Assembly (NCBI GenBank): GCA_025360015.1 | Contig: JANYCZ010000024.1 | Span: forward strand, 1 to 64,000 | Direction: 5' to 3' | DNA length: 64,000 bases | From: Verrucomicrobiota bacterium | GTDB lineage: Bacteria > Verrucomicrobiota > Verrucomicrobiia > Verrucomicrobiales > Verrucomicrobiaceae | Shown here: positions 1-64,000 of the stretch, in pieces | How positions within the stretch are numbered: position 1 is the stretch's first letter | Layout: each line of letters opens with the position of its first letter | Notes under the pieces: model-generated | Database searches by the model: none | What the model was told of the DNA's origin: nothing | What the model saw: the letters and a program-made list of their open reading frames with translations, nothing else | Position numbers and translations under genes: made by a program

Positions 1-221
1 CGTCGTCTTGACGCTCTTGTTTGTCCTGCTGCTTCGCGTAGTTTGTGTAGCCATGTGGGTGGTGTGTTTAGGGTTGCTTCAACACTTCCTTCTTATCACC
101 GATCCGCTTCGGTGACTCCGCCCACATGGTAATCTACGACCGAGCATGCCGCTTCACATGTGAACTCGTTTATTTGAGAACAAGTCTAATGAGGATCCGT
201 GGCTACGGCCCACGCGAAGAT
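1..221. other. Intergenic left edge, no gene seen
   Basis: No open frame here has coding character. The stretch lies downstream of the minus-strand phosphodiesterase gene. It contains short imperfect inverted repeats but nothing that I can assign to an RNA or mobile element. The end of a gene beyond the left edge cannot be excluded. Confidence 0.4.
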
Positions 222-1607
222 CTACTTCTTGTCGGCGGAAATCAGAATTTCGTCGAGGACGCGGCCGTCAGCGTTGGGGAGCTTGAGGCCCATGAGTTTG
301 GCGATGGTGGGGGCGACGTCGAGATTGGCCATGCGGTCGAGGACGATGCCTTTTTTGATGCCGCGACCGCTGGCGATGAAGATGCCGTCGAGTTCGGGGT
401 CGGTGTTCAAATAACCGTGGGTGCCGGCGTAGTTGACGGAGGGGGTGACGACGGCGTCTCCTGCTGCGTCGTTTTTGAAGGCGTAGCCAGGTTTGGGATA
501 GAGGATGAGATCGCCCATACCTTGGTTTTCTTCGGGGGTGGGCATGCCGAGGGTGTGGCCGTCTTTGCCGTCGATGACGCGGTCCACGCCTTCGGTCTTG
601 GCGAACATTTCTTTGAGCTGTGGCAGCAGCTCGGCTTTGCGAGCGGGATTGGTGATGTAGACGAAGGCCATGCCGCCCTGAGTCATGGAGTAGGCGTCGC
701 AGGTGTTGATGGAGGGGCCGAGGCCCTGGGCGAGTCCGGCTTTTTTGAGCTCGACGTTGGGGAGGATGATCTTGGTGACTTTCTTGAAACCGTGATCGGT
801 GGCGATGATGAAGGTGGTGCTGTCGCGGAGGCCGCTGTCTTCTACGGCTTTGAGGAGATCGCCGACGAGACGATCTGCGTATGCGAGGGCGGTGAAGCTG
901 GCCATGGAGCCGGGGCCGTAGGTGTGGTGAGTAGAGTCGGTGTTGAGGGTGTGATAGAGCAGGAGGTTGGGCTTGTGGGTCTTGAAGATGTGGATGGCGG
1001 CCTTGGTCCACATGTTGTCCAGAAAGGTGACGCTTTTGCGCTGGGGTCCGAGCTGCATCCAGGTGATGTGCTCGGGCTTGATTTCGCCGGCGGCGATCAT
1101 TTCTTTTTCGACTTTGCCTTCGGCGTCGGGGAGTTCGGCGAAGCTCCAGTCGATGGTCTTGGCTTTGGTGACGGCGACCCAGTCGGACTCGGCGGTGGTG
1201 AGGCCGGCGTCATGAGCGATATCGTAGATGGTGGGGGCGAAGACGAGCTTGGTTTTGTCGGCCCATTGCTCGATCTTTGGCGGCTTGTTGTCGCCCTGGC
1301 GGACGAGGAGGCCATTGAAGAGGACGCCGTGCTTGCGGGGTTCCACGCCGGTGACGAGGGTGGTGTGATTGATCCAGGTGATGGAGGGATTGCTCACCGT
1401 CATGGCCTTGGTGCTCGCGCCTTCGGCGGCGAGTTTGCGCAGGTTGGGGATCTGCAGGGATTCGTCGTTCCAGAGCCAGGCGGGGAAACCGTCGAGGCTG
1501 ATGAGGATGACGTGCTGGTCCTTGGGGCTGGTCGAAGGCGACTTCGAGCAGGAAGTCAGTGTGCGAACAATGATGATGCTGAGGACCAGCAGGATGCAAA
1601 ATTTCAT
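222..1607 (-). CDS. Secreted lipoprotein phosphodiesterase (alkaline phosphatase / nucleotide pyrophosphatase superfamily)
   Basis: A 461-aa protein of the type I phosphodiesterase/nucleotide pyrophosphatase (NPP) family, expected to hydrolyse phosphodiester or pyrophosphate bonds outside the cytoplasm. The chosen start gives an N-terminal hydrophobic segment ending in a lipobox (LTSC, Cys20), so it is probably a membrane-anchored lipoprotein. Metal and nucleophile motifs are visible: LISLDG (Asp39) and PSITWINH (Thr77 as catalytic nucleophile), followed by LVTG, and further on ATDHGF, the usual second metal-site motif. A longer frame with starts upstream exists, but those would overlap the divergent gene and lose the signal peptide. 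It is divergent from the glycerophosphodiester phosphodiesterase gene with only 46 bp between the starts, so the two phosphodiesterases may share a control region. Substrate is not predictable. Confidence 0.88.
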   Translation of the reverse strand: MKFCILLVLSIIIVRTLTSCSKSPSTSPKDQHVILISLDGFPAWLWNDESLQIPNLRKLAAEGASTKAMTVSNPSITWINHTTLVTGVEPRKHGVLFNGLLVRQGDNKPPKIEQWADKTKLVFAPTIYDIAHDAGLTTAESDWVAVTKAKTIDWSFAELPDAEGKVEKEMIAAGEIKPEHITWMQLGPQRKSVTFLDNMWTKAAIHIFKTHKPNLLLYHTLNTDSTHHTYGPGSMASFTALAYADRLVGDLLKAVEDSGLRDSTTFIIATDHGFKKVTKIILPNVELKKAGLAQGLGPSINTCDAYSMTQGGMAFVYITNPARKAELLPQLKEMFAKTEGVDRVIDGKDGHTLGMPTPEENQGMGDLILYPKPGYAFKNDAAGDAVVTPSVNYAGTHGYLNTDPELDGIFIASGRGIKKGIVLDRMANLDVAPTIAKLMGLKLPNADGRVLDEILISADKK

Positions 1608-1653
1608 TTGGGGCGAAGGGTTACGAGTGGTTGTGTCGTTTGCTTTCTCACTC

Positions 1654-2445
1654 ATGAAGTTCGCTGCTCTTTTCCTTCTTACTGCCATGTCCGCTCACGC
1701 TGTTGAAATCGTCGCGCATCGAGGTTTTTCTGCGCGTGCGCCGGAGAACACGCTGGGTTCTTTTGAGCTGGCGTGGAGGAATCAAACGGATGCGTGTGAG
1801 CTGGATGTGTATCTGACGGCGGATGGCAAGACGGCGGTGATTCATGACAAGGATGCGAAGCGCACGACGAGAGTGAAGATGGACGTGCCGACCGCGAAGC
1901 AGGCGGAGCTGACGGCGCTGGATGCGGGCTCATGGAAGGGCAAGGAGTGGGCGAAAGAGAAGATCCCGACGCTGGAGCAGGCGCTAGGCACGATGCCGAA
2001 GGGGAAGCAGCGGTTTTTTATTGAGATCAAATGCGGGGCGGAGATCGTGCCGGAACTGAAGCGCATTCTTGAACCGATGAAGGGGCGTGCGGCGCAGCTG
2101 GCGGTCATTGCTTTCAATCGTGATGCAGCGGCGGAATCGAAGAAGGCGATGCCGTGGATCAAGGTCTACCGTCTGGCGTCTGGGAAGACGAAGGAGAGGA
2201 AGGCGACGGATCTGACGCAGCTGATTGCGGATACGAAGGCGGACAAGCTGGATGGGCTGGATCTTGGGACGAGTGATTTCCCGTGGGACGCGGCGATGGT
2301 GAAGCAGATCCGGGATGCGGGCCTGGGGCTTTATGTGTGGACGGTGAACAAGGCGGGGGATGTGAAGCGCTTTGCGGAGCTGGGGGTGGATGGGATCACG
2401 ACGGATGATCCGGTGATGGTGAGGGAGGCGCTGGGGGAGCGTTAG
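1654..2445 (+). CDS. Secreted glycerophosphodiester phosphodiesterase
   Basis: A 263-aa GDPD-family protein that hydrolyses glycerophosphodiesters to glycerol 3-phosphate and an alcohol. An N-terminal signal peptide (residues 1-16, cleavage after SAHA) places it in the periplasm. Family signatures follow at once: AHRG (His22, Arg23), APENT (Glu31), a metal-binding ELDVY (Glu49, Asp51) and VIHD (His64). The C-terminal YVWTVN and GITTDDP motifs are typical of the TIM-barrel end. The start is the internal ATG that yields the signal peptide; the frame stays open upstream only because it is the complement of the neighbouring gene. The leader is pyrimidine-rich without a Shine-Dalgarno. It ends 2 bp before the convergent hicA stop. 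Confidence 0.92.
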   Translation: MKFAALFLLTAMSAHAVEIVAHRGFSARAPENTLGSFELAWRNQTDACELDVYLTADGKTAVIHDKDAKRTTRVKMDVPTAKQAELTALDAGSWKGKEWAKEKIPTLEQALGTMPKGKQRFFIEIKCGAEIVPELKRILEPMKGRAAQLAVIAFNRDAAAESKKAMPWIKVYRLASGKTKERKATDLTQLIADTKADKLDGLDLGTSDFPWDAAMVKQIRDAGLGLYVWTVNKAGDVKRFAELGVDGITTDDPVMVREALGER

Positions 2446-2447
2446 AG

Positions 2448-2633
2448 TTAAGGGGCTGGCACTTCGAGCTGTTTGCAGATGGCTCGCGCGGTGTTGTCTT
2501 TCACTTCCCTGTGCCGTGGCACGCTCGTGATTTTTCGATTCGTCGGATTCCACCAGATGGAATGGCTGCCGCCTTCGCGATATAGCTGACAGCCATGGCC
2601 ACGCAGATGCCGCTCAAGATCAGCGAGCTTCAT
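2448..2633 (-). CDS. hicA: HicA-family mRNA interferase toxin
   Basis: A 61-aa double-stranded RNA-binding-fold toxin of the HicA family, which cleaves mRNA when not bound by HicB. The fold signature is clear: an N-terminal helix (MKLADLERHL), then the catalytic loop GGSHSIW with His24, followed by a basic strand and a PRHREVK segment that leads into the last helix. The start chosen overlaps the hicB stop (ATGA), which implies translational coupling. A 24-residue upstream extension within the hicB frame is possible but unlikely. The order here is antitoxin first, toxin second. Confidence 0.88.
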   Translation of the reverse strand: MKLADLERHLRGHGCQLYREGGSHSIWWNPTNRKITSVPRHREVKDNTARAICKQLEVPAP

Positions 2634-2848
2634 GCTGCGACGAGTTCGAGCGAACGTTTGAGACTGCCGGGACTGCGTGTTTGATCGGAAAGTTCGCGCT
2701 GGCATTCCAGCACGAGCTTCAAAGCTTCCATGAGATTGCTTTCCGCTTCCTCGATGGTATCGCCCTCGGAGATGGCGGCAGGGATTTCCTCCACCCAGCA
2801 GGTAAAGCCACCCTCGGCAGCAGGTTCATAAACAGCGGTGAGGTTCAT
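2630..2848 (-). CDS. hicB: HicB-family antitoxin
   Basis: A 72-aa HicB antitoxin with the degraded RNase H-like fold: AVYEPAAEGGFTCWVEEIPA, then SEGDTIEEAESNLMEAL, the usual strand-strand-helix pattern. It should bind and inhibit HicA. No long DNA-binding C-terminal domain is present, so this is a short HicB; autoregulation cannot be judged from the sequence. The start is chosen because the family begins with the first strand; an upstream in-frame ATG at 2878 would add ten residues of no recognisable kind. Translation is coupled to hicA through an ATGA overlap. Confidence 0.85.
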   Translation of the reverse strand: MNLTAVYEPAAEGGFTCWVEEIPAAISEGDTIEEAESNLMEALKLVLECQRELSDQTRSPGSLKRSLELVAA

Positions 2849-2958
2849 GGGAGGAGAATAATGTCTCAAATGAGGCATTTCAATGCCGGACCTCCATTTG
2901 GGTCCTGGGGCGGCAAAGCCTTGATCTGGGCCTCATCGTGTGGTCTGTGACAGCCCCC

Positions 2959-4857
2959 ATGTCTCCTATTACTCCTGCTGTCGTTTCCGCCAAAGACCTG
3001 CGCCTTCAATTTGGGCTGCAACAGGTGTTTAATGATGCGACGATGAGCATTCATGAGGGTGAGAAGCTGGGGCTGGTGGGACGCAATGGCTCGGGGAAGA
3101 CGAGTCTGATGCGCATCCTGGTGGGGACGGAGAAGCCGGACAGTGGGATTATCTCGCGGCGGAATGGCATTATTGTGAGCCATCTGGCGCAGGAGTTTGT
3201 GCTGGATGATGAGGCGAGCGTGATCGACAACGTGCGGGCGGGTGCTTCGGCGCTGCTGGAGATGGTGGAGAAGTATGAGAATGGAGACTACAAGGGGGAT
3301 CAGGAGGCGGATTTGCTGCACCAGATCCAACTGCATGATGGCTGGGGTGTGGAAACGCGGATCAGCACGGCGATGAATGAGCTGGGATTGCCAGCGGCGG
3401 ATCGCGTGGTGAAGGATCTTTCCGGGGGTGAAAAGCGGCGTGTGGCGCTGGCGCGGGCGCTGGTGTCGCAGCCGGATCTGCTGCTGCTGGACGAACCGAC
3501 GAACCATCTGGATGCGGAATCCATTGAGTGGCTGGAGATTTTCCTGCGGGACTTCACGGGTGCGGTTTTATTTGTGACGCATGACCGGTACTTTTTGGAT
3601 CGGGTGGCGACGCGGATCATCGAGATCGATGACAGCCGGATTTACAGTCATCCGGGGAACTACAGTGACTTTTTGGAGAGCAAGGCGGTGCGTGAATCTG
3701 TGGAGGCGAATTCGGAGCGGCGGCGGCAGAGCTTTCTGCGGCATGAGCTGGAGTTTGTGCGTGCTGGTGTCAGAGGCCGGGGCACGAAGCAGCGCTCGCG
3801 ACTGGATGAGTATGACCGTGTGGCGGCGATTGATGCGCCGGAGGCGGAGCTGGTGATGGATTTGATCATCCCGCCTGCGACTGCGCTGGCGAACACGATC
3901 ATCGATGCAGTGGAGATCGGCGCGCATATCGGTGACCGGTGGTTGTTCAGTCATCTGAATCTGAGCTTTGAAGCGGGGACGTGCACGGGGATCATTGGCC
4001 GCAATGGTCTGGGCAAGACGACGCTGCTGCGGATGCTGATGGGACAGCAGGCACCGAATGAGGGGAAGGTTACGATTGGCAAGCGCACGGTGTTTAACTA
4101 TGTGGATCAGCAGCGCCTGCTGCTGAACCCGGAGAACAGCGTGATGGAGGAGGTGGCGGGGCCGATGTCTGAGTTTGTGCAGTTTGGGCCGGAGAAGATG
4201 CATGTGCGCACTTACCTGCGGCGCTTCCTTTTCACGGATGAACGCGTGACGATGCGGGTGAAGGAGCTGAGCGGGGGAGAGCAGAGTCGCGTGCTGCTGG
4301 CGAAGATCCTGCGGCGCGGGGGCAACTTCCTGATTCTAGATGAGCCGACGAATGATCTGGATCTGCAGACGATGCGGGTGCTGGAGGAGGCGATTCTTTC
4401 CTTTAAGGGCTGCGTGCTGGTGGTGAGCCATGACCGGTATTTCCTGGACCGGGTGTGCGACCGCATGCTTGCGTTTGAAGGTGAGGGGCGCATCCATGAA
4501 TGCGCGGGGAACTACAGCTACTACCAGGAGAAGCGGGCGGCCAAGGCCGCTGCGGAGCTGGCGCTGGTGAATGCGGCGGTGAAGAAAGAGAAGGCGGTGG
4601 CGGCTAACGCGCCGAAGCAGAAGAAGATGCCCCAGAAGGAGCAGCGGGAGCTGGCGGAGTGTGAGGCGGCGATCACCCGGCTGGAGGGGGAGATCGCTGC
4701 GATGGAGGCGGATCTGAGCAACCCGGAGACGTTTGTGAAGCTGGGAGCGGGGACGAACGAATTCATCGTGAAGCTCGATGCGAAGAAGCATGAGCTGGAG
4801 GGAAAGTTTTCGCGGTGGGCGGAGCTGGAAGAGGTGCGGGTGGCGTGTGCGGGGTAG
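2959..4857 (+). CDS. ABC-F family ATPase (Uup/EttA-like ribosome-associated)
   Basis: A 632-aa duplicated ABC ATPase without membrane segments, the hallmark of ABC-F proteins that act on the ribosome. The first nucleotide-binding domain has Walker A GRNGSGKT (residues 41-48), signature LSGGEKRR and Walker B LLLLDEPTNHLD. The linker between domains is long and charged. The second domain has GRNGLGKTT, LSGGEQSR and LILDEPTNDLD. A charged C-terminal coiled coil of about 90 residues (rich in Glu, Lys and Ala) resembles Uup. It may resolve stalled or structured translation states; antibiotic resistance is not supported by any specific feature. Start: ATG at 2959, as the upstream in-frame start (2938) adds only seven residues. 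It converges on the DUF1080 gene across a hairpin. Confidence 0.92.
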   Translation: MSPITPAVVSAKDLRLQFGLQQVFNDATMSIHEGEKLGLVGRNGSGKTSLMRILVGTEKPDSGIISRRNGIIVSHLAQEFVLDDEASVIDNVRAGASALLEMVEKYENGDYKGDQEADLLHQIQLHDGWGVETRISTAMNELGLPAADRVVKDLSGGEKRRVALARALVSQPDLLLLDEPTNHLDAESIEWLEIFLRDFTGAVLFVTHDRYFLDRVATRIIEIDDSRIYSHPGNYSDFLESKAVRESVEANSERRRQSFLRHELEFVRAGVRGRGTKQRSRLDEYDRVAAIDAPEAELVMDLIIPPATALANTIIDAVEIGAHIGDRWLFSHLNLSFEAGTCTGIIGRNGLGKTTLLRMLMGQQAPNEGKVTIGKRTVFNYVDQQRLLLNPENSVMEEVAGPMSEFVQFGPEKMHVRTYLRRFLFTDERVTMRVKELSGGEQSRVLLAKILRRGGNFLILDEPTNDLDLQTMRVLEEAILSFKGCVLVVSHDRYFLDRVCDRMLAFEGEGRIHECAGNYSYYQEKRAAKAAAELALVNAAVKKEKAVAANAPKQKKMPQKEQRELAECEAAITRLEGEIAAMEADLSNPETFVKLGAGTNEFIVKLDAKKHELEGKFSRWAELEEVRVACAG

Positions 4858-4862
4858 AAAGA

Positions 4863-4890
4863 AGCCCAGAGTTTTTGCAAACTCTGGGCT
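4863..4890. terminator. Perfect 12-bp stem hairpin between convergent genes
   Basis: AGCCCAGAGTTT at 4863-4874 pairs perfectly with AAACTCTGGGCT at 4879-4890 around a 4-nt loop. It lies between the convergent ABC-F and DUF1080 genes, so it is a candidate bidirectional terminator. There is no U-tract on the plus strand; the minus strand has TCTTTCT after the stem. Confidence 0.65.
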
Positions 4891-4922
4891 CAATCGAACA
4901 AGCCTGATGGGCTTAAAGTGGG

Positions 4923-5564
4923 CTACTCGAGCACCTTGATCTTGAGGTTGCGATAATAGACGGGGGCCTGGGCTTTGCCGTGGAGGCCCTGGAGGCCGAT
5001 GGGGCCGGTGCGGGCGAAGTCTTTGAGGGACTTCTTGAATTTGTTGGGGGTACCGTCGGGGTTTTTGCCGATTTCGGGCCAGTTGTCGAGATTGGCGTTG
5101 ATGACTTCTTCGCCGTTGAAGACGACGATGATCATGGGGCCTTTGCAGGTGATGGTGAAGTGATTCCACTCGCCGACGGGCTTGGCCATGCTCTTGCTGG
5201 GGGGCATGGCGTCGTAGATCGCGGCGACCATGCCGTATTTGCTGCCGTCGGCGGAGTCGTGGACTTGGATTTCGAGGGCGGAGAGGACGTCTTTAATATT
5301 GCCGGAGCGGATGAAGACGCCGCTGTTGGATTCCTTTTCAACTTTGAATTCGAGATCGAGGATGAAGTCGCCGTAGGAATCCTTGGTCCAGAGGGTGTCG
5401 TGGTCTTTGGCGACGAGGATGCCGTCTTTGAGCTCCCATTTGCCGGGGGCGATGCTGTTGGAGAGGTCGGGGGCGAAGAGGTCCTTCCAGCCGGTGGTGT
5501 CGGGAGGATCGACAGCGAGGGAGAGGGAAGCGGTGGCGAGAAGGGCGAAGAGGATGCGTTTCAT
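4923..5564 (-). CDS. Secreted DUF1080 (3-keto-disaccharide hydrolase-type) protein
   Basis: A 213-aa protein with a signal peptide (MKRILFALLATASLSLA) and one DUF1080 domain, a concanavalin-like beta sandwich common in Planctomycetes and Verrucomicrobia. Some members hydrolyse 3-keto-glycosides. Family features seen: GWKDLFAPD at the domain start, WELKDGILVAKD, GDFILDLEFKV, SNSGVFIRSG, ALEIQVHDS, and the closing PIGLQGLHG followed by YRNLKIKVLE. The start is the ATG that opens the signal peptide; the frame extends upstream without support. The leader has no Shine-Dalgarno. It stands alone between a terminator hairpin and a divergent lipoprotein gene. Enzymatic activity is inferred from the family only. 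Confidence 0.88.
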   Translation of the reverse strand: MKRILFALLATASLSLAVDPPDTTGWKDLFAPDLSNSIAPGKWELKDGILVAKDHDTLWTKDSYGDFILDLEFKVEKESNSGVFIRSGNIKDVLSALEIQVHDSADGSKYGMVAAIYDAMPPSKSMAKPVGEWNHFTITCKGPMIIVVFNGEEVINANLDNWPEIGKNPDGTPNKFKKSLKDFARTGPIGLQGLHGKAQAPVYYRNLKIKVLE

Positions 5565-5737
5565 GGGGTGAGTGGTAACGCGAAACGGGTGGGGAAGATT
5601 CGAAATTTCGGAAATTTTGGGGGGCAGCTGGGGTCTCAGACGCATCGGGGAAGACCGGAGCTGGATTTATAGGATTGCTTTTTTCTCCGGCTTGGCCAAT
5701 TCTCCAACAAATAATCCGCACTCCACATCATCAGTCC

Positions 5738-6097
5738 ATGAAATCAGTTCACTCCTTGGTTCTCCTCTCGGTTCTTGCCGCTCTGTCGCTCACTTCCTGT
5801 GGTCATGACTGGAGCTGGAGCAATGGCGGCTACAGGCGCATCTCCCCGGGTGGCACCTACTACGGCAGCAACTTCAATGGAGCGCCGAGCTTTGGCGGAC
5901 ATGGCGGTGGCTACGGCAATGGCTACAGCGTCTGGCCGCAGCCGACGATCAACTACGGAGAGAACTTCACGTATGAAGACGATCCGAACAACGTGGGCAA
6001 CAGCTGGGACCACGGTGGCTATGCGCTGCCGACAACGAAAACGACTCTAGTTACTCGACAGGAATCGTACGAGACCGTCCGCACCTCCGGCAAGTAG
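5738..6097 (+). CDS. Small Gly/Tyr-rich lipoprotein, unknown function
   Basis: A 119-aa protein beginning with a lipoprotein signal peptide (LSLTSC, Cys21). The mature part is rich in Gly, Tyr, Ser and Asn ([19 protein letters not shown]), typical of low-complexity cell-envelope proteins, with a short charged C-terminal tail. I do not recognise the family. The start is the in-frame ATG at the signal peptide. Its 3' end overlaps the 3' end of the convergent cytochrome c/WD40 gene by 51 bp, which is unusual and means both transcripts must read through each other. Confidence 0.75.
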
Positions 6098-7411
6098 CCC
6101 CTTGCCATCAAAGGTGATGCTGGTCTGGAGTGGCAGAGTGCCTCCAGAAGGAAATGATTTTATGGCGGCGCCGCTGGGGCTCCACAGGCGGACTTGATGG
6201 TCGCGGCCTGCGCTGAGGAGTTCGCCTTTGGGACCGAAGGCGAGGGCGAGAACGCCATTGGGGATCTTGCCGTAGAAGCCCTGTGGGCGTGCGGGTGGGT
6301 GGGCGTTGCTGTTCGTAACTGTGGGCCAGCCGTCTTTGGCGTCCCACCAGATGAGGAGGCCGTCTTCGCCCCCGCTGGCGAGCATTTTGCTGTCGCTGCG
6401 CCAGGCGAGGGCACGCACGGCGGCTTTGTGCTCGGAGAGGGAGAGGAGGATGCCGCCGCCGGTGGCGTCCCAGAGGTGGATGCCGCCGGCGCGATCTGAG
6501 CTGGCGAGTTTTTTGCCATCGGGGCTGAAGGCGAGAGCGGTGATCCAGTCGGTGTGCTTGGTGAGCTTGTGGCGGAGTTTGCCATCGGCGGTGCCGTAGA
6601 TTTTGACGACTTTGCCGGAGCCGCCGAGGGCGACGAGCTGCTGATCGGGGCTGAGATCTGCGGCGAGGACGGCGTCGGTTTCATCGCCAATGGTGGTGAG
6701 GCGTTTGCCGGTCTTGACGTCGAAGAGGACGACGCTGCCGGATTGCACGGGCCTGCCCCCGGCGACCATCAACACGCGACCGTCGGCGCTGAAGCGGATG
6801 ACGTTGGGCTGGCCTTCGGGAAAGGCGAGGGCACCGATCTGCTGCTGGGTGGTGGCATCGAGGAGACGGATGTGTTCGTGACCGGCGACGGCCAGCAATG
6901 GTGCGCGAGGGCTGGCGGCCATGGCGATGACGGGCAATGGGCGTTGCAGGGCCGGAGGTGTGAAGGCGGGGAGGGACTCGGGCATTGGCGGCGGGCCGTC
7001 GAGCTTGGTGTCGGTGGTGGGGGTGAAGGTGGTGTCGCGTTCGGCGACGAGGGATTTGCTGGCGGAGGATTCGCGCAGGCCACCCTGGATCCACTGGCGG
7101 ATGAGCTCGATCTGGGGGGCGGGAATGGCGGCTTTTTTGGGTGGCATGCGCTCGGCATCGTCTTCGGCGGTGATGGCGGTGAAGAGGAGGCTCTGGCTGG
7201 CGCGGCCGGCGATGACGGCTTTGTCGCCACTGCCGCCCTTGAGGACGGCGGTGAAGTTGGCGAGGTTGAGGTCGGCCTTCTGTTCGTCGTCGCCGTGGCA
7301 CTTGAGGCAATGCTCGCGGAAGATGGGCTTGATGTGCTCGTCATAGGTGATGACGGCGTCGGCGGCGGAGACGGTGGTGATTAGAGCGGGGAGGAAGAGA
7401 AGGAAGCGCAT
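6047..7411 (-). CDS. Secreted planctomycete-type cytochrome c plus WD40 propeller protein
   Basis: A 454-aa protein with signal peptide (residues 1-16, ending in VSA). A planctomycete-type cytochrome c (PSC1-like) domain follows: [18 protein letters not shown] contains CxxCH at Cys35-Cys38-His39, then a conserved LNLANF, GSQSLLF-like segment and MPPKK. From about residue 150 a WD40-like beta propeller begins, with clear blades such as [17 protein letters not shown] and [20 protein letters not shown]. The combination is frequent next to DUF1501 and DUF1549/DUF1553 genes, as here. It lies 30 bp downstream of the NHL-propeller gene on the same strand and is probably the last gene of that operon. 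Role in periplasmic redox or as a scaffold is inferred. Confidence 0.87.
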
Positions 7412-7441
7412 ATTTTTGCAAGGGAATGGGGGAGATGGATT

Positions 7442-10400
7442 TTATTCCTGGGTGATCTTCCATTTGCCCCAGAGCTGGGGGGTGAGTTCGGCTTCGCTGG
7501 GGACGTCGGCGGTGATGGCGGTGGCTTTGTTGGACCAGTAGATGCGCTGGGTGGTCTGGCCGTTGGAGCCGCGCAGGACGCCGAGGTCGGCGCGGGCGGT
7601 GTCGCCGGGTTTGGGGTGCCAGTGAAGGGTTTCCAAGGGCAGGCTGATTTCGAAATTGCCGGTGGTGTCGGTGGCGAACGTCACGCGGTCGGTGACGTCT
7701 TCGACGACATCGATGTGGATGCTGCGCCAGGGGCTGCCGAAGGCGATGGGCTGGGTGGTGCCGGGCACTTTGAGGCGATAGAGCAGGGCGCGGGGCTTGC
7801 CTTTGACGAGGGTGACGAGCAGGCGCTGGTCGGTATCCGACTGCAGCATGAGGTCGAGGCAGCCGCCGGTTTTGAAGAGGGCGTTGAGGGTTTCGCCGCT
7901 GTTGCTGAGGAGGTCTTTTTCGGTGGTGCGCCAGGCGGCGTAGAGTTTGTCGCCATGGATGCGGACGGCGGCGCTGACTTCGTAGGGGCGGGAGTTGCTG
8001 TTGAAGTTGGCTTTGATGCCACGGCGGTCGATCGAAGCCCAGTCGGTGGTGGCGGGCCAGTCATCGAGTTTGCCATCGACAACGGGGGGCTGCTGGCGCA
8101 TGACCACGCTGAGGGTGCCGCTGCCGCGTGTTTTTTGGCGTGCGGCTTCGGCGCGGGCGAACCAGGCGCGTGATTTGTCGAGATCGGCGGGGGTGACTTC
8201 GAGGGTTTGCTCGGGGATGCGCTGGATGGAGTCGAGGCCATCGACACGGACGAGGCTGGTGCGGCCGCCATCAACGAGGAAGATTTTGCCGTCGGGGGTT
8301 TGGGTGATGCTGGGCCAGAAGTTTTCGTCGTGCAGTGAGACGTCGGTGACGTCCATGTTGCGCACAGCGACGGGTGCGGCCCAGTTGGGGCGGAGGCGGA
8401 TGTCGTGGAAGAGGGTGGCGACGAAAAGGCCGTCTGCGGTGAAGAGGTACATGTTTCCCATGTTGCCGTTGATGCAGAACATGGGGCCGGCTTTGCCCTG
8501 AACGAAGCCGCCGAGAAGGCGGGTGTGGCCGACGACCATGCCGGGGCGGTCTGGGATGGCGGCCTCATGGCTGGCGTGCAGACCAGGCCAGGCGCTGGGG
8601 TAGCTCCAGAGAGGCTCGCCTTTGAACATGCCGCCGATGCCGTGCGGGGAGAACGGGAGCGCCGCATTGGTGGTGATGGTCCAGTCATTGGTGGCGAGCG
8701 CTTGATTGCCGCCGCTGGAGGGTGGATTGCCGCCTGCGGGGCCGAAGAGCTCGGGCTGGAGGTTGTACTCGGGGACGCCAGTGGATGAAATTTTAGCGGG
8801 GGCGAAGCGCGCGGTTTTTTCGCCAAAGCGGGCGGCGATGAAGGAGAGGTCGTTCATCACGGTGATGCCGCGAAGGATCTCTTTGGTCATTTGTACTTCG
8901 TTGGGCTGTGGGCGGCCGTCGTCATTGATGTCGGACCAGATGAAGGCGGCGTGTTTTTCGGGTGCTGGATTGTCTTCATCGGGCTTGGTCCCTGCGGGCC
9001 AGAGAGCTCGGAACTCGGGGGTGCGGAGGATTTGGAACTGGTGGGCGTCGCCGATGCCTGCGACGAGTTTGGCGGACTGGCCGTCATCGCGCCAGAGGAA
9101 GGCGACGTTGTCGCCACCGGTGGGATTGTGGGTGTAGCAACTGGTGTAGTAGCGCTTCCCGTTTGCATACAAGGGATAGTCCGGAGAGAAGTAGCCGCCG
9201 TGGGCCTCCATGAGCGGATCAGGGCGGGCGAAGACGCGCTGGAGGGCATCGGTGCCGGATTTCCAATCGAGCGCGAACTCCATGCCTTTGTAGAAGAACT
9301 TGGTGGCATCCTGAGGGTCGAGAACGCCGCCGCCGCCGTACTCGGTGGGGCCGTAGAAGGTGCGCTCGAGTGTGCCTTGGTCTGACCAGACAGAAACGCG
9401 ACGGGGATAGTTGTCTGCCTCGGCGACCCATACCCTGCCCTGCGAATCGAGGGCGAGGCCGTTGGGGTTGTTCATGTGCTTTGGATTGTACTTTCCAAGA
9501 GCGGGGGCACCGGCGGCGCCGATGGTGCGGATGAGCTTGCCTTCGGGTGAGAAGATTTTTATTTGATGGGAGAAGCCGCGGTCTGTGATGAAGATAGTGC
9601 CATCGGCAGCGGTGGTGATGTGGCGTGGGTCTTCCAAGCCGGTGGAGATGAGGGTTTCGGTTTTTGCGTTGGAGAGATCCAAGCGGAGGAGTTTCGTGCC
9701 GCTGAGAACGAGGAGGCGGCCATTGGCATCGAAGGTGAGGCCGCGAGGGTTTTCGATCTTCTCGCGACGGAGGAGTTTGCCGGCTTTGGCATCGACGAAG
9801 AGGAGTTCGTTTTGCCGGATCATGGAGCAGGCGAGAACTCCATCGTGGGCGGCGATGCCGGCGAGGACATAGACTTTGAGTCCGCCATCAAAGCCTTCGA
9901 ATTCGGCGGGTGTTTTGGGATCATGCTCTTTCAGTCGGGGATCTTCACCGAGCTGAGCTTTGAAGACGGGTTTGTCATCCAGCGCGCGTGATTTTGCGGT
10001 GAGGCGCAGTTCGCCGTCCCAGACGGAGCCGACATAGCAGGCGTGATCGGCAATGGCGTTGGAGCCGAGATCAACCGCAAGGGTTGGAGCGCCGGTCCAG
10101 GTGCCGCCGACCCAGTGCTGGCCACCGATCTTGGTGCCGTCTTCATGCAGCCACTGCAAGCCGTGACCGCCTTCGGCGACATAAGCGCCCATGATGACGA
10201 GAGGTTTGCCATCCGCCGTTTTGGAAGCAGGGATGGAGGCCATGCTGGTGGGAGGGGTGTGGGTGGTGAGCCAGCAGCCGGTGTTGTCGGCGGTGGTCCA
10301 TGCGGGCTTGCCGGCGTTGTAGATGCTGAATTCGTAGTGGAGTTCCACGGGCTTGCGCCAGAGGCCGCGCACGGTGTAGGTGCCGGGAGCGACGGGCCGA

Positions 10401-11707
10401 GTGGGGATGTTGTATACGCCGTGCTTCGCGGCTTCGGGATCGCGCAGCAGGTCATCGCTGCCGTCCCACCAGGCGGTGTTTTCTCCGGCGGGGAACGGAG
10501 TCTCACTGATAAGATTGCGCACCCGATGATGCTGCGAGTCCTCGATGACGAGGGTGACGAGTCCGGCCTCGGGAAGCGTGAACTTCACGGGGATGGGCGG
10601 CGGTTCTTCGGTGGCCTTGGGCAATACGAGGGAGGTGAGGGCTGAGTCTTTGAGTGGAGCAAGAGCCATGACCTCGCCAAGCCAGACACGGCGGCCGTCT
10701 TTGACTTTGCTGTCGAGATGGGAGTGGGTGGACTTGGTGCCGGCGATGATGCGGAGGCGCAGTGCGCGGGTTTGCGCGGGTTTTTCGAAGGTGATCCAAT
10801 GCGGTCCGAGAGGGAGAGGATAGAGGGGATCGATGCCGCTCTTGGTGGCGATGTGCTGCCAACTGGATGCGGGGGCGTCCTGGAGGCTGAGATTGTCGGG
10901 GCCGGTGAAGGTGTCGATCTCGATGGAGGCAAAGCCCGCCCATAAGAGGCAGAGGCCCTGGAGATTTACGGAAGCGGGCCAAGTGAGGGTGATGATCTCG
11001 GGGTACTCGGGGGAGAGGGGCAGCGCAGCGCCCTGCTCGCCATTGTCCCAGGCCTGCCAGGTATTGTTGCCGGATTCATCGACGAGCTTTGCGGAGACAT
11101 CATCGCGTGCGCGTGACTGCGCGAGCGCCTGTGGGGCGACGTTGCCAAGGCGCTCGGGGAGGATCCATAACCCGCCGAGAACACCGGCCATCTCGCGATC
11201 TCCGGGAGCGGGTGCATGACTGAAGCGGAGGGCGCGGGTCTGGGTGCCTGGAGGGAGCAGCCACAGAGCGTAGCCGCCACTGGAAACTTCTGCGTGAGAT
11301 GTTGCGCCACTGATGAGGCGTTCGGCGGGCTGCCATTGCGATTCATCCTTGAGGTCGCCGGGATAGGCTGCGGAAGCTTTGAGCACGCTGAGGGTGCCGC
11401 CGCCGCTGACGAGCACGCTGCCAGTGGTGATGGGTTTGACGAAACCGATGCGCAGATGGCGCAGGCCGGTCTCGCGGCCTTCGCCGAATTTGATGCCGCG
11501 GAAGTCGGGCCTGGTCTTCTGTGTCCATACCACGACCTGTGGGCCGGTGCTATTGGGTGATTCTTTGCCTGCGACGCTTTGGGCGAAGCCGGTGGGGTCA
11601 AGAAGCGTGGGGTCGAGTGCTTTGAAATCTTGCGCGAGAGTTGTGCCTGAGATGCAAAGCCAGGTGCCGAGGATGAACTTTCGAAATGGAATGAAGGCGG
11701 AGCGCAT
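7442..11707 (-). CDS. Giant secreted NHL/beta-propeller protein
   Basis: A 1421-aa protein with an N-terminal signal-like segment (ending SGTTLAQ). The N-terminal third looks like discoidin-type beta-sandwich modules: sets of ATKS-, WITFEKPAQ- and ALRLRIIAG-type strands. A FlgD-like stretch (FTLPEAGLVTLVIEDSQH, then DLLRDPEAAKHG and GTYTVRGLW) follows. The centre has NHL-type blades (PRGLTFDANGRLLVL, NPNGLALDSQGRVWVAEAD). The last 200 residues resemble a CBM9/DOMON-type sugar-binding fold (VDGKLDDWP, AAWRTTEKD, NFEISLPLETL). The start is the ATG 2 bp after the stop of the upstream DUF1549 gene; a TTG two codons earlier is also possible. Tight spacing shows it is translated with that gene. Biochemical function is unknown; carbohydrate association is inferred from the modules. 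Confidence 0.85.
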   Translation of the reverse strand: MRSAFIPFRKFILGTWLCISGTTLAQDFKALDPTLLDPTGFAQSVAGKESPNSTGPQVVVWTQKTRPDFRGIKFGEGRETGLRHLRIGFVKPITTGSVLVSGGGTLSVLKASAAYPGDLKDESQWQPAERLISGATSHAEVSSGGYALWLLPPGTQTRALRFSHAPAPGDREMAGVLGGLWILPERLGNVAPQALAQSRARDDVSAKLVDESGNNTWQAWDNGEQGAALPLSPEYPEIITLTWPASVNLQGLCLLWAGFASIEIDTFTGPDNLSLQDAPASSWQHIATKSGIDPLYPLPLGPHWITFEKPAQTRALRLRIIAGTKSTHSHLDSKVKDGRRVWLGEVMALAPLKDSALTSLVLPKATEEPPPIPVKFTLPEAGLVTLVIEDSQHHRVRNLISETPFPAGENTAWWDGSDDLLRDPEAAKHGVYNIPTRPVAPGTYTVRGLWRKPVELHYEFSIYNAGKPAWTTADNTGCWLTTHTPPTSMASIPASKTADGKPLVIMGAYVAEGGHGLQWLHEDGTKIGGQHWVGGTWTGAPTLAVDLGSNAIADHACYVGSVWDGELRLTAKSRALDDKPVFKAQLGEDPRLKEHDPKTPAEFEGFDGGLKVYVLAGIAAHDGVLACSMIRQNELLFVDAKAGKLLRREKIENPRGLTFDANGRLLVLSGTKLLRLDLSNAKTETLISTGLEDPRHITTAADGTIFITDRGFSHQIKIFSPEGKLIRTIGAAGAPALGKYNPKHMNNPNGLALDSQGRVWVAEADNYPRRVSVWSDQGTLERTFYGPTEYGGGGVLDPQDATKFFYKGMEFALDWKSGTDALQRVFARPDPLMEAHGGYFSPDYPLYANGKRYYTSCYTHNPTGGDNVAFLWRDDGQSAKLVAGIGDAHQFQILRTPEFRALWPAGTKPDEDNPAPEKHAAFIWSDINDDGRPQPNEVQMTKEILRGITVMNDLSFIAARFGEKTARFAPAKISSTGVPEYNLQPELFGPAGGNPPSSGGNQALATNDWTITTNAALPFSPHGIGGMFKGEPLWSYPSAWPGLHASHEAAIPDRPGMVVGHTRLLGGFVQGKAGPMFCINGNMGNMYLFTADGLFVATLFHDIRLRPNWAAPVAVRNMDVTDVSLHDENFWPSITQTPDGKIFLVDGGRTSLVRVDGLDSIQRIPEQTLEVTPADLDKSRAWFARAEAARQKTRGSGTLSVVMRQQPPVVDGKLDDWPATTDWASIDRRGIKANFNSNSRPYEVSAAVRIHGDKLYAAWRTTEKDLLSNSGETLNALFKTGGCLDLMLQSDTDQRLLVTLVKGKPRALLYRLKVPGTTQPIAFGSPWRSIHIDVVEDVTDRVTFATDTTGNFEISLPLETLHWHPKPGDTARADLGVLRGSNGQTTQRIYWSNKATAITADVPSEAELTPQLWGKWKITQE

Positions 11708-11709
11708 GA

Positions 11710-13902
11710 TCAATGATTGAAGATGAACTCGGTGGAATTGAGCAGGCTCCAGAAGATGTCCTGGTAGGGTTTGCGGTCCTTGGTGTCGCTGCCGACGAGT
11801 TCCAACAGGGCGCTGACTTCAGCGGGCTTGGGCTTGCGGCTGAGGGCGCGGAGGTAGAGATTTTCGATGATCGCTTCAGGTGGTGTGGCGGCCTTGAGCT
11901 GCTTTTCGATGACCTGGCCGAAACCGACCTGGCTCTGCACGGTGTCTCCGGCGACCATGTGCAGGGTTTGTGAAAGGGTGGGTTCGAGCTTGGTATCGCA
12001 GGCGCAGACGCTGGCGCGGCCGGCGCGGCCAAAGGTTTCGAAGAAGGGATCTCCGGTGTTGGCGTTGGTGGTGTCTCCGGGGGTGCGCGGGTAGTGCTGG
12101 ATGGCTTTGGTCCCTTTGGGGAAATAGACGAAGCCGCGTTCGCCATCGGTGGCTTCGACGATGGCATCGAGCAGGACATCGGCGCGGAGGCGGCGGAGCT
12201 GGGAGCGGGAGAACTGGCGGGTGTCGTCTGCGTTCGTTGCATTGGGTTGCGCGGAGAGCTGGTAGGTGCGTGAGGTGACGACATCGCGGACGAAGGCGCG
12301 GAGATTGAACTTGGAGTCGCCGAGGTGCTGGGCGAGAGCTTCGAGGAGGGGTTCGTTCGTGGGCGGGTTGCTGACGCGCATGTCGTCGAGGGGCTCTACG
12401 AGGCCGCGACCCATGAAGTGGGACCAGATGCGGTTGGCGAGGTTGCGGGTGAAGAGTTCGTTCTTTGGCGAGGTGAGCCATGCGGCGAGGGCCTGACGGG
12501 GATCTTTGCCCTTTGGCACACTGCTTTCGCCACCGAGCACGGTGGGGAGCATGGGGCGCTCATCGACGAGGTGTTTGGCGGGCTCGGCGGAGAGGTCGTT
12601 GAAGACATAGAACTCGCGGGGCTCGACGCCGGCCTTGCGCTGGATGCCGGTGAAGAAGCTGACCCAGCCGTAGTAGTCGTCCTGGGTCCAGCGGTCGAAG
12701 GGGTGGTTGTGGCACTCGGCGCACTGGATGCGGACGCCGGTGAAGAGCTGGGAGAAATCGGCGGCGAGGTTCTTGGGTGTCACGCGCGTGGCATGAACGA
12801 GCATGGTGTAGAGATTGGCGGGGCCGCTGCTGAGATTGCTGCCGGTGCCGGTGATTTGATCGGCGACGAATTCATTGAGCGGGCGGTTCTGCGCGATCTG
12901 ATCGTGGATCCATTCGTAGTAAACGTCGGCGGCTTTGATGTCGGTGGCGGTGGGGGCGTAGCCGCCGCCTTTGACGCGGAGCATTTCGGCCCAGAGATCG
13001 GTCCAAAGGTCGGTGAAGCCGTCGCTCTTCAGGAGGCGGTCGATGAGGACGGTGCGCTTGTCTTTGGCGGTGTCCGCCATGAAATCGTGATAGTCCTTGG
13101 TGGTGGGGAGTGCGCCGCTGAGATCGATGAAAATGCGGCGGAGGAAGGTTTCGTCATCGCAGATTTCGGAGGGCAGCAGGCGTAGCTTTTGCAGGCGGTC
13201 GTGGATGATTTCGTCGATGTAGTTGTTCGCGACGGGGTTCGTCCATTGGTAGTTTTTATCCTGCGGGAGCACGATGACTTCGGAGCCGATGGTGAAACGG
13301 TTGAAGCGTGCGAAGACGTGGGTGTCGCCGCGGCCGCTGGCGGAGACGAGGCCGTTTTTGTCGATCTTGGCGGTGGAGGGGTTGTTGGTGGCGAAGAGCG
13401 CGAGATCGGTGACGTCGCGCTTGGTGCCATCGGAGTAGCGGGCGGTGACGGTGGTCTTTTGAGTGCCTTTGCCGCCTTCGAAGACGATGCGCTCGGGGGC
13501 GAGGGTGATTTCCACGGGCTGGGGGACGGACTCAGCATCGTCGGGTGTGCCGGCAGCGATCCAGTTTAGCAGGGTCTGGTAGTATTTGGTATCGGGCTTG
13601 AAGAGTTCGCCGCCGGTGTGGGGGACTTTGCCGGTGGCTTTGAGGAGCATGAGGCTTTGCTCGGGGGCGGCGAGATTGACGCGGCGACCGACCATTTCCT
13701 GAGTGATGCGGTAGTAGTCGCCCTTGGCATCGTAGCCGAAGAGGGAGAGCATGAAGCCGTCTTTGCCGCGTGCGGAGCCGTGGCAGGTGCCTTGATTGCA
13801 GCCGGAGCGGAAGAGGATGGGCATGACATCGCGGCGGAAGCTGGGGGCTTCGGAGGCTATGACCGTGAGAGGTAATAGCAGGGCGAGGAGGAAGGGTTTC
13901 AT
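11710..13902 (-). CDS. Secreted DUF1549/DUF1553 protein with cytochrome c-like and Ig-like domains
   Basis: A 730-aa protein of the PSD1/DUF1549/DUF1553 class found mainly in Planctomycetes and Verrucomicrobia. Signal peptide at residues 1-17. A cytochrome-like segment has CNQGTCHG, a C-x4-CH variant of the haem motif seen in this family. A bacterial Ig-like (BIG2) domain follows (VTARYSDGTKRDVTDLALF, with ASGRGDTHVFARF). DUF1549 starts around residue 220 (DETFLRRIFIDLSGALPT) and contains the second redox-like motif CAECHNHPFDRW. DUF1553 follows with LANRIWSHFMGRGLVEPLDD and the closing STEFIFNH. The start is the ATG opening the signal peptide; the longer frame carries no coding signal. It sits inside the minus-strand operon directly before the NHL gene. 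Function is unknown. Confidence 0.92.
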   Translation of the reverse strand: MKPFLLALLLPLTVIASEAPSFRRDVMPILFRSGCNQGTCHGSARGKDGFMLSLFGYDAKGDYYRITQEMVGRRVNLAAPEQSLMLLKATGKVPHTGGELFKPDTKYYQTLLNWIAAGTPDDAESVPQPVEITLAPERIVFEGGKGTQKTTVTARYSDGTKRDVTDLALFATNNPSTAKIDKNGLVSASGRGDTHVFARFNRFTIGSEVIVLPQDKNYQWTNPVANNYIDEIIHDRLQKLRLLPSEICDDETFLRRIFIDLSGALPTTKDYHDFMADTAKDKRTVLIDRLLKSDGFTDLWTDLWAEMLRVKGGGYAPTATDIKAADVYYEWIHDQIAQNRPLNEFVADQITGTGSNLSSGPANLYTMLVHATRVTPKNLAADFSQLFTGVRIQCAECHNHPFDRWTQDDYYGWVSFFTGIQRKAGVEPREFYVFNDLSAEPAKHLVDERPMLPTVLGGESSVPKGKDPRQALAAWLTSPKNELFTRNLANRIWSHFMGRGLVEPLDDMRVSNPPTNEPLLEALAQHLGDSKFNLRAFVRDVVTSRTYQLSAQPNATNADDTRQFSRSQLRRLRADVLLDAIVEATDGERGFVYFPKGTKAIQHYPRTPGDTTNANTGDPFFETFGRAGRASVCACDTKLEPTLSQTLHMVAGDTVQSQVGFGQVIEKQLKAATPPEAIIENLYLRALSRKPKPAEVSALLELVGSDTKDRKPYQDIFWSLLNSTEFIFNH

Positions 13903-13930
13903 TTTGGCAAAGGAATGAAGGAGCAAGGGA
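13902..13930 (-). repeat. 29-bp direct repeat, copy A (leader of the DUF1549 gene)
   Basis: The 29 bp at 13902-13930 are identical to 17931-17959. Here the repeat ends at the first base of the ATG of the DUF1549/DUF1553 gene and forms its 5' leader. Shorter relatives (GAAGGAGCAAG) occur at 29716, upstream of a minus-strand lipoprotein gene. Confidence 0.75.
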
Positions 13931-14029
13931 TTTTGGGCGGTCATGGCGCGTGCCGGCGAAGAGATGTCATGGGCTCCGACGACGGCGGCTTGGGGACAAG
14001 CCGCCCTACCCGCGCTGGGCAATCGGTGT

Positions 14030-16447
14030 TCATTTCAGGGCGGCTTGTTGCAAGGCGGGATCGACGCGGAGGATGGCTTTGCCTGTGCGCTGGCGGATTT
14101 GCTGGTTGCGTTCGGTGACGGTGATTTCGCAGCTTAGTTCTTTGTATTGGCCGAGGAGGGCTTCGGTGGTGGCGGAGATTTCGAAGATGAGTTGTTTGTC
14201 ACCGGCTTTGAGTTTTGGGGCGTTTATGACGGTCACGCCTTTGGGGAGACCGAGGAGGATGGCTTCGGCTTCGCCTTCGAAGGGTTTTTTGTGTTCGATG
14301 TCCCAGATGACCTGGGCTTTTTCGCCACGACGAACGGCGGTGGGATTGCTCTTTAAGGCGATGTAGGGCTGCGCGATGGTGATGTCGAAAAAGGCGCTCG
14401 AAACGCGGGTTCGACCTGCGCCGAGGTAATAGGAGCCGCCTGCTGTGGAAGCGGTCATGGCGAGGGGATACTTGCCTGGCACGGCCGACGAACTGGCGCT
14501 GAGGCGCAGGGTGCCTTCGTTTTTACCCGCAGGGATGGTGAGTGTGGGCTCGCCTTCGACACCGGGTGGCACCCAGTCGAACTGATGCTCGATGGCTTCA
14601 TCAAAGCCGGGCTTGCGAGTGATTTTGACCGGCAGCGTGAGTTCACCATTTTGGGAAAGCGGGATGGTCGGCTGCTCGACATCGATTTGATAAGGGGCAG
14701 GCTCCGTGACGGCAAAAGCGTAGTCATTGACGACAAACGAATGCCACGCGTGACCACCGCTGTGGCCGAGGAAGGGAAAGGACTGCTGCGAACGGCTGAG
14801 CAGCGGCGAGCCATCGGAGGCTTTGCAGGTGATGGAGATGAGCGCGGCCTGTGGCTTCGTCCCGGCGGCGGCAATGAACTGCACCGGCACCTGACGCTGA
14901 CCGGCGAGCACACGCGGAGCGATCATGCGCACGCCTTTGGGCAAGCCCTGTACGACAAGGTCGAGTTCACCTTTGTAGCGGCTGCCGGGGGCATCGACGA
15001 GGTTCACATTCACCGTCCAGCGGCCACCCTGCGGAACGGCGATGCTGGTGAGGCGGGGGCATTCGACCATGTCGATGACGCGCGCCTGGATGAAGGTATT
15101 GATCTCATCGCGGATGGGCTCAACCTCGATGCGGTAAACGGAAGTCGGATCGCCGAGGCTGCGCATGTCGGTGATGTTGATGAGGTAATCGCCATCGGTT
15201 TTCGGCTCCCAAATGACAGAGGGGTCCATGAGTTCCTTGCGCTGAATCTGACGCGACATGGACCAAAAATCGCGATCAGGAAGCGTGGAGTCGTCAGCGG
15301 TTAGGTCATCGGTTTCGGCATCGGCTTTGCGGATGCTGAGCCGTGGATCGAGAGGCGTGCCGAATGACCGTGCAAACACGCGCACGCGCCAGCGATCACC
15401 CGCTTTGGTTTTCACGCGGAAGGTGTCGGCATCATTGGCGGCTTCGATGCGGCCATTCAAAGCAGCAGGGAGGGCACTGACGGTGGTTTCATCGGCCTCT
15501 TTGGATTCGAGCACATTGGGGAAGTCACTCACACGCATCATCAGCGGCGAGGGCATGGTGTCGTTGAAGGCGAAGTCGCCGGTTTGAGATGGAAGCGTGA
15601 TTTGGATGGCTTCATCGCCTGCGGGATCGCCCAGAAGGGTGGCGGCAAGTTTTTCGCCCTTCATGCCACCGGCGGGATACACGGCGAGGGGGCGGTGATT
15701 TGAGCCGATGTGCGCGAGGTAGTAGCAGTTGCCGCCCGAGGTGAAGATGCGCTGCTTGACCTCGACGCGGTATTCGCCATCGGCGGGGAGGATCGTGCTC
15801 AGCACGGGGTCTTGCAGATGCAGGGCGCTGTCGTCATTGCGGGCGAGTTCTTTGCCACCCGCATCAAGAATGCGCACGGTGAGGTCGAACTCGGACCCGG
15901 CGTAGAACTTTTCGGTGAACCATACGGAATCGACCTCCACGGAAAGGTGCTCGCCTTTGCGACCGGTGACGCGATACACATCGACATCGCCGACTTGATG
16001 CGTGTCCATGCGGCCGAGCACTGCGCTATTCATCGGCACCGTTTGGTCTTCCTGCGACTCTTTAATGATGGGAAAGCGCGTCACCGCGAAGGTGCTGAGG
16101 GTGGTGAGCTCGGTGGCGGTGCGCAGCTTGAAAGGGTGCAGTCCGAGCGGGCAGTCGGCATCGATCTGAATCTTGGCCTGCACGCTGTCTTGGATGAAAC
16201 CACCGTGGATCGTGCTGCGGGGCTCCGGCAGCGACGGCAGGCTTTTCAGTTTGATGCAGCGGATGCCGGGACGATAGAAGAGGATCTCCCGCGCCTCTTT
16301 GATGAAGGCACCTTCAATGGTGACCTCGACCGTGGTGCCGCGCTGGCCGGCACGAGGCGTGACATACTCGATGTGATGCACCATCGGGCCTGCGAACACC
16401 GGAGTGAGCAGACATGCTGAACCCATGAGGGCGGTGAAAACGCGCAT
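14030..16447 (-). CDS. Large secreted beta-rich protein with PPC-like domains
   Basis: An 805-aa protein with a signal peptide (MRVFTALMGSACLLTPVFA). The N-terminal 120 residues resemble an IPT/TIG-like Ig fold (VTPRAGQRGTTVEVTIEGAF). The middle contains pre-peptidase C-terminal (PPC)-like domains, marked by DVDVYRVTGRKGEHLSVEV with DLTVRILDAGGKELARNDD, and later DADTFRVKTKAGDRWRVRV. More Ig-like strands make up the C-terminus. No catalytic motif is seen, so binding or scaffolding is the likely role. It begins 5 bp after the DUF1501 stop, so the two are cotranscribed. The family co-occurs with DUF1501 and DUF1549 proteins in many related genomes; no function has been assigned to it that I know of. 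Confidence 0.87.
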   Translation of the reverse strand: MRVFTALMGSACLLTPVFAGPMVHHIEYVTPRAGQRGTTVEVTIEGAFIKEAREILFYRPGIRCIKLKSLPSLPEPRSTIHGGFIQDSVQAKIQIDADCPLGLHPFKLRTATELTTLSTFAVTRFPIIKESQEDQTVPMNSAVLGRMDTHQVGDVDVYRVTGRKGEHLSVEVDSVWFTEKFYAGSEFDLTVRILDAGGKELARNDDSALHLQDPVLSTILPADGEYRVEVKQRIFTSGGNCYYLAHIGSNHRPLAVYPAGGMKGEKLAATLLGDPAGDEAIQITLPSQTGDFAFNDTMPSPLMMRVSDFPNVLESKEADETTVSALPAALNGRIEAANDADTFRVKTKAGDRWRVRVFARSFGTPLDPRLSIRKADAETDDLTADDSTLPDRDFWSMSRQIQRKELMDPSVIWEPKTDGDYLINITDMRSLGDPTSVYRIEVEPIRDEINTFIQARVIDMVECPRLTSIAVPQGGRWTVNVNLVDAPGSRYKGELDLVVQGLPKGVRMIAPRVLAGQRQVPVQFIAAAGTKPQAALISITCKASDGSPLLSRSQQSFPFLGHSGGHAWHSFVVNDYAFAVTEPAPYQIDVEQPTIPLSQNGELTLPVKITRKPGFDEAIEHQFDWVPPGVEGEPTLTIPAGKNEGTLRLSASSSAVPGKYPLAMTASTAGGSYYLGAGRTRVSSAFFDITIAQPYIALKSNPTAVRRGEKAQVIWDIEHKKPFEGEAEAILLGLPKGVTVINAPKLKAGDKQLIFEISATTEALLGQYKELSCEITVTERNQQIRQRTGKAILRVDPALQQAALK

Positions 16448-16452
16448 GGTGG

Positions 16453-17817
16453 TTAAGAAATGATTCCCTTCACGACTTTGCCATCCTTGACGATCTCGAT
16501 GGGGCGGGTGCCGCCGAAGGCCATGAGTTCTTCGTTGGAGTCGATGCCGAGCTGGTGGTACACGGTGGCGAGGAAGTCTTCGAGTTTTACTTCATCGCGG
16601 GCGGGTTCGGCGGAGGTGGCGTCTGAGGCACCGTAGATCTGGCCGCGGGTGATCCCGCCACCGGCGAGGAGCATGGAATAGACGCGGGCCCAGTGGTCGC
16701 GACCATTGCTCATGTTTACCTTTGGCGTGCGGCCGAACTCGGTGGTGACCATGACGAGGGTGCTGTCGAGCATGCCGCGCTGATCGAGGTCGGTGATAAG
16801 GCCGCTGATGGCGTGATCGAGCGCGGGCATGAATTCGGTGCAGGTGCCTTTGATGTCCACGTGCGAGTCCCAGGAGCCGTAGTTCACACTGACGAAGCGC
16901 ACGCCGGACTCCACGAGGCGCCGTGCGAGGAGGAGGCGCTCGCCGACGGCGGCGGGGGCGCGTTGTTTTAGCTCGTAGTTGCGGCCGTAGAGATCGCGCG
17001 TGGCGTCGTTTTCATCGGCGAGGGAGAAGGCTTTGCGGGCGGAGTCGGAGGTGAGGAGGGAGTAGGCGCTTTTGTAAAAGTCATCCATCGTGTTCAGCTT
17101 GTCGATGTCGGCATCGAGTTTGCGGAGCTGGCCTTCGACGATATCGCGGGCGGCCTTGCGGCGTTCGAATTGCTGCATGGAGACGCCGTCGGGGATGCTG
17201 AAGTCGCGCACTTTGAACTCGCCCTTGGCACCGGGGTCGGCGTTGAGCTGGAAGGGGCCGTACTTGCTGCTGAGGAAGCCGGTGCCGCCTTCGAAGCCGC
17301 GCATGGCGGGGATGGCCACGTAGGGTGGCATGCCTTTGCGGATGCCCATGAGGTGTGAGACGACGCTGCCCATCTGCGGGTAGTCGATGACGGTGGTGGG
17401 TGTGTAGCCGGTGTAGAGGTGGTAGGTGGCCTGCTGGTGATCGGGGATCTTGCCAGTGACGGAGCGGACGATGGTGAGCTTGTCGGCGACCTTGGAGAGG
17501 CGGGTGAAGTTCTCGCTGAGGACCTCGCCGGTGTTGGTTTTGGCGACGCCGAAGCCGCCGCGGTATTCGGTGGGGGCTTCGGGTTTGGGGTCCCAGGATT
17601 CCTGCTGGGCCATGCCGCCGGGGAGATGGAGATGGATGATGCTCTTGGCTTTGCCTTCTTTAAAGAAGCCTGGCTCGACGGTGGCGCGGGCTTCGTGTTT
17701 GAGAAGATCGGCCATGCTGAGGCCGAGGGCGCTGCAGAAGCCGATGCGCATGGCTTCGCGGCGGTGCAGGTTCATGCGGTGGAAGCCGGTGCAGCCGGAG
17801 GTAGAGGACGCTTTCAT
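16453..17817 (-). CDS. DUF1501 protein, exported (Tat-like signal)
   Basis: A 454-aa DUF1501 (sulfatase/alkaline phosphatase-fold related) protein. The N-terminus has CTGFHRMNLHRREAMRIGF, the RR-containing Tat-type signal normal for this family. Family landmarks seen: IHLHLPGGMAQQESWDPKP, SENFTRLSKVADKLTIVRS, DHQQATYHLYTGY, PQMGSVVSHL, VNYGSWDSHVD and VTTEFGRTPKVN with NGRDHW. It is the first gene of the minus-strand operon. The first ATG is taken as start because the Cys-x-Gly stretch before the RR is conserved in homologues; an internal ATG (17775) is an alternative. No Shine-Dalgarno is seen. Catalytic activity is not established for this family. Confidence 0.9.
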   Translation of the reverse strand: MKASSTSGCTGFHRMNLHRREAMRIGFCSALGLSMADLLKHEARATVEPGFFKEGKAKSIIHLHLPGGMAQQESWDPKPEAPTEYRGGFGVAKTNTGEVLSENFTRLSKVADKLTIVRSVTGKIPDHQQATYHLYTGYTPTTVIDYPQMGSVVSHLMGIRKGMPPYVAIPAMRGFEGGTGFLSSKYGPFQLNADPGAKGEFKVRDFSIPDGVSMQQFERRKAARDIVEGQLRKLDADIDKLNTMDDFYKSAYSLLTSDSARKAFSLADENDATRDLYGRNYELKQRAPAAVGERLLLARRLVESGVRFVSVNYGSWDSHVDIKGTCTEFMPALDHAISGLITDLDQRGMLDSTLVMVTTEFGRTPKVNMSNGRDHWARVYSMLLAGGGITRGQIYGASDATSAEPARDEVKLEDFLATVYHQLGIDSNEELMAFGGTRPIEIVKDGKVVKGIIS

Positions 17818-17930
17818 GGGTGGAGAGAGATGGCGGGAAAGGTGCGGTTAGGATTTACTGATTGAGATGGGGGTTCCTTGCGGGACCCCGAGAACTCGGG
17901 GGGGGCGATGATGCGTGTGAGAGGTTTGGT

Positions 17931-17959
17931 TTTTGGCAAAGGAATGAAGGAGCAAGGGA
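17931..17959 (-). repeat. 29-bp direct repeat, copy B
   Basis: Identical over 29 bp to 13902-13930. Here it is 114 bp upstream of the DUF1501 start and is not followed by a start codon, so it is either a duplicated leader remnant or a dispersed repeat. Confidence 0.75.
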
Positions 17960-18087
17960 ATGGGGAGAGAGTTGATGGATCAGCTCTGGGTGGTGGTGAG
18001 CATTGAGTTGAGGTCCATGGGAGGTGACCGCGGCGCTGGCATGCCTCCGACATGCGATCTTGAGGGGGCGTAAGAGTGGCAAGCTTT

Positions 18088-18109
18088 CCAGGGGGCATTC
18101 GCCCCCTGG
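18088..18109. repeat. Palindromic hairpin, 9-bp perfect stem
   Basis: CCAGGGGGC pairs with GCCCCCTGG around an ATTC loop. A second hairpin (TGATCC with GGATCA) follows 10 bp later. The pair looks like a repetitive extragenic palindrome unit. Confidence 0.6.
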
Positions 18110-18231
18110 CTACCTTCTGTGATCCTTTCAGGATCAGGCGCAGCATAGACCGTATTTGTCCGATTGATGTCTTCCACCTGCTGCGATCATGTGAGCTTTG
18201 CAAAGGCGGGCGGAGCGTTTCATAGTGGGGG

Positions 18232-18987
18232 ATGAATTTGAATCTTGAAGGGCAGTCGGTTGCTGTGTTTGGAGCTGCGCGGGGTATTGGGCGGGCGATT
18301 GCGGATGGGTTTGTGGCGGAGGGGTGCGCGGTGCGGGGGTTTGACCGGGAGAAGGGGGCGGATTTTATCGCTGCGGGGGATGTGGCTGACTATGAGGCGG
18401 TGAAGGGTTTTGCGGGGGAGCTTGAGAGGGTGGATCATGTGGTTTTTTGCGTGGGCATTGGGTCGGGGAAGTTTGGGTTTCCGTTTTGGAATCTGGAGCC
18501 TGCGGACTGGGCGCGGGTGCTGGAGGTCAACCTGATCGGCGCAGTGAATGTGGCGCATGCGTTTGCGCCGAGGCTGATCGAGAGCGGCGGGGGATCGATG
18601 CTGTTTCTTGTATCCGTGGCAGGGCAGATGGGATCGCAGACGGATCCGCCGTACAGTGCTTCGAAGGCGGCGCTGATCAACTTCACGCAGTGCGCGGCGA
18701 AGGATCTGGGGCCGCACAACGTGCGGGTGAACGCGCTGGCGCCGGGGATGGTGAAGACGGAGCTGAATCAGTCAATCTGGGCGGCAGGGCAGAAGAAGCT
18801 GCCGGAGTCAGAGCGGCGGAGTTTTGATGAGTGGGCGGCGGAGAAGATCAAGAAGGTGTCACACCTGGGCCGCTGGCAGATGCCGGAGGAGTATGCGGCG
18901 ATGGCGACGTTTTTGGCGTCAGATCATGCGAAGAACATCACGGGGCAGACGATCAATATTGATGGTGGGCAGGTGATGCATGCCTGA
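18232..18987 (+). CDS. Short-chain dehydrogenase/reductase (SDR)
   Basis: A 251-aa classical SDR oxidoreductase using NAD(P)H. The cofactor-binding motif is GAARGIG (residues 14-20). Catalytic residues are Ser128 in LVSVAG, Tyr141 and Lys145 in YSASK. The usual NNAG motif is replaced by CVGIGSG, a mild deviation. The C-terminus ITGQTINIDGGQ is typical of 3-oxoacyl-ACP reductase or sugar-alcohol dehydrogenase SDRs. A G-rich stretch precedes the ATG. The neighbouring dehydrogenases (19.1-21 kb) suggest a role in hydroxyacid or sugar acid metabolism, but the substrate is open. Confidence 0.9.
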   Translation: MNLNLEGQSVAVFGAARGIGRAIADGFVAEGCAVRGFDREKGADFIAAGDVADYEAVKGFAGELERVDHVVFCVGIGSGKFGFPFWNLEPADWARVLEVNLIGAVNVAHAFAPRLIESGGGSMLFLVSVAGQMGSQTDPPYSASKAALINFTQCAAKDLGPHNVRVNALAPGMVKTELNQSIWAAGQKKLPESERRSFDEWAAEKIKKVSHLGRWQMPEEYAAMATFLASDHAKNITGQTINIDGGQVMHA

Positions 18988-19034
18988 GGAGGAAGGCGCG
19001 CGGAAATTGCGTGAGGTGCGGAGTGCAGGGTGTA

Positions 19035-19063
19035 GGCGGAGCGCCGCACAGAGGACTGTGCGG
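19035..19063. repeat. Palindromic dispersed repeat, copy 1
   Basis: A 29-bp sequence identical to 27027-27055. It contains a perfect 8-bp hairpin, CCGCACAG with CTGTGCGG around AGGA. It lies in the gap after the SDR gene, as a REP-like element. Confidence 0.75.
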
Positions 19064-19126
19064 ACCACTTTGCTGGCGCATGTGCGGCGCGCTGTGAGTG
19101 GTGGGATGATTTTTCGAATTCGTTTG

Positions 19127-19150
19127 AAAGCGAACTTGGGGGTTCGCTTT
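19127..19150 (-). terminator. Hairpin at the 3' end of the NAD-binding dehydrogenase gene
   Basis: AAAGCGAAC (19127-19135) pairs with GTTCGCTTT (19142-19150) around a 6-nt loop, overlapping the TAA stop of the minus-strand gene. No strong U-tract follows, so termination efficiency is uncertain. It also serves as the boundary to the converging SDR gene. Confidence 0.5.
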
Positions 19151-20021
19151 ACTCGTAGAGGCGGAAGAGGCCGCTGTGGTCGAGGTCGCCGAGGTGTTTT
19201 TCGTGGACGAATTTTTCCCACTGGGCGAGGGAATTTTTCAGGGTGGGGGAGTCGAGGCCGACGGAGTAGGCGAGCTGGGACATGAGGCGGACGTCTTTGA
19301 GCTGGAGGGTGGCGCGGCCGCCGGGGGCGAAGTCGCGGCGGACCATGCGGTCGCCATGGAGATCGAGGATGCGGCTTTCGGCGAAGCCGCCGAGGAGGGC
19401 TTTTCGGACGAGGGCGGGATCGACGCCGGAGAGCTCGGCCATGCGGAGGGCCTGGGCGACGGCATCGATGGTCTGAGCGACGATGAGCTGATTGGCCAAT
19501 TTGGTGACTTGCCCGCTGCCGACGGAGCCGAGGTGGGTGATGTTTTTGCCGACGGCCTGGAAGATGGGGAGGGCGCGCTGGAAATTGGCCTCGCTACCGC
19601 CGGCCATGATGGTGAGTGTGGCGGCCTCTGCGCCGACCTGGCCGCCGGAGACGGGGGCATCGACCCAGTTCACGCGTTCGGCCCATTGCTTGGTTTCTGG
19701 GACGCCGGTGGTGCCGAAGTCGATGATGAGGGCGTCTGGGTGCAGGCCTTCGATGAGGCCGCCGGGGCCGAAAACGATGCTTTCGACAACATCAGTCATG
19801 GTGAGATTGATGCAGATGACGCCGGGGCCGATCTCGCGGGCGAGTTCGGGGAGGGTGGCGGCGCGGCGCATGCCGATGGCGACGGCGGCCTCTGCGGGTG
19901 CGGGGCTGCGATTCCAGACGACGACGTCGGCTCCGGCTTCATGGAGGTGGCGTGCATTGGCGCGGCCCATGTTGCCGAGTCCGACGAATCCGATCTTGTG
20001 TCCTGTGAGAGGCTTGCTCAT
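19149..20021 (-). CDS. NAD(P)-binding hydroxyacid dehydrogenase (3-hydroxyisobutyrate / L-threonate dehydrogenase-like)
   Basis: A 290-aa beta-hydroxyacid dehydrogenase. The Rossmann motif is FVGLGNMG (GxGxxG at 14-19). The substrate-binding motif DAPVSGG (121-127) and catalytic Lys174 in SGQVTKLANQ are present. C-terminal helical domain contains LKDVRLM. The family includes 3-hydroxyisobutyrate, tartronate-semialdehyde and L-threonate dehydrogenases (LtnD). Its partner 57 bp away, transcribed in the opposite direction, is D-erythronate dehydrogenase-like; both families act in four-carbon acid sugar catabolism, so a C4 sugar acid substrate is plausible. Length is normal. Confidence 0.88.
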   Translation of the reverse strand: MSKPLTGHKIGFVGLGNMGRANARHLHEAGADVVVWNRSPAPAEAAVAIGMRRAATLPELAREIGPGVICINLTMTDVVESIVFGPGGLIEGLHPDALIIDFGTTGVPETKQWAERVNWVDAPVSGGQVGAEAATLTIMAGGSEANFQRALPIFQAVGKNITHLGSVGSGQVTKLANQLIVAQTIDAVAQALRMAELSGVDPALVRKALLGGFAESRILDLHGDRMVRRDFAPGGRATLQLKDVRLMSQLAYSVGLDSPTLKNSLAQWEKFVHEKHLGDLDHSGLFRLYE

Positions 20022-20078
20022 GTCCGGACGAACTCACATCAGGCCGTGCCTGATGGCAAACACCTTCCCAACCTACTT

Positions 20079-21047
20079 ATGAAAATCATTATCACAGGCG
20101 GCGGCGGCTTCCTTGGCTCACAGCTTGCGCAGAAACTTCTGGAACGCGGCACGTGGTGCGGCAAGGCGATCACGGAGATGGTGCTGCTGGATGCGTTTTT
20201 TCGTGGGGAGCCGACGGATGCGCGGGTGAAGCATGTGCAAGGTGACATTGGCGACCGGGCGACGGTGCTGGCGGCGACGGGAGCGAAGTTTGATGTGATC
20301 TTTCACCTGGCCTCGATGGTGAGCGGGGAGTGCGAGGAGCGGTTTGATGATGCGATGCGGGTGAATCTGGATGGCGGACGCAATGTGTTTGAAGCGGCGC
20401 GCGCGGCGGAAGGGCGGCCACGGGTGGTGTTTGCGAGCAGCGTGGCGGTCTATGGAGGCATCGACATGTCGCAGCTGATGTCTGACCTGACGAAGCAACT
20501 GCCGCAGACGACCTACGGGATGACTAAGGCGATGTGCGAGATGATGGTGAATGACCACACGCGCAAAGGGCACTTTGATGGGCGCAGTGTGAGACTGCCG
20601 ACGGTGATCGTGCGGCCGGGCAAGCCGAATGCTGCTGCATCGAGCTGGGCGAGCGGGATGTTTCGTGAGCCGCTAAATGGTGAGGCGTGCATGCTGCCGA
20701 TCCGGCGGGAGCAACCGCACCCGATGACGGGATATCGGACGGTGATTGAATCGTTCATCGCGTTTAGTGAGGTACCGGAGGAGAAGCTGGGCAAGGACCG
20801 CGCGTATGTGCTGCCTGCGCACCGGGTGACGCCGCAGATTGCTGAGAAGGTGATTCAGGAAGTGGCGGCGGAGCGGGGGATCACGCTGGGGCCGATTGTG
20901 GATGCGTTTGATGCGCGGATTCAGGGGATCGTGGACAACTGGCCGCAGCAGGTGGATGGGACGCGTGCGGAGGCCATCGGGCTGCCGAGGCCGCCAGAGC
21001 TGAAGGTGATTGTGGAACAATATGTCGCGGACTTTGGAATGAAGTAA
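20079..21047 (+). CDS. denD: NAD-dependent epimerase/dehydratase, D-erythronate dehydrogenase-like
   Basis: A 322-aa extended SDR. The start is the ATG giving MKIIITGGGGFLG (Rossmann motif TGGGGFLG, residues 6-13); the reading frame is also open upstream because it overlaps the neighbouring gene. Catalytic residues are Tyr146 and Lys150 (YGMTK), with Ser in FASSVAVYG. Conserved C-terminal pieces such as TVIVRPGKPNAAASSWASG and PMTGYRTVIESF match D-erythronate dehydrogenase (DenD) and relatives, which oxidise D-erythronate. The gene symbol is proposed on these motifs; an unrelated sugar-nucleotide epimerase is the main alternative. The leader has no Shine-Dalgarno. Confidence 0.78.
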   Translation: MKIIITGGGGFLGSQLAQKLLERGTWCGKAITEMVLLDAFFRGEPTDARVKHVQGDIGDRATVLAATGAKFDVIFHLASMVSGECEERFDDAMRVNLDGGRNVFEAARAAEGRPRVVFASSVAVYGGIDMSQLMSDLTKQLPQTTYGMTKAMCEMMVNDHTRKGHFDGRSVRLPTVIVRPGKPNAAASSWASGMFREPLNGEACMLPIRREQPHPMTGYRTVIESFIAFSEVPEEKLGKDRAYVLPAHRVTPQIAEKVIQEVAAERGITLGPIVDAFDARIQGIVDNWPQQVDGTRAEAIGLPRPPELKVIVEQYVADFGMK

Positions 21048-21084
21048 GCTTTGCCGTGACCGTGGATCGCGGTAGCCTCGTGGC

Positions 21085-22086
21085 ATGAGTGAGATACGAC
21101 CTTTTGCGAATGCGCCGCAGATCAGCTTCAACCCGCGCCTAATCCTTTCGGGGCTGGTGGGCCTGTTTTTAGCGGTCGGCGTTTTCTCGGGGGTGTACCA
21201 GGTGCCGGCGGAGTCGGTGGCGGTGGTGCAGCGCTTTGGCGGTTACTTGAAGACGGAAACTCCGGGTCTGCATTTCAAGCTGCCGTGGGGAGTCGACCGG
21301 GTCACCGAGGTGGAGATTTTGCGGCAGCAGAAGCTGGAGTTTGGCTTTGCCACGCGGGGAGCGACCAACCCGTACCAGTCCGTGGACTATCGTGAGCAAG
21401 AAGGTGAGAAGACCATGGTCACCGGAGATCTGAACACGGCGCTGGTGGAATGGGTGGTGCAGTACCACATCAGCGATCCGGTGGCGTATGTGTTCAACTT
21501 CCGCGAGCCGGTGCCGACGCTGCGCGACCTTTCCCAAGCGGTGATGCGCGAGGTGGTGGGTGACCGTACCGTGGATGAAGTGCTCACCATTGGCCGTCAG
21601 GAGATGGAAACCAAGTGCGCGGAACGCCTGCGTGAACTGGTGGCCGCGCTGAACATGGGGGTGCGCATTGATCAGATCCAGCTCGGCAACATCAATCCGC
21701 CTTCTGATGTGCAGGCGAGCTTCAGCGATGTGAACCGCGCCAAGCAGGAGAAGGAGTCGGCCATCAACACGGCCAGCGGGAATTATTACCAGATCATCCC
21801 CAAAGCGCGGGGTGAAGCGGAGCAGAAGATCAAAGGCGCGGAAGGCTACACTGCCAAACGCGTCAATGAAGCGGAAGGTGATGCCGCGCGTTTCAAGTCG
21901 GTGCTGGCCGAATATTTGAAGGCACCCGAGGTGACCAAGAAGCGCCTGTATTTGGAAACGATGAGCGAGGTGCTGGCGCTGGTGCCGGGCAAGATCATCC
22001 TGGATGAAAAAGCCTCCTCGTTTCTGCCGCTCATGAATCTCCGCCAGGCGGCAACGCCAACAACGACTGCTCCTGCCACACGATGA
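21085..22086 (+). CDS. hflK: HflK-like SPFH/band-7 membrane protein
   Basis: A 333-aa SPFH protein. One N-terminal transmembrane segment (about residues 19-37) is followed by the band-7 domain, including AVVQRFGGY, PGLHFKLPWGVD and the conserved AVMREVVGDRT. It should form a complex with HflC and modulate the FtsH protease. The stop overlaps the hflC start by ATGA, a standard arrangement. The C-terminus is Ala/Thr-rich (TPTTTAPATR). Confidence 0.93.
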   Translation: MSEIRPFANAPQISFNPRLILSGLVGLFLAVGVFSGVYQVPAESVAVVQRFGGYLKTETPGLHFKLPWGVDRVTEVEILRQQKLEFGFATRGATNPYQSVDYREQEGEKTMVTGDLNTALVEWVVQYHISDPVAYVFNFREPVPTLRDLSQAVMREVVGDRTVDEVLTIGRQEMETKCAERLRELVAALNMGVRIDQIQLGNINPPSDVQASFSDVNRAKQEKESAINTASGNYYQIIPKARGEAEQKIKGAEGYTAKRVNEAEGDAARFKSVLAEYLKAPEVTKKRLYLETMSEVLALVPGKIILDEKASSFLPLMNLRQAATPTTTAPATR

Positions 22087-23141
22087 AAGCCCCCCTCCTT
22101 TTGATAGTTGTCCTCGGCCTGATCTTCCTGGCAAGCAACGGTCTGTACACCGTGAGCGAGACGGAGCAGGTGGTGATCACCCAGTTCGGCATGCCGGTGG
22201 GAGAGTCGATCAAAAAAGCCGGTCTTCACTGGAAGACGCCTTTTGTGCAGACGATCAACCGGCTGGACAAGCGGGTGCTGGAGTGGGACGGCCCCTCCGC
22301 CAACATGACGACGAAGGACAAGGTCATCGTGGTGGTGGATGTGTTTGGCCGCTGGGAGATCAGCGATCCACTGGTGTTTTTCCGCCAGCTCACGGATGAG
22401 CGCCGGGCGCTGTCGCGGCTGGATGACATCCTGGCGAGTGAGACGCGCATCGTGATTGCGAAGCATGATTTCATCGAAGCGGTGCGCACGACGAAGGACC
22501 GCAAAGCGATCCGTGATGTGGCGAATACGACCACGACGGGCAGCGCGCCGTCCAGTGCGGATTCGCGTCTGGGTGTGCTGCCGCCGATTACCTTCGGGCG
22601 TGTGGAGCTTGAGGCGGAGGTGCTGAAGAATGCGATCCCGAAGATCGAGGGCTATGGCATCCGGCTGCTGGATGTGCGCTTCAAACGCATCGACTACGAT
22701 GCCTCGGTGAGCCTGTCGATCCACCAGCGCATGATTTCCGAGCGCGAGCAGATCGCGAAGCTGCACCGCGCTGAAGGCGAAGGTGAAGCGGCGAAGATCA
22801 ATGGCGAGCGTGAGCGCGATCTGGCGACCATTGAGTCTGAAGCGTATCGCAAGGTGCAGGAGATGGAAGGTTCGGCGGATGCGAAGGCGACGGAGATTTA
22901 TGCGAAGGCGTACAATCAGACGCCGGAAGCGGCGCAGCTGTTTGAGTTCCTCAAGACGATGGAGACTTACAAGATGCTGATTACTCCTGACACGACGATG
23001 GTCTTTACGACGGACAGCGAGTTGTTTCGCTTTTTGAAATCGAGCAATCCGCAGGCTGCCAAGCCGGCGGCGGGGGCTGCGGCGAGCGGGGAGTTTACGC
23101 CGCTGCACAAGCTGCCGACGCTGCTGGAAGTGGGGCGGTGA
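22083..23141 (+). CDS. hflC: HflC-like SPFH/band-7 membrane protein
   Basis: A 352-aa SPFH protein. An N-terminal hydrophobic segment (residues 5-20) precedes the band-7 domain, which starts with VSETEQVVITQFG and continues to FGRWEISDPL. A coiled-coil region rich in Ala, Glu and Arg (AEGEGEAAKINGERERDL) is typical of HflC. C-terminal Ala-rich segment is less conserved. Translation is coupled to hflK by a 4-bp overlap. Confidence 0.93.
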   Translation: MKAPLLLIVVLGLIFLASNGLYTVSETEQVVITQFGMPVGESIKKAGLHWKTPFVQTINRLDKRVLEWDGPSANMTTKDKVIVVVDVFGRWEISDPLVFFRQLTDERRALSRLDDILASETRIVIAKHDFIEAVRTTKDRKAIRDVANTTTTGSAPSSADSRLGVLPPITFGRVELEAEVLKNAIPKIEGYGIRLLDVRFKRIDYDASVSLSIHQRMISEREQIAKLHRAEGEGEAAKINGERERDLATIESEAYRKVQEMEGSADAKATEIYAKAYNQTPEAAQLFEFLKTMETYKMLITPDTTMVFTTDSELFRFLKSSNPQAAKPAAGAAASGEFTPLHKLPTLLEVGR

Positions 23142-23191
23142 GGAGCTGAGCCGGACGGGCGTTCTCCTTCACTAAGCTACGGAGGACAGGA

Positions 23192-23225
23192 AAGCCCGAA
23201 CCACGAACGAACAAGCGGACCGGCT
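23192..23225. repeat. 34-bp degenerate repeat, copy 1
   Basis: Begins AAGCCCGAACCACGAAC. Copy 2 is at 23520-23553; the two differ at four positions. A shortened relative (CCCGAACTACGA) is at 33244. Confidence 0.65.
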
Positions 23226-23239
23226 AAAGCCGAGACTAC
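23220..23239. repeat. CCGGCT/AAGCCG hairpin repeat, copy 1
   Basis: Matches 33109-33128 at 18 of 20 positions. The core is CCGGCT plus AAGCCG followed by GACTAC, a short hairpin element seen in intergenic regions of this window. Confidence 0.6.
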
Positions 23240-23407
23240 GGAACAGTGCTGGGTGAATCGTGAATGAAGAACCAAGCATGTGATGTCTGTCACTAAAGCG
23301 AAGGCAGACTGCCGTAGGCAGCCCGAAGGGCGAACGCAGTGAGTCAAAGGTAAAGGTGTGGGGGCATCGCCATGCTGGCGAAGAGTGCGCGTCGTCCCCT
23401 CACCCTG

Positions 23408-23463
23408 CCCTCTCCCCGAAGGAAAATATTAGTTGTCGTCGTGCGTCAGGGGCGGGGAGAGGG
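23408..23463. repeat. CCCTCTCCCC/GGGGAGAGGG inverted repeat
   Basis: 10-bp arms at 23408-23417 and 23454-23463 flank a 36-bp loop. A related element with 9-bp arms is at 35952-36003. Both are preceded by CCCTCACCC and lie in gaps. Confidence 0.7.
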
Positions 23464-23519
23464 AGAACCGCTTTGGCTGCCGTGGATTTATCGGACACAT
23501 CATTATTTAAGGCGCTCTG

Positions 23520-23553
23520 AAGCCCGAACTACGAACGAAGAAATGGACCGGCT
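23520..23553. repeat. 34-bp degenerate repeat, copy 2
   Basis: See the copy at 23192-23225. This one lies 47 bp upstream of the sulfatase start. Confidence 0.65.
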
Positions 23554-23600
23554 CCAACGACGAGCAAGATGTCTCCTTCCCCGGCGTTTCACCCGGTCGC

Positions 23601-25145
23601 ATGAGACTCCCAACCTTTCTCGCCACCGCTGTACTTGCCGCCACTGTTCAACTGCACGCGGCCCAGCGGCCGAATGTGCTGTTCATGATGGCGGATGATC
23701 TGAACAACAGTCTGGGCTGCTATGGGCACCCGCTGGTCAAGACTCCGAATTTGGACAAGCTGGCTGCGCGGGGTGTGCGCTTTCAAAATGCGAACTGTCA
23801 GTATCCGCTCTGCGGCCCGAGCCGGAACTCGATGCTCACGGGTCTGTATCCGAACAGCACCGGCATCCTGACCAACGCCCAGCTTTTTCGACAGACGATT
23901 CCGAACGCGGTGAGCCTGCCGCAGGCTTTTCGGCGGGAGGGTTACTTTGCTGCGCGCATCGGGAAGCTTTATCACTATAGCGTGCCGAACGGGATCGGGA
24001 CCAATGGCCATGATGATCCTACCTCATGGGAACTGGAGCTCAACCCTGCGGGCTGTGACCGACTGCTGGAGCATTCGGCCATCTTCTCACTCCTGCCCGG
24101 CAACTTCGGCGGCACGCTGAGCTGGTATGCCTCGCCAAGGCCTGATGAGAAGCACACGGATGGTCTCCAGGCGAAGGATGCGGAATGGGTGCTGGAACGC
24201 TGCGCTAAAGAAAAAGATCGGCCTTTTTTTCTGGCGCTCGGCTTCTTCCGCCCGCACACGCCGTATGTCTCGCCGGAGAAATGGTTCAAGGGCTATCCGG
24301 AGGCAACGATGCCGGTGGTGCAAGGGGTCAAAGAAGACCAGGCGGACCTCCCTGCCCCGGCGCTGGGCAGCTACAAGAAGGAACAGGACAAGCTCACGGA
24401 TGACCTGCGGCGTCAGGCGGTGCAGGCATACTACTCGGCCATCAGTTTCATGGATGCGCAGGCGGGCAAGGTGCTGGATGCGCTGGACCGTCTCGGCCTC
24501 GCGGAAAACACGATCGTCGTTTTCACCAGCGACCATGGTTATCACCTGGGCGAGCATGGGCTGTGGCAGAAGCAGAGCATCTTTGAAGAAAGCGCACGGG
24601 TGCCGCTGCTCATCGCCGGTCCTGGTGCCAAAAAGGGCGTGGTTGCCAACTCTCCCGTCGGCTTGATCGACCTCTACCCCACGCTGACTGAACTCTGCGG
24701 CGTCAAAGCGCCCGAAAATCTCCAGGGCCAGAGCCTTGTACCGATGCTGAAGGACCCGACGGTCAAAGGGCGCGGGTGGGTGCTTTGCGAGGTGGTGCGT
24801 GGTGGTGGCTTCAAGCGCCAGGGAGCCAGTGCGGCTAAGGGCGATGATGGGAAGCGCATCTTTGGCTACGCGCTGCGCACAGAGCGCTACCGCTACACCG
24901 AGTGGGACGAAGGCAACGCTGGCAAAGAACTCTATGACCATGACAGTGATCCGAAGGAGCTGACCAATCTGGCTGACAAGCCTGAGCAGGCCGACGTGCA
25001 GGCGAAGCTGGCGGAACAGCTCCATGACATCGTGAAGACGACGTTTCCTGCGGATGGGAAGACACCGGAAGTTCCCAAGGGCAACGTGATGTACAACCCG
25101 GAGCTGGTGGATCCGGGGGCTGCGCCGTCAACGCGTCAAGAGTAG
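23601..25145 (+). CDS. Secreted sulfatase (iduronate-2-sulfatase-like)
   Basis: A 514-aa type I sulfatase with signal peptide (cleaved after about residue 20). Metal-binding Asp32-Asp33 lie in FMMADDL. The formylglycine signature is CGPSR (Cys71), so an activating enzyme (FGE or anSME) is needed from elsewhere in the genome. Further family motifs: IGKLYH, FFLALGFFRPHTPY, TIVVFTSDHGYHLGEHGLWQK (metal-binding Asp and His), and LYPTLTELCG. The pattern resembles iduronate-2-sulfatase-like enzymes of marine and soil Verrucomicrobia that desulfate algal or host polysaccharides. Its last codons overlap a GTCAAG-rich repeat, so the C-terminal five or so residues may be repeat-derived. A second sulfatase follows. 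Confidence 0.92.
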   Translation: MRLPTFLATAVLAATVQLHAAQRPNVLFMMADDLNNSLGCYGHPLVKTPNLDKLAARGVRFQNANCQYPLCGPSRNSMLTGLYPNSTGILTNAQLFRQTIPNAVSLPQAFRREGYFAARIGKLYHYSVPNGIGTNGHDDPTSWELELNPAGCDRLLEHSAIFSLLPGNFGGTLSWYASPRPDEKHTDGLQAKDAEWVLERCAKEKDRPFFLALGFFRPHTPYVSPEKWFKGYPEATMPVVQGVKEDQADLPAPALGSYKKEQDKLTDDLRRQAVQAYYSAISFMDAQAGKVLDALDRLGLAENTIVVFTSDHGYHLGEHGLWQKQSIFEESARVPLLIAGPGAKKGVVANSPVGLIDLYPTLTELCGVKAPENLQGQSLVPMLKDPTVKGRGWVLCEVVRGGGFKRQGASAAKGDDGKRIFGYALRTERYRYTEWDEGNAGKELYDHDSDPKELTNLADKPEQADVQAKLAEQLHDIVKTTFPADGKTPEVPKGNVMYNPELVDPGAAPSTRQE

Positions 25146-25194
25146 TCAAGATGGTCTGCCCACCGTCACCTTGACCACTGCTTGACCTCTTGAC
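25135..25194. repeat. GTCAAG/CTTGAC imperfect inverted repeat
   Basis: Repeated GTCAAG units (25135, 25145) face CTTGAC units (25170, 25181, 25189) around a short loop, giving a long imperfect hairpin between the two sulfatase genes. A related block lies at 51112-51180, so this is a repeat family. It includes the stop codon of the first sulfatase. Confidence 0.65.
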
Positions 25195-25237
25195 TGGCTT
25201 TTCGTTTCCTCCTCACTTTCTCCACACCCACTCTCTT

Positions 25238-26710
25238 ATGAAATCTTTGCTGTTACTCCTTTCGTCCTTCGTCTTTTTGAATTCGTCTTTTGGGGCGACA
25301 CCGAACATCGTGCTTATTAATATCGATGACCTGGGTTATGCGGACATCGGTCCGTTTGGTGCTAAAATTTCCACGCCGAATCTGGAGCGCATGGCGAAGG
25401 AGGGGATGAAGCTGATGAGTCATTATGCGGCACCGGTGTGTTCGCCCTCGCGTGCTGCGATGATGACGGGGTGCTATCCGAAACGGGTGCTGCCGATTCC
25501 CGGGGTGCTGTTTCCGGCGGCGGCAGTGGGTTTGAACCCGGATGCGATCACCGTGGCGGAGGTGCTGAAGGCGGGTGGTTATGCGACGGCGTGCATCGGC
25601 AAATGGCACCTCGGCGACCAGCCGGAGTTTCTGCCGACGAATCAGGGATTTGAACATTACTTTGGCATTCCTTATTCGAACGACATGGGGCCGGTGGCGG
25701 AGGGGTCCAAAAGCAATCCCGACCAGCCGCTACCCAAGGGGCCGGGAAAAGGCAAAGCGGGTGCGGGCAAGACCGAGGCGGTGCCGGAAACGGGCCTCAT
25801 GGGTGCCGCGCAGCCCCCGCTGCCACTGGTCGAAGACCACAATGTCGTGGAGCGCGTGAAAGCTGAGCAGCACCACACCTTCACCCGGCGCTACACGGAG
25901 CGTGCGGTGAAGTTCATCCGGCAGAATCAGAAGCAGCCGTTCTTTCTTTATCTGCCGCACAATGCCGTGCACTTTCCGCATTATCCGTCTCGCGACTTTA
26001 CCGGCAAATCCGGCATCAGTTTGCAGAAGGATTGGGCGATGGAGGTGGATTGGTCGGTGGGCCAGGTGCTCGATACGCTGCGAGAGCTGAAGCTCGACTC
26101 GAACACGCTGGTCATCTTCACCAGCGACAATGGCGGGCCGCTCAACCAAGGGGCGGACAACACGCCGCTGCGCGGCAGCAAGGGCAGCACGCTGGAAGGC
26201 GGCATCCGCGTGTGCACGATCGCGTGGTGGCCGGGCAAGATCGCGGCTGGTTCACAGACGAATGCTATCACGGCGCACATGGACTGGCTGCCGACCTTTG
26301 GCACGCTGGCGCGCTGCAAGAGCATCGGCGAACTGAAACTGGATGGGAAGGACATCTCGCCTGTTTTGCTCGGCCAGAAGGACGCGACCGGGCATGACGT
26401 GTTCTTTTACTACAGCGGCTTCAATCTGCAGGCGGTGCGCAGCGGGCCTTGGAAACTGCACCTTGGTAAGAGTGAACTGTACAATCTTGATGACGACATC
26501 GGCGAGGCCAAGAATATCGCGGCGGAGCATGCGGACATTGTGGCGCAGTTGCAAAAGCAGGCGGAGACCATGAAGGCTGATCTCGGTGACAAAACGAAGG
26601 ATGCGCCTGGTGTGCGTGAACTCGGGCGCGTGGAACATCCGCAGCCGCTCATCAGCGCCGATGGTACGGTGCGTGAAGGGTTTAATAAGATCGCCAAAAC
26701 ACTGCCATGA
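25238..26710 (+). CDS. Secreted arylsulfatase
   Basis: A 490-aa type I sulfatase. The start is the ATG that opens the signal peptide (MKSLLLLLSS, to about residue 19); a longer frame upstream is not supported. Metal-binding Asp30-Asp31 (INIDDLGYAD) and the formylglycine motif CSPSR (Cys68) are intact, followed by AAMMTG. Further motifs: CIGKWHLGD, FFLYLPHNAVHFPHYP, LVIFTSDNGGP, LRGSKGSTLEGGIRV, and SGPWKLHL. It is closer to arylsulfatases such as those of Planctomycetes than to the neighbouring iduronate-type enzyme, so the two likely differ in substrate. Both are exported. Confidence 0.92.
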   Translation: MKSLLLLLSSFVFLNSSFGATPNIVLINIDDLGYADIGPFGAKISTPNLERMAKEGMKLMSHYAAPVCSPSRAAMMTGCYPKRVLPIPGVLFPAAAVGLNPDAITVAEVLKAGGYATACIGKWHLGDQPEFLPTNQGFEHYFGIPYSNDMGPVAEGSKSNPDQPLPKGPGKGKAGAGKTEAVPETGLMGAAQPPLPLVEDHNVVERVKAEQHHTFTRRYTERAVKFIRQNQKQPFFLYLPHNAVHFPHYPSRDFTGKSGISLQKDWAMEVDWSVGQVLDTLRELKLDSNTLVIFTSDNGGPLNQGADNTPLRGSKGSTLEGGIRVCTIAWWPGKIAAGSQTNAITAHMDWLPTFGTLARCKSIGELKLDGKDISPVLLGQKDATGHDVFFYYSGFNLQAVRSGPWKLHLGKSELYNLDDDIGEAKNIAAEHADIVAQLQKQAETMKADLGDKTKDAPGVRELGRVEHPQPLISADGTVREGFNKIAKTLP

Positions 26711-27061
26711 TTCGTGGCTACGCTCGCCGGAGCGTGGCTCGCTCCGCATTCTCGCGAACGCAGCTACTTAGGGGCGGCTGAGTGCTGGCATAAGCTATGG
26801 GACAGTGAGCTTGAAAGAGCTGGTGGGGGGAGAAGTAGCGTGTTCGCAAGGGCGTGGACGGCGTTCTGGGGGGTAGATCAACTCAGTCCTGTGAACGGTT
26901 TCGGGGCTGCGGAGCGCGGGGACACCTCAAAGGGGAATTGCCTTCGGCTGGCTTCGCGAGGTGCGGACCCTTTGCAGTCGCATGACTCGCACGAGAGTGT
27001 CGGCTTTGTGCGGAGCGGGAGGGAATGGCGGAGCGCCGCACAGAGGACTGTGCGGGCTACT
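26711..27061. other. Intergenic region with palindromic repeat
   Basis: A 351-bp gap between the sulfatase and the convergent EVE gene. It has a copy of the 29-bp palindromic repeat (27027-27055) and several short GC-rich inverted repeats. No coding frame is convincing. Confidence 0.6.
27027..27055. repeat. Palindromic dispersed repeat, copy 2
   Basis: Identical over 29 bp to 19035-19063, with the same 8-bp hairpin (CCGCACAG/CTGTGCGG). It ends a few bases before the stop codon of the EVE gene. Confidence 0.75.
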
Positions 27062-27526
27062 TTACAGACCGCCGAGTTTGCAGATGCGGTCCCAGTGTTT
27101 GGTTTCCACGGGGGTGATGGAGAGGCGGTTGCCGCGTTTCAGGGTGATCATGTCGGCGAGTTTGGGGTCGGCGCGGAGCATGTCGAGCGTGACGAAGGTT
27201 TTGAAGTCGGCCTCCCACTTCACATCGACCATCAGCCAGCGGGGGTCTTCGTGCTTGCTGCCTTTATCGAAGTATTCGGAGGAGGGGTCAAACTGAGTGT
27301 GATCGGGATAGGCGTCTTTGACAATTTTCACCACGCCCGCGATGCCGGGGACGTCACAACTGGAGTGGTAGAAGAAGCCCAGATCACCCTCAGCCATCTG
27401 GTCGCGCATCATGTTGCGCACCTGGTAATTGCGGACGCCGTTCCAGGGTTCGGTTTTCTTTGGGCGCTGCTTCAGGTGGTCGAAGGAGAAGACGTCGGGT
27501 TCGGATTTGAGGAGCCAGTGGTGCAT
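27062..27526 (-). CDS. EVE-domain protein
   Basis: A 154-aa single-domain EVE protein (PUA-like fold). Landmarks: MHHWLLKSEPDVFSFDHL at the start, WNGVRNYQVRNMMRDQM, GDLGFFYHSSC, PGIAGVVKIV and WLMVDVKW. EVE proteins bind modified bases in DNA or RNA (the THYN1 family); several occur in restriction systems, though nothing restriction-like lies nearby. Length matches the bacterial family. It converges on the sulfatase gene and is divergent from an uncharacterised gene at 27641. Confidence 0.92.
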   Translation of the reverse strand: MHHWLLKSEPDVFSFDHLKQRPKKTEPWNGVRNYQVRNMMRDQMAEGDLGFFYHSSCDVPGIAGVVKIVKDAYPDHTQFDPSSEYFDKGSKHEDPRWLMVDVKWEADFKTFVTLDMLRADPKLADMITLKRGNRLSITPVETKHWDRICKLGGL

Positions 27527-27640
27527 GAGATTGAACCACGGAATACACGGAATACACGGAAAGGGAAATTCCAGTTCAACATCTGTTATGAATTGTGCGC
27601 CTCGACAAAGCGCCTCCTTTTTGGATAATTCACTTCAAGC

Positions 27641-28363
27641 ATGCGCAACTTTCTACAATCTCAAATTTCCGAGGAGACGTTCAACGCATGCTGGGAGATA
27701 ACACCGCCATCCTTTCAAGCATTTCTGGATGTCGCGGCCGAACGGTTGTCAGTCCATACACGCGAAATCGAGGTGGCCCGATTCAGCGCCGCCATTCGCC
27801 CCTGGGGCAGGAACCGGGTTCGCGTTGATGGAGAGTTCAGAACACGTGAAGGGAGGCCCCAAACTTATTACATCGAGATCGTCTGGCTGCCTTCGTCGAA
27901 CTCGTACCGGGGACAGGCAAGCGTCCATAACACTCCGCCCGAGATCGAACCTAAATCTGTGGATCAATTCATCGCTGCACTTGATGCAATCATTGACGAG
28001 AAGACCATGATTCTTGCGGGACAGGCCTTTCAAGCGGTGAGCGGCGTGGACCTGAAAGCCAAAGATCTTTCCCGCGCATACCCTGCCATCTTCAGGTTGT
28101 TCGAGAGATTCCCGGATGAGCCTTTCGACAGCCCTGAGTCATTGATTTCACTACTGGCGGAAAGTGGTGGCCATGAAGAAGAGCTGATCAAGTCACTCCA
28201 GCGCAAGCCCAGCCTGCCTGTATTGACCCTTGTGAGCCACCTGCTGCAGTCGGCTCCCGCAGCAGGTGAGCGCCAGCGATGGATTTCCCTATTGTGGGAG
28301 GTGGCAGATTCATCTTCGGCCCATGAGTCCGTCAAAAAATTGGCGCGCGAATTCACACCGTGA
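27641..28363 (+). CDS. Conserved-looking hypothetical protein
   Basis: A 240-aa soluble protein; I do not recognise the family. There is no signal peptide or membrane segment. The first half looks alpha/beta (RVDGEFRTREGRPQTYYIEIVWL); the second half is helical with Leu-rich stretches (VLTLVSHLLQSAPAAGERQ). The coding frame is consistent throughout. It is divergent from the EVE gene. Its 3' end overlaps the convergent aldolase-like gene by 11 bp. The gene may have been acquired, since its base composition appears less GC-biased than neighbours, but that was not computed. Confidence 0.65.
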   Translation: MRNFLQSQISEETFNACWEITPPSFQAFLDVAAERLSVHTREIEVARFSAAIRPWGRNRVRVDGEFRTREGRPQTYYIEIVWLPSSNSYRGQASVHNTPPEIEPKSVDQFIAALDAIIDEKTMILAGQAFQAVSGVDLKAKDLSRAYPAIFRLFERFPDEPFDSPESLISLLAESGGHEEELIKSLQRKPSLPVLTLVSHLLQSAPAAGERQRWISLLWEVADSSSAHESVKKLAREFTP

Positions 28364-29465
28364 TCAGGCGATTGCGAGCGGTGATGGGCCAGCGTTCGGT
28401 GGTTTTGGCGCCTTCGATGATGTAGGCTTCGCCGTGCATGGAGACGGTGGGGCAGACGTGGCGGGGGATGCCGTGGAGGGCCTGGCCGATGGTGAACTCG
28501 TGGGCACGTTCGGTTTCGAGGACGAGGTGCTCCTCGCTCTGCATGACGACGGTGGCGTCGGGCAATTCTTCGAAGCGGACGCGGGGATGCGGATTTTCCG
28601 GGGCGACGGATTTGTGGCCGAGATCGAGGGTGAGGCGGTTTTTGCCGGGCTTGCTGATGACGCGGGTCAGGAGCACGGCGGCGGGCTGGAAGGGGAGATC
28701 GGTGGGGAATTTATCCCCATAACCGAAGTCCCAGAGCACGGTGGTGCCGGGGCTGAGGGTGCGGTCCGGATACGCGGCGTGAATGCCGAAGGTGGGGGAG
28801 CCGCCGGCGACGAGTTCTTTGACGATGACGCCTTCGCCCTGGAGGCGGCTGCGGAACTGGAGGACGGGGGCAAAGGCGGCGTCACAGCGCTCGCGACGGA
28901 CGTCGAGGCTTTCGTCGTGAATGTGGCCGTCGTAAGCGTGGATGCCGCAGAACTGGAGGCGGGGTGTGTCCTTGATGACATGGGCAAGCATGGCCGCTTC
29001 ATCGCTGGGGACGATGCCGGTACGGCCCATGCCGCAGTCGATCTCAATGTAAACACCGAGGGTGACATTGTGCTGCTGAGCGGCGGAGGCGAGGAAGGTG
29101 ATGGTCTCTTCGGAATCGGCGATGCTGGAAAACTGCGTTTCAGGAAACTTGGCGGCGAGATCGGCCAGGCGATGCGCATTGATGCCGACGCAGGGCATGG
29201 CGAGCAGGACATCCGTGGCACCCACGGCGGCGCACATTTCCGACTCGGCGATGGTGGAGGTCTTGAACCGGGTGATGCCGAGGCGGAGCTGCATGGCCAT
29301 GACCTCGGCGGTCTTGTGGGTCTTCACATGCGGGCGCAGGCGCTTGGGATCGCCGGCAATCTGGAGCATGAGGGCCAGATTGTGCTCGATGCGGCTGCGG
29401 TAGAACAGCAGTGCGGGCGATGGGATGTCAGCTTCGTTATCGACGTGGAACCAGGCAGGATGCAT
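28353..29465 (-). CDS. PLP-dependent D-threonine aldolase / D-serine dehydratase-like enzyme
   Basis: A 370-aa enzyme with an alanine racemase-type N-terminal barrel. The PLP lysine is Lys48 in RPHVKTHKT. GVYIEIDCGMGRTG and CGIHAYDGH follow. The C-terminal domain has PRHVCPTVSMHG, matching the metal-binding His/Cys site of this family. Members cleave D-threonine to glycine and acetaldehyde or dehydrate D-serine. The start is the ATG giving MHPAWFHVDN; a start 36 bp upstream adds 12 residues of no known kind. It stands alone between unrelated genes, possibly degrading D-amino acids from peptidoglycan. Confidence 0.88.
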   Translation of the reverse strand: MHPAWFHVDNEADIPSPALLFYRSRIEHNLALMLQIAGDPKRLRPHVKTHKTAEVMAMQLRLGITRFKTSTIAESEMCAAVGATDVLLAMPCVGINAHRLADLAAKFPETQFSSIADSEETITFLASAAQQHNVTLGVYIEIDCGMGRTGIVPSDEAAMLAHVIKDTPRLQFCGIHAYDGHIHDESLDVRRERCDAAFAPVLQFRSRLQGEGVIVKELVAGGSPTFGIHAAYPDRTLSPGTTVLWDFGYGDKFPTDLPFQPAAVLLTRVISKPGKNRLTLDLGHKSVAPENPHPRVRFEELPDATVVMQSEEHLVLETERAHEFTIGQALHGIPRHVCPTVSMHGEAYIIEGAKTTERWPITARNRLITV

Positions 29466-29543
29466 GGAACCTATCGTGGCGAGCACGTGAGGCGAGGTCA
29501 AATGCGCGCATCACGTTGATTTTTGAGCCGGCGCTGAAAAAAA

Positions 29544-29690
29544 TCAGGTGTTCTTGGGAATCCAGTCGCCCTCGCGATAGTCGAGCGGCTTCTCTTTATC
29601 CATATCATGCTCAAGCTTCACGGGCTTAAAGCCACCGCAGGCAGGGAGCATCAAGAGGAGGGCGGCTAGAAGAAACAGGGACGGTTTCAT
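29544..29690 (-). CDS. Tiny lipoprotein
   Basis: A 48-aa predicted lipoprotein. The signal sequence ends in the lipobox LPAC (Cys18). The mature part is about 30 residues and charged (KLEHDMDKEKP, then YREGDWIPKNT). The start is the ATG of the signal sequence; a longer frame exists upstream. The leader carries a short relative of the 29-bp repeat (29716-29729). No function is known. Confidence 0.62.
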   Translation of the reverse strand: MKPSLFLLAALLLMLPACGGFKPVKLEHDMDKEKPLDYREGDWIPKNT

Positions 29691-29816
29691 AGGGCGGAAG
29701 ATGCGCGGCACGTGTGAAGGAGCAAGAGAACAAATCAATGCGATGAAATCCGTTCATGCACCCGGCCGCAGTGCGGGCTTGACCGGGCTGCCACACGCCG
29801 TCAGCATCGGGGCACC

Positions 29817-30965
29817 ATGACGCGCTCCTCCATCGCCTTCGCTTTTGCCGCACTCACCACCACCGCCATCGCCGGGGAAAACTTCCTCGTGTACTTCGGC
29901 ACGAACGGCAATGCGAAGAACGGGAGCAAGGGTATTTATGTGTCGCGCTTTAACACCGCCACCGGCGAACTGACCGAACCCCAACTGGCCGTGGAGGCGG
30001 GTGCGCCGGGCTTTCTGGCGATTCACCCGTCGAAGAAATTTCTGTATGCCAGCAGCGATGTCACGACTGCCGATGGCAAGAAGGCCGGAGGGATCAGTGC
30101 ATTCAGCGTGGACAAGTCCACGGGGAGACTGACGCTGATCAATCAGGCTGCCACAGCGGGTGCGGGGCCGTGCCATGTGAATGTGGACAAGACAGGCAAG
30201 CTGGCGACGATCGCGAACTATGGCAGCGGCAGCGTGGGCTCGTTTGCGATCAAGGAAGATGGGTCAGTTTCCCCGGAAGTGAGTTTCTTCCAGCACGAGG
30301 GCTCGGGCGCTGATCCGAAACGCCAAGCGGGACCGCATGCGCACTCGGTGAACTTCAGCCCGGACAACCGCTTTGCCTTCGCGTGCGACCTGGGACTGGA
30401 CAAGGTGCTCATCTATAAGATCGACCCGGCCACAGGCAAGATGACGCCGAATGAACCGGCCTTTGCCAAAACACCGGCTGGCGGCGGACCGCGGCATCTG
30501 GCATTCCACCCCAGCGGGAAGTACGTTTTCGTGAACAATGAGATGGGAATGTCTGAGACGGTCTTCAGCTATGATGCCGAAAAGGGCGCGCTGACTGAGA
30601 TCCAAACCCTTTCCACGCTGCCGGAGGCAGACCGCGGCAAGCCAGGCTACAGCACGGCTGAGACGGTGGCGCATCCGAATGGACGGGTGGTGTATGTTTC
30701 CAACCGCACGCATGACACCATCGCGGTGTTTGCCTGCGATCCTGCCACCGGCAAGCTCACGCCGCTGCAATACGTGGCCGCTGAAGGTGAAGTGCCCCGC
30801 AACATCTGCCTGGACCCGACTGGCAAGTGGCTCATCGCCGCGCATCAAAACAGCGGCACGGCGGCGCTTTTCAAGGTGGATCAAGACAGCGGCAAGCTCA
30901 CCTTCAGCGGCACGAAGGTGAACGTGCCCGGCAGCATCTGCGTGCGGTTCCTCGCGCTTGATTAA
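29817..30965 (+). CDS. Secreted lactonase-family propeller (6-phosphogluconolactonase-like)
   Basis: A 382-aa seven-bladed propeller of the lactonase (YbhE/Pgl) family. Blades are visible as repeated motifs: [68 protein letters not shown] and [21 protein letters not shown] signal peptide ([19 protein letters not shown]) is unusual if the enzyme were a cytoplasmic pentose-phosphate enzyme, so it may act on exported or external lactones. It lies 46 bp upstream of the transaldolase start and could be cotranscribed with it. Enzyme activity is inferred from family. Confidence 0.86.
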
Positions 30966-31011
30966 CCCGCCGCAGCCTTTACTTTCAACACCCCCCCAAA
31001 AACCCAAGACT

Positions 31012-31950
31012 ATGACCCAGCTCGATCAGCTCAAGCAGCACACCGTGGTGGTCGCCGACACCGGCGACTTCGAAGCCATGAAGGCCTACAAGCCTCAGGA
31101 CGCCACGACCAACCCTTCCCTCATTCTCGCTGCTTCGCAGAAGGCCGAGTACAAGACGCTGTTCGACAAAGCGGTGGCCGATGGCAAATCCGGTGGCGTG
31201 AGCTCCGTGATGGACAACCTGGTGGTGGCCTTTGGCCTCGAAATTCTGAAAATCGTCCCGGGTCGTGTTTCGACGGAAGTGGACGCCCGCCTGTCCTTCG
31301 ACACGCAGGCGAACATCGACAAAGCACGCCACCTGATCGGCATGTATGAGAAGGCTGGCATCGGCCGCGAGCGCATCCTGATCAAGATCGCCTCCACCTG
31401 GGAAGGCATCAAGGCCGCCGAAGTGCTGCAGAAGGAAGGCATCAACTGCAATCTGACGCTGCTTTTCAGCCTGGCGCAGGCGGTGGTTTGTGCGGAAGGC
31501 GGCATCAAGCTGATCTCCCCTTTTGTGGGCCGCATCCTGGACTGGCACAAGAAGAGTACGGGCAAGGACTACGGACCTACTGAAGATCCAGGCGTGATCT
31601 CCGTGACGCAGATCTACAACTACTACAAGCACTTCGGCCACAAGACCGAGGTGATGGGTGCCAGCTTCCGCAACAAAGGCGAGATCACGGAACTCACCGG
31701 CTGCGATCTGCTGACCATCAGTCCCAACCTGCTCGGCGAACTCGCTGGCAGCGAAGAGCCGCTCACGCAGAAGTTGAACGCTGACAACGCGAAGTCCCTG
31801 AAGATCGAGAAGATCGGCAGCGACGAGAAGACCTTCCGCTGGTTGTTTAACGAAGATGCGATGGCGACTGAGAAGACGGCTGAAGGCATTCGGAACTTCG
31901 CGAAGGATATTGTGAAGCTGGAGACGATGGTGGAGAAGGCGATTGGCTGA
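31012..31950 (+). CDS. tal: Transaldolase
   Basis: A 312-aa class I transaldolase of the pentose phosphate pathway, transferring a dihydroxyacetone unit between sugar phosphates. The Schiff-base lysine is Lys125 in [19 protein letters not shown] marks the N-terminal active-site region. Length matches E. coli TalB (317 aa). The chosen ATG is the family start; an upstream in-frame ATG adds 18 residues that do not resemble the family. A strong terminator follows (31983-32019). The secreted lactonase directly upstream suggests a link with sugar acid or pentose metabolism. Confidence 0.95.
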
Positions 31951-31982
31951 GGTTTAGCCGAAAGAAAGGAAAAGTAGTGAAA

Positions 31983-32019
31983 AAATCGGAGGAGCAATTC
32001 TCCGATTTCTCCCTTTTTT
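31983..32019 (+). terminator. Rho-independent terminator after transaldolase
   Basis: AAATCGGAG (31983-31991) pairs with CTCCGATTT (32000-32008); the stem can extend to a GCAA tetraloop via one GU and one AU pair. A T-rich run (CCCTTTTTT) follows at 32011-32019. It separates tal from hisF. Confidence 0.92.
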
Positions 32020-32047
32020 GATTTTTTCGGCGTATCCCATTTCTTCT

Positions 32048-32806
<759 letters not shown>

Positions 32807-32850
32807 GAAGAGGGGCTTGCCTGCCAATGGTGAGAGCGTAGTCTTGCGCT

Positions 32851-33062
32851 ATGCGTCTCTCTGACTTTCCCCATCTGGCACGACTGCCAAAAAGGAAACG
32901 AATGCAGCTTGCTGATGAGCTGTGGGTTTCCTGCATGGATACCGCAACAAGACGCCGAAGTGGCATCGGGAGACCTTGGAGCAGCGGTGGAGTGATTATC
33001 GGGGTGGCAGGGTGAAACGAATTTCGCTCAAAGAGCTCGAACGTCGTGTCGGCGGGCGATAA
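32851..33062 (+). pseudogene. Frameshifted addiction-module component gene
   Basis: The first part reads MRLSDFPHLARLPKRKRMQL with LADELWVS, as in the short putative addiction-module (TIGR02574-type) antitoxins. Near 32928-32945 the frame must change by -1 to continue with RETLEQRWSDYR and RISLKELERRV, the usual second half, ending in TAA at 33060. The in-frame continuation reaches a stop in unrelated sequence. Family assignment rests on the two halves lining up; no partner toxin is adjacent. It looks like a decayed antitoxin relic. Confidence 0.6.
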
Positions 33063-33307
33063 GAGGCCGCAGGGCGTGCGCATAAGCGGTCTCATACGCT
33101 TCCGGATTCCGGCTGAAGCCGGGACTACAATACGTAGGCGGGGTGGGTACTTGCGCTTCGTGAAAATGTTGATCTCACTTCCGAAGTATTGGGGGCGAGG
33201 GGTGGGAAGGCCGGAACGGGCTGCTGCGAAGCCGCGAAGCGAACCCCGAACTACGAGCTATGATTCTGTACTTGGAATCTTGGGTGGTGTCCGTGTAGGA
33301 TTTGGGA
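33063..33307. other. Intergenic region with GCCGG hairpin repeat
   Basis: About 245 bp after the decayed addiction gene. It holds a CCGGCT/AAGCCGG repeat (33109-33128) and a short relative of the 34-bp repeat (near 33240-33255). The promoter of the following isomerase-like gene is expected at its right end but no clear boxes were recognised. Confidence 0.55.
33109..33128. repeat. CCGGCT/AAGCCGG hairpin repeat, copy 2
   Basis: Related to 23220-23239, 18 of 20 positions equal. CCGGCT and AGCCGG form a 6-bp stem, followed by GACTAC. Confidence 0.6.
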
Positions 33308-34204
33308 ATGACTCCAACCCACCTTTCCCGCCGCCAGTTCGGAACTCTTGCCAGTGTCAGTGCCATTGCGGCGATGCTGCGGTCGCAGATTGAAGCGGCT
33401 GACAAGGCGGCAGGTGGGAAGGTGCGGCACTCGGTGTGCAAGTGGTGCTACAAGGAGATTCCGCTGGAGGATTTTTGTCGGGCGGCGAAGGAGATCGGAC
33501 TGGAGTCGGTGGAGCTGCTGAATCCGCCGGATTTTGCGACGGTGAAGAAGCATGGGCTGCACTGCGCGATGGTGAGCTATCCGACGATTGAGGCTCCTGG
33601 TGGTGTGAAGCTGGGGCCGATTCCGAAGGGCTGGAACCGCGTGGAACATCATGACCTGCTGGTGCAGGCGTATGAGCCGCTGCTGCAGACGAGCGCGGAG
33701 GCGGGCTTTAAGCAGGTGATTTGCTTCAGCGGGAACCGCGATGGCATGAGCGATGAGCAAGGGCTGGAGAACTGCGCGAAGGGGCTGGCACGACTGATGC
33801 CGCTATGTGAGAAGCTGGGGGTCACGCTGGTGATGGAACTGCTCAACAGCAAGGTGAACCACCCGGATTACATGTGCGATCACAGCGCCTGGGGCGTAGC
33901 CTTGTGCAAGAAGCTCGGCTCGCCGCACTTCAAGCTGCTCTACGACATCTACCACATGCAGATCATGGAGGGGGATGTGATCGCGACGATCCGGCGGGAT
34001 CATGAGTACTTTGCGCATTACCACACGGGCGGCGTCCCCGGACGGGCGGAGATTGATGAGACGCAGGAGCTGAACTATCCGGCGATCATCAAGGCGATTC
34101 AGGAGACGGGGTATACCGGATTTCTGGGGCAGGAGTTCATTCCGAAGCGTGCAGACAAGATTGCATCGCTGAAGCAGGGTGTGCAGATTTGTACGGTGGG
34201 GTGA
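33308..34204 (+). CDS. Tat-exported hydroxypyruvate isomerase-like (TIM barrel) protein
   Basis: A 298-aa protein of the xylose isomerase-like TIM barrel superfamily, close to hydroxypyruvate isomerase. A Tat-type signal is seen at the start (LSRRQFGTLASVSAIAAM), so the protein is probably exported, unlike cytoplasmic Hyi. Active-site glutamates are expected in LVMELLNSKV and GFLGQEFIPK; YDIYHMQIMEGD and HYHTGGVPGR are family motifs. The ATG at 33308 is used; a TTG six bases earlier is possible. Substrate is unknown. Confidence 0.82.
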   Translation: MTPTHLSRRQFGTLASVSAIAAMLRSQIEAADKAAGGKVRHSVCKWCYKEIPLEDFCRAAKEIGLESVELLNPPDFATVKKHGLHCAMVSYPTIEAPGGVKLGPIPKGWNRVEHHDLLVQAYEPLLQTSAEAGFKQVICFSGNRDGMSDEQGLENCAKGLARLMPLCEKLGVTLVMELLNSKVNHPDYMCDHSAWGVALCKKLGSPHFKLLYDIYHMQIMEGDVIATIRRDHEYFAHYHTGGVPGRAEIDETQELNYPAIIKAIQETGYTGFLGQEFIPKRADKIASLKQGVQICTVG

Positions 34205-34260
34205 AGGATGCAATCAGCAGGCCATTGCTATTTACTCGAATTTCCCAGCCATCCATGCGA

Positions 34261-34276
34261 TGCATGGATCCATGCA
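34261..34276. promoter_or_regulatory. 16-bp perfect palindrome at the RHH antitoxin start
   Basis: TGCATGGATCCATGCA is its own reverse complement, with the ATG of the RHH gene inside it at 34272. RHH antitoxins bind such palindromes to repress their own operon, so this is a likely operator that also overlaps the start codon. Confidence 0.7.
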
Positions 34277-34523
34277 AAAGATCCAAATTCTCTTTCCTGA
34301 CCCGCTCATGGAAATGCTGCGCAATCTGGCGCGCGTGGAAGACCGGCCTGTGAGTGAAATTGTCAGGCGCGCCGTGGACCGTGATCTGGAACAACGTGCG
34401 GGCATGCTGAAGCGTTCGAACGCCGGCGCACGCGCGCCAGCTTTTCCCACTTCTGGCGGGGGCAAGGTGCTGGCAAAAGCGTCGGAGATGAAAGCGCTGA
34501 TCTATGGTAACGAAATGCCATGA
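34272..34523 (+). CDS. Ribbon-helix-helix antitoxin
   Basis: An 83-aa CopG/RHH-type protein. The N-terminal strand KIQILFPDP is followed by two helices (LMEMLRNLARVEDRP, then SEIVRRAVDRDLEQR). A flexible Ala/Gly/Pro-rich C-terminus would be the toxin-binding part. The start is ATG at 34272, within the palindrome; an alternative is ATG at 34260. Its stop overlaps the start of the PIN gene (ATGA), so the two genes are coupled. It forms a VapBC-like pair whose toxin gene is interrupted. Confidence 0.82.
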   Translation: MQKIQILFPDPLMEMLRNLARVEDRPVSEIVRRAVDRDLEQRAGMLKRSNAGARAPAFPTSGGGKVLAKASEMKALIYGNEMP

Positions 34524-34954
34524 ACAGCCTGGATACCAACACCCTGATCTATGCGGCCAACAGTCATGCGCCGGAGCATGCGAAGGCGCTGGCCGTGGTG
34601 AACCTGATGCTCGCGAATCCAAGCGAATGGATTCTCTCCGACCAGGTTTTGTGGGAGCTGTAGAAGGCGCTGCGCCATCCCAAGATTTTGCAAAAGCCGC
34701 AAACTGCAGCTCAAGCCGCGGCCCAGGTGCGATTCATCAGAGAGCAAAGTGGTGTGGCCTGCTGCAGCTATGAAACAAAGTTTTTTGGCGAGGTTATCTC
34801 CCTCTTGGAAAAGCCACGCTTTCCGTATCAGCGCACTCATGATTCTGTGCTGGGCATGACACTGCTCAAGCATGGGGTGAAGACTTTTTACACGCGCAAC
34901 GAAAAGGACTTCACGGACATCCCTTTTCCGAAGGTGATCAACCCGATTGACTGA
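34520..34954 (+). pseudogene. PIN-domain toxin interrupted by an amber codon (VapC-like)
   Basis: Reading from the ATG at 34520, the PIN fold starts normally: MNSLDTNTLIYAANSHA, with the catalytic Asp5. At codon 48 (TAG, 34661-34663), within WEL-stop-KALRHP, the frame is interrupted. Beyond it the same frame continues with EQSGVACC, THDSVLGMTLLK and FYTRNEKDFTDIP, the expected second half (144 residues in total). Family homologues usually have a tyrosine or similar residue in ELYRALRHP, so TAC/TAT to TAG is the simplest change. The toxin is probably inactive unless the amber codon is suppressed. The antitoxin gene in front is intact. Confidence 0.82.
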
Positions 34955-35043
34955 AGCTCGGGGACGGATGGCAGATCAAGTTCGTTCCCGGCTTTACTGA
35001 AGACATTGCGGGCAGATGTTTACGGTGGCCCAGTGTCCGCACC

Positions 35044-35802
35044 ATGCGCATTCATGTGGTCAGCGATCTGCATCAGGAGTTTGGCGAGGTGCCTCTGCCA
35101 AGGGTGGAGTGTGACTGCGTGGTGTTCGCGGGGGATGTGGACACGAAGACGAACGGCTTGATGTGGCTGTTCCAAAATTTCAGAGATGTGCCGGTCATCT
35201 ACATCTGCGGGAACCATGAGTTCTACGGGGAGAACTATCCAAGCCTGATAGCAAAGCTCAAGATGCGGGCGGAGGGGACGAATGTACACGTGCTGGAAAA
35301 CGATGCCGTCACGATAGGAGGTGTGCGTTTTTTTGGCTGCACGCTTTGGACGGACATGGCGCTGATGGGGGAGTGGATGGGCGGGGCGATCACGGCCGTG
35401 GGCGTGATGAACGACTACAAGCGGGTGCGGAACTCGGCGCGTGGCTACAAGCGGCTTTCCCCCCGGGAAACGCGCATGGCGCATCTGGCTTCAGTGGAGG
35501 CGATGAGGGAGTTTTTCAGCGCAGGCGATCCCGGGTCCTCCGTCATTGTGACGCATCATGCTCCCTCGATTCAATCATTGCCTGAACGCCGTCGTACGGA
35601 GGCGATCAGTTGTGCCTATGCGTCGAATCTCGATGACTTGATTCTCGAGTATCAGCCGCGTCTCTGGATTCACGGGCACATCCATCACAACAACGACTAC
35701 AAGATCGGTGAGACGCGTGTGCTGGCGAATCCGCGCGCCTATCCGGATGATCCGAATCCAGGCTTTGTGCCTGACTTGGTGGTGACGTTGGATGACCGGT
35801 AG
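35044..35802 (+). CDS. Metallophosphoesterase
   Basis: A 252-aa calcineurin-like metallophosphoesterase. The motif set is complete: SDLHQEF (Asp8, His10), FAGDVDTK, ICGNHEFYGENY, IVTHHAP and WIHGHIHHN. No signal peptide, so it is cytoplasmic. The substrate is not predictable. It stands alone: the gap upstream separates it from the toxin locus, and the 3' side carries a repeat element. Confidence 0.93.
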   Translation: MRIHVVSDLHQEFGEVPLPRVECDCVVFAGDVDTKTNGLMWLFQNFRDVPVIYICGNHEFYGENYPSLIAKLKMRAEGTNVHVLENDAVTIGGVRFFGCTLWTDMALMGEWMGGAITAVGVMNDYKRVRNSARGYKRLSPRETRMAHLASVEAMREFFSAGDPGSSVIVTHHAPSIQSLPERRRTEAISCAYASNLDDLILEYQPRLWIHGHIHHNNDYKIGETRVLANPRAYPDDPNPGFVPDLVVTLDDR

Positions 35803-35951
35803 AACAAAACCAGCCCTCTCAAGCCATGCTCCATCACCTTTCCTTTGCTGTTAAGGACATCGCGCGCTCCTGAACTTTCAAAGCTGCTTTTTCTTTCCCC
35901 GCCGCTGACTCGACGCACCCTTCGCCCACGTGGGATGCCCCCTCACCCTTA

Positions 35952-36003
35952 CCTCTCCCCCCAAGGACCCCTTGGGCATTGCCATATCATTGGTGGGGAG
36001 AGG
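35952..36003. repeat. CCTCTCCCC/GGGGAGAGG inverted repeat
   Basis: 9-bp arms at 35952-35960 and 35995-36003, with a nested CCCAAGG/CCTTGGG hairpin inside. Same class as 23408-23463. It lies between the phosphoesterase and the convergent ABC-F gene. Confidence 0.7.
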
Positions 36004-36049
36004 GGATTAGCTTTATATCCGCGCGATGTCATGAGCCAAGAAGGCCATT

Positions 36050-37900
36050 CTAGACGGGCACGAGTTTCTCCAGTTCCTCCGTGGCTTTCTCCCAGTCGCT
36101 GGTGAATTTGGGGATCTTGGTTTCGACAGCTTCCAGCTCGGCGCTGAGGACGCGGAACTGGGCGGCGTCGGCGTAGGTGGCTTCTTCCTGGAGGAGATTG
36201 ACGATCTCGTGCTTGCGCTTGTCGAGGCTGGCGAGCTCCTGCTCGATTTTGAAGATGCGCAGATCGAGCTCTTTCTTGGCTTTGCTGTAGGCATTGCGGG
36301 CATCGGCTTCGATGCGGCGCTGCTGCTTGCTCTTGGCCGGCTCTTTCGCTGCGCTGGCGTTAAAGGTGGTGGGCTGGGCGTTGTGCAGGGTCGCGGTGAG
36401 GGCCTCACGGGCGGAGCCGGCCTTGGACTTGTCGAGGTAGTACTGGTAGTCGCCAGCGTAGGGGGTGATGACGCCGGCGCTGACGTGGAGGACTTGCTTG
36501 GCCATCTGGCGGATGAAGTGCACGTCATGGCTGATGAAGACGAGGGTGCCTTCGTATTGTTCGAGCGCGCCGATGAGGGCGTCGATGCTGCCCATGTCGA
36601 GATGCGTCGTGGGCTCGTCCATGAGGAGGAAGTTCGGAGGATCGAGCAGGAGGCGCACGAGCACGAGACGTGATTTTTCACCCCCGCTGAGAACGCCGAC
36701 CGGCTTGAACACGTCATCGCCGTGAAACAGGAAGGAGCCGAGCAGGGTGCGGCACATGTTTTCACCAGGGCGGCTGGGGAGGTCCATGGCGGACTGCAGG
36801 ACGGTGTGCTTCATGTTGAGCACATCGCCGCGATACTGGGCGAAGTAGCCGAGTTTGACGTTGTGGCCGAGCTCGCACACGCCGGCCTGCGGTGTGAGTG
36901 CACCGGCGAGCAATTTCAGCAGGGTGGATTTGCCGGCGCCGTTTGGGCCGACGAGCACGGTGCACTGGCCGCGCTCCATTTCGAGATTGAGGCCGGTGTA
37001 AATGGGCTGTGTGCCATAGGCAAAATCAACGTCCTTCACGCGGATGACGCGCTGGCCGCTGCGCAGGGGCTGCGGGAAGCGGAACTTGACGGTTTTGGCA
37101 TCGGCCACGGGGGCATCGACTTTTTCGATGCGGTCGATCATCTTGGCCTTGTCCTGCGCGCGGGAGGCGAAGTTGGCCTTGGCTTTGAAGCGATCCACCC
37201 AGGCCTGCATCTTGGCGAGTTCGCGCTGCTGATTGTCGTAGGCGCCCTGGAGCTGCTCCATGCGGGCTGATTTTTCGCGGAGGTAGTCGTCGTAGTTGCC
37301 GGTGTAGCGAGTGATCTTGCTGTGGGCGACTTCGAGGATGCTGTCGCAGAGGGCATTGAGGAATTCGCGGTCATGCGAAATCATGAGGATGGCGCCCGGG
37401 TAGCTCTGGAGGTAGCTCTGGAACCAGATGAGGGATTCGAGGTCGAGATGGTTGGTGGGTTCGTCGAGGAGGAGGAGATCGGGCTCCTGTACGAGGAGCC
37501 GGGCGAGGTGAGCACGCATGACCCAGCCACCGCTGAGGGTGCGGGCATTGCGCTCGAAGTCGGACTCGCGAAATGCGAGACCGCTGAGGATGCGCTTGGC
37601 CTTTGGCTCAATCTCCCAGCGTTGATGCTCGTCCACGTGACCGGTGGCGAGTTCCAGCACGGTGACGTCTTCAATGGGGGCGCTTTCCTGCGGCAGGAAG
37701 CCGAAGGTAATGCCACGCTCCATGACGACCTGGCCATCGTCCGGGGTGGTGTCACGCAGCAACAGGGAGAAAAGCGTCGATTTGCCGGCGCCATTCGGGC
37801 CGATCAGGCCGATTTTTTCGCCACGGTTGATGTGAAACGACACCTGGCTGAACAAAGTGCGGCCGGCGTAGGTTTTGCTGACATTGGAAACGGAGAGCAT
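36050..37900 (-). CDS. ABC-F family ATPase (YheS/ABCF3-like)
   Basis: A 616-aa duplicated ABC ATPase without membrane segments. First domain: Walker A GPNGAGKS (34-41), signature LSGGWVMR, Walker B LLLLDEPTNHLD. Second domain: GPNGAGKSTL, signature LSGGEKSR, LLMDEPTTHLD. The first signature LSGGWxMR is typical of the YheS group. A charged C-terminal coiled coil (KSKQQRRIEADARNAYSKAK) follows. It is the second ABC-F gene in this window and belongs to a different subgroup from that at 2959. The start is the ATG giving MLSVSNVSKTY; the frame continues upstream by overlap with the divergent genes and is not used. It acts on translation by inference. Confidence 0.92.
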   Translation of the reverse strand: MLSVSNVSKTYAGRTLFSQVSFHINRGEKIGLIGPNGAGKSTLFSLLLRDTTPDDGQVVMERGITFGFLPQESAPIEDVTVLELATGHVDEHQRWEIEPKAKRILSGLAFRESDFERNARTLSGGWVMRAHLARLLVQEPDLLLLDEPTNHLDLESLIWFQSYLQSYPGAILMISHDREFLNALCDSILEVAHSKITRYTGNYDDYLREKSARMEQLQGAYDNQQRELAKMQAWVDRFKAKANFASRAQDKAKMIDRIEKVDAPVADAKTVKFRFPQPLRSGQRVIRVKDVDFAYGTQPIYTGLNLEMERGQCTVLVGPNGAGKSTLLKLLAGALTPQAGVCELGHNVKLGYFAQYRGDVLNMKHTVLQSAMDLPSRPGENMCRTLLGSFLFHGDDVFKPVGVLSGGEKSRLVLVRLLLDPPNFLLMDEPTTHLDMGSIDALIGALEQYEGTLVFISHDVHFIRQMAKQVLHVSAGVITPYAGDYQYYLDKSKAGSAREALTATLHNAQPTTFNASAAKEPAKSKQQRRIEADARNAYSKAKKELDLRIFKIEQELASLDKRKHEIVNLLQEEATYADAAQFRVLSAELEAVETKIPKFTSDWEKATEELEKLVPV

Positions 37901-38022
37901 GAGGGAAAGGGGGCGCGCACTGTGGCGATGAATTGCGTGGTGTCGAGGGCGCAGGCGGGGATGAGGGCGGTAGCAATAAAATTGGAACTTGGAAAAAAGG
38001 GGCTGGCGGTTAAATTCACTGC

Positions 38023-38193
38023 ATGACAACGACCTACTGGCGAAGCAAGGAAGAGGTGGACCGAGAGCTGGCCATCCTGCGCAAAAATCATCTGAAGCGC
38101 ATGAAGTCCAAAAAGGAGATGCTGGCGTTTCTAGTGCGTGCCGGGCTGATGGATAAAAACGGTAATCCCACCAAGCCTTATCGGGACGACTGA
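38023..38193 (+). CDS. 56-aa small protein, putative antitoxin-like
   Basis: A basic, helical 56-aa protein: a charged first helix (EEVDRELAILRKNHLKRM), then SKKEMLAFLVRAGLMDKNG and a C-terminal NPTKPYRDD. The block ending in AGLMDKNGNPTKPYR resembles the short proteins that pair with toxins or bind operators, but I cannot name the family. Its stop overlaps the next gene start (TGATG), so the two are translationally coupled. The gene is not disrupted. It is divergent from the ABC-F gene, with 122 bp between the starts. Confidence 0.65.
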   Translation: MTTTYWRSKEEVDRELAILRKNHLKRMKSKKEMLAFLVRAGLMDKNGNPTKPYRDD

Positions 38194-38795
38194 TGCAGGC
38201 TTTACTCACGAGCAACGGCCCAGTATTGATCGGCTATCATGGCTGTGACCGTGTGACAGGCGAACGCGTGCTATCGGGGGAGATCGAGTTGCTGGGGAGC
38301 ACCAATGATTATGACTGGCTGGGACATGGCATCTACTTCTGGGAAAATGATCCCGAACGAGCCCTGAACTGGGCACGCATGGTTTTAAAACATGGCCGGA
38401 GAAGCCGAGCGCAGGTGGCAGAGCCGTTTGTCATCGGTGCGGTGATCCAGCTGGGCAACTGTCTGGACCTCATGCAGGCACAGTCAATCCGTTGGGTGAG
38501 AGACGCCCATTCTGACCTGAAAGCAGTCTATGAAGAACTGCAAAAGCCCTTGCCTGTGAATCGCATGATCCAAGGGGAGCTGGCTCTGCGGCATTTGGAC
38601 TGTGCTGTATTGCAGTTTTTGCATCGTGATCGGGAAGAGAGCGGTTTTCCAGCCTTTGACACCGTTCGGGCGGCGTTTCCTGAGGGGACGCCGTTGTATG
38701 AGTCGGCGGGTTTTCTGGAACGGACGCATATTCAGATGTGCGTGCGGCATCCGAGCAGTGTAGTGGGATATTTTCGGGTGAAGACTGCGCGTTGA
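38193..38795 (+). CDS. ADP-ribosyltransferase-like protein, putative toxin
   Basis: A 200-aa soluble protein. It carries two motifs of the ADP-ribosyltransferase fold: YHGCD (His16) like the HGT/HGS motif, and GIYFWEN (46-52) like the GxYF motif of the PARP/diphtheria-toxin (H-Y-E) group. A glutamate such as that in FLERTHIQM may be the third catalytic residue. No signal peptide is seen, so it acts in the cytoplasm. It follows a 56-aa gene with TGATG overlap, the usual antitoxin-toxin geometry. Family identification is by motif only; activity, and whether it is toxic, are inferred. A phage-defence or TA role is possible. Confidence 0.72.
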   Translation: MQALLTSNGPVLIGYHGCDRVTGERVLSGEIELLGSTNDYDWLGHGIYFWENDPERALNWARMVLKHGRRSRAQVAEPFVIGAVIQLGNCLDLMQAQSIRWVRDAHSDLKAVYEELQKPLPVNRMIQGELALRHLDCAVLQFLHRDREESGFPAFDTVRAAFPEGTPLYESAGFLERTHIQMCVRHPSSVVGYFRVKTAR

Positions 38796-38881
38796 CTGCC
38801 CAAGAGCCATGCGATGTTCAGAACAGGGCGAAACTCAAGCTTGGCGGGAGACGTTCTTTGAGGAAAGCTAGTCGTTCACCT

Positions 38882-39991
38882 ATGAAATCGAGTCTCGTTT
38901 GTTTGTTTGCCCTTGCCGCTGTGTCTTTGCAGGCGGCGGCGGATTTGTCGAAGCCCATCGAGGTGCTGCGTGCGGTGCAAAAGGAGGGCCAGGGAAATGA
39001 GGCGGCGGGGAAGGCATGGCAGGAGATCGTGAAGGCGGATGCGGCCACTCTGCCGGAGGTGCTGAAGGGTATGAACGGGGCGAATCCACTGGCGGAAAAC
39101 TGGCTGCGGACGGCAGTGGGGGTGATCGCGGATGAGGCGCTGAAGGCGAAGAAGCTGCCGGTGCCGGCGCTGGTGGCGTTTTTGAAGGACACGCAAAACA
39201 GCCCGGGCGCGCGGGTGGTGGCGTTTGATCTGATCCACCGGGCGGACGAGAAACTGGCGGAGGAGCTGACGCCGACGCTGCTGGAAGACCCGAGTGCGGA
39301 CCTGCGGCGGCATCCGGTGGCAAAGCTGATCGAGGCCGGCGATGTGGCGCTGGAGAAGAAGGACAATGCAGCGGCGATTGTGGCTTACGGCAAAGGTTTG
39401 GGCGGAGCGCGGGATGAGGACCAGATCAAAGTGCTGGCGAAGAAGCTGCGCGGGCTGGGCCAGAAAGTGGACCTGCCGAAGCATTTTGGATTTTTGATGA
39501 GCTGGAAGATGATCGCGCCATTCAGCAATGCGGACCGGGCGGGGTTTGACACGGTGTATCCGCCAGAGAAGGAACTGAAGTTTGATGCGGTCTATGAAGG
39601 CAAGACGAAGGAGGCCAAGTGGGTGGACTTCACGAGCACGGATGAGTACGGAAAGATCGACTTCAACAAGCCCTTCGGGATGGAGAAGAGTGTGGTGGGC
39701 TATGCGGCGACGGATTTTTTCAGCACGGAGGATCGCCCGGCGGAGATCCGCATTGGTTGCAAGGACGGCTGGAAGGTGTGGCTGAACGGTGAGCTTCTGT
39801 TTGCGCGAGATGAGTATCACCGGGGTGCTAAGCTGGATCAGTACAAGCTGCCGTGTCAGCTCAAGAAGGGGAAGAACACGATCCTGGTGAAGTGCTGCCA
39901 GAACGAGCAGACGGAGCAGTGGACGGTGGAGTGGGAATTCCAGCTCCGCGTGTGCGATGCGACGGGAACGGCGATTGTGGCGGCAAAGTAA
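38882..39991 (+). CDS. Secreted HEAT-like protein with C-terminal beta module
   Basis: A 369-aa protein with signal peptide (MKSSLVCLFALAAVSLQA). The N-terminal part (about residues 20-190) is helical with HEAT-like pairs (RVVAFDLIHRADEKL, EELTPTLLEDPSADLRRH). The C-terminal part has a PA14-like or jelly-roll module with DGWKVWLNGELLFARDEYHRG and GKNTILVKCCQNE, typical of Planctomycetes/Verrucomicrobia secreted proteins. Function is unknown. A PQQ propeller gene starts 12 bp downstream and the VTT gene overlaps that one, so the three form an operon. The start is the ATG of the signal peptide. Confidence 0.8.
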   Translation: MKSSLVCLFALAAVSLQAAADLSKPIEVLRAVQKEGQGNEAAGKAWQEIVKADAATLPEVLKGMNGANPLAENWLRTAVGVIADEALKAKKLPVPALVAFLKDTQNSPGARVVAFDLIHRADEKLAEELTPTLLEDPSADLRRHPVAKLIEAGDVALEKKDNAAAIVAYGKGLGGARDEDQIKVLAKKLRGLGQKVDLPKHFGFLMSWKMIAPFSNADRAGFDTVYPPEKELKFDAVYEGKTKEAKWVDFTSTDEYGKIDFNKPFGMEKSVVGYAATDFFSTEDRPAEIRIGCKDGWKVWLNGELLFARDEYHRGAKLDQYKLPCQLKKGKNTILVKCCQNEQTEQWTVEWEFQLRVCDATGTAIVAAK

Positions 39992-40003
39992 ATTTCTAAC
40001 TCG

Positions 40004-41179
40004 ATGACGAACATGAAGACGATTTCGATGTGTGTTTTGATGTGCCTGACGGCGGGCGTGGTGCGTGCGGACTGGCTGCAGTTTCGCGGGCCGAATGCGA
40101 CGGCGGTTTCAACGGATGCGAAGGTGCCGGCGGATGATTTGAAGATCGCGTGGACAGCGGATCTGCCGGGGCGCGGGCTTTCGGCACCGATCGTGGTGGG
40201 AGAGCGGGTGTTTGTGACCTGCTCCAGCGGGCCGGGGCAGGAGACGCTGCATGTGTTTTGCTTCAACGCGGCGGATGGCTCGAAGCGCTGGGAGCGTGCG
40301 ATGCGTTCGACGGGGCGCACGATGACGCACAACAAGACCTGCGTGGCGGCGAATACGCCGTGCAGCGACGGGGACCGGGTGTTTGCGCTATTTTCCTCAA
40401 ACGACCTGTTTGCCTTTGATCTCGATGGCAATCTGCTGTGGCTGCGTGGGCTGACGTTTGACTACCCGAATGCGAGCAACAGCCTGGGGATGTCGCAGTC
40501 GCCGGTGGTGATGGACGGCACGCTGGTGGTGCAGAGCGAGAACGACAGTGAATCCTTCGTGGCGGGTCTGGACGTCGCGACCGGCCGCAACAAGTGGAAG
40601 CTGGAGCGGCCCAAGGCGGCGAACTGGACGAGTGCGACGGTGTGGAAGAACACGGTGGCGCTGCAGTCGAGCAAGGGCATCCTGGCGGTGGAACCGGCGA
40701 CGGGCAAGACGGTGTGGGATTACAGCGATGGCGCGAGCACGATCCCCTCAAGCGTGGGCACGGGTGACGTGCTGTATGCGGCGTCTCATGGCATCACGGC
40801 GCTGGCACCTGAGAAGGGCTCGGTGACGCAGCTCTGGCGCAATGAGAAGCTGAACTCTGGCACGGCGAGCCCGCTGGTGCTGGGTGACGCCATCTATGTG
40901 GTGAATGGCGCGGGTGTGCTGATCAAGGCGAATGTGAAGAACGGGGATGAAGCGTGGAAGCTGCGCATGAAGGGGCCTTTCAGCGGATCGCCAGTGGCGG
41001 CGGGGAAGCGCATTTACATCGTGAATGAGCGCGGGATTTTTCAGGTGATCGACCCCGAAGCGCCTGAGGGCAAGGTGCTGAAGGAGATTGAGCTGAAAGA
41101 GACGGTGCTGACGACACCCGCGATCTCCGGTGGAGCGATCTATGTGCGGAGTGACGCGAAACTGTGGAAGCTGCAATGA
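40004..41179 (+). CDS. Secreted PQQ-like beta-propeller protein
   Basis: A 391-aa protein with a signal peptide and a PQQ-like (BamB-type) propeller. Blades include VFCFNAADGSKRWERAM, LFAFDLDGNLLWLRGL, AGLDVATGRNKWKLE and ILAVEPATGKTVWDYS, each with the conserved Trp. No PQQ-enzyme catalytic residues are evident. The ATG at 40004 is used; the ATG nine bases later gives a cleaner signal peptide and may be the true start. It overlaps the downstream VTT gene by 4 bp. Likely a periplasmic scaffold protein linked to its operon neighbour. Confidence 0.87.
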   Translation: MTNMKTISMCVLMCLTAGVVRADWLQFRGPNATAVSTDAKVPADDLKIAWTADLPGRGLSAPIVVGERVFVTCSSGPGQETLHVFCFNAADGSKRWERAMRSTGRTMTHNKTCVAANTPCSDGDRVFALFSSNDLFAFDLDGNLLWLRGLTFDYPNASNSLGMSQSPVVMDGTLVVQSENDSESFVAGLDVATGRNKWKLERPKAANWTSATVWKNTVALQSSKGILAVEPATGKTVWDYSDGASTIPSSVGTGDVLYAASHGITALAPEKGSVTQLWRNEKLNSGTASPLVLGDAIYVVNGAGVLIKANVKNGDEAWKLRMKGPFSGSPVAAGKRIYIVNERGIFQVIDPEAPEGKVLKEIELKETVLTTPAISGGAIYVRSDAKLWKLQ

Positions 41180-41916
41180 TGGCGACAAACGACGAAACCG
41201 CCCACGAACCCGAAGAGCTTGACGCCTCGATCTCAACCGAGGTGGAGCAGGAGACTTCGCGTGCGCTGGGCAAGGAGACGCGGCAGGTGCTGTTTGCCGT
41301 GCTGCTGGTGGCCGCCTTCATGGCGCTGGCGCACTTCACTCCGCTGAAAGCGTGGATCACGAATGTGCAGATCTGGAAGGAGATGGTGCGCGAATTTGGC
41401 TGGGGTGCGCATGCGATCTTTATGGCCGCCTGTGCGGGTGCGGTGATGCTCGGCGTGCCACGCTTGCCTTTGTGCGCCGCCGCCGGGCTGGTGTTTGGTT
41501 TTGGCCAGGGACTGGTGCTCTCGCTGGTGGCATCGACCCTGGGATCCTATGGAGCCTTTGTCCTCTCACGGCATGGCTTCCGCCGTGCAGCGGAATCGCG
41601 GGCGGAGAAATGGCCGTGGCTCAAAAAACTGCTGAAAAAGCCATCCGTGATACGGGTGTTCTGGGTGCGGCAACTCATGGTACCCGGCCTGGTACTGAAT
41701 GTCCTTCTGGGTATGACGCCGGTGAAGCACCGGCGCTTTTTGCTGGGCACGCTGCTGGGCTATTTGCCGCTGAACGTGGCTTTCAGCCTGGTGGGGAGCG
41801 GGTTGGGGAAGGGCAGTCTGGCTACGACGTTGACACAGCTTCTCGGCGCCATGGCGGTGATTAACATCGCCGCCTGGCTGGTGTACCGTGTGATGAAGAA
41901 GCAGAAGAACGGCTGA
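41176..41916 (+). CDS. TVP38/TMEM64 (VTT/SNARE-associated) family membrane protein
   Basis: A 246-aa integral membrane protein with a charged N-terminal cytoplasmic tail and several transmembrane segments (VLFAVLLVAAFMALAHF, FMAACAGAVMLGVPRLPL, LVFGFGQGLVLSLVASTLGSY). The segment GVPRLPL-CAAAGLVFGFGQG matches the conserved VTT core. The start overlaps the stop of the PQQ gene (ATGATGG). DedA/VTT proteins affect membrane lipid homeostasis or transport; a specific role here is not visible. Confidence 0.87.
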   Translation: MMATNDETAHEPEELDASISTEVEQETSRALGKETRQVLFAVLLVAAFMALAHFTPLKAWITNVQIWKEMVREFGWGAHAIFMAACAGAVMLGVPRLPLCAAAGLVFGFGQGLVLSLVASTLGSYGAFVLSRHGFRRAAESRAEKWPWLKKLLKKPSVIRVFWVRQLMVPGLVLNVLLGMTPVKHRRFLLGTLLGYLPLNVAFSLVGSGLGKGSLATTLTQLLGAMAVINIAAWLVYRVMKKQKNG

Positions 41917-41926
41917 GGCAGCGGTC

Positions 41927-42367
41927 TCAATGCATGGCGTGCCACGTCAGGGAGTGATGGTCCAGGCCTTCGGCGTCAGCCTGCAGCGCAGATGCCGCAA
42001 CAGCACCGCAGCCAACGAGCACGACGACGGGGAAGATGACGATGAGCATGGGCAGCAGCATGATGAAGGCCAACGGGCCGAGGATGAGGCTCAGCGCGAT
42101 GGTTTCCCAGCCAAACTGCTTCAGGTGGAGACCGACGGGAGGACGGCCCTGCTGGCCGCTCTCCACAAAAAGGTGCTCCTGGCGGAGCCAGACGAGCAGG
42201 GGGCGCAGGGCCTGACGGAAGGGCCGCAGGAAGGTGGCCTTCATCCGGCGGAGCTGCCAGACGCGGTGGAGATTGCGGGTGACGAAACGCGCTTCGGCGT
42301 TGTGGGCGGTGGCGGCTTGCTGAAACGAGGCCGCCTGTCCTCGTTGAGGTTCAGGGATCGTGTTCAT
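41927..42367 (-). CDS. Membrane protein, hypothetical
   Basis: A 146-aa protein with one strongly hydrophobic C-terminal region (LGPLAFIMLLPMLIVIFP, VVVLVGCGAVAASAL) that may form two transmembrane segments. The N-terminal half is basic and soluble (RNLHRVWQLRRMKATF). I do not recognise the family. It converges on the VTT gene and is preceded by a long leader region in which a small Cys-rich frame occurs. Confidence 0.58.
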   Translation of the reverse strand: MNTIPEPQRGQAASFQQAATAHNAEARFVTRNLHRVWQLRRMKATFLRPFRQALRPLLVWLRQEHLFVESGQQGRPPVGLHLKQFGWETIALSLILGPLAFIMLLPMLIVIFPVVVLVGCGAVAASALQADAEGLDHHSLTWHAMH

Positions 42368-42791
42368 AGGTTTGGATGCTTTCCTATCAACTATAACGAA
42401 CACCGCAGCCGCATTCTTGACAAAAACTCGCCAAACTTCAGCTGTCCCGGCCATGCAATGAGCAGGCCCTGCACCCGGCACAGAGGGCGCAGGTGACCGT
42501 GTGCGGACTTTCCAGGCACTTGGGGCAATGAACGCAGAGCATGCAAAACGGGCGCTGAGAGCCCGCCACGGGGGGTGTGCAGGAAAGTCTTCCAGCGGCG
42601 CTGTTGGACCCAGAACATGCCCTTGATGAGCGTGTCTGCATGGATTCCAAAACATTCGTTTTCATGAGGGCGCGGGTGAAGGACCGCATGCATCGTTCCG
42701 AACAGAAAAACGCGCTATTGGCAGACCTGCCAATACGACGAACTTTTTTCGTCCCGTTGCACATTCGCCGCTCCTGCGCACCTTTGCATGC
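42368..42791. other. Intergenic region upstream of FHA-LuxR gene
   Basis: About 420 bp between the divergent membrane protein and FHA-LuxR genes. It contains the possible Cys-rich frame on the minus strand and the short inverted repeat GCATGCATGC near the right end, close to the FHA start. No promoter is identifiable with confidence. Confidence 0.45.
42438..42662 (-). CDS. Possible small cysteine-rich protein
   Basis: Reading on the minus strand from the ATG at 42662 gives a frame of about 74 residues ending with two cysteine clusters: CMLCVHCPKC and CALCAGCRAC, each C-x2-C-x2-C-x2-C, separated by eight residues. Third-position GC of the last 40 codons looks coding-like. A competing frame on the same strand overlaps it. 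It could be a zinc-ribbon or metal-binding protein upstream of the membrane protein gene. Support is limited. Confidence 0.35.
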   Translation of the reverse strand, partial: KTNVLESMQTRSSRACSGSNSAAGRLSCTPPVAGSQRPFCMLCVHCPKCLESPHTVTCALCAGCRACSLHGRDS

Positions 42792-43673
42792 ATGCCAGTG
42801 AATGCCGGGACGAGTGACCAACCAGCCTGTTTGAAATGGAGTGGCGGAGAGCACACGCTTGTGGGCCCGTGCTTCATCGGCCGCCGCTCGGACAACGACA
42901 TTCCGATCAACAATGTTCAGGCTTCACGGCGGCATGCGGTGCTGATGAATTTGAACGACGACTGGTGGATCAATGACCTGGGAAGCCGCAACGGCGTCAA
43001 TGTGAACGGCATGCGCCTCAGCAGCGCCCGCCGTCTGCGGAACGGAGATGAAATCCGCATCGCCAATCAGCGTCTGACTTTTTACAACGCGGAGCAGCAT
43101 GCTGCGCACCACAGCTCCATCGTGGGCAAGACCACCGAGTACGCACCGCAGACCCTGAGCGACGCACCCCGCCCCGCCGAAGCGTGCGAGCTGCTCATCG
43201 TGACGGAAAAAGGTGAGATCCTTGAAGGCGACAAGGCCGCGCACTGGTTCTTTGGCAAAGGACTGGAGCGCGCGCCTGGCGCTGCTCATTACTTTCTGCC
43301 ACCCTCCATCCGCCAGTGGCTGCAGCAGCTCGCTGATGTGAGCAAGAAGGCCGCTCCTCCACTGGAACTGGAACAGGGGGGGCACCGCATCCTACTTTCG
43401 CTCGCCCGCTGCAAAGATGACCGCTTCTATCTGCTGGTGCGTGAGGAGTCCTCAAATCATTTCATTGAACGTCTGCGGACACTTGATCTCACCGTCCGTG
43501 AGTCCGAGGTCATGTACTGGGTGTATGAAGGCAAGAGCAATCCGGAGATCGCGCAGATTCTTGACCGGACACTGCACACGGTGAACCGGCACATTGAGAA
43601 CATTTTCAAAAAGCTCGTGGTGGACAACCGGCACAAGGCCATCAAAGCCGTGAAGGAACGTCTGGGGCTGTGA
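42792..43673 (+). CDS. FHA-domain LuxR-type transcriptional regulator
   Basis: A 293-aa regulator. An N-terminal FHA domain (residues about 20-100) has GRRSDNDI, SRRHAVL and DLGSRNGVNVNG, the phosphothreonine-binding signature. A middle segment of about 110 residues follows (PAS-like or unclassified, with ELLIVTEKGEILEGD). A C-terminal LuxR/GerE HTH (228-290) begins LTVRESEVMYWVYEGKSNPEIA and contains TLHTVNRHIENIFKKL. FHA fused to LuxR HTH suggests control by Ser/Thr phosphorylation. No kinase gene is adjacent. The promoter is not evident. Confidence 0.9.
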   Translation: MPVNAGTSDQPACLKWSGGEHTLVGPCFIGRRSDNDIPINNVQASRRHAVLMNLNDDWWINDLGSRNGVNVNGMRLSSARRLRNGDEIRIANQRLTFYNAEQHAAHHSSIVGKTTEYAPQTLSDAPRPAEACELLIVTEKGEILEGDKAAHWFFGKGLERAPGAAHYFLPPSIRQWLQQLADVSKKAAPPLELEQGGHRILLSLARCKDDRFYLLVREESSNHFIERLRTLDLTVRESEVMYWVYEGKSNPEIAQILDRTLHTVNRHIENIFKKLVVDNRHKAIKAVKERLGL

Positions 43674-43704
43674 AACGAAATCCCGTGATTCGTCTCACAG
43701 CAAT

Positions 43705-43724
43705 GAACGCGACCGTTCGCGTTC
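43705..43724. terminator. Hairpin between convergent genes
   Basis: GAACGCGA and TCGCGTTC form an 8-bp perfect stem with a CCGT loop. It lies between the FHA-LuxR gene and the converging DUF1080 gene, at the 3' end of both. No U-tract. Confidence 0.5.
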
Positions 43725-43727
43725 GTG

Positions 43728-44705
43728 CTACTTCACCACCGGACGCAGCACCATGTTGCGGAAGTCCACGTTCGTGTGGTCGCCCTGCAGGTAGATCGGG
43801 CCTGGCTTGAATTCATCACTGCTGATAGCACCGCCGGTGCAGCCCAGCACGGGAGCGTTGTCGATGATGGTCTTGCCATTGAGGATCACGGTGAGGTGGC
43901 GGTCCACCAGGGTGATGTCGAGCGTCTGCCATTCGCCAAGGGGCTTTTCGGCAGCGACACTCGGGGTGATGCGGCTGTAAAGCGCGCCCATGTGATGTGA
44001 ATCCAGCGGCTGGCCATAGCTTTCCATGACCTGCACTTCATAAATGCCGCGGAGATAGATGCCGCTGTTGCTGCCTTCCTGGGTGCGCACTTCGGTCTTC
44101 AGATTGAAGTCTTCGAACTCGGCGTCCGTGCGCAGATTGCCAAAGTGCTTGTCCTTGGCCTTCACCACGCGGTTTTCCAATACGCCATCGACAACGCTCC
44201 AGCCGTTATCGACACCTTCCTTGAGCAGACGCCAGCCGCTGAGGTCCTTGCCATTCAGGAGCTGGACGGGCTCGCCAAACTTCACCTTCGCGAGATCGGG
44301 TGCTGGGGGCACAGCAGGGATGCGATTGCCGATGAACTCGGCGGCCTTGCCGACTTCTTTGCCTGCGGCGTTTTTGTTGGAGGTCGTGAGCTTAAGAACG
44401 TCGCCTTCGGCCTTGGCCGTGATCGTTTCGGTGGCGGCCAGCTTGCCTTCCTTGTTCTTCTGCTCGCGCGTCACGATCAAGGTGTCGCCATCGACCTTGG
44501 TGCTGGTGGTCGGTGTCACACTGCCGCCACCCCAGAGCACGCTGGAGCTGAGAGCACCGTCTTTGGATTCCACGCCGAGCCAGCCTGCGCCACCGCCTGG
44601 GATGGTGAGCGCCCAGCGGCCGATGAAGGGATTGTCAGCGGCATTCAGAAGGGAGCCGAGACTGAACACGGCGGCGATGGTGAGAGGGCGGAGCGCTAGT
44701 AGCAT
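43728..44705 (-). CDS. Secreted DUF1080 protein with N-terminal beta domain
   Basis: A 325-aa protein with signal peptide (to about residue 22). Residues 25-130 form a separate beta domain (FIGRWALTIPGGGAGWLGVES, and strands such as VDGDTLIVTRE), then a standard DUF1080 domain: FGEPVQLLNGKDLSGWRL, NGWSVVDGVLENRV, NLKTEVRTQEGSNSGIYLRG, YEVQVMES, and HLTVILNGKTIIDN. Last gene of the minus-strand set with the hydrolase and pheA (35 bp after the hydrolase stop). Glycoside-directed activity is inferred from the family only. Confidence 0.87.
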   Translation of the reverse strand: MLLALRPLTIAAVFSLGSLLNAADNPFIGRWALTIPGGGAGWLGVESKDGALSSSVLWGGGSVTPTTSTKVDGDTLIVTREQKNKEGKLAATETITAKAEGDVLKLTTSNKNAAGKEVGKAAEFIGNRIPAVPPAPDLAKVKFGEPVQLLNGKDLSGWRLLKEGVDNGWSVVDGVLENRVVKAKDKHFGNLRTDAEFEDFNLKTEVRTQEGSNSGIYLRGIYEVQVMESYGQPLDSHHMGALYSRITPSVAAEKPLGEWQTLDITLVDRHLTVILNGKTIIDNAPVLGCTGGAISSDEFKPGPIYLQGDHTNVDFRNMVLRPVVK

Positions 44706-44740
44706 AATGAGGCAAGTTGAAGGATTGAGTTGGGCGTGGA

Positions 44741-45754
44741 TTAACGGGATGATTTGTGCTGATCCTTCACACAGTCGGGATCGGCAGGAGTGGGCGAGCC
44801 GGTTTGATCGACGGGATGATTGAACAGGTACTGCCAGACGGCTTCGTGGATGAATTTGCCATCCTTGTCCTTCACGGCCGCGCCGCCGGGGACCACTGAG
44901 CTGTGGGCGCGTTTGTCATCGCCTTTGACATCGGCAGTGGTGATGAGACGGCGGGTGTTTTGAAAGGGTGGGGCGCTGATATCTACGTCCACAATGGGTC
45001 CGAACTGATTCAAGCCCATCATCTCCCAGGAGCGGCAGTAGTGATCGTCCTTCCAGCCGCTGTCCAGCACATGGCTGAAGCCGAAGATGCGATGCGCGGG
45101 TGTTGCGGAAGGCAGTGACTGCCAGCTGTCGTAGTTGTCACGCGGGCCGCAGAAGCAGACCACGCGATCCACCTTCTGATGCTTCGCGAAGCGGGCCGCA
45201 GTCGTGGCGCCATGCGAGGCACCCGAGACGATCACCTTGTTCCAGCGGAGGCCTTTGCCGTCTTCGCTGATGAACTGCTCCCACTTGCCCTCGGGATGTT
45301 CTTTGGCGAGCCATTTCACGAACTGAAACGAGCGCTCCGTCATGCCGTCTGGCTGCGGAATGCTGACGAGGTCGCTGTGATCCTCGCCCGTCGTCGCTTC
45401 GAGGCGGATGTCTCCCAGCACTTTGCCGCTGTCACGTTTGTCTGAAGGGATGATGCCGAACCACTTGTTGGCATAGTGCGGCTGGATGGCGTGCAGGCCG
45501 TAGCTGTTGAGGCGCTCGAACAAGGGTGCGCTGTGGCCCATGAGCCAGATCACCAGCTTGCCCTGGGACTTCACGCTGGTATCGACGCTGGCGTTTTGCA
45601 GGTCCTGCGGCTTGCCCTTCTTGTCGGTGAAGACGAAGTCGATTTCCGGATGCTCCTTGGCACGGGGATCAATTTCGCTGGCTCGTTTTGAGATGGTGGG
45701 TGCGGCGTTGAGGCTGACGGACAAGGCCAGCAGGCAGGAGAGGATGGTCTTCAT
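44741..45754 (-). CDS. Secreted alpha/beta hydrolase (BPSS1187-like)
   Basis: A 337-aa protein with signal peptide (MKTILSCLLALSVSLNAA). The nucleophile elbow is VSGASHG (Ser180 in GASHG). LVIWLMGHSAPLF is the preceding strand and oxyanion segment; SHVLDSGWKDDHYC may hold acid and base residues. Short family related to BPSS1187-like hydrolases of unknown specificity. It starts 8 bp after the pheA stop and precedes the DUF1080 gene, so it belongs to the same transcription unit. Confidence 0.78.
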   Translation of the reverse strand: MKTILSCLLALSVSLNAAPTISKRASEIDPRAKEHPEIDFVFTDKKGKPQDLQNASVDTSVKSQGKLVIWLMGHSAPLFERLNSYGLHAIQPHYANKWFGIIPSDKRDSGKVLGDIRLEATTGEDHSDLVSIPQPDGMTERSFQFVKWLAKEHPEGKWEQFISEDGKGLRWNKVIVSGASHGATTAARFAKHQKVDRVVCFCGPRDNYDSWQSLPSATPAHRIFGFSHVLDSGWKDDHYCRSWEMMGLNQFGPIVDVDISAPPFQNTRRLITTADVKGDDKRAHSSVVPGGAAVKDKDGKFIHEAVWQYLFNHPVDQTGSPTPADPDCVKDQHKSSR

Positions 45755-45762
45755 AATGTGGT

Positions 45763-46596
45763 TCAGGATTCGAAGCGAAGGTCGGCGGAGTAGGTGCCTA
45801 CGCTGCGGATTGTCGCGCCATCGGCCCGCGTTTGATTGAGGGCCTTTTGCACGCGCGGATCGGCGGTGGAGCCTTCGATCTCGATATAGAAGCGGTACTT
45901 GTTTGGCTGGCCACGGATCGGACGCGATTCAAGACGCTTCATGTTGATGCTGTTCTCGCTCAAGGGTGTGAGGAAACGGCAGAGGCTGCCAGGGCGGTCC
46001 GGCAGCTCGACGATGAGAGCGGTGCGGTTGTGCTCAAGCGACGGCGTGTTCGCCAAGTGTCCGATGAGATAGAACTGCGTGATGTTTGGCACCTCGCCTG
46101 CGATTGGGAAGTGCAGGATCTGCAAGCCATGCCGCTCCGCGTTTTGACGTGGGCCGATGGCGGCGGCTCCAGGCGTGGCGACGACTTTTTCTGCGGCTTT
46201 CGCCGTGCTCGGCTCCACCACGCGCTTCACATCGGGATAGTGTGCTTTGAGCCAGTCGTCGCCGTGATAAAAGGGCATTGCATGGGAATGAATGGAGGTG
46301 ATGGACTCCCCTGCCCGGCCGAGCAGCGCCAGCTTCACATCCAGCGTCAGTTCTTCGCGAATGTACAAGGTGCTGCGTGTGTCCACCAGCCGGTCCACGG
46401 TGTCGATGATGAAACCACCGGAGGAGTTTTCGATGGGCACGATGCCCAGTGAGTCCGGATTCGTGGCGAGGAAATCAAACACGTCCCCCACGTTGTCCCG
46501 CAGGCTGACCGCCAGGCCGGGAAAACGCATCTGCGTGATCAGATGCGAAAAACTGCCCTCGGGACCGAGGCAGGCGATGGTTGGCGGGGGAGTCAT
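45763..46596 (-). CDS. pheA: Prephenate dehydratase
   Basis: A 277-aa monofunctional prephenate dehydratase of phenylalanine biosynthesis. PDT domain: CLGPEGSFS, then VPIENSSGG, IHSHAMPFYH and STAKAAEKV with AAIGPRQNAE. A C-terminal ACT domain has the phenylalanine-binding ESRPIRG motif (allosteric feedback). The usual TRF motif reads TQF (Thr173-Gln174-Phe175), a substitution in the active-site arginine position. No chorismate mutase domain is fused. The start is the ATG giving MTPPPTIACLG; the extended frame would overlap the divergent pbpC start. Confidence 0.92.
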   Translation of the reverse strand: MTPPPTIACLGPEGSFSHLITQMRFPGLAVSLRDNVGDVFDFLATNPDSLGIVPIENSSGGFIIDTVDRLVDTRSTLYIREELTLDVKLALLGRAGESITSIHSHAMPFYHGDDWLKAHYPDVKRVVEPSTAKAAEKVVATPGAAAIGPRQNAERHGLQILHFPIAGEVPNITQFYLIGHLANTPSLEHNRTALIVELPDRPGSLCRFLTPLSENSINMKRLESRPIRGQPNKYRFYIEIEGSTADPRVQKALNQTRADGATIRSVGTYSADLRFES

Positions 46597-46680
46597 GCGG
46601 GCCGTGCATGCTGCGCTGCTGGGGGCCACGGTCAAGAACACCGCGCTGGATTTAATCGCGCCCCTCGCGTTCCTTTTCAC

Positions 46681-48936
46681 ATGCACCGCCGCTGGAAAAC
46701 CATTCTCATCACCCTGCTCGCGCTGGCGGCCAGTGGCTGGTGGGGACTGCCGTGGCTGCTACCGTTGCCAGAGGCACTGCTGCAAGCGCCGCCATCCTCC
46801 ACGCTGTATCTCGCCCGCGACGGCACGCCGCTGCGGCATCTGCTGAACGAAGACGGCACGCGCTCCGCACCGCCGGTGCTGTATGCGGAGATTCCGCCCA
46901 CGCTTGTGCACGCGCTGCTCGCGGCGGAGGACAAACGCTTCTTCTCGCACGGCGGCATCGACCTCCTCGCTGTGATGCGTGCCGGGTGGGACAATGCGCG
47001 CAGCGGGCACATCGTTTCCGGTGCTTCGACGATCCACCAGCAGCTCATCAAGAATACGACGCCGCAATCCGGCAGGCGCACGCTGGGGATCAAAATCGCT
47101 GAAGCACTGCGCGCGCGCCGTCTGGCGATGTCATGGAGCCAAGAGGACGTGCTGGCGGCTTATGCGAACCGCGTTTCCTTTGGCAATCTCGTGACCGGGG
47201 CCGCCACGGCAGCGTCAGGCTATTTCCACAAGCCGCTGGGTGATCTCACGCCTGCTGAGTGTGCGCTGCTGGCCGCGCTGCCGCAGTCTCCGGCGAGGCT
47301 GAACCCGTTTCGAAATCTGGAGGGAGTGCTGCCGCGCCAGCGGCGCATTCTGGACAAGATGCACGAACTGCACTCGCTCGATGACGAGCAGCATCGCGTA
47401 GCATTGGAGCAGAAGATCGTGCTGCAACGTTTCAGTGGCGGGTTTGAAGCCCCGCATGCGGTTGAGATGCTGCGTGGAGCAGGGCACGGAGGGACGATCC
47501 ACACCACGCTCAATGCGACGCTGCAGCAGCAGGTGGAGACGATTATTGCGCAGCGGTTGGAGATGCTCAAAGGCCGTCATGTCACGCATGCGGCGGTGGT
47601 GGTGATCGAAAACGCGAGCGGGGCGGTGCTGGCGCTGGCGGGTTCACGGGATTTCTTCGCGCAGGATGGAGGACAGCTTAATGGCGCCTGGGCAGCGCAT
47701 TCGCCGGGATCGGCGATGAAGCCATTCACCTATGAACTCGCTTTTGAGCGCGGTGCCACGCCGGCGAGCATCGTGGCTGATCTGCCAGTGGAGTTTGGCA
47801 CTGCGTCTGGAACGTATCGGCCTGAGAATTTTTCGCTGCGCAGCTACGGGCCGATGACGTATCGCTACGCGCTGGGGAACTCGCTGAACATTTCGGCAGT
47901 GCGGGTGCTGGATTCGATCGGCGGAGCGGAGACGCTGCTGCCGAAGCTGCGCGAACTCGGCCTCAGCACGCTCACAGAAGATGCGGCGCACTACGGCCTC
48001 GGATTGACCATCGGCAATGCTTCAGTGCGCCTGATCGAACTCGCTAATGCCTATGCCTGCCTGGCAAGACTGGGGAAGTTCAAACCGTGGACGCTTCTGC
48101 GAGATGCGCCTGCTGTGGAGGAGCGCCGGTTGCTGCGCGAAAATGAAAGCTGGTTCATCGCGGATATTCTCAGTGACAACCAGGCGCGTGAGATGGCCTT
48201 CGGGAGCTGGTCGGTGCTGCGGCTGCCGTTCAGGTGCGCCGTCAAAACCGGCACGAGTTCCACCTTTCGCGACAACTGGACGCTCGGCTACACGCCTGAG
48301 TTTACGGTGGGTGTTTGGGTGGGCAATTTCGACAACACGCCGATGCAAGATGTCAGCGGGGTAACGGGCGCGGGGCCGATCTTTCGGGATGTGATGCTGC
48401 ATTTGCATGAGAAACATCCGGCCACGTGGTTTGCGACGCCGAAGGACCTTGTGCGGGCGAGGATTGACCCGCGCACGGGCAAACGGCTGACGCCGCAGAC
48501 GCCGCCTGCGCGGGTGAGCCGCGAGGAGTTTTTCATGAGTGGCAAGCTTCCACCCGTGGCGCAAGCGAGTGACTATGATGCGAAGGGGCGTGCGATTTTA
48601 CCGCGTGAATACGCCGCGTGGATTAGCAGCAGCGCGAACTGGTTCGGCGATCTCGTCACCACGACCGAGACCGAGGACAGGCCGGTGCTGCGCATCACCC
48701 ATCCGATTCCCGGCACCGTTGTTATTCTTGATCCTGACATTCGCAACCATGGCAGCCGTCTGCTGCTGCAGGCTACGGGGGCGAGTCAAGCGCGCTGGAG
48801 TTGCAAGACTCTTGAGCTCCGCAACGAAGGCGTTCACACTTTCGCCATGCTCAAGCCTGGGAGGCATGAGATTGAAGCAAGGGATGAGACGAATGTTTTG
48901 AGTGCGAAGACGTTTGTGATTGTGCAGGAGGAGTAG
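46681..48936 (+). CDS. pbpC: Penicillin-binding protein 1C
   Basis: A 751-aa bifunctional class A PBP (PBP1C type). N-terminal transmembrane segment (about residues 8-26), then glycosyltransferase family 51 with catalytic Glu83 (AAEDKRFFSHGG) and QQLIKNT. Transpeptidase: active serine Ser344 and Lys347 in SPGSAMKPF, then SLN-like GNSLNISAV, and KTGTSSTFRD. The C-terminus has a BiPBP_C-like beta domain (ITHPIPGTVVILDPDI). It polymerises and cross-links peptidoglycan on the outer face of the inner membrane. It is divergent from pheA, and its 3' end faces the DMT gene with 4 bp between stops. Confidence 0.95.
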   Translation: MHRRWKTILITLLALAASGWWGLPWLLPLPEALLQAPPSSTLYLARDGTPLRHLLNEDGTRSAPPVLYAEIPPTLVHALLAAEDKRFFSHGGIDLLAVMRAGWDNARSGHIVSGASTIHQQLIKNTTPQSGRRTLGIKIAEALRARRLAMSWSQEDVLAAYANRVSFGNLVTGAATAASGYFHKPLGDLTPAECALLAALPQSPARLNPFRNLEGVLPRQRRILDKMHELHSLDDEQHRVALEQKIVLQRFSGGFEAPHAVEMLRGAGHGGTIHTTLNATLQQQVETIIAQRLEMLKGRHVTHAAVVVIENASGAVLALAGSRDFFAQDGGQLNGAWAAHSPGSAMKPFTYELAFERGATPASIVADLPVEFGTASGTYRPENFSLRSYGPMTYRYALGNSLNISAVRVLDSIGGAETLLPKLRELGLSTLTEDAAHYGLGLTIGNASVRLIELANAYACLARLGKFKPWTLLRDAPAVEERRLLRENESWFIADILSDNQAREMAFGSWSVLRLPFRCAVKTGTSSTFRDNWTLGYTPEFTVGVWVGNFDNTPMQDVSGVTGAGPIFRDVMLHLHEKHPATWFATPKDLVRARIDPRTGKRLTPQTPPARVSREEFFMSGKLPPVAQASDYDAKGRAILPREYAAWISSSANWFGDLVTTTETEDRPVLRITHPIPGTVVILDPDIRNHGSRLLLQATGASQARWSCKTLELRNEGVHTFAMLKPGRHEIEARDETNVLSAKTFVIVQEE

Positions 48937-48940
48937 TCCC

Positions 48941-49837
48941 TCACACCACCACGAGCACGATGGCGCTCATCATCAGCAGGGCGCCGGCCAGACGCCAGCG
49001 CATTACGGTGGGGCCGAGGTGCTGCTCGGCATTGACGAACCAATGGCCGATCATCCAGACGAGAGCGACGCTGAGCAGGCCGCGCGAGGCGTAGACGATG
49101 TTCGCCGAGGTGGCCTTGCCAAAGACGGCGATGGTGCTGACGAAGATCATGCTCTGGGTGCCGAGCAGCACCGCCCCACCAACGAGCCATGGCCAGGCCT
49201 GCGGGCGAATGGCGCTCAGCGGTGCGGAAAAACGAAAGATGAGGCCGAAGGAAAGCAGCGCATTGATCCAGAAGATGCAGGGCAGCAGGCGGCCGACACC
49301 CCAATAGGGGCCCCACTTCTGCACGAGCACATCAAACACGGCAAAGGCGACCGCACCGACGCCACCGGCAACGAAGGTGATGAGCAGATTGCGCGGAGGC
49401 TGGCCGGCGTCCTTGCGATTTAGGAAGGTGATGCCCAGCACGCTCAGAAAGGCAGCGATCCATAGTTTTAGGCCGACGGCCTCACCGATCAGCAGCGGGG
49501 TGAAGAAGGCGACGAGGATGACTTTCAACCCAAATACAGGCACGGCGACGGAGACATCCCCCTTTTCCAGTGCCAGAAACTGCGAGATCTGACCGACGAA
49601 GAGGCACATGGCGATGACGCCGGGCTGCCACAGCATGTCTCTTTCCACCGGTGGGCCACCGAGCAGCCAGAGGAAGGAAAAGAGCCCCGCGACGATCAAA
49701 TTTGCGACAAAGGTGGTACGCCAGAGGCCGACGCCGAGGTCGCTGGAGCGTTTCAGCACGAGCGCCCCAAAGGCATACAGGAGGGCGGCAATGAGCGGAA
49801 AAAGCGTGGTGGCGAAGGCTGGGGACACGCGCGCCAT
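48941..49837 (-). CDS. EamA/DMT-type transporter
   Basis: A 298-aa membrane protein with about ten transmembrane segments in two five-helix repeats, typical of the drug/metabolite transporter (EamA) superfamily. Internal repeats are visible: FPLIAALLYAFGALVLKRS and FVAGGVGAVAFAVFDVLVQK. Substrate is unknown. The ATG at 49837 is used; a TTG eight codons upstream is also possible. It is divergent from pfkA. Confidence 0.8.
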   Translation of the reverse strand: MARVSPAFATTLFPLIAALLYAFGALVLKRSSDLGVGLWRTTFVANLIVAGLFSFLWLLGGPPVERDMLWQPGVIAMCLFVGQISQFLALEKGDVSVAVPVFGLKVILVAFFTPLLIGEAVGLKLWIAAFLSVLGITFLNRKDAGQPPRNLLITFVAGGVGAVAFAVFDVLVQKWGPYWGVGRLLPCIFWINALLSFGLIFRFSAPLSAIRPQAWPWLVGGAVLLGTQSMIFVSTIAVFGKATSANIVYASRGLLSVALVWMIGHWFVNAEQHLGPTVMRWRLAGALLMMSAIVLVVV

Positions 49838-49947
49838 TAACACGCGTGCGCAGGGTAGCAAGTGCGAGGAATTTCGCCACCGTCAGCCGTCACTTGCCAC
49901 GCGCTGAGTACTCGCTAAGCAGATATTCCCCCCATTTTCTTTTTCCC

Positions 49948-51096
49948 ATGAGCGTCCCTTTTCCCGAACAATCCGTCGCCGTCCTCTTCAGCGGTGGTGA
50001 CTCCCCCGGCATGAATGCCTTCCTGCGCGCCATCGTGCGTCTGGGCCTGAACCGTGAAAAAGTCGCCGTGCTCGGCATTCGAGACGGCTACCGCGGCCTG
50101 GTCCGTACCGCACGTGCCGTCAATGACGATCCGGAGGCCCTGGTGCGGCTGAAACAGGACGTCGCCGCCCACACCGGACGTGCGGGCCTGATCTCCGAGC
50201 AACTGCACGTCATCCAGATGGACCACGCCAGCGTGAGCGGCATCATGGGCAAAGGGGGCACCATCCTCGGCTCCGCGCGCTGTCTGGAATTCCACGAGAA
50301 AAAAGTGCGTGACAGCGTCATCAAGCTTCTCAAGAACCTCAAAGTGCGCGCGCTGGTCGTCGTGGGTGGGGATGGCTCGCTCACGGGCGCGCGGTTGCTG
50401 GCGGAAGAAAGCGACCTGCGCGTCATCGGCATTCCCGCCACCATTGATAACGATCTGCAATTCACCGACATGGCGCTGGGCGTCGATACGGCGGTCAACA
50501 CGCTGGTCTGGGCGGTGGATCACTTCATCGACACTGCCCGCAGCCACCGCCGCGTGATGGTGCTGGAAACGATGGGCCGTGCGAGCGGCGACCTGGCCCG
50601 CATGGCCGGCCTTGCCTCGGGAGCAGAGATGATCATCACCCCAGAAGCGGGCCCGCTGAACGAAGAGGCCATGAAGAAGCTCGCGGCCAAGATCGAAGGC
50701 GCGATGACGCGCGGACGCGGCCACGCCATCGTGCTGGTGGCGGAAGGTGTGGAGTTTGACCCGCCGCAGAAGCGCAACCGGGCCTACGTGCTGATGGATG
50801 CCTTCCAGCAGTACTTCCAGCGTGCCGGGGCCCCCTTCCCTGATCTCGAAGTGCGTCCGTCCGTGCTCGGCCATTTGCAGCGCGGCGGCCACACCACACC
50901 GCAGGACTGCCTGCTGGCCGCACGGTTTGCGGATTGTGCCTGGGACAGCATTCAGAAGCCCGACGGCGGAAGTGGCATCACCGCACTGCGGAAGAACGTC
51001 ATCGAAATCGTCCCTTACGGGGAGCCCGACATGCCTGAGCGTGCGGAGTTCTCCCGTGAGATGGAGCGGTTGCATGATGATTTGAGTTCGTGGTAG
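49948..51096 (+). CDS. pfkA: 6-phosphofructokinase
   Basis: A 382-aa phosphofructokinase forming fructose 1,6-bisphosphate. SGGDSPGMNA is the nucleotide-binding loop; VVGGDGSLTGA (GGDGS, ATP-type rather than GGDD of PPi enzymes) follows, and PATIDND holds the catalytic aspartate. LETMGRASGDLA is the substrate-binding MGR motif. The position before TIDND is Ala, not Lys as in PPi-type enzymes, which supports ATP use. Length is slightly above the classic 320 aa. The ATG start is preceded by a pyrimidine-rich leader. The gene stands alone. Confidence 0.94.
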   Translation: MSVPFPEQSVAVLFSGGDSPGMNAFLRAIVRLGLNREKVAVLGIRDGYRGLVRTARAVNDDPEALVRLKQDVAAHTGRAGLISEQLHVIQMDHASVSGIMGKGGTILGSARCLEFHEKKVRDSVIKLLKNLKVRALVVVGGDGSLTGARLLAEESDLRVIGIPATIDNDLQFTDMALGVDTAVNTLVWAVDHFIDTARSHRRVMVLETMGRASGDLARMAGLASGAEMIITPEAGPLNEEAMKKLAAKIEGAMTRGRGHAIVLVAEGVEFDPPQKRNRAYVLMDAFQQYFQRAGAPFPDLEVRPSVLGHLQRGGHTTPQDCLLAARFADCAWDSIQKPDGGSGITALRKNVIEIVPYGEPDMPERAEFSREMERLHDDLSSW

Positions 51097-51111
51097 GAGA
51101 CGGAGGGAACC

Positions 51112-51180
51112 GTCAAGGGATGGTCAAGAGGTCAAGGAGTCGTCAAGATGTGGCTGACGGTGCCTCTTGACTGATTGACC
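51112..51180. repeat. GTCAAG-rich inverted repeat, second copy
   Basis: GTCAAG units at 51112, 51123, 51131 and 51142 face CTTGAC and TTGACC at 51166-51180. Same class as 25135-25194. It lies after pfkA, before a convergent esterase gene, and could act as a terminator-like structure. Confidence 0.6.
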
Positions 51181-51195
51181 GTGCTCGACCAGGCT

Positions 51196-52287
51196 TCAGT
51201 TCTTCACCCAGCGGTCCATCCATTTCAGAGTCTTCTCCCACATCTCGGGCAGGTACACGTGTCCGACTCCGGGATAGATGATGTTCTCTAGATGGGATGC
51301 CGCATCTTGGCCATGCAGTGCATACACACGGCTGACGATTTCGCCGATATGTCGCACACCATCGGTGGGTGAGCCGCTGTCTTGATCGCCCGTCATGAAC
51401 AGCATGGGGCGTGGTGCTGCGAGGGCGATGACGGCTTCGGTGTCGAAGTGTTTGAGCATGCCGGGGACGAAGTAGTAAATGCCGTGCGCTTTGAGCATGC
51501 CCGCGCGGATCAGCTCTTCGTAGCGCGTCATGCAGCCCACGCACACCGCCGCACGCGGGCGGTCATCCAGCGCCATGATCCACCAGCTGCGGGTGGAGCC
51601 CATGCTGATGCCGGTGACGCCGATGCGCAGCGCATCCACCTCAGGCCGCGAGCAGAGATAATCCAGCGCGGTGAGGTCATCGCGCAGCATCATGCCCCAG
51701 AGCGTGCGACCGGCCCAGAGATGGAATTTGGCGGCGGTCATTTCGCCACTGCTGTCTTTCTGCTGGGGGCCATCGGGGCCCTGGCCGTTGCGTTCGCCGA
51801 AGCCGGGGGCATCGATGCCGAGGACGACATAACCTGCCTCTGCGAGTGCGGGGCCTGCGGCGACAGGGGTGGCATTCGTTTGCAGCAACTCCTGTTTGCC
51901 GATGTCATACTGGCCACCGTGCCAGTGGCAGTAGAGGATGGCGGGGACTTTGCGCTGCGCCGTCGCGTGCTTCGGCACAAAGACGTAGCCCTTCACGATC
52001 TCGCCTGCGCCATTATCAAACTGGATCGTCTCCAAGCTGTAGCTGCCTTTGTCCTCGCGAGTGATCACTTGAAACGCGGAGATGGGTGGGCGTGGCGGTA
52101 GATCGCCGAGGAGCTCGTTCAGCTTGGCGCGGATCTGTGCGCGCTGCTGCTGCCATGCCTCCAGCGAGGCGGGCACCTGCAACGGCGGGGCGATCTTTGT
52201 CTTCGCGAGCCAAGCATCGGCAGTAGTCGGTTCGGCGGCGTGCATGTGTGTGAGCAAGAGGGTGAGGCAGACAACGGTCGTACGCAT
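51196..52287 (-). CDS. Secreted acetyl xylan esterase-like alpha/beta hydrolase
   Basis: A 363-aa protein with signal peptide (to about residue 17). Alpha/beta hydrolase fold: oxyanion region ILYCHWHGGQYDIG, nucleophile GISMG (Ser228), acid in FMTGDQDSGSP and His in YPGVGHVYLP. Related to acetyl xylan esterases and prolyl oligopeptidase-type esterases (dienelactone hydrolase clan) that remove acetyl groups from plant polysaccharides. It is divergent from the secreted DUF1080-like gene with 67 bp between starts. Confidence 0.87.
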   Translation of the reverse strand: MRTTVVCLTLLLTHMHAAEPTTADAWLAKTKIAPPLQVPASLEAWQQQRAQIRAKLNELLGDLPPRPPISAFQVITREDKGSYSLETIQFDNGAGEIVKGYVFVPKHATAQRKVPAILYCHWHGGQYDIGKQELLQTNATPVAAGPALAEAGYVVLGIDAPGFGERNGQGPDGPQQKDSSGEMTAAKFHLWAGRTLWGMMLRDDLTALDYLCSRPEVDALRIGVTGISMGSTRSWWIMALDDRPRAAVCVGCMTRYEELIRAGMLKAHGIYYFVPGMLKHFDTEAVIALAAPRPMLFMTGDQDSGSPTDGVRHIGEIVSRVYALHGQDAASHLENIIYPGVGHVYLPEMWEKTLKWMDRWVKN

Positions 52288-52354
52288 CCGCTTGTTCTAT
52301 CAGGCCGGGAAATTTCACGCAACATGGATGCATGGGGCTCGTTCACAACGCCCC

Positions 52355-53059
52355 ATGAAACACACATCCCTGCTCACCCTGACTCTCGCTCTTGCCGCCT
52401 TCGCTGCACGTGGCGAGGACAAGCCTCTGCTCGCCATTCCTGGCAAGGTCATCTATGAAAACAAACTCAGCGACGGTGCCGGTGCACCATGGAAGGCAGC
52501 CAAGGGCAAGTGGGAGCCGGTGGACGGCGTGCTGCGCGGCTCTGAACTTGAGGCTGACAAGCATGGCGCAGTGACCCGTCTGCCGAACAAGCTGAAGGAT
52601 TTTGTGATTGAGTATGAGTTCAAGTTTTCCGGGGCCAAGAGCACGAGCCTTTCCATCAATGCGATCAAGGACCACATGGCACGCATCAGCATCACGCCGA
52701 AATCGGTGACCATCCAACGCGATGACAATGATCATGAAGGACCGGACAAGGCGGTCGTCTTTGCCCGTTTTCCCACGGACCTCGGCGACGGCTGGCACAA
52801 GGTGCGCCTGGAGATGGTGGGCGACAAGATGCTCGGCAAGGTGGACGACCTCGTCGCCTGGGGTGCGAGTGATCTCTTCCTGACCGAAAAAGCCGGAGCG
52901 GGCTTTACCGTCGCCGGCCAGTCGGTGGATTTTCGCAACTTCTCCCTGAGCGAAGCCACGCTCAATCCTGCCTGGGAAGACGTGAAGGCCACGCTGCCGA
53001 AGCCCGGGGAAAAAGTGGCTGCTGCGGCCAAACCTGCGGCGAAGAAGAAGGTTGAGTAA
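52355..53059 (+). CDS. Secreted DUF1080/LamG-like protein
   Basis: A 234-aa protein with signal peptide (MKHTSLLTLTLALAAFAARG). A single concanavalin-like domain follows (YENKLSDGAGAPW, GKWEPVDGVLRGSELEADKH, LPNKLKDFVIEYEFKF, SVTIQRDDNDHEG, GWHKVRLEMVGDKM), ending in a Lys/Ala-rich tail (AAAKPAAKKKVE). It resembles DUF1080 and LamG proteins but lacks some core motifs. Function is unknown. The start is the ATG of the signal peptide; the frame upstream is open but not coding. Confidence 0.8.
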   Translation: MKHTSLLTLTLALAAFAARGEDKPLLAIPGKVIYENKLSDGAGAPWKAAKGKWEPVDGVLRGSELEADKHGAVTRLPNKLKDFVIEYEFKFSGAKSTSLSINAIKDHMARISITPKSVTIQRDDNDHEGPDKAVVFARFPTDLGDGWHKVRLEMVGDKMLGKVDDLVAWGASDLFLTEKAGAGFTVAGQSVDFRNFSLSEATLNPAWEDVKATLPKPGEKVAAAAKPAAKKKVE

Positions 53060-53102
53060 GGCGGTGAATTGACTTTACCATGCGTCCTTGTTAAAAAGGC
53101 GC

Positions 53103-53534
53103 ATGGCATTTCCCATTCGTTCTCCTCGTGACTTGGTCGGCGGCGTCGCCGTGTTTGGCCGCATTCTTGATAAGATCCGTCTCAACGCCAAGGAAGGCAA
53201 ACTGCCTGATGGCTATCACTTGGGTTACCTCTCAGGCAGCCGCACGTTTGACGAGCGTGTGTGCAAGTTTCTCGGCGTGGATTTCAATGAACTCTCGGAA
53301 CGCACGCTTGCGGGTGGCACGGATGAAGAAGTGCTCGAATGGTGCTGCCTGAATGGGAACCGGCCCACGGCGGAGCAGATCGAAATCTGGAACGGCTTCA
53401 TGCACAAGCGCGGCTGGCGCGACGCGGCCTCCGCCGGACTCGTGCAGCAGCGCGCAGAGGCGGGCCTCGGCCACCGCGAAGACCTGATCACGTTCTTTGA
53501 CATGATGGATGTCGAAGAAGGCCGCGCGCCTTGA
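53103..53534 (+). CDS. DUF5069-like protein
   Basis: A 143-aa soluble protein. Start MAFPIRSPRDLVGGVAVFGRI and the pieces KLPDGYHLGYLSGSRTFDERVCKFLGVDF and RTLAGGTDEEVLEWC match DUF5069 by recollection of family members. AAAGG precedes the ATG, a weak Shine-Dalgarno. The function is unknown. It lies 43 bp after the secreted DUF1080-like gene, and its stop abuts that of the convergent peptidase gene. Confidence 0.8.
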   Translation: MAFPIRSPRDLVGGVAVFGRILDKIRLNAKEGKLPDGYHLGYLSGSRTFDERVCKFLGVDFNELSERTLAGGTDEEVLEWCCLNGNRPTAEQIEIWNGFMHKRGWRDAASAGLVQQRAEAGLGHREDLITFFDMMDVEEGRAP

Positions 53535-56393
53535 TCAGAGCCCGCGGGGGGCCATGGAGTAGAGGCCCATGGTGACGTCATAGGCATCGAGCAGCGCCAT
53601 GCGTTTCAGTTCATGGCCTGCGCCCCAGGAGTCGGTGAAGATCACCTGGTTCTTGGCCAGGTTGTAGCCGATGACCAATCGCATGTGGCCGCCGCTGACC
53701 TGCCCGCCACCGGGCAGCGGCGGGTCTTCTGGCTTCTCGCCGAGTGACAGCCCCCAGAGCAGCGGCACGCCTTTGTCCGTGTATTCCTTGATGATGGAGA
53801 GGAACTCCTTCTCGGACACCCGCCGCTTGCGATTGGCGGCATAGAACAGCTCAGGATTCACCAGGGGCTTGAAGGTGACTTTGAAGGCACCGTCGATCTT
53901 GGCCAGGCTCTTTTGCATCGTCAGAATGCCAGCTCCGCTTTCGGCATCGACATTGACGAGCTTCGCCATCTCGTGCTGGTCACAGGGAATGCGCATGTAT
54001 TCAAACAAGCGCTGGCAGCTCGCGGCGACGCAGTAGCCTTTCTGCCCCTGATCCACCATCGGCACCCTGGAAATATAGACATCCCCTGCGGGTGTTTTTT
54101 TGACTCGCTGGAGCAGCTCCATGCGCTGCACGCCGGTGGCCATCTTGCCCATGCTCCAGTCGGCCTGGTTCGGCGCGGCGAGTTTCAGCCGCAGAAACTC
54201 CGGCTTCGTCACTTTGCCAGGTGAGTTGTACTCATTGTATTCGAGCAGGGCGATGCCGCCGGGGGAAGTCCAGTTCCATCCCGTGACCGGCAGCGCCGCA
54301 TTGGAAGACATGATCTGCCGCTTGGGAGCCACCTTCATCACCTGGCTGAGGTTCTGGCCGATCAACTTGAAGATACGATCAAATTCCTTCACGTCGATGT
54401 CACCTGAGTCACCGCGATTGTAGAAGGAAATCGTGGCGCGTGCAGCCTTGCCATTCACGAACTCCAGAATGGCTTCTTCGAGTTTGATGGAACCGCCAAA
54501 CATCGTGAGCTTTGTCTCCACGTTGCTGAACATGTGGCGGGAGAAGCGAGCGCGATCCTTCGCATTGCTCACCCATTCGAACTGGGGGGCGGTCGTTGTC
54601 TTTTGTGCATTCTCAGCTTTCACCACAAAGGTTTTTTCCAAGGCATCCGCGTTTGTGTTCCACAGTGACTGGAACGTGAGCAGGAAATCCAGATTTGCCG
54701 CGACGGCTTTTGACGGCCCTTTCGGATCGAAGTCAGCAGGACGGCTGATGGTTAGCGTCAAAGTCTCGCCCTGCTTTTTGGAAGTCTTGACGACGAATTT
54801 TTTCGTCGCCCATTCGAATGAGACAAAGCTGCTGTTGGGCGGTTTGCGATCCACACGACTGACCTTCAACATCTCATCGAGCTTGTTGTAGAGCCACTCA
54901 TCATCGCCGGGTGCCAGCTCTTTTTCGAGCATCCTGAAGAAGATGCTTTTGTTGTCCCCCCAGTAAATGCTGGCATGAATGATCTTCAGCCGTCCCTGCA
55001 TCAAGGTCATCTTGATGTCGGGATTTCCCCATCCCATGATGGTGGTGCTCTCAGACTCTGTCCAAAGTCGATGTCCTGTGTCCTTGACGACATGTGCAAA
55101 GATGGTTTCGATCTCAGAAGGCTCAATGCTCAGCGGATCATTCCAGTTGACCAATGGATCGAGATCTATCGTGTATTTCAAAGTCCCATCAGAGTCAGGC
55201 AAAACCTGCCTCCCCGGGACCGCCGTCGTGCCTGAAGCTGGCACAGTCGCGACGGTGTGACTCCTGGGTTGCTCGAAACGAAGGCCATAACCTGGACGAG
55301 TGGGATACTTGATCAAAGTCGCCCGAAACTCGGGGATGCTCCATGTGTAGGCATAGTCCTGCTCAACGACATGCGAAAACCCAAACATCTTGTCCAGCTT
55401 GAACATGGTCTGCATGGGCTCGATCTCCTGCCCGGCGGCATTTTTCACCCCCACCAGTTCAATGGTGATCAGCTTGCCTTCCTTCCAGTGGAGGAAAAAA
55501 GACGTCAGGTAGTACTGGCCATCCATCATCGAATGCTTGACCTCCGCGCCACCGGCGCTCCTTAAAGGATCGAAAAAGCGGATTTCCTCACCATTTGGCC
55601 TGTGCTCCCGCCTGCAGAGAGAGGCACCAGCCTCGTTTTCGAGAGTTCGCAGCCTGGGGTCGAATGTTTCGACACTGAGGTTCATGGGGGTCTTCCAGTC
55701 GATAAACTCGTCCAGATTGATCGTGATTTCTGCTGCGGCTGCGGGCGTGGGGGTGTCAAGGGTGGGGGTGACAGCCGCGGGTTTTTCAGCGGGAGTTCCC
55801 CTTGGGGTGTTCACCACGGACGGCCCGCCGGTTTTTCGCGGACGAACCGTGACAAAAAAAATCGGGTCATCCACTGATTTTGTAAACTGAGCGCTCGCGG
55901 TGTAGTGCTCTCCGGTCCATTTGTAATTTTTGTTATCGCGTGAAAAGGGAGGAGCGCCCAGGGCATCGCCGATGCTGGCGAGCAATGCTGGCGCGGCCTC
56001 ACTTTCGCCGTCCTGGGCTGTATATCTGATGACAATGTAAGCGATCTGCCCGTCTGCCCACATCACCCGGACTGCCTCGGGCTCGAACTCCTTGCTGCCG
56101 AAGACGAAGTACTTGAGGTTGTTGGCCCGGCTGTAGGTCGAATTAAACAATTGTGACGGCTGCGAGAACTGGGTCGATTTATCGAGGGCGTACCATTTTT
56201 TGCCTGGCACCGGATCCAGTTCATCCAGCTTGGACTCCAACTGTTCAGCGTCCAAGGTGCACTGCTTTTTCCACTCGAACACGGCATCGAAATTGATTTC
56301 GACAGCAGTCCCCCTGCTTTGAGCGCAAACGGTGCTCGCCAGAGCAAAAAGGCCGAAGCATGCACCGACGAGGACTCGCACAAATTTTTTCAT
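53535..56393 (-). CDS. Secreted four-repeat protein with C39/papain-like cysteine peptidase domain
   Basis: A 952-aa protein with signal peptide (to about residue 24). Residues 31-185, 221-375, 405-552 and 563-740 appear to be four copies of one domain: each opens with a strand containing F/L-D plus F/W (INFDAVFEW, INLDEFIDW, IDLDPLVNW, NLDFLLTF), and ends with a Y/F-W then L/F-x-P pattern. The C-terminal 190 residues form a peptidase: MVDQGQKGYCVAASCQRLFEYM has catalytic Cys788, GHMRLVIGY has His903, IFTDSWG has Asp921. A Pro/Thr-rich linker follows the first repeat. The start is the ATG of the signal peptide. The combination is unfamiliar to me. It converges on the DUF5069 gene. Confidence 0.82.
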   Translation of the reverse strand: MKKFVRVLVGACFGLFALASTVCAQSRGTAVEINFDAVFEWKKQCTLDAEQLESKLDELDPVPGKKWYALDKSTQFSQPSQLFNSTYSRANNLKYFVFGSKEFEPEAVRVMWADGQIAYIVIRYTAQDGESEAAPALLASIGDALGAPPFSRDNKNYKWTGEHYTASAQFTKSVDDPIFFVTVRPRKTGGPSVVNTPRGTPAEKPAAVTPTLDTPTPAAAAEITINLDEFIDWKTPMNLSVETFDPRLRTLENEAGASLCRREHRPNGEEIRFFDPLRSAGGAEVKHSMMDGQYYLTSFFLHWKEGKLITIELVGVKNAAGQEIEPMQTMFKLDKMFGFSHVVEQDYAYTWSIPEFRATLIKYPTRPGYGLRFEQPRSHTVATVPASGTTAVPGRQVLPDSDGTLKYTIDLDPLVNWNDPLSIEPSEIETIFAHVVKDTGHRLWTESESTTIMGWGNPDIKMTLMQGRLKIIHASIYWGDNKSIFFRMLEKELAPGDDEWLYNKLDEMLKVSRVDRKPPNSSFVSFEWATKKFVVKTSKKQGETLTLTISRPADFDPKGPSKAVAANLDFLLTFQSLWNTNADALEKTFVVKAENAQKTTTAPQFEWVSNAKDRARFSRHMFSNVETKLTMFGGSIKLEEAILEFVNGKAARATISFYNRGDSGDIDVKEFDRIFKLIGQNLSQVMKVAPKRQIMSSNAALPVTGWNWTSPGGIALLEYNEYNSPGKVTKPEFLRLKLAAPNQADWSMGKMATGVQRMELLQRVKKTPAGDVYISRVPMVDQGQKGYCVAASCQRLFEYMRIPCDQHEMAKLVNVDAESGAGILTMQKSLAKIDGAFKVTFKPLVNPELFYAANRKRRVSEKEFLSIIKEYTDKGVPLLWGLSLGEKPEDPPLPGGGQVSGGHMRLVIGYNLAKNQVIFTDSWGAGHELKRMALLDAYDVTMGLYSMAPRGL

Positions 56394-56520
56394 GCATCCT
56401 GTGTAGCAGTTTCGCCCACAAATTGTCAAAACCAAAAGCGGCAACCATGCGCGTTTTTTCTTAGTTCATTTGGCATGCTCACAGCGGATCACCCGCGAGA
56501 TCAAACTTGGCGGCCAACGT

Positions 56521-57993
56521 TCACTTCGCCACAACAGCAGGGCGATCTGACATCAGCACATTCTGCAGCGGCTTGGGATAGACGCCGAGGATGAGGATCG
56601 CGAGCGCAAGGGCACCGGCGACGGCTTTGGCGGGAGCTGAGAAGGCCAGCGCGGGGACGTCGGTGCCTTCGGTGGTGTACATCGCGAGGATGGTCTTGAA
56701 GTAGTAATAGAAGCCGGCGGCGGCGGCGATGATGGCGCAGCTCAGGGCACCCCAGTAGCCGTGGTCGGCGAGGCCGAGGAAGACGAAGAGCTTGCCGAGG
56801 AAACCGGCGGTAAGCGGCAGACCGGCAAGCGAGGCGAAGGAGATGGTCATCAGCAGCGCGAGCAGCGGATTGCGTTTGGCGAGTCCGGCGAAGTCTTTGA
56901 TGTCTTCACCCAGGCCATTGGCGCGCATGAGGCCGAGCCCCAGGAAGCCGAGGACGGTCATGGGCAGGTAGGTGGCGAGGTAGAAGGCGACGACGCTGCC
57001 GGAGGAGAGGTCAAAGCGGGCGCTTTCACGGCAGGCGAGCGCGAGGAGCAGGTAACCTGCGTGTGAGATGCTGGAGTAGGCGAGCAGGCGCTTCACGCTG
57101 GTCTGGAACATGGCAGGCAGGCTGCCGAGGAGGACGGTGAGCGAACCGACGACGAGCAGGAATCCCTGAATCTCGCTGCCAATGATGGAGCCTTCGACCA
57201 TGAAGGCATCCAGCGCACGGGTGAGGACGACGAAGCCAGCGGCCTTGGAGCCCACGGAAAGGAAAGCCGTCACTGGCGTGGGGGCACCCTGATACACATC
57301 TGGAACCCACATGTGAAAGGGCGCAGCGGCGACCTTAAAACCCAGACCGCAGAGCAGCACAGCGGCACCGAAGAGAGCAGTGCTTTTGCTGGTGGCAGGA
57401 TTGGCGAGCGCTTTGGCGATGCCGTCGAAGCTCATCGTGCCGGTGGCCCCGTAGATCCAGGCGATGCCATAGACGAGGACGCCGGTCGAAAGAGCGCCGA
57501 GAATGAGATACTTGACCCCTGCTTCAAGGCTGAAGGCGCTCTTGCGGGCAAAGGCAACAAGGACGTAGAAGGAGACGGTGACGAGCTCCAGCGAGACGAA
57601 GACGGTGACGAGATCACGGGCGGAGGCCATCCACATCATGCCCACGCAGACGATGAGCGGCAGGCTGAACATTTCGCCCAGTTTGCCATCGACGGTGAAG
57701 CGCGTGAGATACGGCGCGCATTCGAGCGTGAGCCAAAGTACGAGGATGGTGATGACGAGTGCGAAGCCTTTGTAGAACAGGGCGAGGTTGTCGAGCTGAT
57801 GCCAGGGCCGGATGAAGCCGGGCAGGCTGGCGCTGTCATGCGGCGCAAAGATGAACAGGACGAGCGCGAGCGCGGTGCCCGCGATGGCGGTGAGACCGAG
57901 GGTGCGGCGGGAGATGTCGGGCTTGAAAGCCTCGACCAGCAGCAATGCAAGTCCGAGGAGGGCGAGGCCGGCTTCGATGGTGAAAACGCTCAT
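56521..57993 (-). CDS. nuoN: NADH-quinone oxidoreductase subunit N
   Basis: A 490-aa antiporter-like membrane subunit of respiratory complex I, with about 14 transmembrane segments. Motifs such as FLVVGSLTVLLGSLPAM, LLAYSSISHAGYLLLAL, and PFHMWVPDVYQGAPTPV identify the subunit. It is last in the nuoIJKLMN operon, 7 bp after nuoM. No strong terminator follows within the 127 bp before the peptidase gene. Confidence 0.96.
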   Translation of the reverse strand: MSVFTIEAGLALLGLALLLVEAFKPDISRRTLGLTAIAGTALALVLFIFAPHDSASLPGFIRPWHQLDNLALFYKGFALVITILVLWLTLECAPYLTRFTVDGKLGEMFSLPLIVCVGMMWMASARDLVTVFVSLELVTVSFYVLVAFARKSAFSLEAGVKYLILGALSTGVLVYGIAWIYGATGTMSFDGIAKALANPATSKSTALFGAAVLLCGLGFKVAAAPFHMWVPDVYQGAPTPVTAFLSVGSKAAGFVVLTRALDAFMVEGSIIGSEIQGFLLVVGSLTVLLGSLPAMFQTSVKRLLAYSSISHAGYLLLALACRESARFDLSSGSVVAFYLATYLPMTVLGFLGLGLMRANGLGEDIKDFAGLAKRNPLLALLMTISFASLAGLPLTAGFLGKLFVFLGLADHGYWGALSCAIIAAAAGFYYYFKTILAMYTTEGTDVPALAFSAPAKAVAGALALAILILGVYPKPLQNVLMSDRPAVVAK

Positions 57994-58000
57994 GGCAGGA

Positions 58001-59461
58001 CTACAGCGCGGATTTCATGAGGTTGAGCAGCAGCCAAGGGCAGCAGCCGGTGACAAGCAGCGTGGTGGCCAGCAGGATGAACGGGACGCGCTGTGAAAAC
58101 GCAGGGTCGATCATGAAGAGGCCGGTGGCAGGGCTGCCGTGGAAGATGCTGCGATAAGCACGCAGCATGTAAACAGCGGACATTACCACGCCCCAGAGGG
58201 CGAGGATGACGGTCCATTGCAGACTGGTCAGGGTGCCTGCTTTGAATTCCGTGAAGTTGCCGAGGAAGATCAGCACTTCGCCGGCGAAGTTGGTGAGGCC
58301 TGGCAGGCCGATGGAGGCAAAGGTGCCGAAGGCGAACAGCACGGTGAACGCCGGCGCATGGGAGGCGAGGCCGCCGAGCTTGTTGTACTCCAGAGTACCG
58401 AGTTGATTGCGCATGCGACCGCAGAGGCCGAACAGCAGCGCAATGGAGATGCCGTGGGCGAACATGAGGATGACCGCGCCTTTCAGGGCGAGGTCCGTGC
58501 CTGCGGCAATGCCGAGGAAGATGTAGCCCATGTGCATGACGCTGGAATTGGCGAGCGTGTCATCCAGGCGGCTGGCATGGATGGTGACAAGGCCCATGAC
58601 GAGGATGTTGCCCAGCAGCATGAGGAGCAGCGCGTTTTGCACCCACTCCACATGAGCACCCTGTGGCAGGAGCGGCAGGGCGATGCGGATGAGACCGTAG
58701 AGGCCGAACTTTTTGAGGACACCGGAGTGCAGCATGGCCACAGGTGTGGGTGCGGTGGCATAAGCAGGCGCAGCCCAGCTATGGAAGGGAAAGAGACTGA
58801 CGAGCGAGCCAAATCCGAGCAGCAGCACAAAGAAGATCTGCGCCTGCTTGGCAGCGGGCAGCGGATTGAGCTGGGCCTGACTGCGCAGGGCTTCGAGATC
58901 GAAGGTGAGCTTGGAGCCGCCGCTGAATTCGAGCACCAACCAGACCAGTCCGGCGAGCAGCACCAGACTGCCAGCACCGAGGTAGATGGTGGCCTTCCAG
59001 GCGACGGCCTTGCGCTGGGCAGGCTCGGCACGCCCGTGCAGCGCGATCATGAGGAAGGTCGGGATCAACGCGAGCTCATGGAAGGCGTAGATGAAGAAGA
59101 GATCCGTGGTGAGGAAGGCCCCCAAGGCACCACCGCCGATGAGCAGCGAGGAAACGTAGAAGATCGGGGGACGATCCTCAATCTGCCAGATGGCGGCCAG
59201 CATCACCAGCGTGGTGAGCAGGGCGAGAATGAGGGAAATCCCATCCGCACCGACGGCAAAGCTGAGCGAGGGATTTTCGAGGATCGGACGCGAATAGGTG
59301 AAGGCGAGTCCCGTTTTGCCCCAGTATTGCACCGTCGTGGCCAGCACGAGGATCAGATTGATGAACGAGGCACCGAGAGATGCAGCGCGGGCAGGCGCAC
59401 CGAGGCCGACCGCCAGAGCGGCGAGCAGCGGGAGTGCGATGATTAGTTCAAGAACGCTCAT
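58001..59461 (-). CDS. nuoM: NADH-quinone oxidoreductase subunit M
   Basis: A 486-aa proton-pumping membrane subunit of complex I. The glutamate motif is AFHELALIPTFLMI, as in NuoM/ND4; PFHSWAAPAYATAPTPV and HMGYIFLGIA are further markers. About 14 transmembrane segments. A GGAG precedes the ATG. Seven bp after its stop nuoN begins. Confidence 0.96.
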   Translation of the reverse strand: MSVLELIIALPLLAALAVGLGAPARAASLGASFINLILVLATTVQYWGKTGLAFTYSRPILENPSLSFAVGADGISLILALLTTLVMLAAIWQIEDRPPIFYVSSLLIGGGALGAFLTTDLFFIYAFHELALIPTFLMIALHGRAEPAQRKAVAWKATIYLGAGSLVLLAGLVWLVLEFSGGSKLTFDLEALRSQAQLNPLPAAKQAQIFFVLLLGFGSLVSLFPFHSWAAPAYATAPTPVAMLHSGVLKKFGLYGLIRIALPLLPQGAHVEWVQNALLLMLLGNILVMGLVTIHASRLDDTLANSSVMHMGYIFLGIAAGTDLALKGAVILMFAHGISIALLFGLCGRMRNQLGTLEYNKLGGLASHAPAFTVLFAFGTFASIGLPGLTNFAGEVLIFLGNFTEFKAGTLTSLQWTVILALWGVVMSAVYMLRAYRSIFHGSPATGLFMIDPAFSQRVPFILLATTLLVTGCCPWLLLNLMKSAL

Positions 59462-59473
59462 TCAGTTTCTCCA

Positions 59474-61360
59474 TCAATGGCCCAGACGGGGCAGCACAAA
59501 TACGACAAGATAAACCACACCGATGACGCCGCCACCGAGCAGGAAAGTGTAGCCCTGCAGATGCCCGCCCTGCAGCAGGCGGGTGGCGGCTCCGAGACGG
59601 GCGATGATGGCCGTGGGCAAACGTACAATGAGGCCGTCCACAAACACGCGCTCCAAGGCGGTGACGATCCACGCCAGACGGTCCTGGCAGACACGGACGA
59701 TGACGGCGTACATTTCGTCAAAGTAGAACTTGTTGGCAAAGAGCTTGATGTTGACGGGGTCTTTGTCCTTGCCGCGATACAGGTAGATCGCTCCGATCGT
59801 ACCGATGAGGAACGCAAGGATGGAGGCAACCAGCACCGTGGTGTGCGGTCTTTCATGCGCCGGCTTGAGGGCTTGAAGCGGCGTGGCGAAGCCATCCCAA
59901 GCGGAGAAGATCGAAAAAATAGCCAGGAGAACCAGGGGCAGAAGCATGATCATCGGCACTTCGGTGGCGTGATGAGCAGACTCGGTGCGCGGTTTGCCGA
60001 AGAAGGCCACGATGAGCAGCCGCATCATGTAAAACGAAGTGAGTACCGCCGTGAGGGTGCCGGCGTGGAAGAGGATGCTGCAGCCGCTGTCATAGGCCGC
60101 ACCGAGGATGCCTTCTTTGCTGTAGAATCCACTAGTGACGTAGGGAAGGCCCATCAATGCCAGGGTGCCGATGGCGAAAGTCCAGAAGGTGACGGGCATG
60201 TGCTTGCGCAGGCCGCCCATCTTCCAGATGTCCTGCTCATGATGGCAGGCGTAGATGACGGCACCGGAACCGAGGAAGAGCATCGCCTTAAAGAAGGCGT
60301 GCGTGTAAAGATGGAACATGGCCGGATGGCCGGGATTCGGACCGTGCGCCTCGTGGCCGTGCTGAGCAGCCATCGCCACGGCACCGACGGCCATGACCAT
60401 GTAGCCGAGCTGCGAGAGCGTGGAATAAGCGAGCACCCGCTTGATGTCATTCTGCTGTGTGGCCATCAGGGCGGCCATCAAGGCGGTAAAGCAGCCGATG
60501 CCGGCGATGATTTCCGCCGCGAGAGGTGAGGCCTCAATGAGGAAACTCACACGCACCAGCATGTAAACACCGGCGGCGACCATGGTGGCCGCATGGATGA
60601 GGGCGGAGACGGGCGTGGGGCCTTCCATGGCGTCCGGCAACCAGACATGCAGAGGGAACTGGGCGGACTTGCCCATCGCACCGAGGAAGATGCACAAGGC
60701 GGCAGCCGTGGTGAAACCCGCGCTGTAGCCGGGGGCATCAGGTGCCAGCGGGCCCGATTTGAAAGCCGTGGCCAGGTCATCGAGATTCACACTGCCGCCA
60801 TTGGCACCAAAGAGCAGCAGGATGCCGATCATGAAGCCGAAGTCACCGATGCGGTTGGTGAGAAAGGCTTTTTTACAGGCCTCGGCGGCGCTGGCTTTTT
60901 GGTACCAGTGACCGATCAGCAGGTAGGAACTCAGACCGACGAGCTCCCAAAAGATGAACATCATGATCAGATTGCCAGCCAGCACGATGCCGGTCATGGA
61001 GAACATGAAGAGAGAGAGAGAGCCGAAGAAGCGCGGTTTGGCGTCGTCGTCCTTCATGTAGCCCAGCGAGAACAGGTGCACCAGCATGCCGATGAAGCTG
61101 ACGATGAACATCATGCCCCGGCTTTGCTTGTCGATCAGGACATCAATGTTGGCATGGAAATGCCCGACATCGAGAAAGGGGAGGAGGAGTTTGTTGTTGT
61201 TTTCGTCGTCCGCCGCAGCCAGGAGAACCAGGCAGGCGATGAAGGAAATGATGGAGGAACCCACCGAGATGAGCACGGAGGCCCCTTTGAGCTGGCGGTG
61301 CCCCAGAAGGATGACGAGCGCCGAAAAAAATGGCAGCAGTAGGATGATGCTGGCGTTCAT
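59474..61360 (-). CDS. nuoL: NADH-quinone oxidoreductase subunit L
   Basis: A 628-aa subunit of complex I, normal length. Key motifs: FIFWELVGLSSYLLIGHWY, AFLTNRIGDFGFMIG, PLHVWLPDAMEGPTPVSALI and AYSTLSQLGYMVMAVG. The C-terminal region includes the long lateral helix and final membrane segment typical of NuoL. An AAGGAT-type Shine-Dalgarno is near -12. Twelve bp separate it from nuoM. Confidence 0.96.
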   Translation of the reverse strand: MNASIILLLPFFSALVILLGHRQLKGASVLISVGSSIISFIACLVLLAAADDENNNKLLLPFLDVGHFHANIDVLIDKQSRGMMFIVSFIGMLVHLFSLGYMKDDDAKPRFFGSLSLFMFSMTGIVLAGNLIMMFIFWELVGLSSYLLIGHWYQKASAAEACKKAFLTNRIGDFGFMIGILLLFGANGGSVNLDDLATAFKSGPLAPDAPGYSAGFTTAAALCIFLGAMGKSAQFPLHVWLPDAMEGPTPVSALIHAATMVAAGVYMLVRVSFLIEASPLAAEIIAGIGCFTALMAALMATQQNDIKRVLAYSTLSQLGYMVMAVGAVAMAAQHGHEAHGPNPGHPAMFHLYTHAFFKAMLFLGSGAVIYACHHEQDIWKMGGLRKHMPVTFWTFAIGTLALMGLPYVTSGFYSKEGILGAAYDSGCSILFHAGTLTAVLTSFYMMRLLIVAFFGKPRTESAHHATEVPMIMLLPLVLLAIFSIFSAWDGFATPLQALKPAHERPHTTVLVASILAFLIGTIGAIYLYRGKDKDPVNIKLFANKFYFDEMYAVIVRVCQDRLAWIVTALERVFVDGLIVRLPTAIIARLGAATRLLQGGHLQGYTFLLGGGVIGVVYLVVFVLPRLGH

Positions 61361-61369
61361 GCGGGCGGG

Positions 61370-61687
61370 TTATCCTTGAAGTTTGGTGACGGACTCGACA
61401 TCCACGCTCTGTTTGGAGCGGAAGAGAGCCACGATGATGGCGAGGCCCACGGCCACTTCAGCAGCAGCCACGGTGATGGTGAAGAAGACAAGCGACTGCG
61501 CGGTGTAGTCCGGCAGGCCGTGGACGAGATGGAAGCGGGAAAAGCCCACCAGCGCAAGGTTTGCGGCGCTGAGCATCATCTCCAGACACATATAGACGAT
61601 GATGATGTTTCTCCGGGCAATGACACCTGCCAGACCGAGGGAGAACAGCATGCCGCTGACAACGAGATAGTGGCCAAGGGTGATCAT
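61370..61687 (-). CDS. nuoK: NADH-quinone oxidoreductase subunit K
   Basis: A 105-aa three-helix membrane subunit. The buried glutamates Glu36 (CLEMMLSAANL) and Glu76 (AAEVAVGLAII) of the proton path are present. It overlaps nuoJ by ATGA and is followed by nuoL after 9 bp. Confidence 0.96.
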   Translation of the reverse strand: MITLGHYLVVSGMLFSLGLAGVIARRNIIIVYMCLEMMLSAANLALVGFSRFHLVHGLPDYTAQSLVFFTITVAAAEVAVGLAIIVALFRSKQSVDVESVTKLQG

Positions 61688-62262
61688 GGAGCGCTCCTTT
61701 CGCGTTTGCTGAGAACAACGACGCCAATGGTGCCGACCAGCAGCAGCAGGCCGATCACCTGAAGGTGGAAGCCGTATTGGTCAAAAAGGGTGAAGCCGAT
61801 CAGCTTGGCATCGGGCAGCTCACCGGCCTTGAGGTCGTTCGTGATCGTAGGCAGCGCGGCTTTACCTATTTTCCCGGCTGCATCGGCCAAGGCAAGCGGG
61901 GTATTCTCGGAGGTTTTCTGCGCCAGCTCGGTGCTGCCGACCACCGCGATGATCTGCAGAGTGAGCAGTGAAGCCAGGAGCACGCCGGAGACTATGGCAG
62001 GCAGATTCAGCTTCTTGCCTTCCTCTGTCTTGATGTCCAGCAGCATGATGATGAAGAGGAAGAGCACCATGACTGCGCCGGCATAGACGAGAATCTGAAT
62101 CACGCCGATGAAGTAGGCGTCCAGGCTCAGGAACAGGGCCGCCAGACCAACGAAGCTGGCTGCGAGCGCGAGCGCACAGGTCACAGGATTGCGCCCGGTG
62201 ACGACCAAAAAGCCGAAGCCCAGGGTGATCAGTGCAAAGAAATAGAACAGCAGCGGGGGCAT
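61684..62262 (-). CDS. nuoJ: NADH-quinone oxidoreductase subunit J
   Basis: A 192-aa membrane subunit with five transmembrane segments; AVMVLFLFIIMLL and VQILVYAGA-type IQILVYAGAVMVL are characteristic. The start is ATG at 62262, overlapping the nuoI stop (TAATG); a longer frame is not used. It overlaps nuoK by 4 bp. An inserted soluble loop of about 50 residues lies before the last membrane segment. Confidence 0.95.
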   Translation of the reverse strand: MPPLLFYFFALITLGFGFLVVTGRNPVTCALALAASFVGLAALFLSLDAYFIGVIQILVYAGAVMVLFLFIIMLLDIKTEEGKKLNLPAIVSGVLLASLLTLQIIAVVGSTELAQKTSENTPLALADAAGKIGKAALPTITNDLKAGELPDAKLIGFTLFDQYGFHLQVIGLLLLVGTIGVVVLSKRERSAP

Positions 62263-62807
62263 TACTTGAGCTCGTTCCACTTGTTCACCAGCCCCACGCG
62301 CTGGCCGCCTATTTCATAGAGGCGCTGTTTGTTGTGCACCATCTCCTTGCGGGAGAGACCGGTGATGGCGTAATCCTTGCGCAGGAAAATGGCCTGCTCA
62401 GGGCAGACCTCCTCACACATGCCGCAGTAAATGCAGCGAATCATGTCGATGTCGAATTCCTTGGGACGCTTCTCGACCTTGGCCCAAGGATCGTCGCTGG
62501 GGATTTCGGCAGGGATGATCCTGATAGCTTTCGGCGGACAGATGAACTCGCAGAGCTGGCAGCTCACGCAGCGCTCGCGGTCCTGCTCGTCGGTGACGAG
62601 GGCGGGAGCGCCCCGATAGTATTCCGGCAGATGCTCATCCCACTTCTGCTCCGGGTATTCCATGGTGACCTTGGGCTTGCCCCCGGCGATCTGGAGGAAG
62701 GTCTTGATGCCATGCCCAATGGTGATTTTCAGCCCCTTGTACAAGGTGGAAATGAACCAGCGTTCATGCCAGGCAAGTTTAGGACGTTGTACAATGATAG
62801 TGGCCAT
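62262..62807 (-). CDS. nuoI: NADH-quinone oxidoreductase subunit I
   Basis: A 181-aa iron-sulfur subunit of complex I. Two [4Fe-4S] sites: Cys80, 83, 86, 90 (CVSCQLCEFICPP) and Cys125, 128, 131, 135 (CIYCGMCEEVCPE). It carries electrons to N2. First gene of the nuoIJKLMN run; nuoA-H are not in this window, so the complex I genes are split. No Shine-Dalgarno is seen. A CRP/FNR-like operator and promoter lie upstream. Confidence 0.96.
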   Translation of the reverse strand: MATIIVQRPKLAWHERWFISTLYKGLKITIGHGIKTFLQIAGGKPKVTMEYPEQKWDEHLPEYYRGAPALVTDEQDRERCVSCQLCEFICPPKAIRIIPAEIPSDDPWAKVEKRPKEFDIDMIRCIYCGMCEEVCPEQAIFLRKDYAITGLSRKEMVHNKQRLYEIGGQRVGLVNKWNELK

Positions 62808-62841
62808 GTATGAGCAGGGAACCGCAGGGGAGTCGGATTTG

Positions 62842-62869
62842 ATTATCCGAACGTCGCGCAGTGCGGCAA
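62842..62869 (-). promoter_or_regulatory. Candidate sigma70-type promoter for nuoIJKLMN
   Basis: On the minus strand, TTGCCG (62864-62869, 4 of 6 matches to TTGACA) and GATAAT (62842-62847, 5 of 6 to TATAAT) are separated by 16 bp. It is 35 bp upstream of the nuoI ATG and directly downstream of the CRP-like site. Confidence 0.6.
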
Positions 62870-62876
62870 CCGCTAT

Positions 62877-62894
62877 TTGTGAAAAATTTCACAA
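62877..62894. promoter_or_regulatory. CRP/FNR-family operator upstream of nuoIJKLMN
   Basis: TTGTGAAAAATTTCACAA: 8-bp perfect inverted repeats around AA, equal to the TGTGA-N6-TCACA consensus of CRP. Its centre is 78 bp upstream of the nuoI start and eight bp upstream of the -35 box, fitting an activator site. Confidence 0.7.
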
Positions 62895-62980
62895 GGTCGG
62901 GCCGAAATTATGAAATACCCCCAGCGCGTCTCAAATCGTCAGGGCCCAGCAGCAGAGTCTCCAAACCTCCCCTGCGCAGG

Positions 62981-63382
62981 CTATTTTGCGTCCTTGGCGT
63001 CCGTTTTCTTCGGGTCGGCCTTCTTTTTGGCTTTTTTCTCCGGCTGCGTAAATCCTGCCTTCGCATAGGCCACCATCTGGGCAAACGTACCCTCCCCGAT
63101 GCCGTCCGCGCTCACCACCTGGGCCACATCAGGCAGAGGGCGGACTTTTTGGATGGCCTTGGCGCGGACCTCACCAATGCCGGGAATCGCCATGAGCGCC
63201 GCCATATCTCCATCGTTCAGCAGGGACAGCAGCTGGGCGCGTTGCGGGTCCGTCAGCGTTTTGGCCACGGCCTCCACCTTGGCCGAAGGCTTTTCCGGAC
63301 TTTTCTTTGCCGGGGCGGTGTCGGCCGCCGAAAGGGAGAAACTAAGAGCAAGAACGGCGAGAAGCGTGATGAGGTATTTCAT
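62981..63382 (-). CDS. Secreted helix-hairpin-helix protein (ComEA-like)
   Basis: A 133-aa protein with signal peptide (to about residue 19). A Lys/Pro/Ala-rich linker precedes two helix-hairpin-helix units (LMAIPGIGEVRAKAIQKVRP, then VVSADGIGEGTFAQMVAYAK), the DNA-binding module of ComEA. The tail is Lys-rich and likely disordered. A periplasmic DNA-binding role, for example in DNA uptake, is plausible; no com gene is adjacent. The start is the ATG of the signal peptide. Confidence 0.8.
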   Translation of the reverse strand: MKYLITLLAVLALSFSLSAADTAPAKKSPEKPSAKVEAVAKTLTDPQRAQLLSLLNDGDMAALMAIPGIGEVRAKAIQKVRPLPDVAQVVSADGIGEGTFAQMVAYAKAGFTQPEKKAKKKADPKKTDAKDAK

Positions 63383-63535
63383 GAGAGTATCTGTGGAAAC
63401 GGCCACGGGAGGTTATTAAATTTCGTGCCCAATGGCGAGTAAAAACAGCGTTTCATCTCCTTTTTCCAGAGTGTGTCAGCGCTGGCAGACGCCTAAAAAC
63501 TCGACATTTCTCCAAGCTTTCCCCAAAATCCTCCG

Positions 63536-64000
63536 ATGAACGTCCTTCGCCCCCTCAGCATCGCCCTCGCGCTGGCATCCACTCTTCTCCGGGCCCAAAC
63601 CGCCGCGCCGGTCATGCATACCTGGACCAGCACGGACGGACGCAAGATTGAGGCGGTCTATGTGGCCATGGACGGTGAAGGCGTGAAAATCCGCATGGCC
63701 AACGGCAGCACCTTCACCGTGCCGCTGAACCGTCTGTCCGCCGCGGACCAGTCCTTTGCCAAAAGCCAGGGCGCGGCCGTCCCAAACACTACGGCCACGG
63801 CTTCTAAGCCCGGCAGCCCACCTGCCAGCAAGACCTGGCCGCGCACGGTCGCGCTGGATGAGAAGCCTGCCGTCACGGTGGTGAAAGAGGACTCCGAGGC
63901 GCATGTATACATCTACCGCTCACCGCATTATGAGTTTCAGTGCGACTCGAAGCTCGGAACCAATGTGGTGCGCGAGTTTGGCCGCATGTTTGAAGCCACC
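63536..64000 (+). CDS. Secreted SHD1-domain protein, truncated by window end
   Basis: A partial gene (155 codons visible, open at the right edge). A signal peptide (MNVLRPLSIALALASTLLRA) is followed by an SHD1 domain (residues 28-72: HTWTSTDGRKIEAVYVAM, then MANGSTFTVPLNRLS), common in Verrucomicrobia and Planctomycetes secreted proteins. A Thr/Ser/Pro linker leads into a region that may be a second domain (VYIYRSPHYEFQCDSK). It runs beyond the window. Confidence 0.8.
   Translation, partial: MNVLRPLSIALALASTLLRAQTAAPVMHTWTSTDGRKIEAVYVAMDGEGVKIRMANGSTFTVPLNRLSAADQSFAKSQGAAVPNTTATASKPGSPPASKTWPRTVALDEKPAVTVVKEDSEAHVYIYRSPHYEFQCDSKLGTNVVREFGRMFEAT

Follow-up and report, generated by a model that had tools for sequence, protein, structure and literature searches.

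The gene that concerns us here lies in a 64,000-nucleotide stretch of Verrucomicrobiaceae DNA (the window), and it encodes a papain-like cysteine peptidase domain of the C39_2 type preceded by a leader-like N-terminus and four homologous copies of a module that has no entry in the libraries we searched. Relatives of the gene hold the peptidase and the adjoining unit almost constant while the outer units diverge, exchange of an outer unit is seen in two pairs of genomes, and the same module is found at the same chromosomal site on peptidases of an unrelated catalytic class, S16 (Lon-type). The reading that we favour, and to which we give about even credence, is that of a conserved exported cysteine peptidase core equipped with interchangeable recognition modules.

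The gene occupies positions 53535-56393 of the reverse strand as a single open frame of 952 codons plus stop, directly after nuoL-nuoM-nuoN and convergent with a gene for a DUF5069 protein (Table 1). The frame and its coordinates, the leader and the strings with which the four units begin were all as the preliminary description of this DNA had given them. Read by eye, the protein starts with a Sec-type leader, MKKFVRVLVGACFGLFALASTVCA, with Q as the first residue after cleavage, and leader-like N-termini recur in 17 relatives; going by this leader, we consider export of the peptidase to be supported. The genome that carries the gene comprises 6.6 Mb in 79 contigs, and its close relatives have been deposited mostly as Prosthecobacter, Verrucomicrobiaceae or Verrucomicrobia, with one as Akkermansia muciniphila. 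We did consider a chimeric assembly, which is unlikely since the frame is open, both flanks are syntenic and the genome contains no S16 match. The 2-kb block over the gene (54001-56000) has the lowest G+C content, 0.551, among the 32 such blocks of the window. Scans for promoters and terminators gave results no better than shuffles, and among the window's own neighbours in relatives we saw no conserved partner gene besides nuo and DUF5069.

Table 1. Positions in the window of the peptidase gene, its parts and its conserved neighbours.
Feature	Position	Strand	Remarks
Whole gene, 952 aa	53535..56393	-	ATG at 56393, stop included; neighbours kept on both sides in relatives
Leader peptide, residues 1-24	56322..56393	-	From the sequence, by eye: cleavage between V-C-A and Q; no lipobox by eye
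Unit 1, residues 29-200	55794..56309	-	63.5% identity to unit 1 of the G023 S16 protein
Unit 2, residues 220-387	55233..55736	-	42% identity to unit 2 of the G016 S16 protein; pLDDT 78
Unit 3, residues 406-558	54720..55178	-	Stands where two-unit relatives have their variable first unit
Unit 4, residues 562-743	54165..54710	-	Conserved; adjoins peptidase
Papain-like C39_2 peptidase domain, residues 757-951	53541..54125	-	Profile match under the Pfam cut-off in the window protein; fold match
Gln782	54048..54050	-	Kept in 64/64 rows
Cys788, expected nucleophile	54030..54032	-	Kept in 62/64 rows
His903	53685..53687	-	Kept in 63/64 rows; the other is a gap in a cut-off copy
Asp921, within DSWG motif	53631..53633	-	Kept in 62/64 rows
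nuoN-like gene, directly upstream	56521..57993	-	Anchors the conserved site; synteny in relatives
DUF5069 gene, conserved downstream neighbour	53088..53534	+	Synteny in relatives

Are the four units really copies of one another? The preliminary description had read four tandem repeats of about 150 residues from the protein, and single sequences give little help, since the window's units share just 15-24% identity pairwise and their direct comparison is without significance (best unit-to-unit E 0.1). Comparison of profiles, however, joins all four over their full length. Built from four unit families of relatives (3, 3, 11 and 39 sequences for units 1 to 4, the last family retaining last-unit matches of more than 140 residues), the profiles match most strongly for U1-U2 (98%, E 6e-14), U2-U3 (97%, E 2e-11) and U1-U3 (94%, E 1e-7), followed by U3-U4 (91%, E 9e-7), U2-U4 (90%, E 2e-6) and, weakest, U1-U4 (45%, E 2e-4). 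These matches are collinear across 136-154 columns, and the top score in 60 column permutations per unit pair was 23.5 against the 32-88 observed; the unit families reach at most 1.4% against the C39 and S16 families in the same kind of comparison. Iterated searches seeded by U1 or U2 reached all four units, while one seeded by U3 found itself alone and one seeded by U4 the last units alone. A unit model of 26 rows, the window's own units among them, recognises four copies in the open frame and no copy elsewhere in the genome at E <= 0.01 (a separate comparison drew on 26 of the 31 listed unit references). Those 26 rows share an invariant Trp and, in the majority, the start signature LD-x-LIDW-x-x-P-x-x-LT. 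Repeats at the DNA level inside the gene do not exceed 22 nt, and we therefore regard the units as old repeats of the protein.

The units were also said to be an unknown domain, and here we agree, with no significant match in Pfam, NCBIfam, PADLOC or PHROGs (the last two gave one weak match, E 0.016, at the peptidase end) and nothing significant by sequence in the PDB, where the best of five weak matches had E 0.34. Nor did the window protein match the PADLOC anti-phage defence profiles at E <= 0.01, a search that undescribed systems would escape. Structure prediction adds a little. The model of the complete protein is a poor one (pLDDT 53.6) in which unit 1 is not well rendered, and unit 2 modelled alone reaches pLDDT 78; in the model of the complete protein, units 2 and 3 have a near-identical order of elements, namely a strand, a helix, six or five strands, a helix and four strands. 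Fold matches to the unit all lie below Z 8 (at best 7.8 when the full model is compared and 7.4 for unit 2 by itself) and include unrelated proteins; an integrative model, 9a4o_B, is matched at Z 7.8. DcrB, YjgB (DUF4309), the SAV1118 N-domain, RhsI1 and YdcD give partial matches over about 80-120 residues at Z 5.8-7.6, and at such values, all below Z 8, the matches may reflect a common arrangement only; none of these proteins has a detected sequence match to the unit. Foldseek with the full model returned three matches at E <= 0.001, all of them KICSTOR chains, which were discarded at TM 0.07, and unit 2 found nothing in the PDB at E <= 0.001. Against viral models, Foldseek matched three phage proteins (E 2e-4 to 7e-4), of which one is called a lipoprotein and the others are uncharacterised.

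The C-terminal assignment to a papain-like peptidase with Cys788, His903 and Asp921 has held up, on conserved residues and on fold. In Pfam the window protein scores 20.9 bits (E 5.8e-4) against C39_2, which is below the cut-off of 24, and four of the five relatives scanned pass it (28.9, 34.1, 41 and 44.1 bits), the remaining one, L062, scoring 23.0. Gln782, which we take to be the expected oxyanion-hole residue, is followed in order by Cys788, His903 and Asp921, and all four are invariant across 18 aligned proteins; the 64 rows of Table 1 are partly dependent, the two rows with Ser being copies of one gene of genome G034 and one row being cut off. Modelled residues 765-948 match phytochelatin synthase 2bu3 (Z 9.7, rmsd 4.0, 161 aligned) and residues 776-943 the C39 domain of ComA, 3k8u (Z 8.6, rmsd 3.2, 129 aligned), which gives this part a papain-like fold in a model of low confidence there (pLDDT about 50). 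The label 'C39' needs some care: it stands in the sense of the papain-like C39_2 family and falls in the sense of the C39 peptidases of ABC transporters, which cleave double-glycine leaders, Pfam finding neither an ABC transporter nor a membrane domain in the protein. As for unusual family members, G034 encodes a C39 protein with Ser at the expected catalytic Cys (L056:6828-8855, reverse strand), and after it comes a protein of two units that lacks a peptidase domain. The window's own genome holds a paralogue (L061:2724-4235) with a weak SHD1-like N-terminus, C39_2 and a possible distant unit, for which comparison with the last-unit family gives 15.7% (E 0.0016) and that with the other families at most 1.3%; no unit was recognised in the L062 paralogue.

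Units are carried by 47 of the 56 genomes searched and by 30 of 288 sampled across the phylum, and a family of small genomes that we take to be Akkermansia-like has one partial unit match per genome. The open frames that we examined run from a unit to either C39 or S16, or carry a unit without either, and the relatives of the window protein are either about 420 aa long, with a single unit before C39, or about 600 aa long, with two; the four-unit form occurs in the window protein alone among the genomes searched, the G013 gene being interrupted near a contig end. A unit adjoins C39 in most relatives, distant families included; none was recognised in L002, L004 and L060, C39 proteins that are more distant still. 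Seven relatives with a C39 gene 0.1-5.8 kb from nuoN have a single unit, from which it follows that the outer unit is dispensable. Because relatives make do with one or two units, unit 4 plus C39 is, judged by sequence, the core, and units 1-3 are additions, so that the original picture of four equal units has to be revised to one in which the fourth belongs to the conserved core and the other three form the variable part.

The contrast is plain in the 11 proteins (55 pairs) encoded after nuoN, G013 being left out because of its interruption. Between the window and the ten relatives, identity is 21-27% in the outer unit and 74-81% in the last unit, rising to 86-92% in C39 and 87-96% in nuoN, and the means over all 55 pairs are 38%, 83%, 89% and 93%, respectively. 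(Many of the loci L034-L051 and the loci with G handles are the same contigs, so they are not independent and we do not sum their counts.) The orthology of the window's unit 3 to the first unit of its relatives is not clear. Some individual loci are worth recording in their own right. In G005, two C39 genes, each complete and with two units, stand in tandem (L055:3639-7524). L041, deposited as Akkermansia muciniphila under a label that may be wrong, has a one-unit C39 gene and the same downstream neighbours as the window at 83-88% identity. Two free-standing unit genes lie beside C39 genes, one downstream of L038 7680 that looks frame-broken at its leader and one (L050:5392-5805) that comprises part of a unit only.

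Across the 55 pairs, the identity of the outer unit does not track that of the rest of the protein. Thus L036 and L050 share 98% of C39 and 48% of the outer unit, L035 and L036 share 93% of both the last unit and C39 and 28% of the outer unit, and in L036 and L038 the order is reversed, with 97% in the outer unit and 92% in C39. In the DNA of L034 and L040, five consecutive 90-column segments of the outer unit are 94-100% identical, set between a leader at 61% and a linker at 72%, with the last unit at 87%. In this pair, the outer unit has 16 mismatches in 516 positions and the core 143 in 1161 (P 1e-13); the corresponding figures for L036/L038 are 15 in 495 and 139 in 1158 (P 7e-13). Both pairs were picked from the 55 for high unit identity, a selection that can raise P by a factor of 55 at most; seven pairs were chosen from the 55 for the DNA segments, six for dS and dN, and two for the mismatch counts. 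Synonymous divergence behaves in the same way: for L034/L040, dS is 0.05 in the outer unit and 0.56-0.60 in the core, and for L036/L038 it is 0.09 and 0.32-0.81, respectively. Since unit mismatches and dS lie far below those of the core in both pairs, recent exchange of the outer unit between lineages is the simplest account of these alignments. Two relatives carry restriction-modification genes between nuoN and the C39 gene, a type IIG gene at L037:2929-5796 and a type I/II methyltransferase gene at L043:3234-5813, so other variable genes also enter the site.

Where might the extra units of the window protein have come from? In G023, the position directly after nuoN is taken by a 796-aa open frame (L052:3607-5994) that comprises a leader, two units and, recognised at E 8.5e-16, a Lon_C (S16) domain; 100 bases past its stop codon lies the start (L052:6098) of a two-unit C39 gene. 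In G016, too, nuoN is directly followed by a gene for a protein of two units and S16 (L053:3038-5401), and the C39 gene of that genome lies in another place. The leader and unit 1 of the window gene align to the G023 S16 gene, the alignment running through intergenic DNA; unit 2 is closer to the G016 S16 protein than to that of G023; and the G023 C39 protein shares 74% of unit 4 and 90% of C39 with the window protein. Pfam finds Lon_C in the L052 and L053 proteins and none in the window protein, and in the window's genome nothing matches S16 at E <= 0.001. The window gene thus reads as the sum of G023's two neighbouring genes minus the S16 domain, a fusion with reshuffling of modules: most likely, a U1-U2-S16 gene was joined to the next U3-U4-C39 gene with loss of the S16 domain. 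This reading is built on two genomes, G023 and G016, and the reverse order of events, from a four-unit gene to an S16/C39 pair, is possible. Lon-type (S16) peptidases occur in many genomes of the genus (L069-L088), many of them with a leader-like start and without an ATPase domain, and their N-terminal regions differ; in the remaining exported S16 proteins that we fetched, the unit model found no match at the N-terminus, and a candidate C-type lectin in one of them (L080) was dropped when Pfam did not confirm it.

What, then, would these modules do? That one module is common to peptidases of two catalytic classes favours a role in binding or targeting over one as part of the active site. In the mechanism that we prefer, the core (the last unit plus the C39_2 domain) would do the chemistry, presumably proteolysis, the outer modules would meet a partner that changes and lies outside the cytoplasm, either binding and presenting it or sensing it, and the array as a whole would guide or regulate the exported peptidase. 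Modules would be gained, lost and exchanged between lineages through recombination at the fixed site after nuoN, with the enzyme retained, and the same type of array could front an S16 peptidase. Phage, predator, competitor, kin or the cell's own surface are all candidate partners. The initial suggestion that the repeats recognise a surface or extracellular substrate is, we think, plausible, and has indirect evidence in outer units that are exchanged and divergent and that recur on S16.

A more prosaic alternative, which we hold to be unlikely, is that of a housekeeping envelope peptidase in which the N-terminal units form a pro-region, unit 4 serves as an intramolecular chaperone or inhibitor, and the extra units, duplicates under loose constraint, drift and recombine without any role in recognition. 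The presence of a unit beside C39 in most relatives, even in distant families, would suit it (leaving aside the three distant proteins in which none is recognised), as would the completeness of one-unit relatives and the dispensable, fast-changing nature of the outer units; relaxed constraint could also yield their divergence, for dN/dS above 1 was not found in the outer unit, the five computable pairs giving 0.15-0.61. Such a pro-region has more difficulty with outer units that moved recently between genomes and also sit on an unrelated S16 peptidase, and with their retention of the Trp and the start signature of the unit, when neutral copies should decay more often.

Presence on two unrelated exported peptidases is what one would expect of a targeting module, and hence also of units that tether the enzyme to the surface or matrix of the cell that makes it, their variation tracking strain-specific surface polymers. 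Pfam, however, finds no carbohydrate-binding or sorting domain, no lipobox is apparent by eye and single-unit forms have no array, so we judge self-anchoring to be unlikely. Very unlikely, in our view, is the idea that the units are inhibitors or immunity-like partners of the peptidase, with free-standing unit proteins inhibiting in trans. Free-standing two-unit proteins do adjoin the C39 gene in G034 and G019, and single units in G001 and G012. Among the weak fold matches of unit 2 are RhsI1, an Rhs immunity protein (Z 6.0), and 9j9w_A (Z 7.4); the latter is presumably the immunity protein TsiN, judging by the fold that the paper on it describes. Yet all such matches stay below Z 8 and have unrelated proteins among them, free-standing units occur in just four of the 47 unit-bearing genomes (G013, near a contig end, being uncounted), and of the free-standing copies one looks frame-broken and another is partial.

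Recognition by interchangeable modules, our preferred reading, can be pushed further, to a previously undescribed allelic recognition system of the Verrucomicrobiaceae in which cassette modules retarget exported proteases of two unrelated catalytic classes at a fixed site, the driving force being conflict with phages, predators, competitors or non-kin; we offer this bolder version tentatively, as a doubtful proposal. A module without an entry in the searched libraries is now defined, and its outer copies have recombined between genomes around a fixed enzyme. If the modules set specificity, nature has furnished a comparative handle on the retargeting of exported bacterial proteases, and with so many alleles in nature the question of specificity can be put directly to the test.

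How does all this compare with what is known? No paper on the window protein was found by title in the open-licence literature. With Peptidase_C39_2 (PF13529) the family shares its Q/C/H/D residues, a profile match above the cut-off in four of the five relatives scanned and the papain-like fold matches to ComA C39 and phytochelatin synthase. C39_2 proteins are described as single-domain peptidases (PMC10318531), whereas window-type proteins place one to four undescribed modules before the domain. The C39 peptidases of bacteriocin ABC transporters (PF03412) have the same papain-like core, but the window protein lacks an ABC or membrane domain and brings its own leader. Polymorphic toxins (PMC3482391) carry diverse C-terminal toxin domains behind a constant part; the window family, in contrast, varies N-terminally and conserves its C-terminal part. 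TraA, the myxobacterial kin-recognition receptor, is highly polymorphic between strains (PMC6372800), and here we draw an analogy only, as one strain-polymorphic recognition protein to another: we claim no relation in sequence, and TraA is not a peptidase. The exported Lon-like S16 proteins of the Verrucomicrobiaceae (PF05362) have, in G023 and G016, the same type of unit pair at the same chromosomal site, but an unrelated catalytic domain, which the window protein lacks and for which its genome gave no match. Set beside these systems, an enzyme in which interchangeable copies of an uncatalogued module stand in tandem before C39_2 is a new form of a known type.
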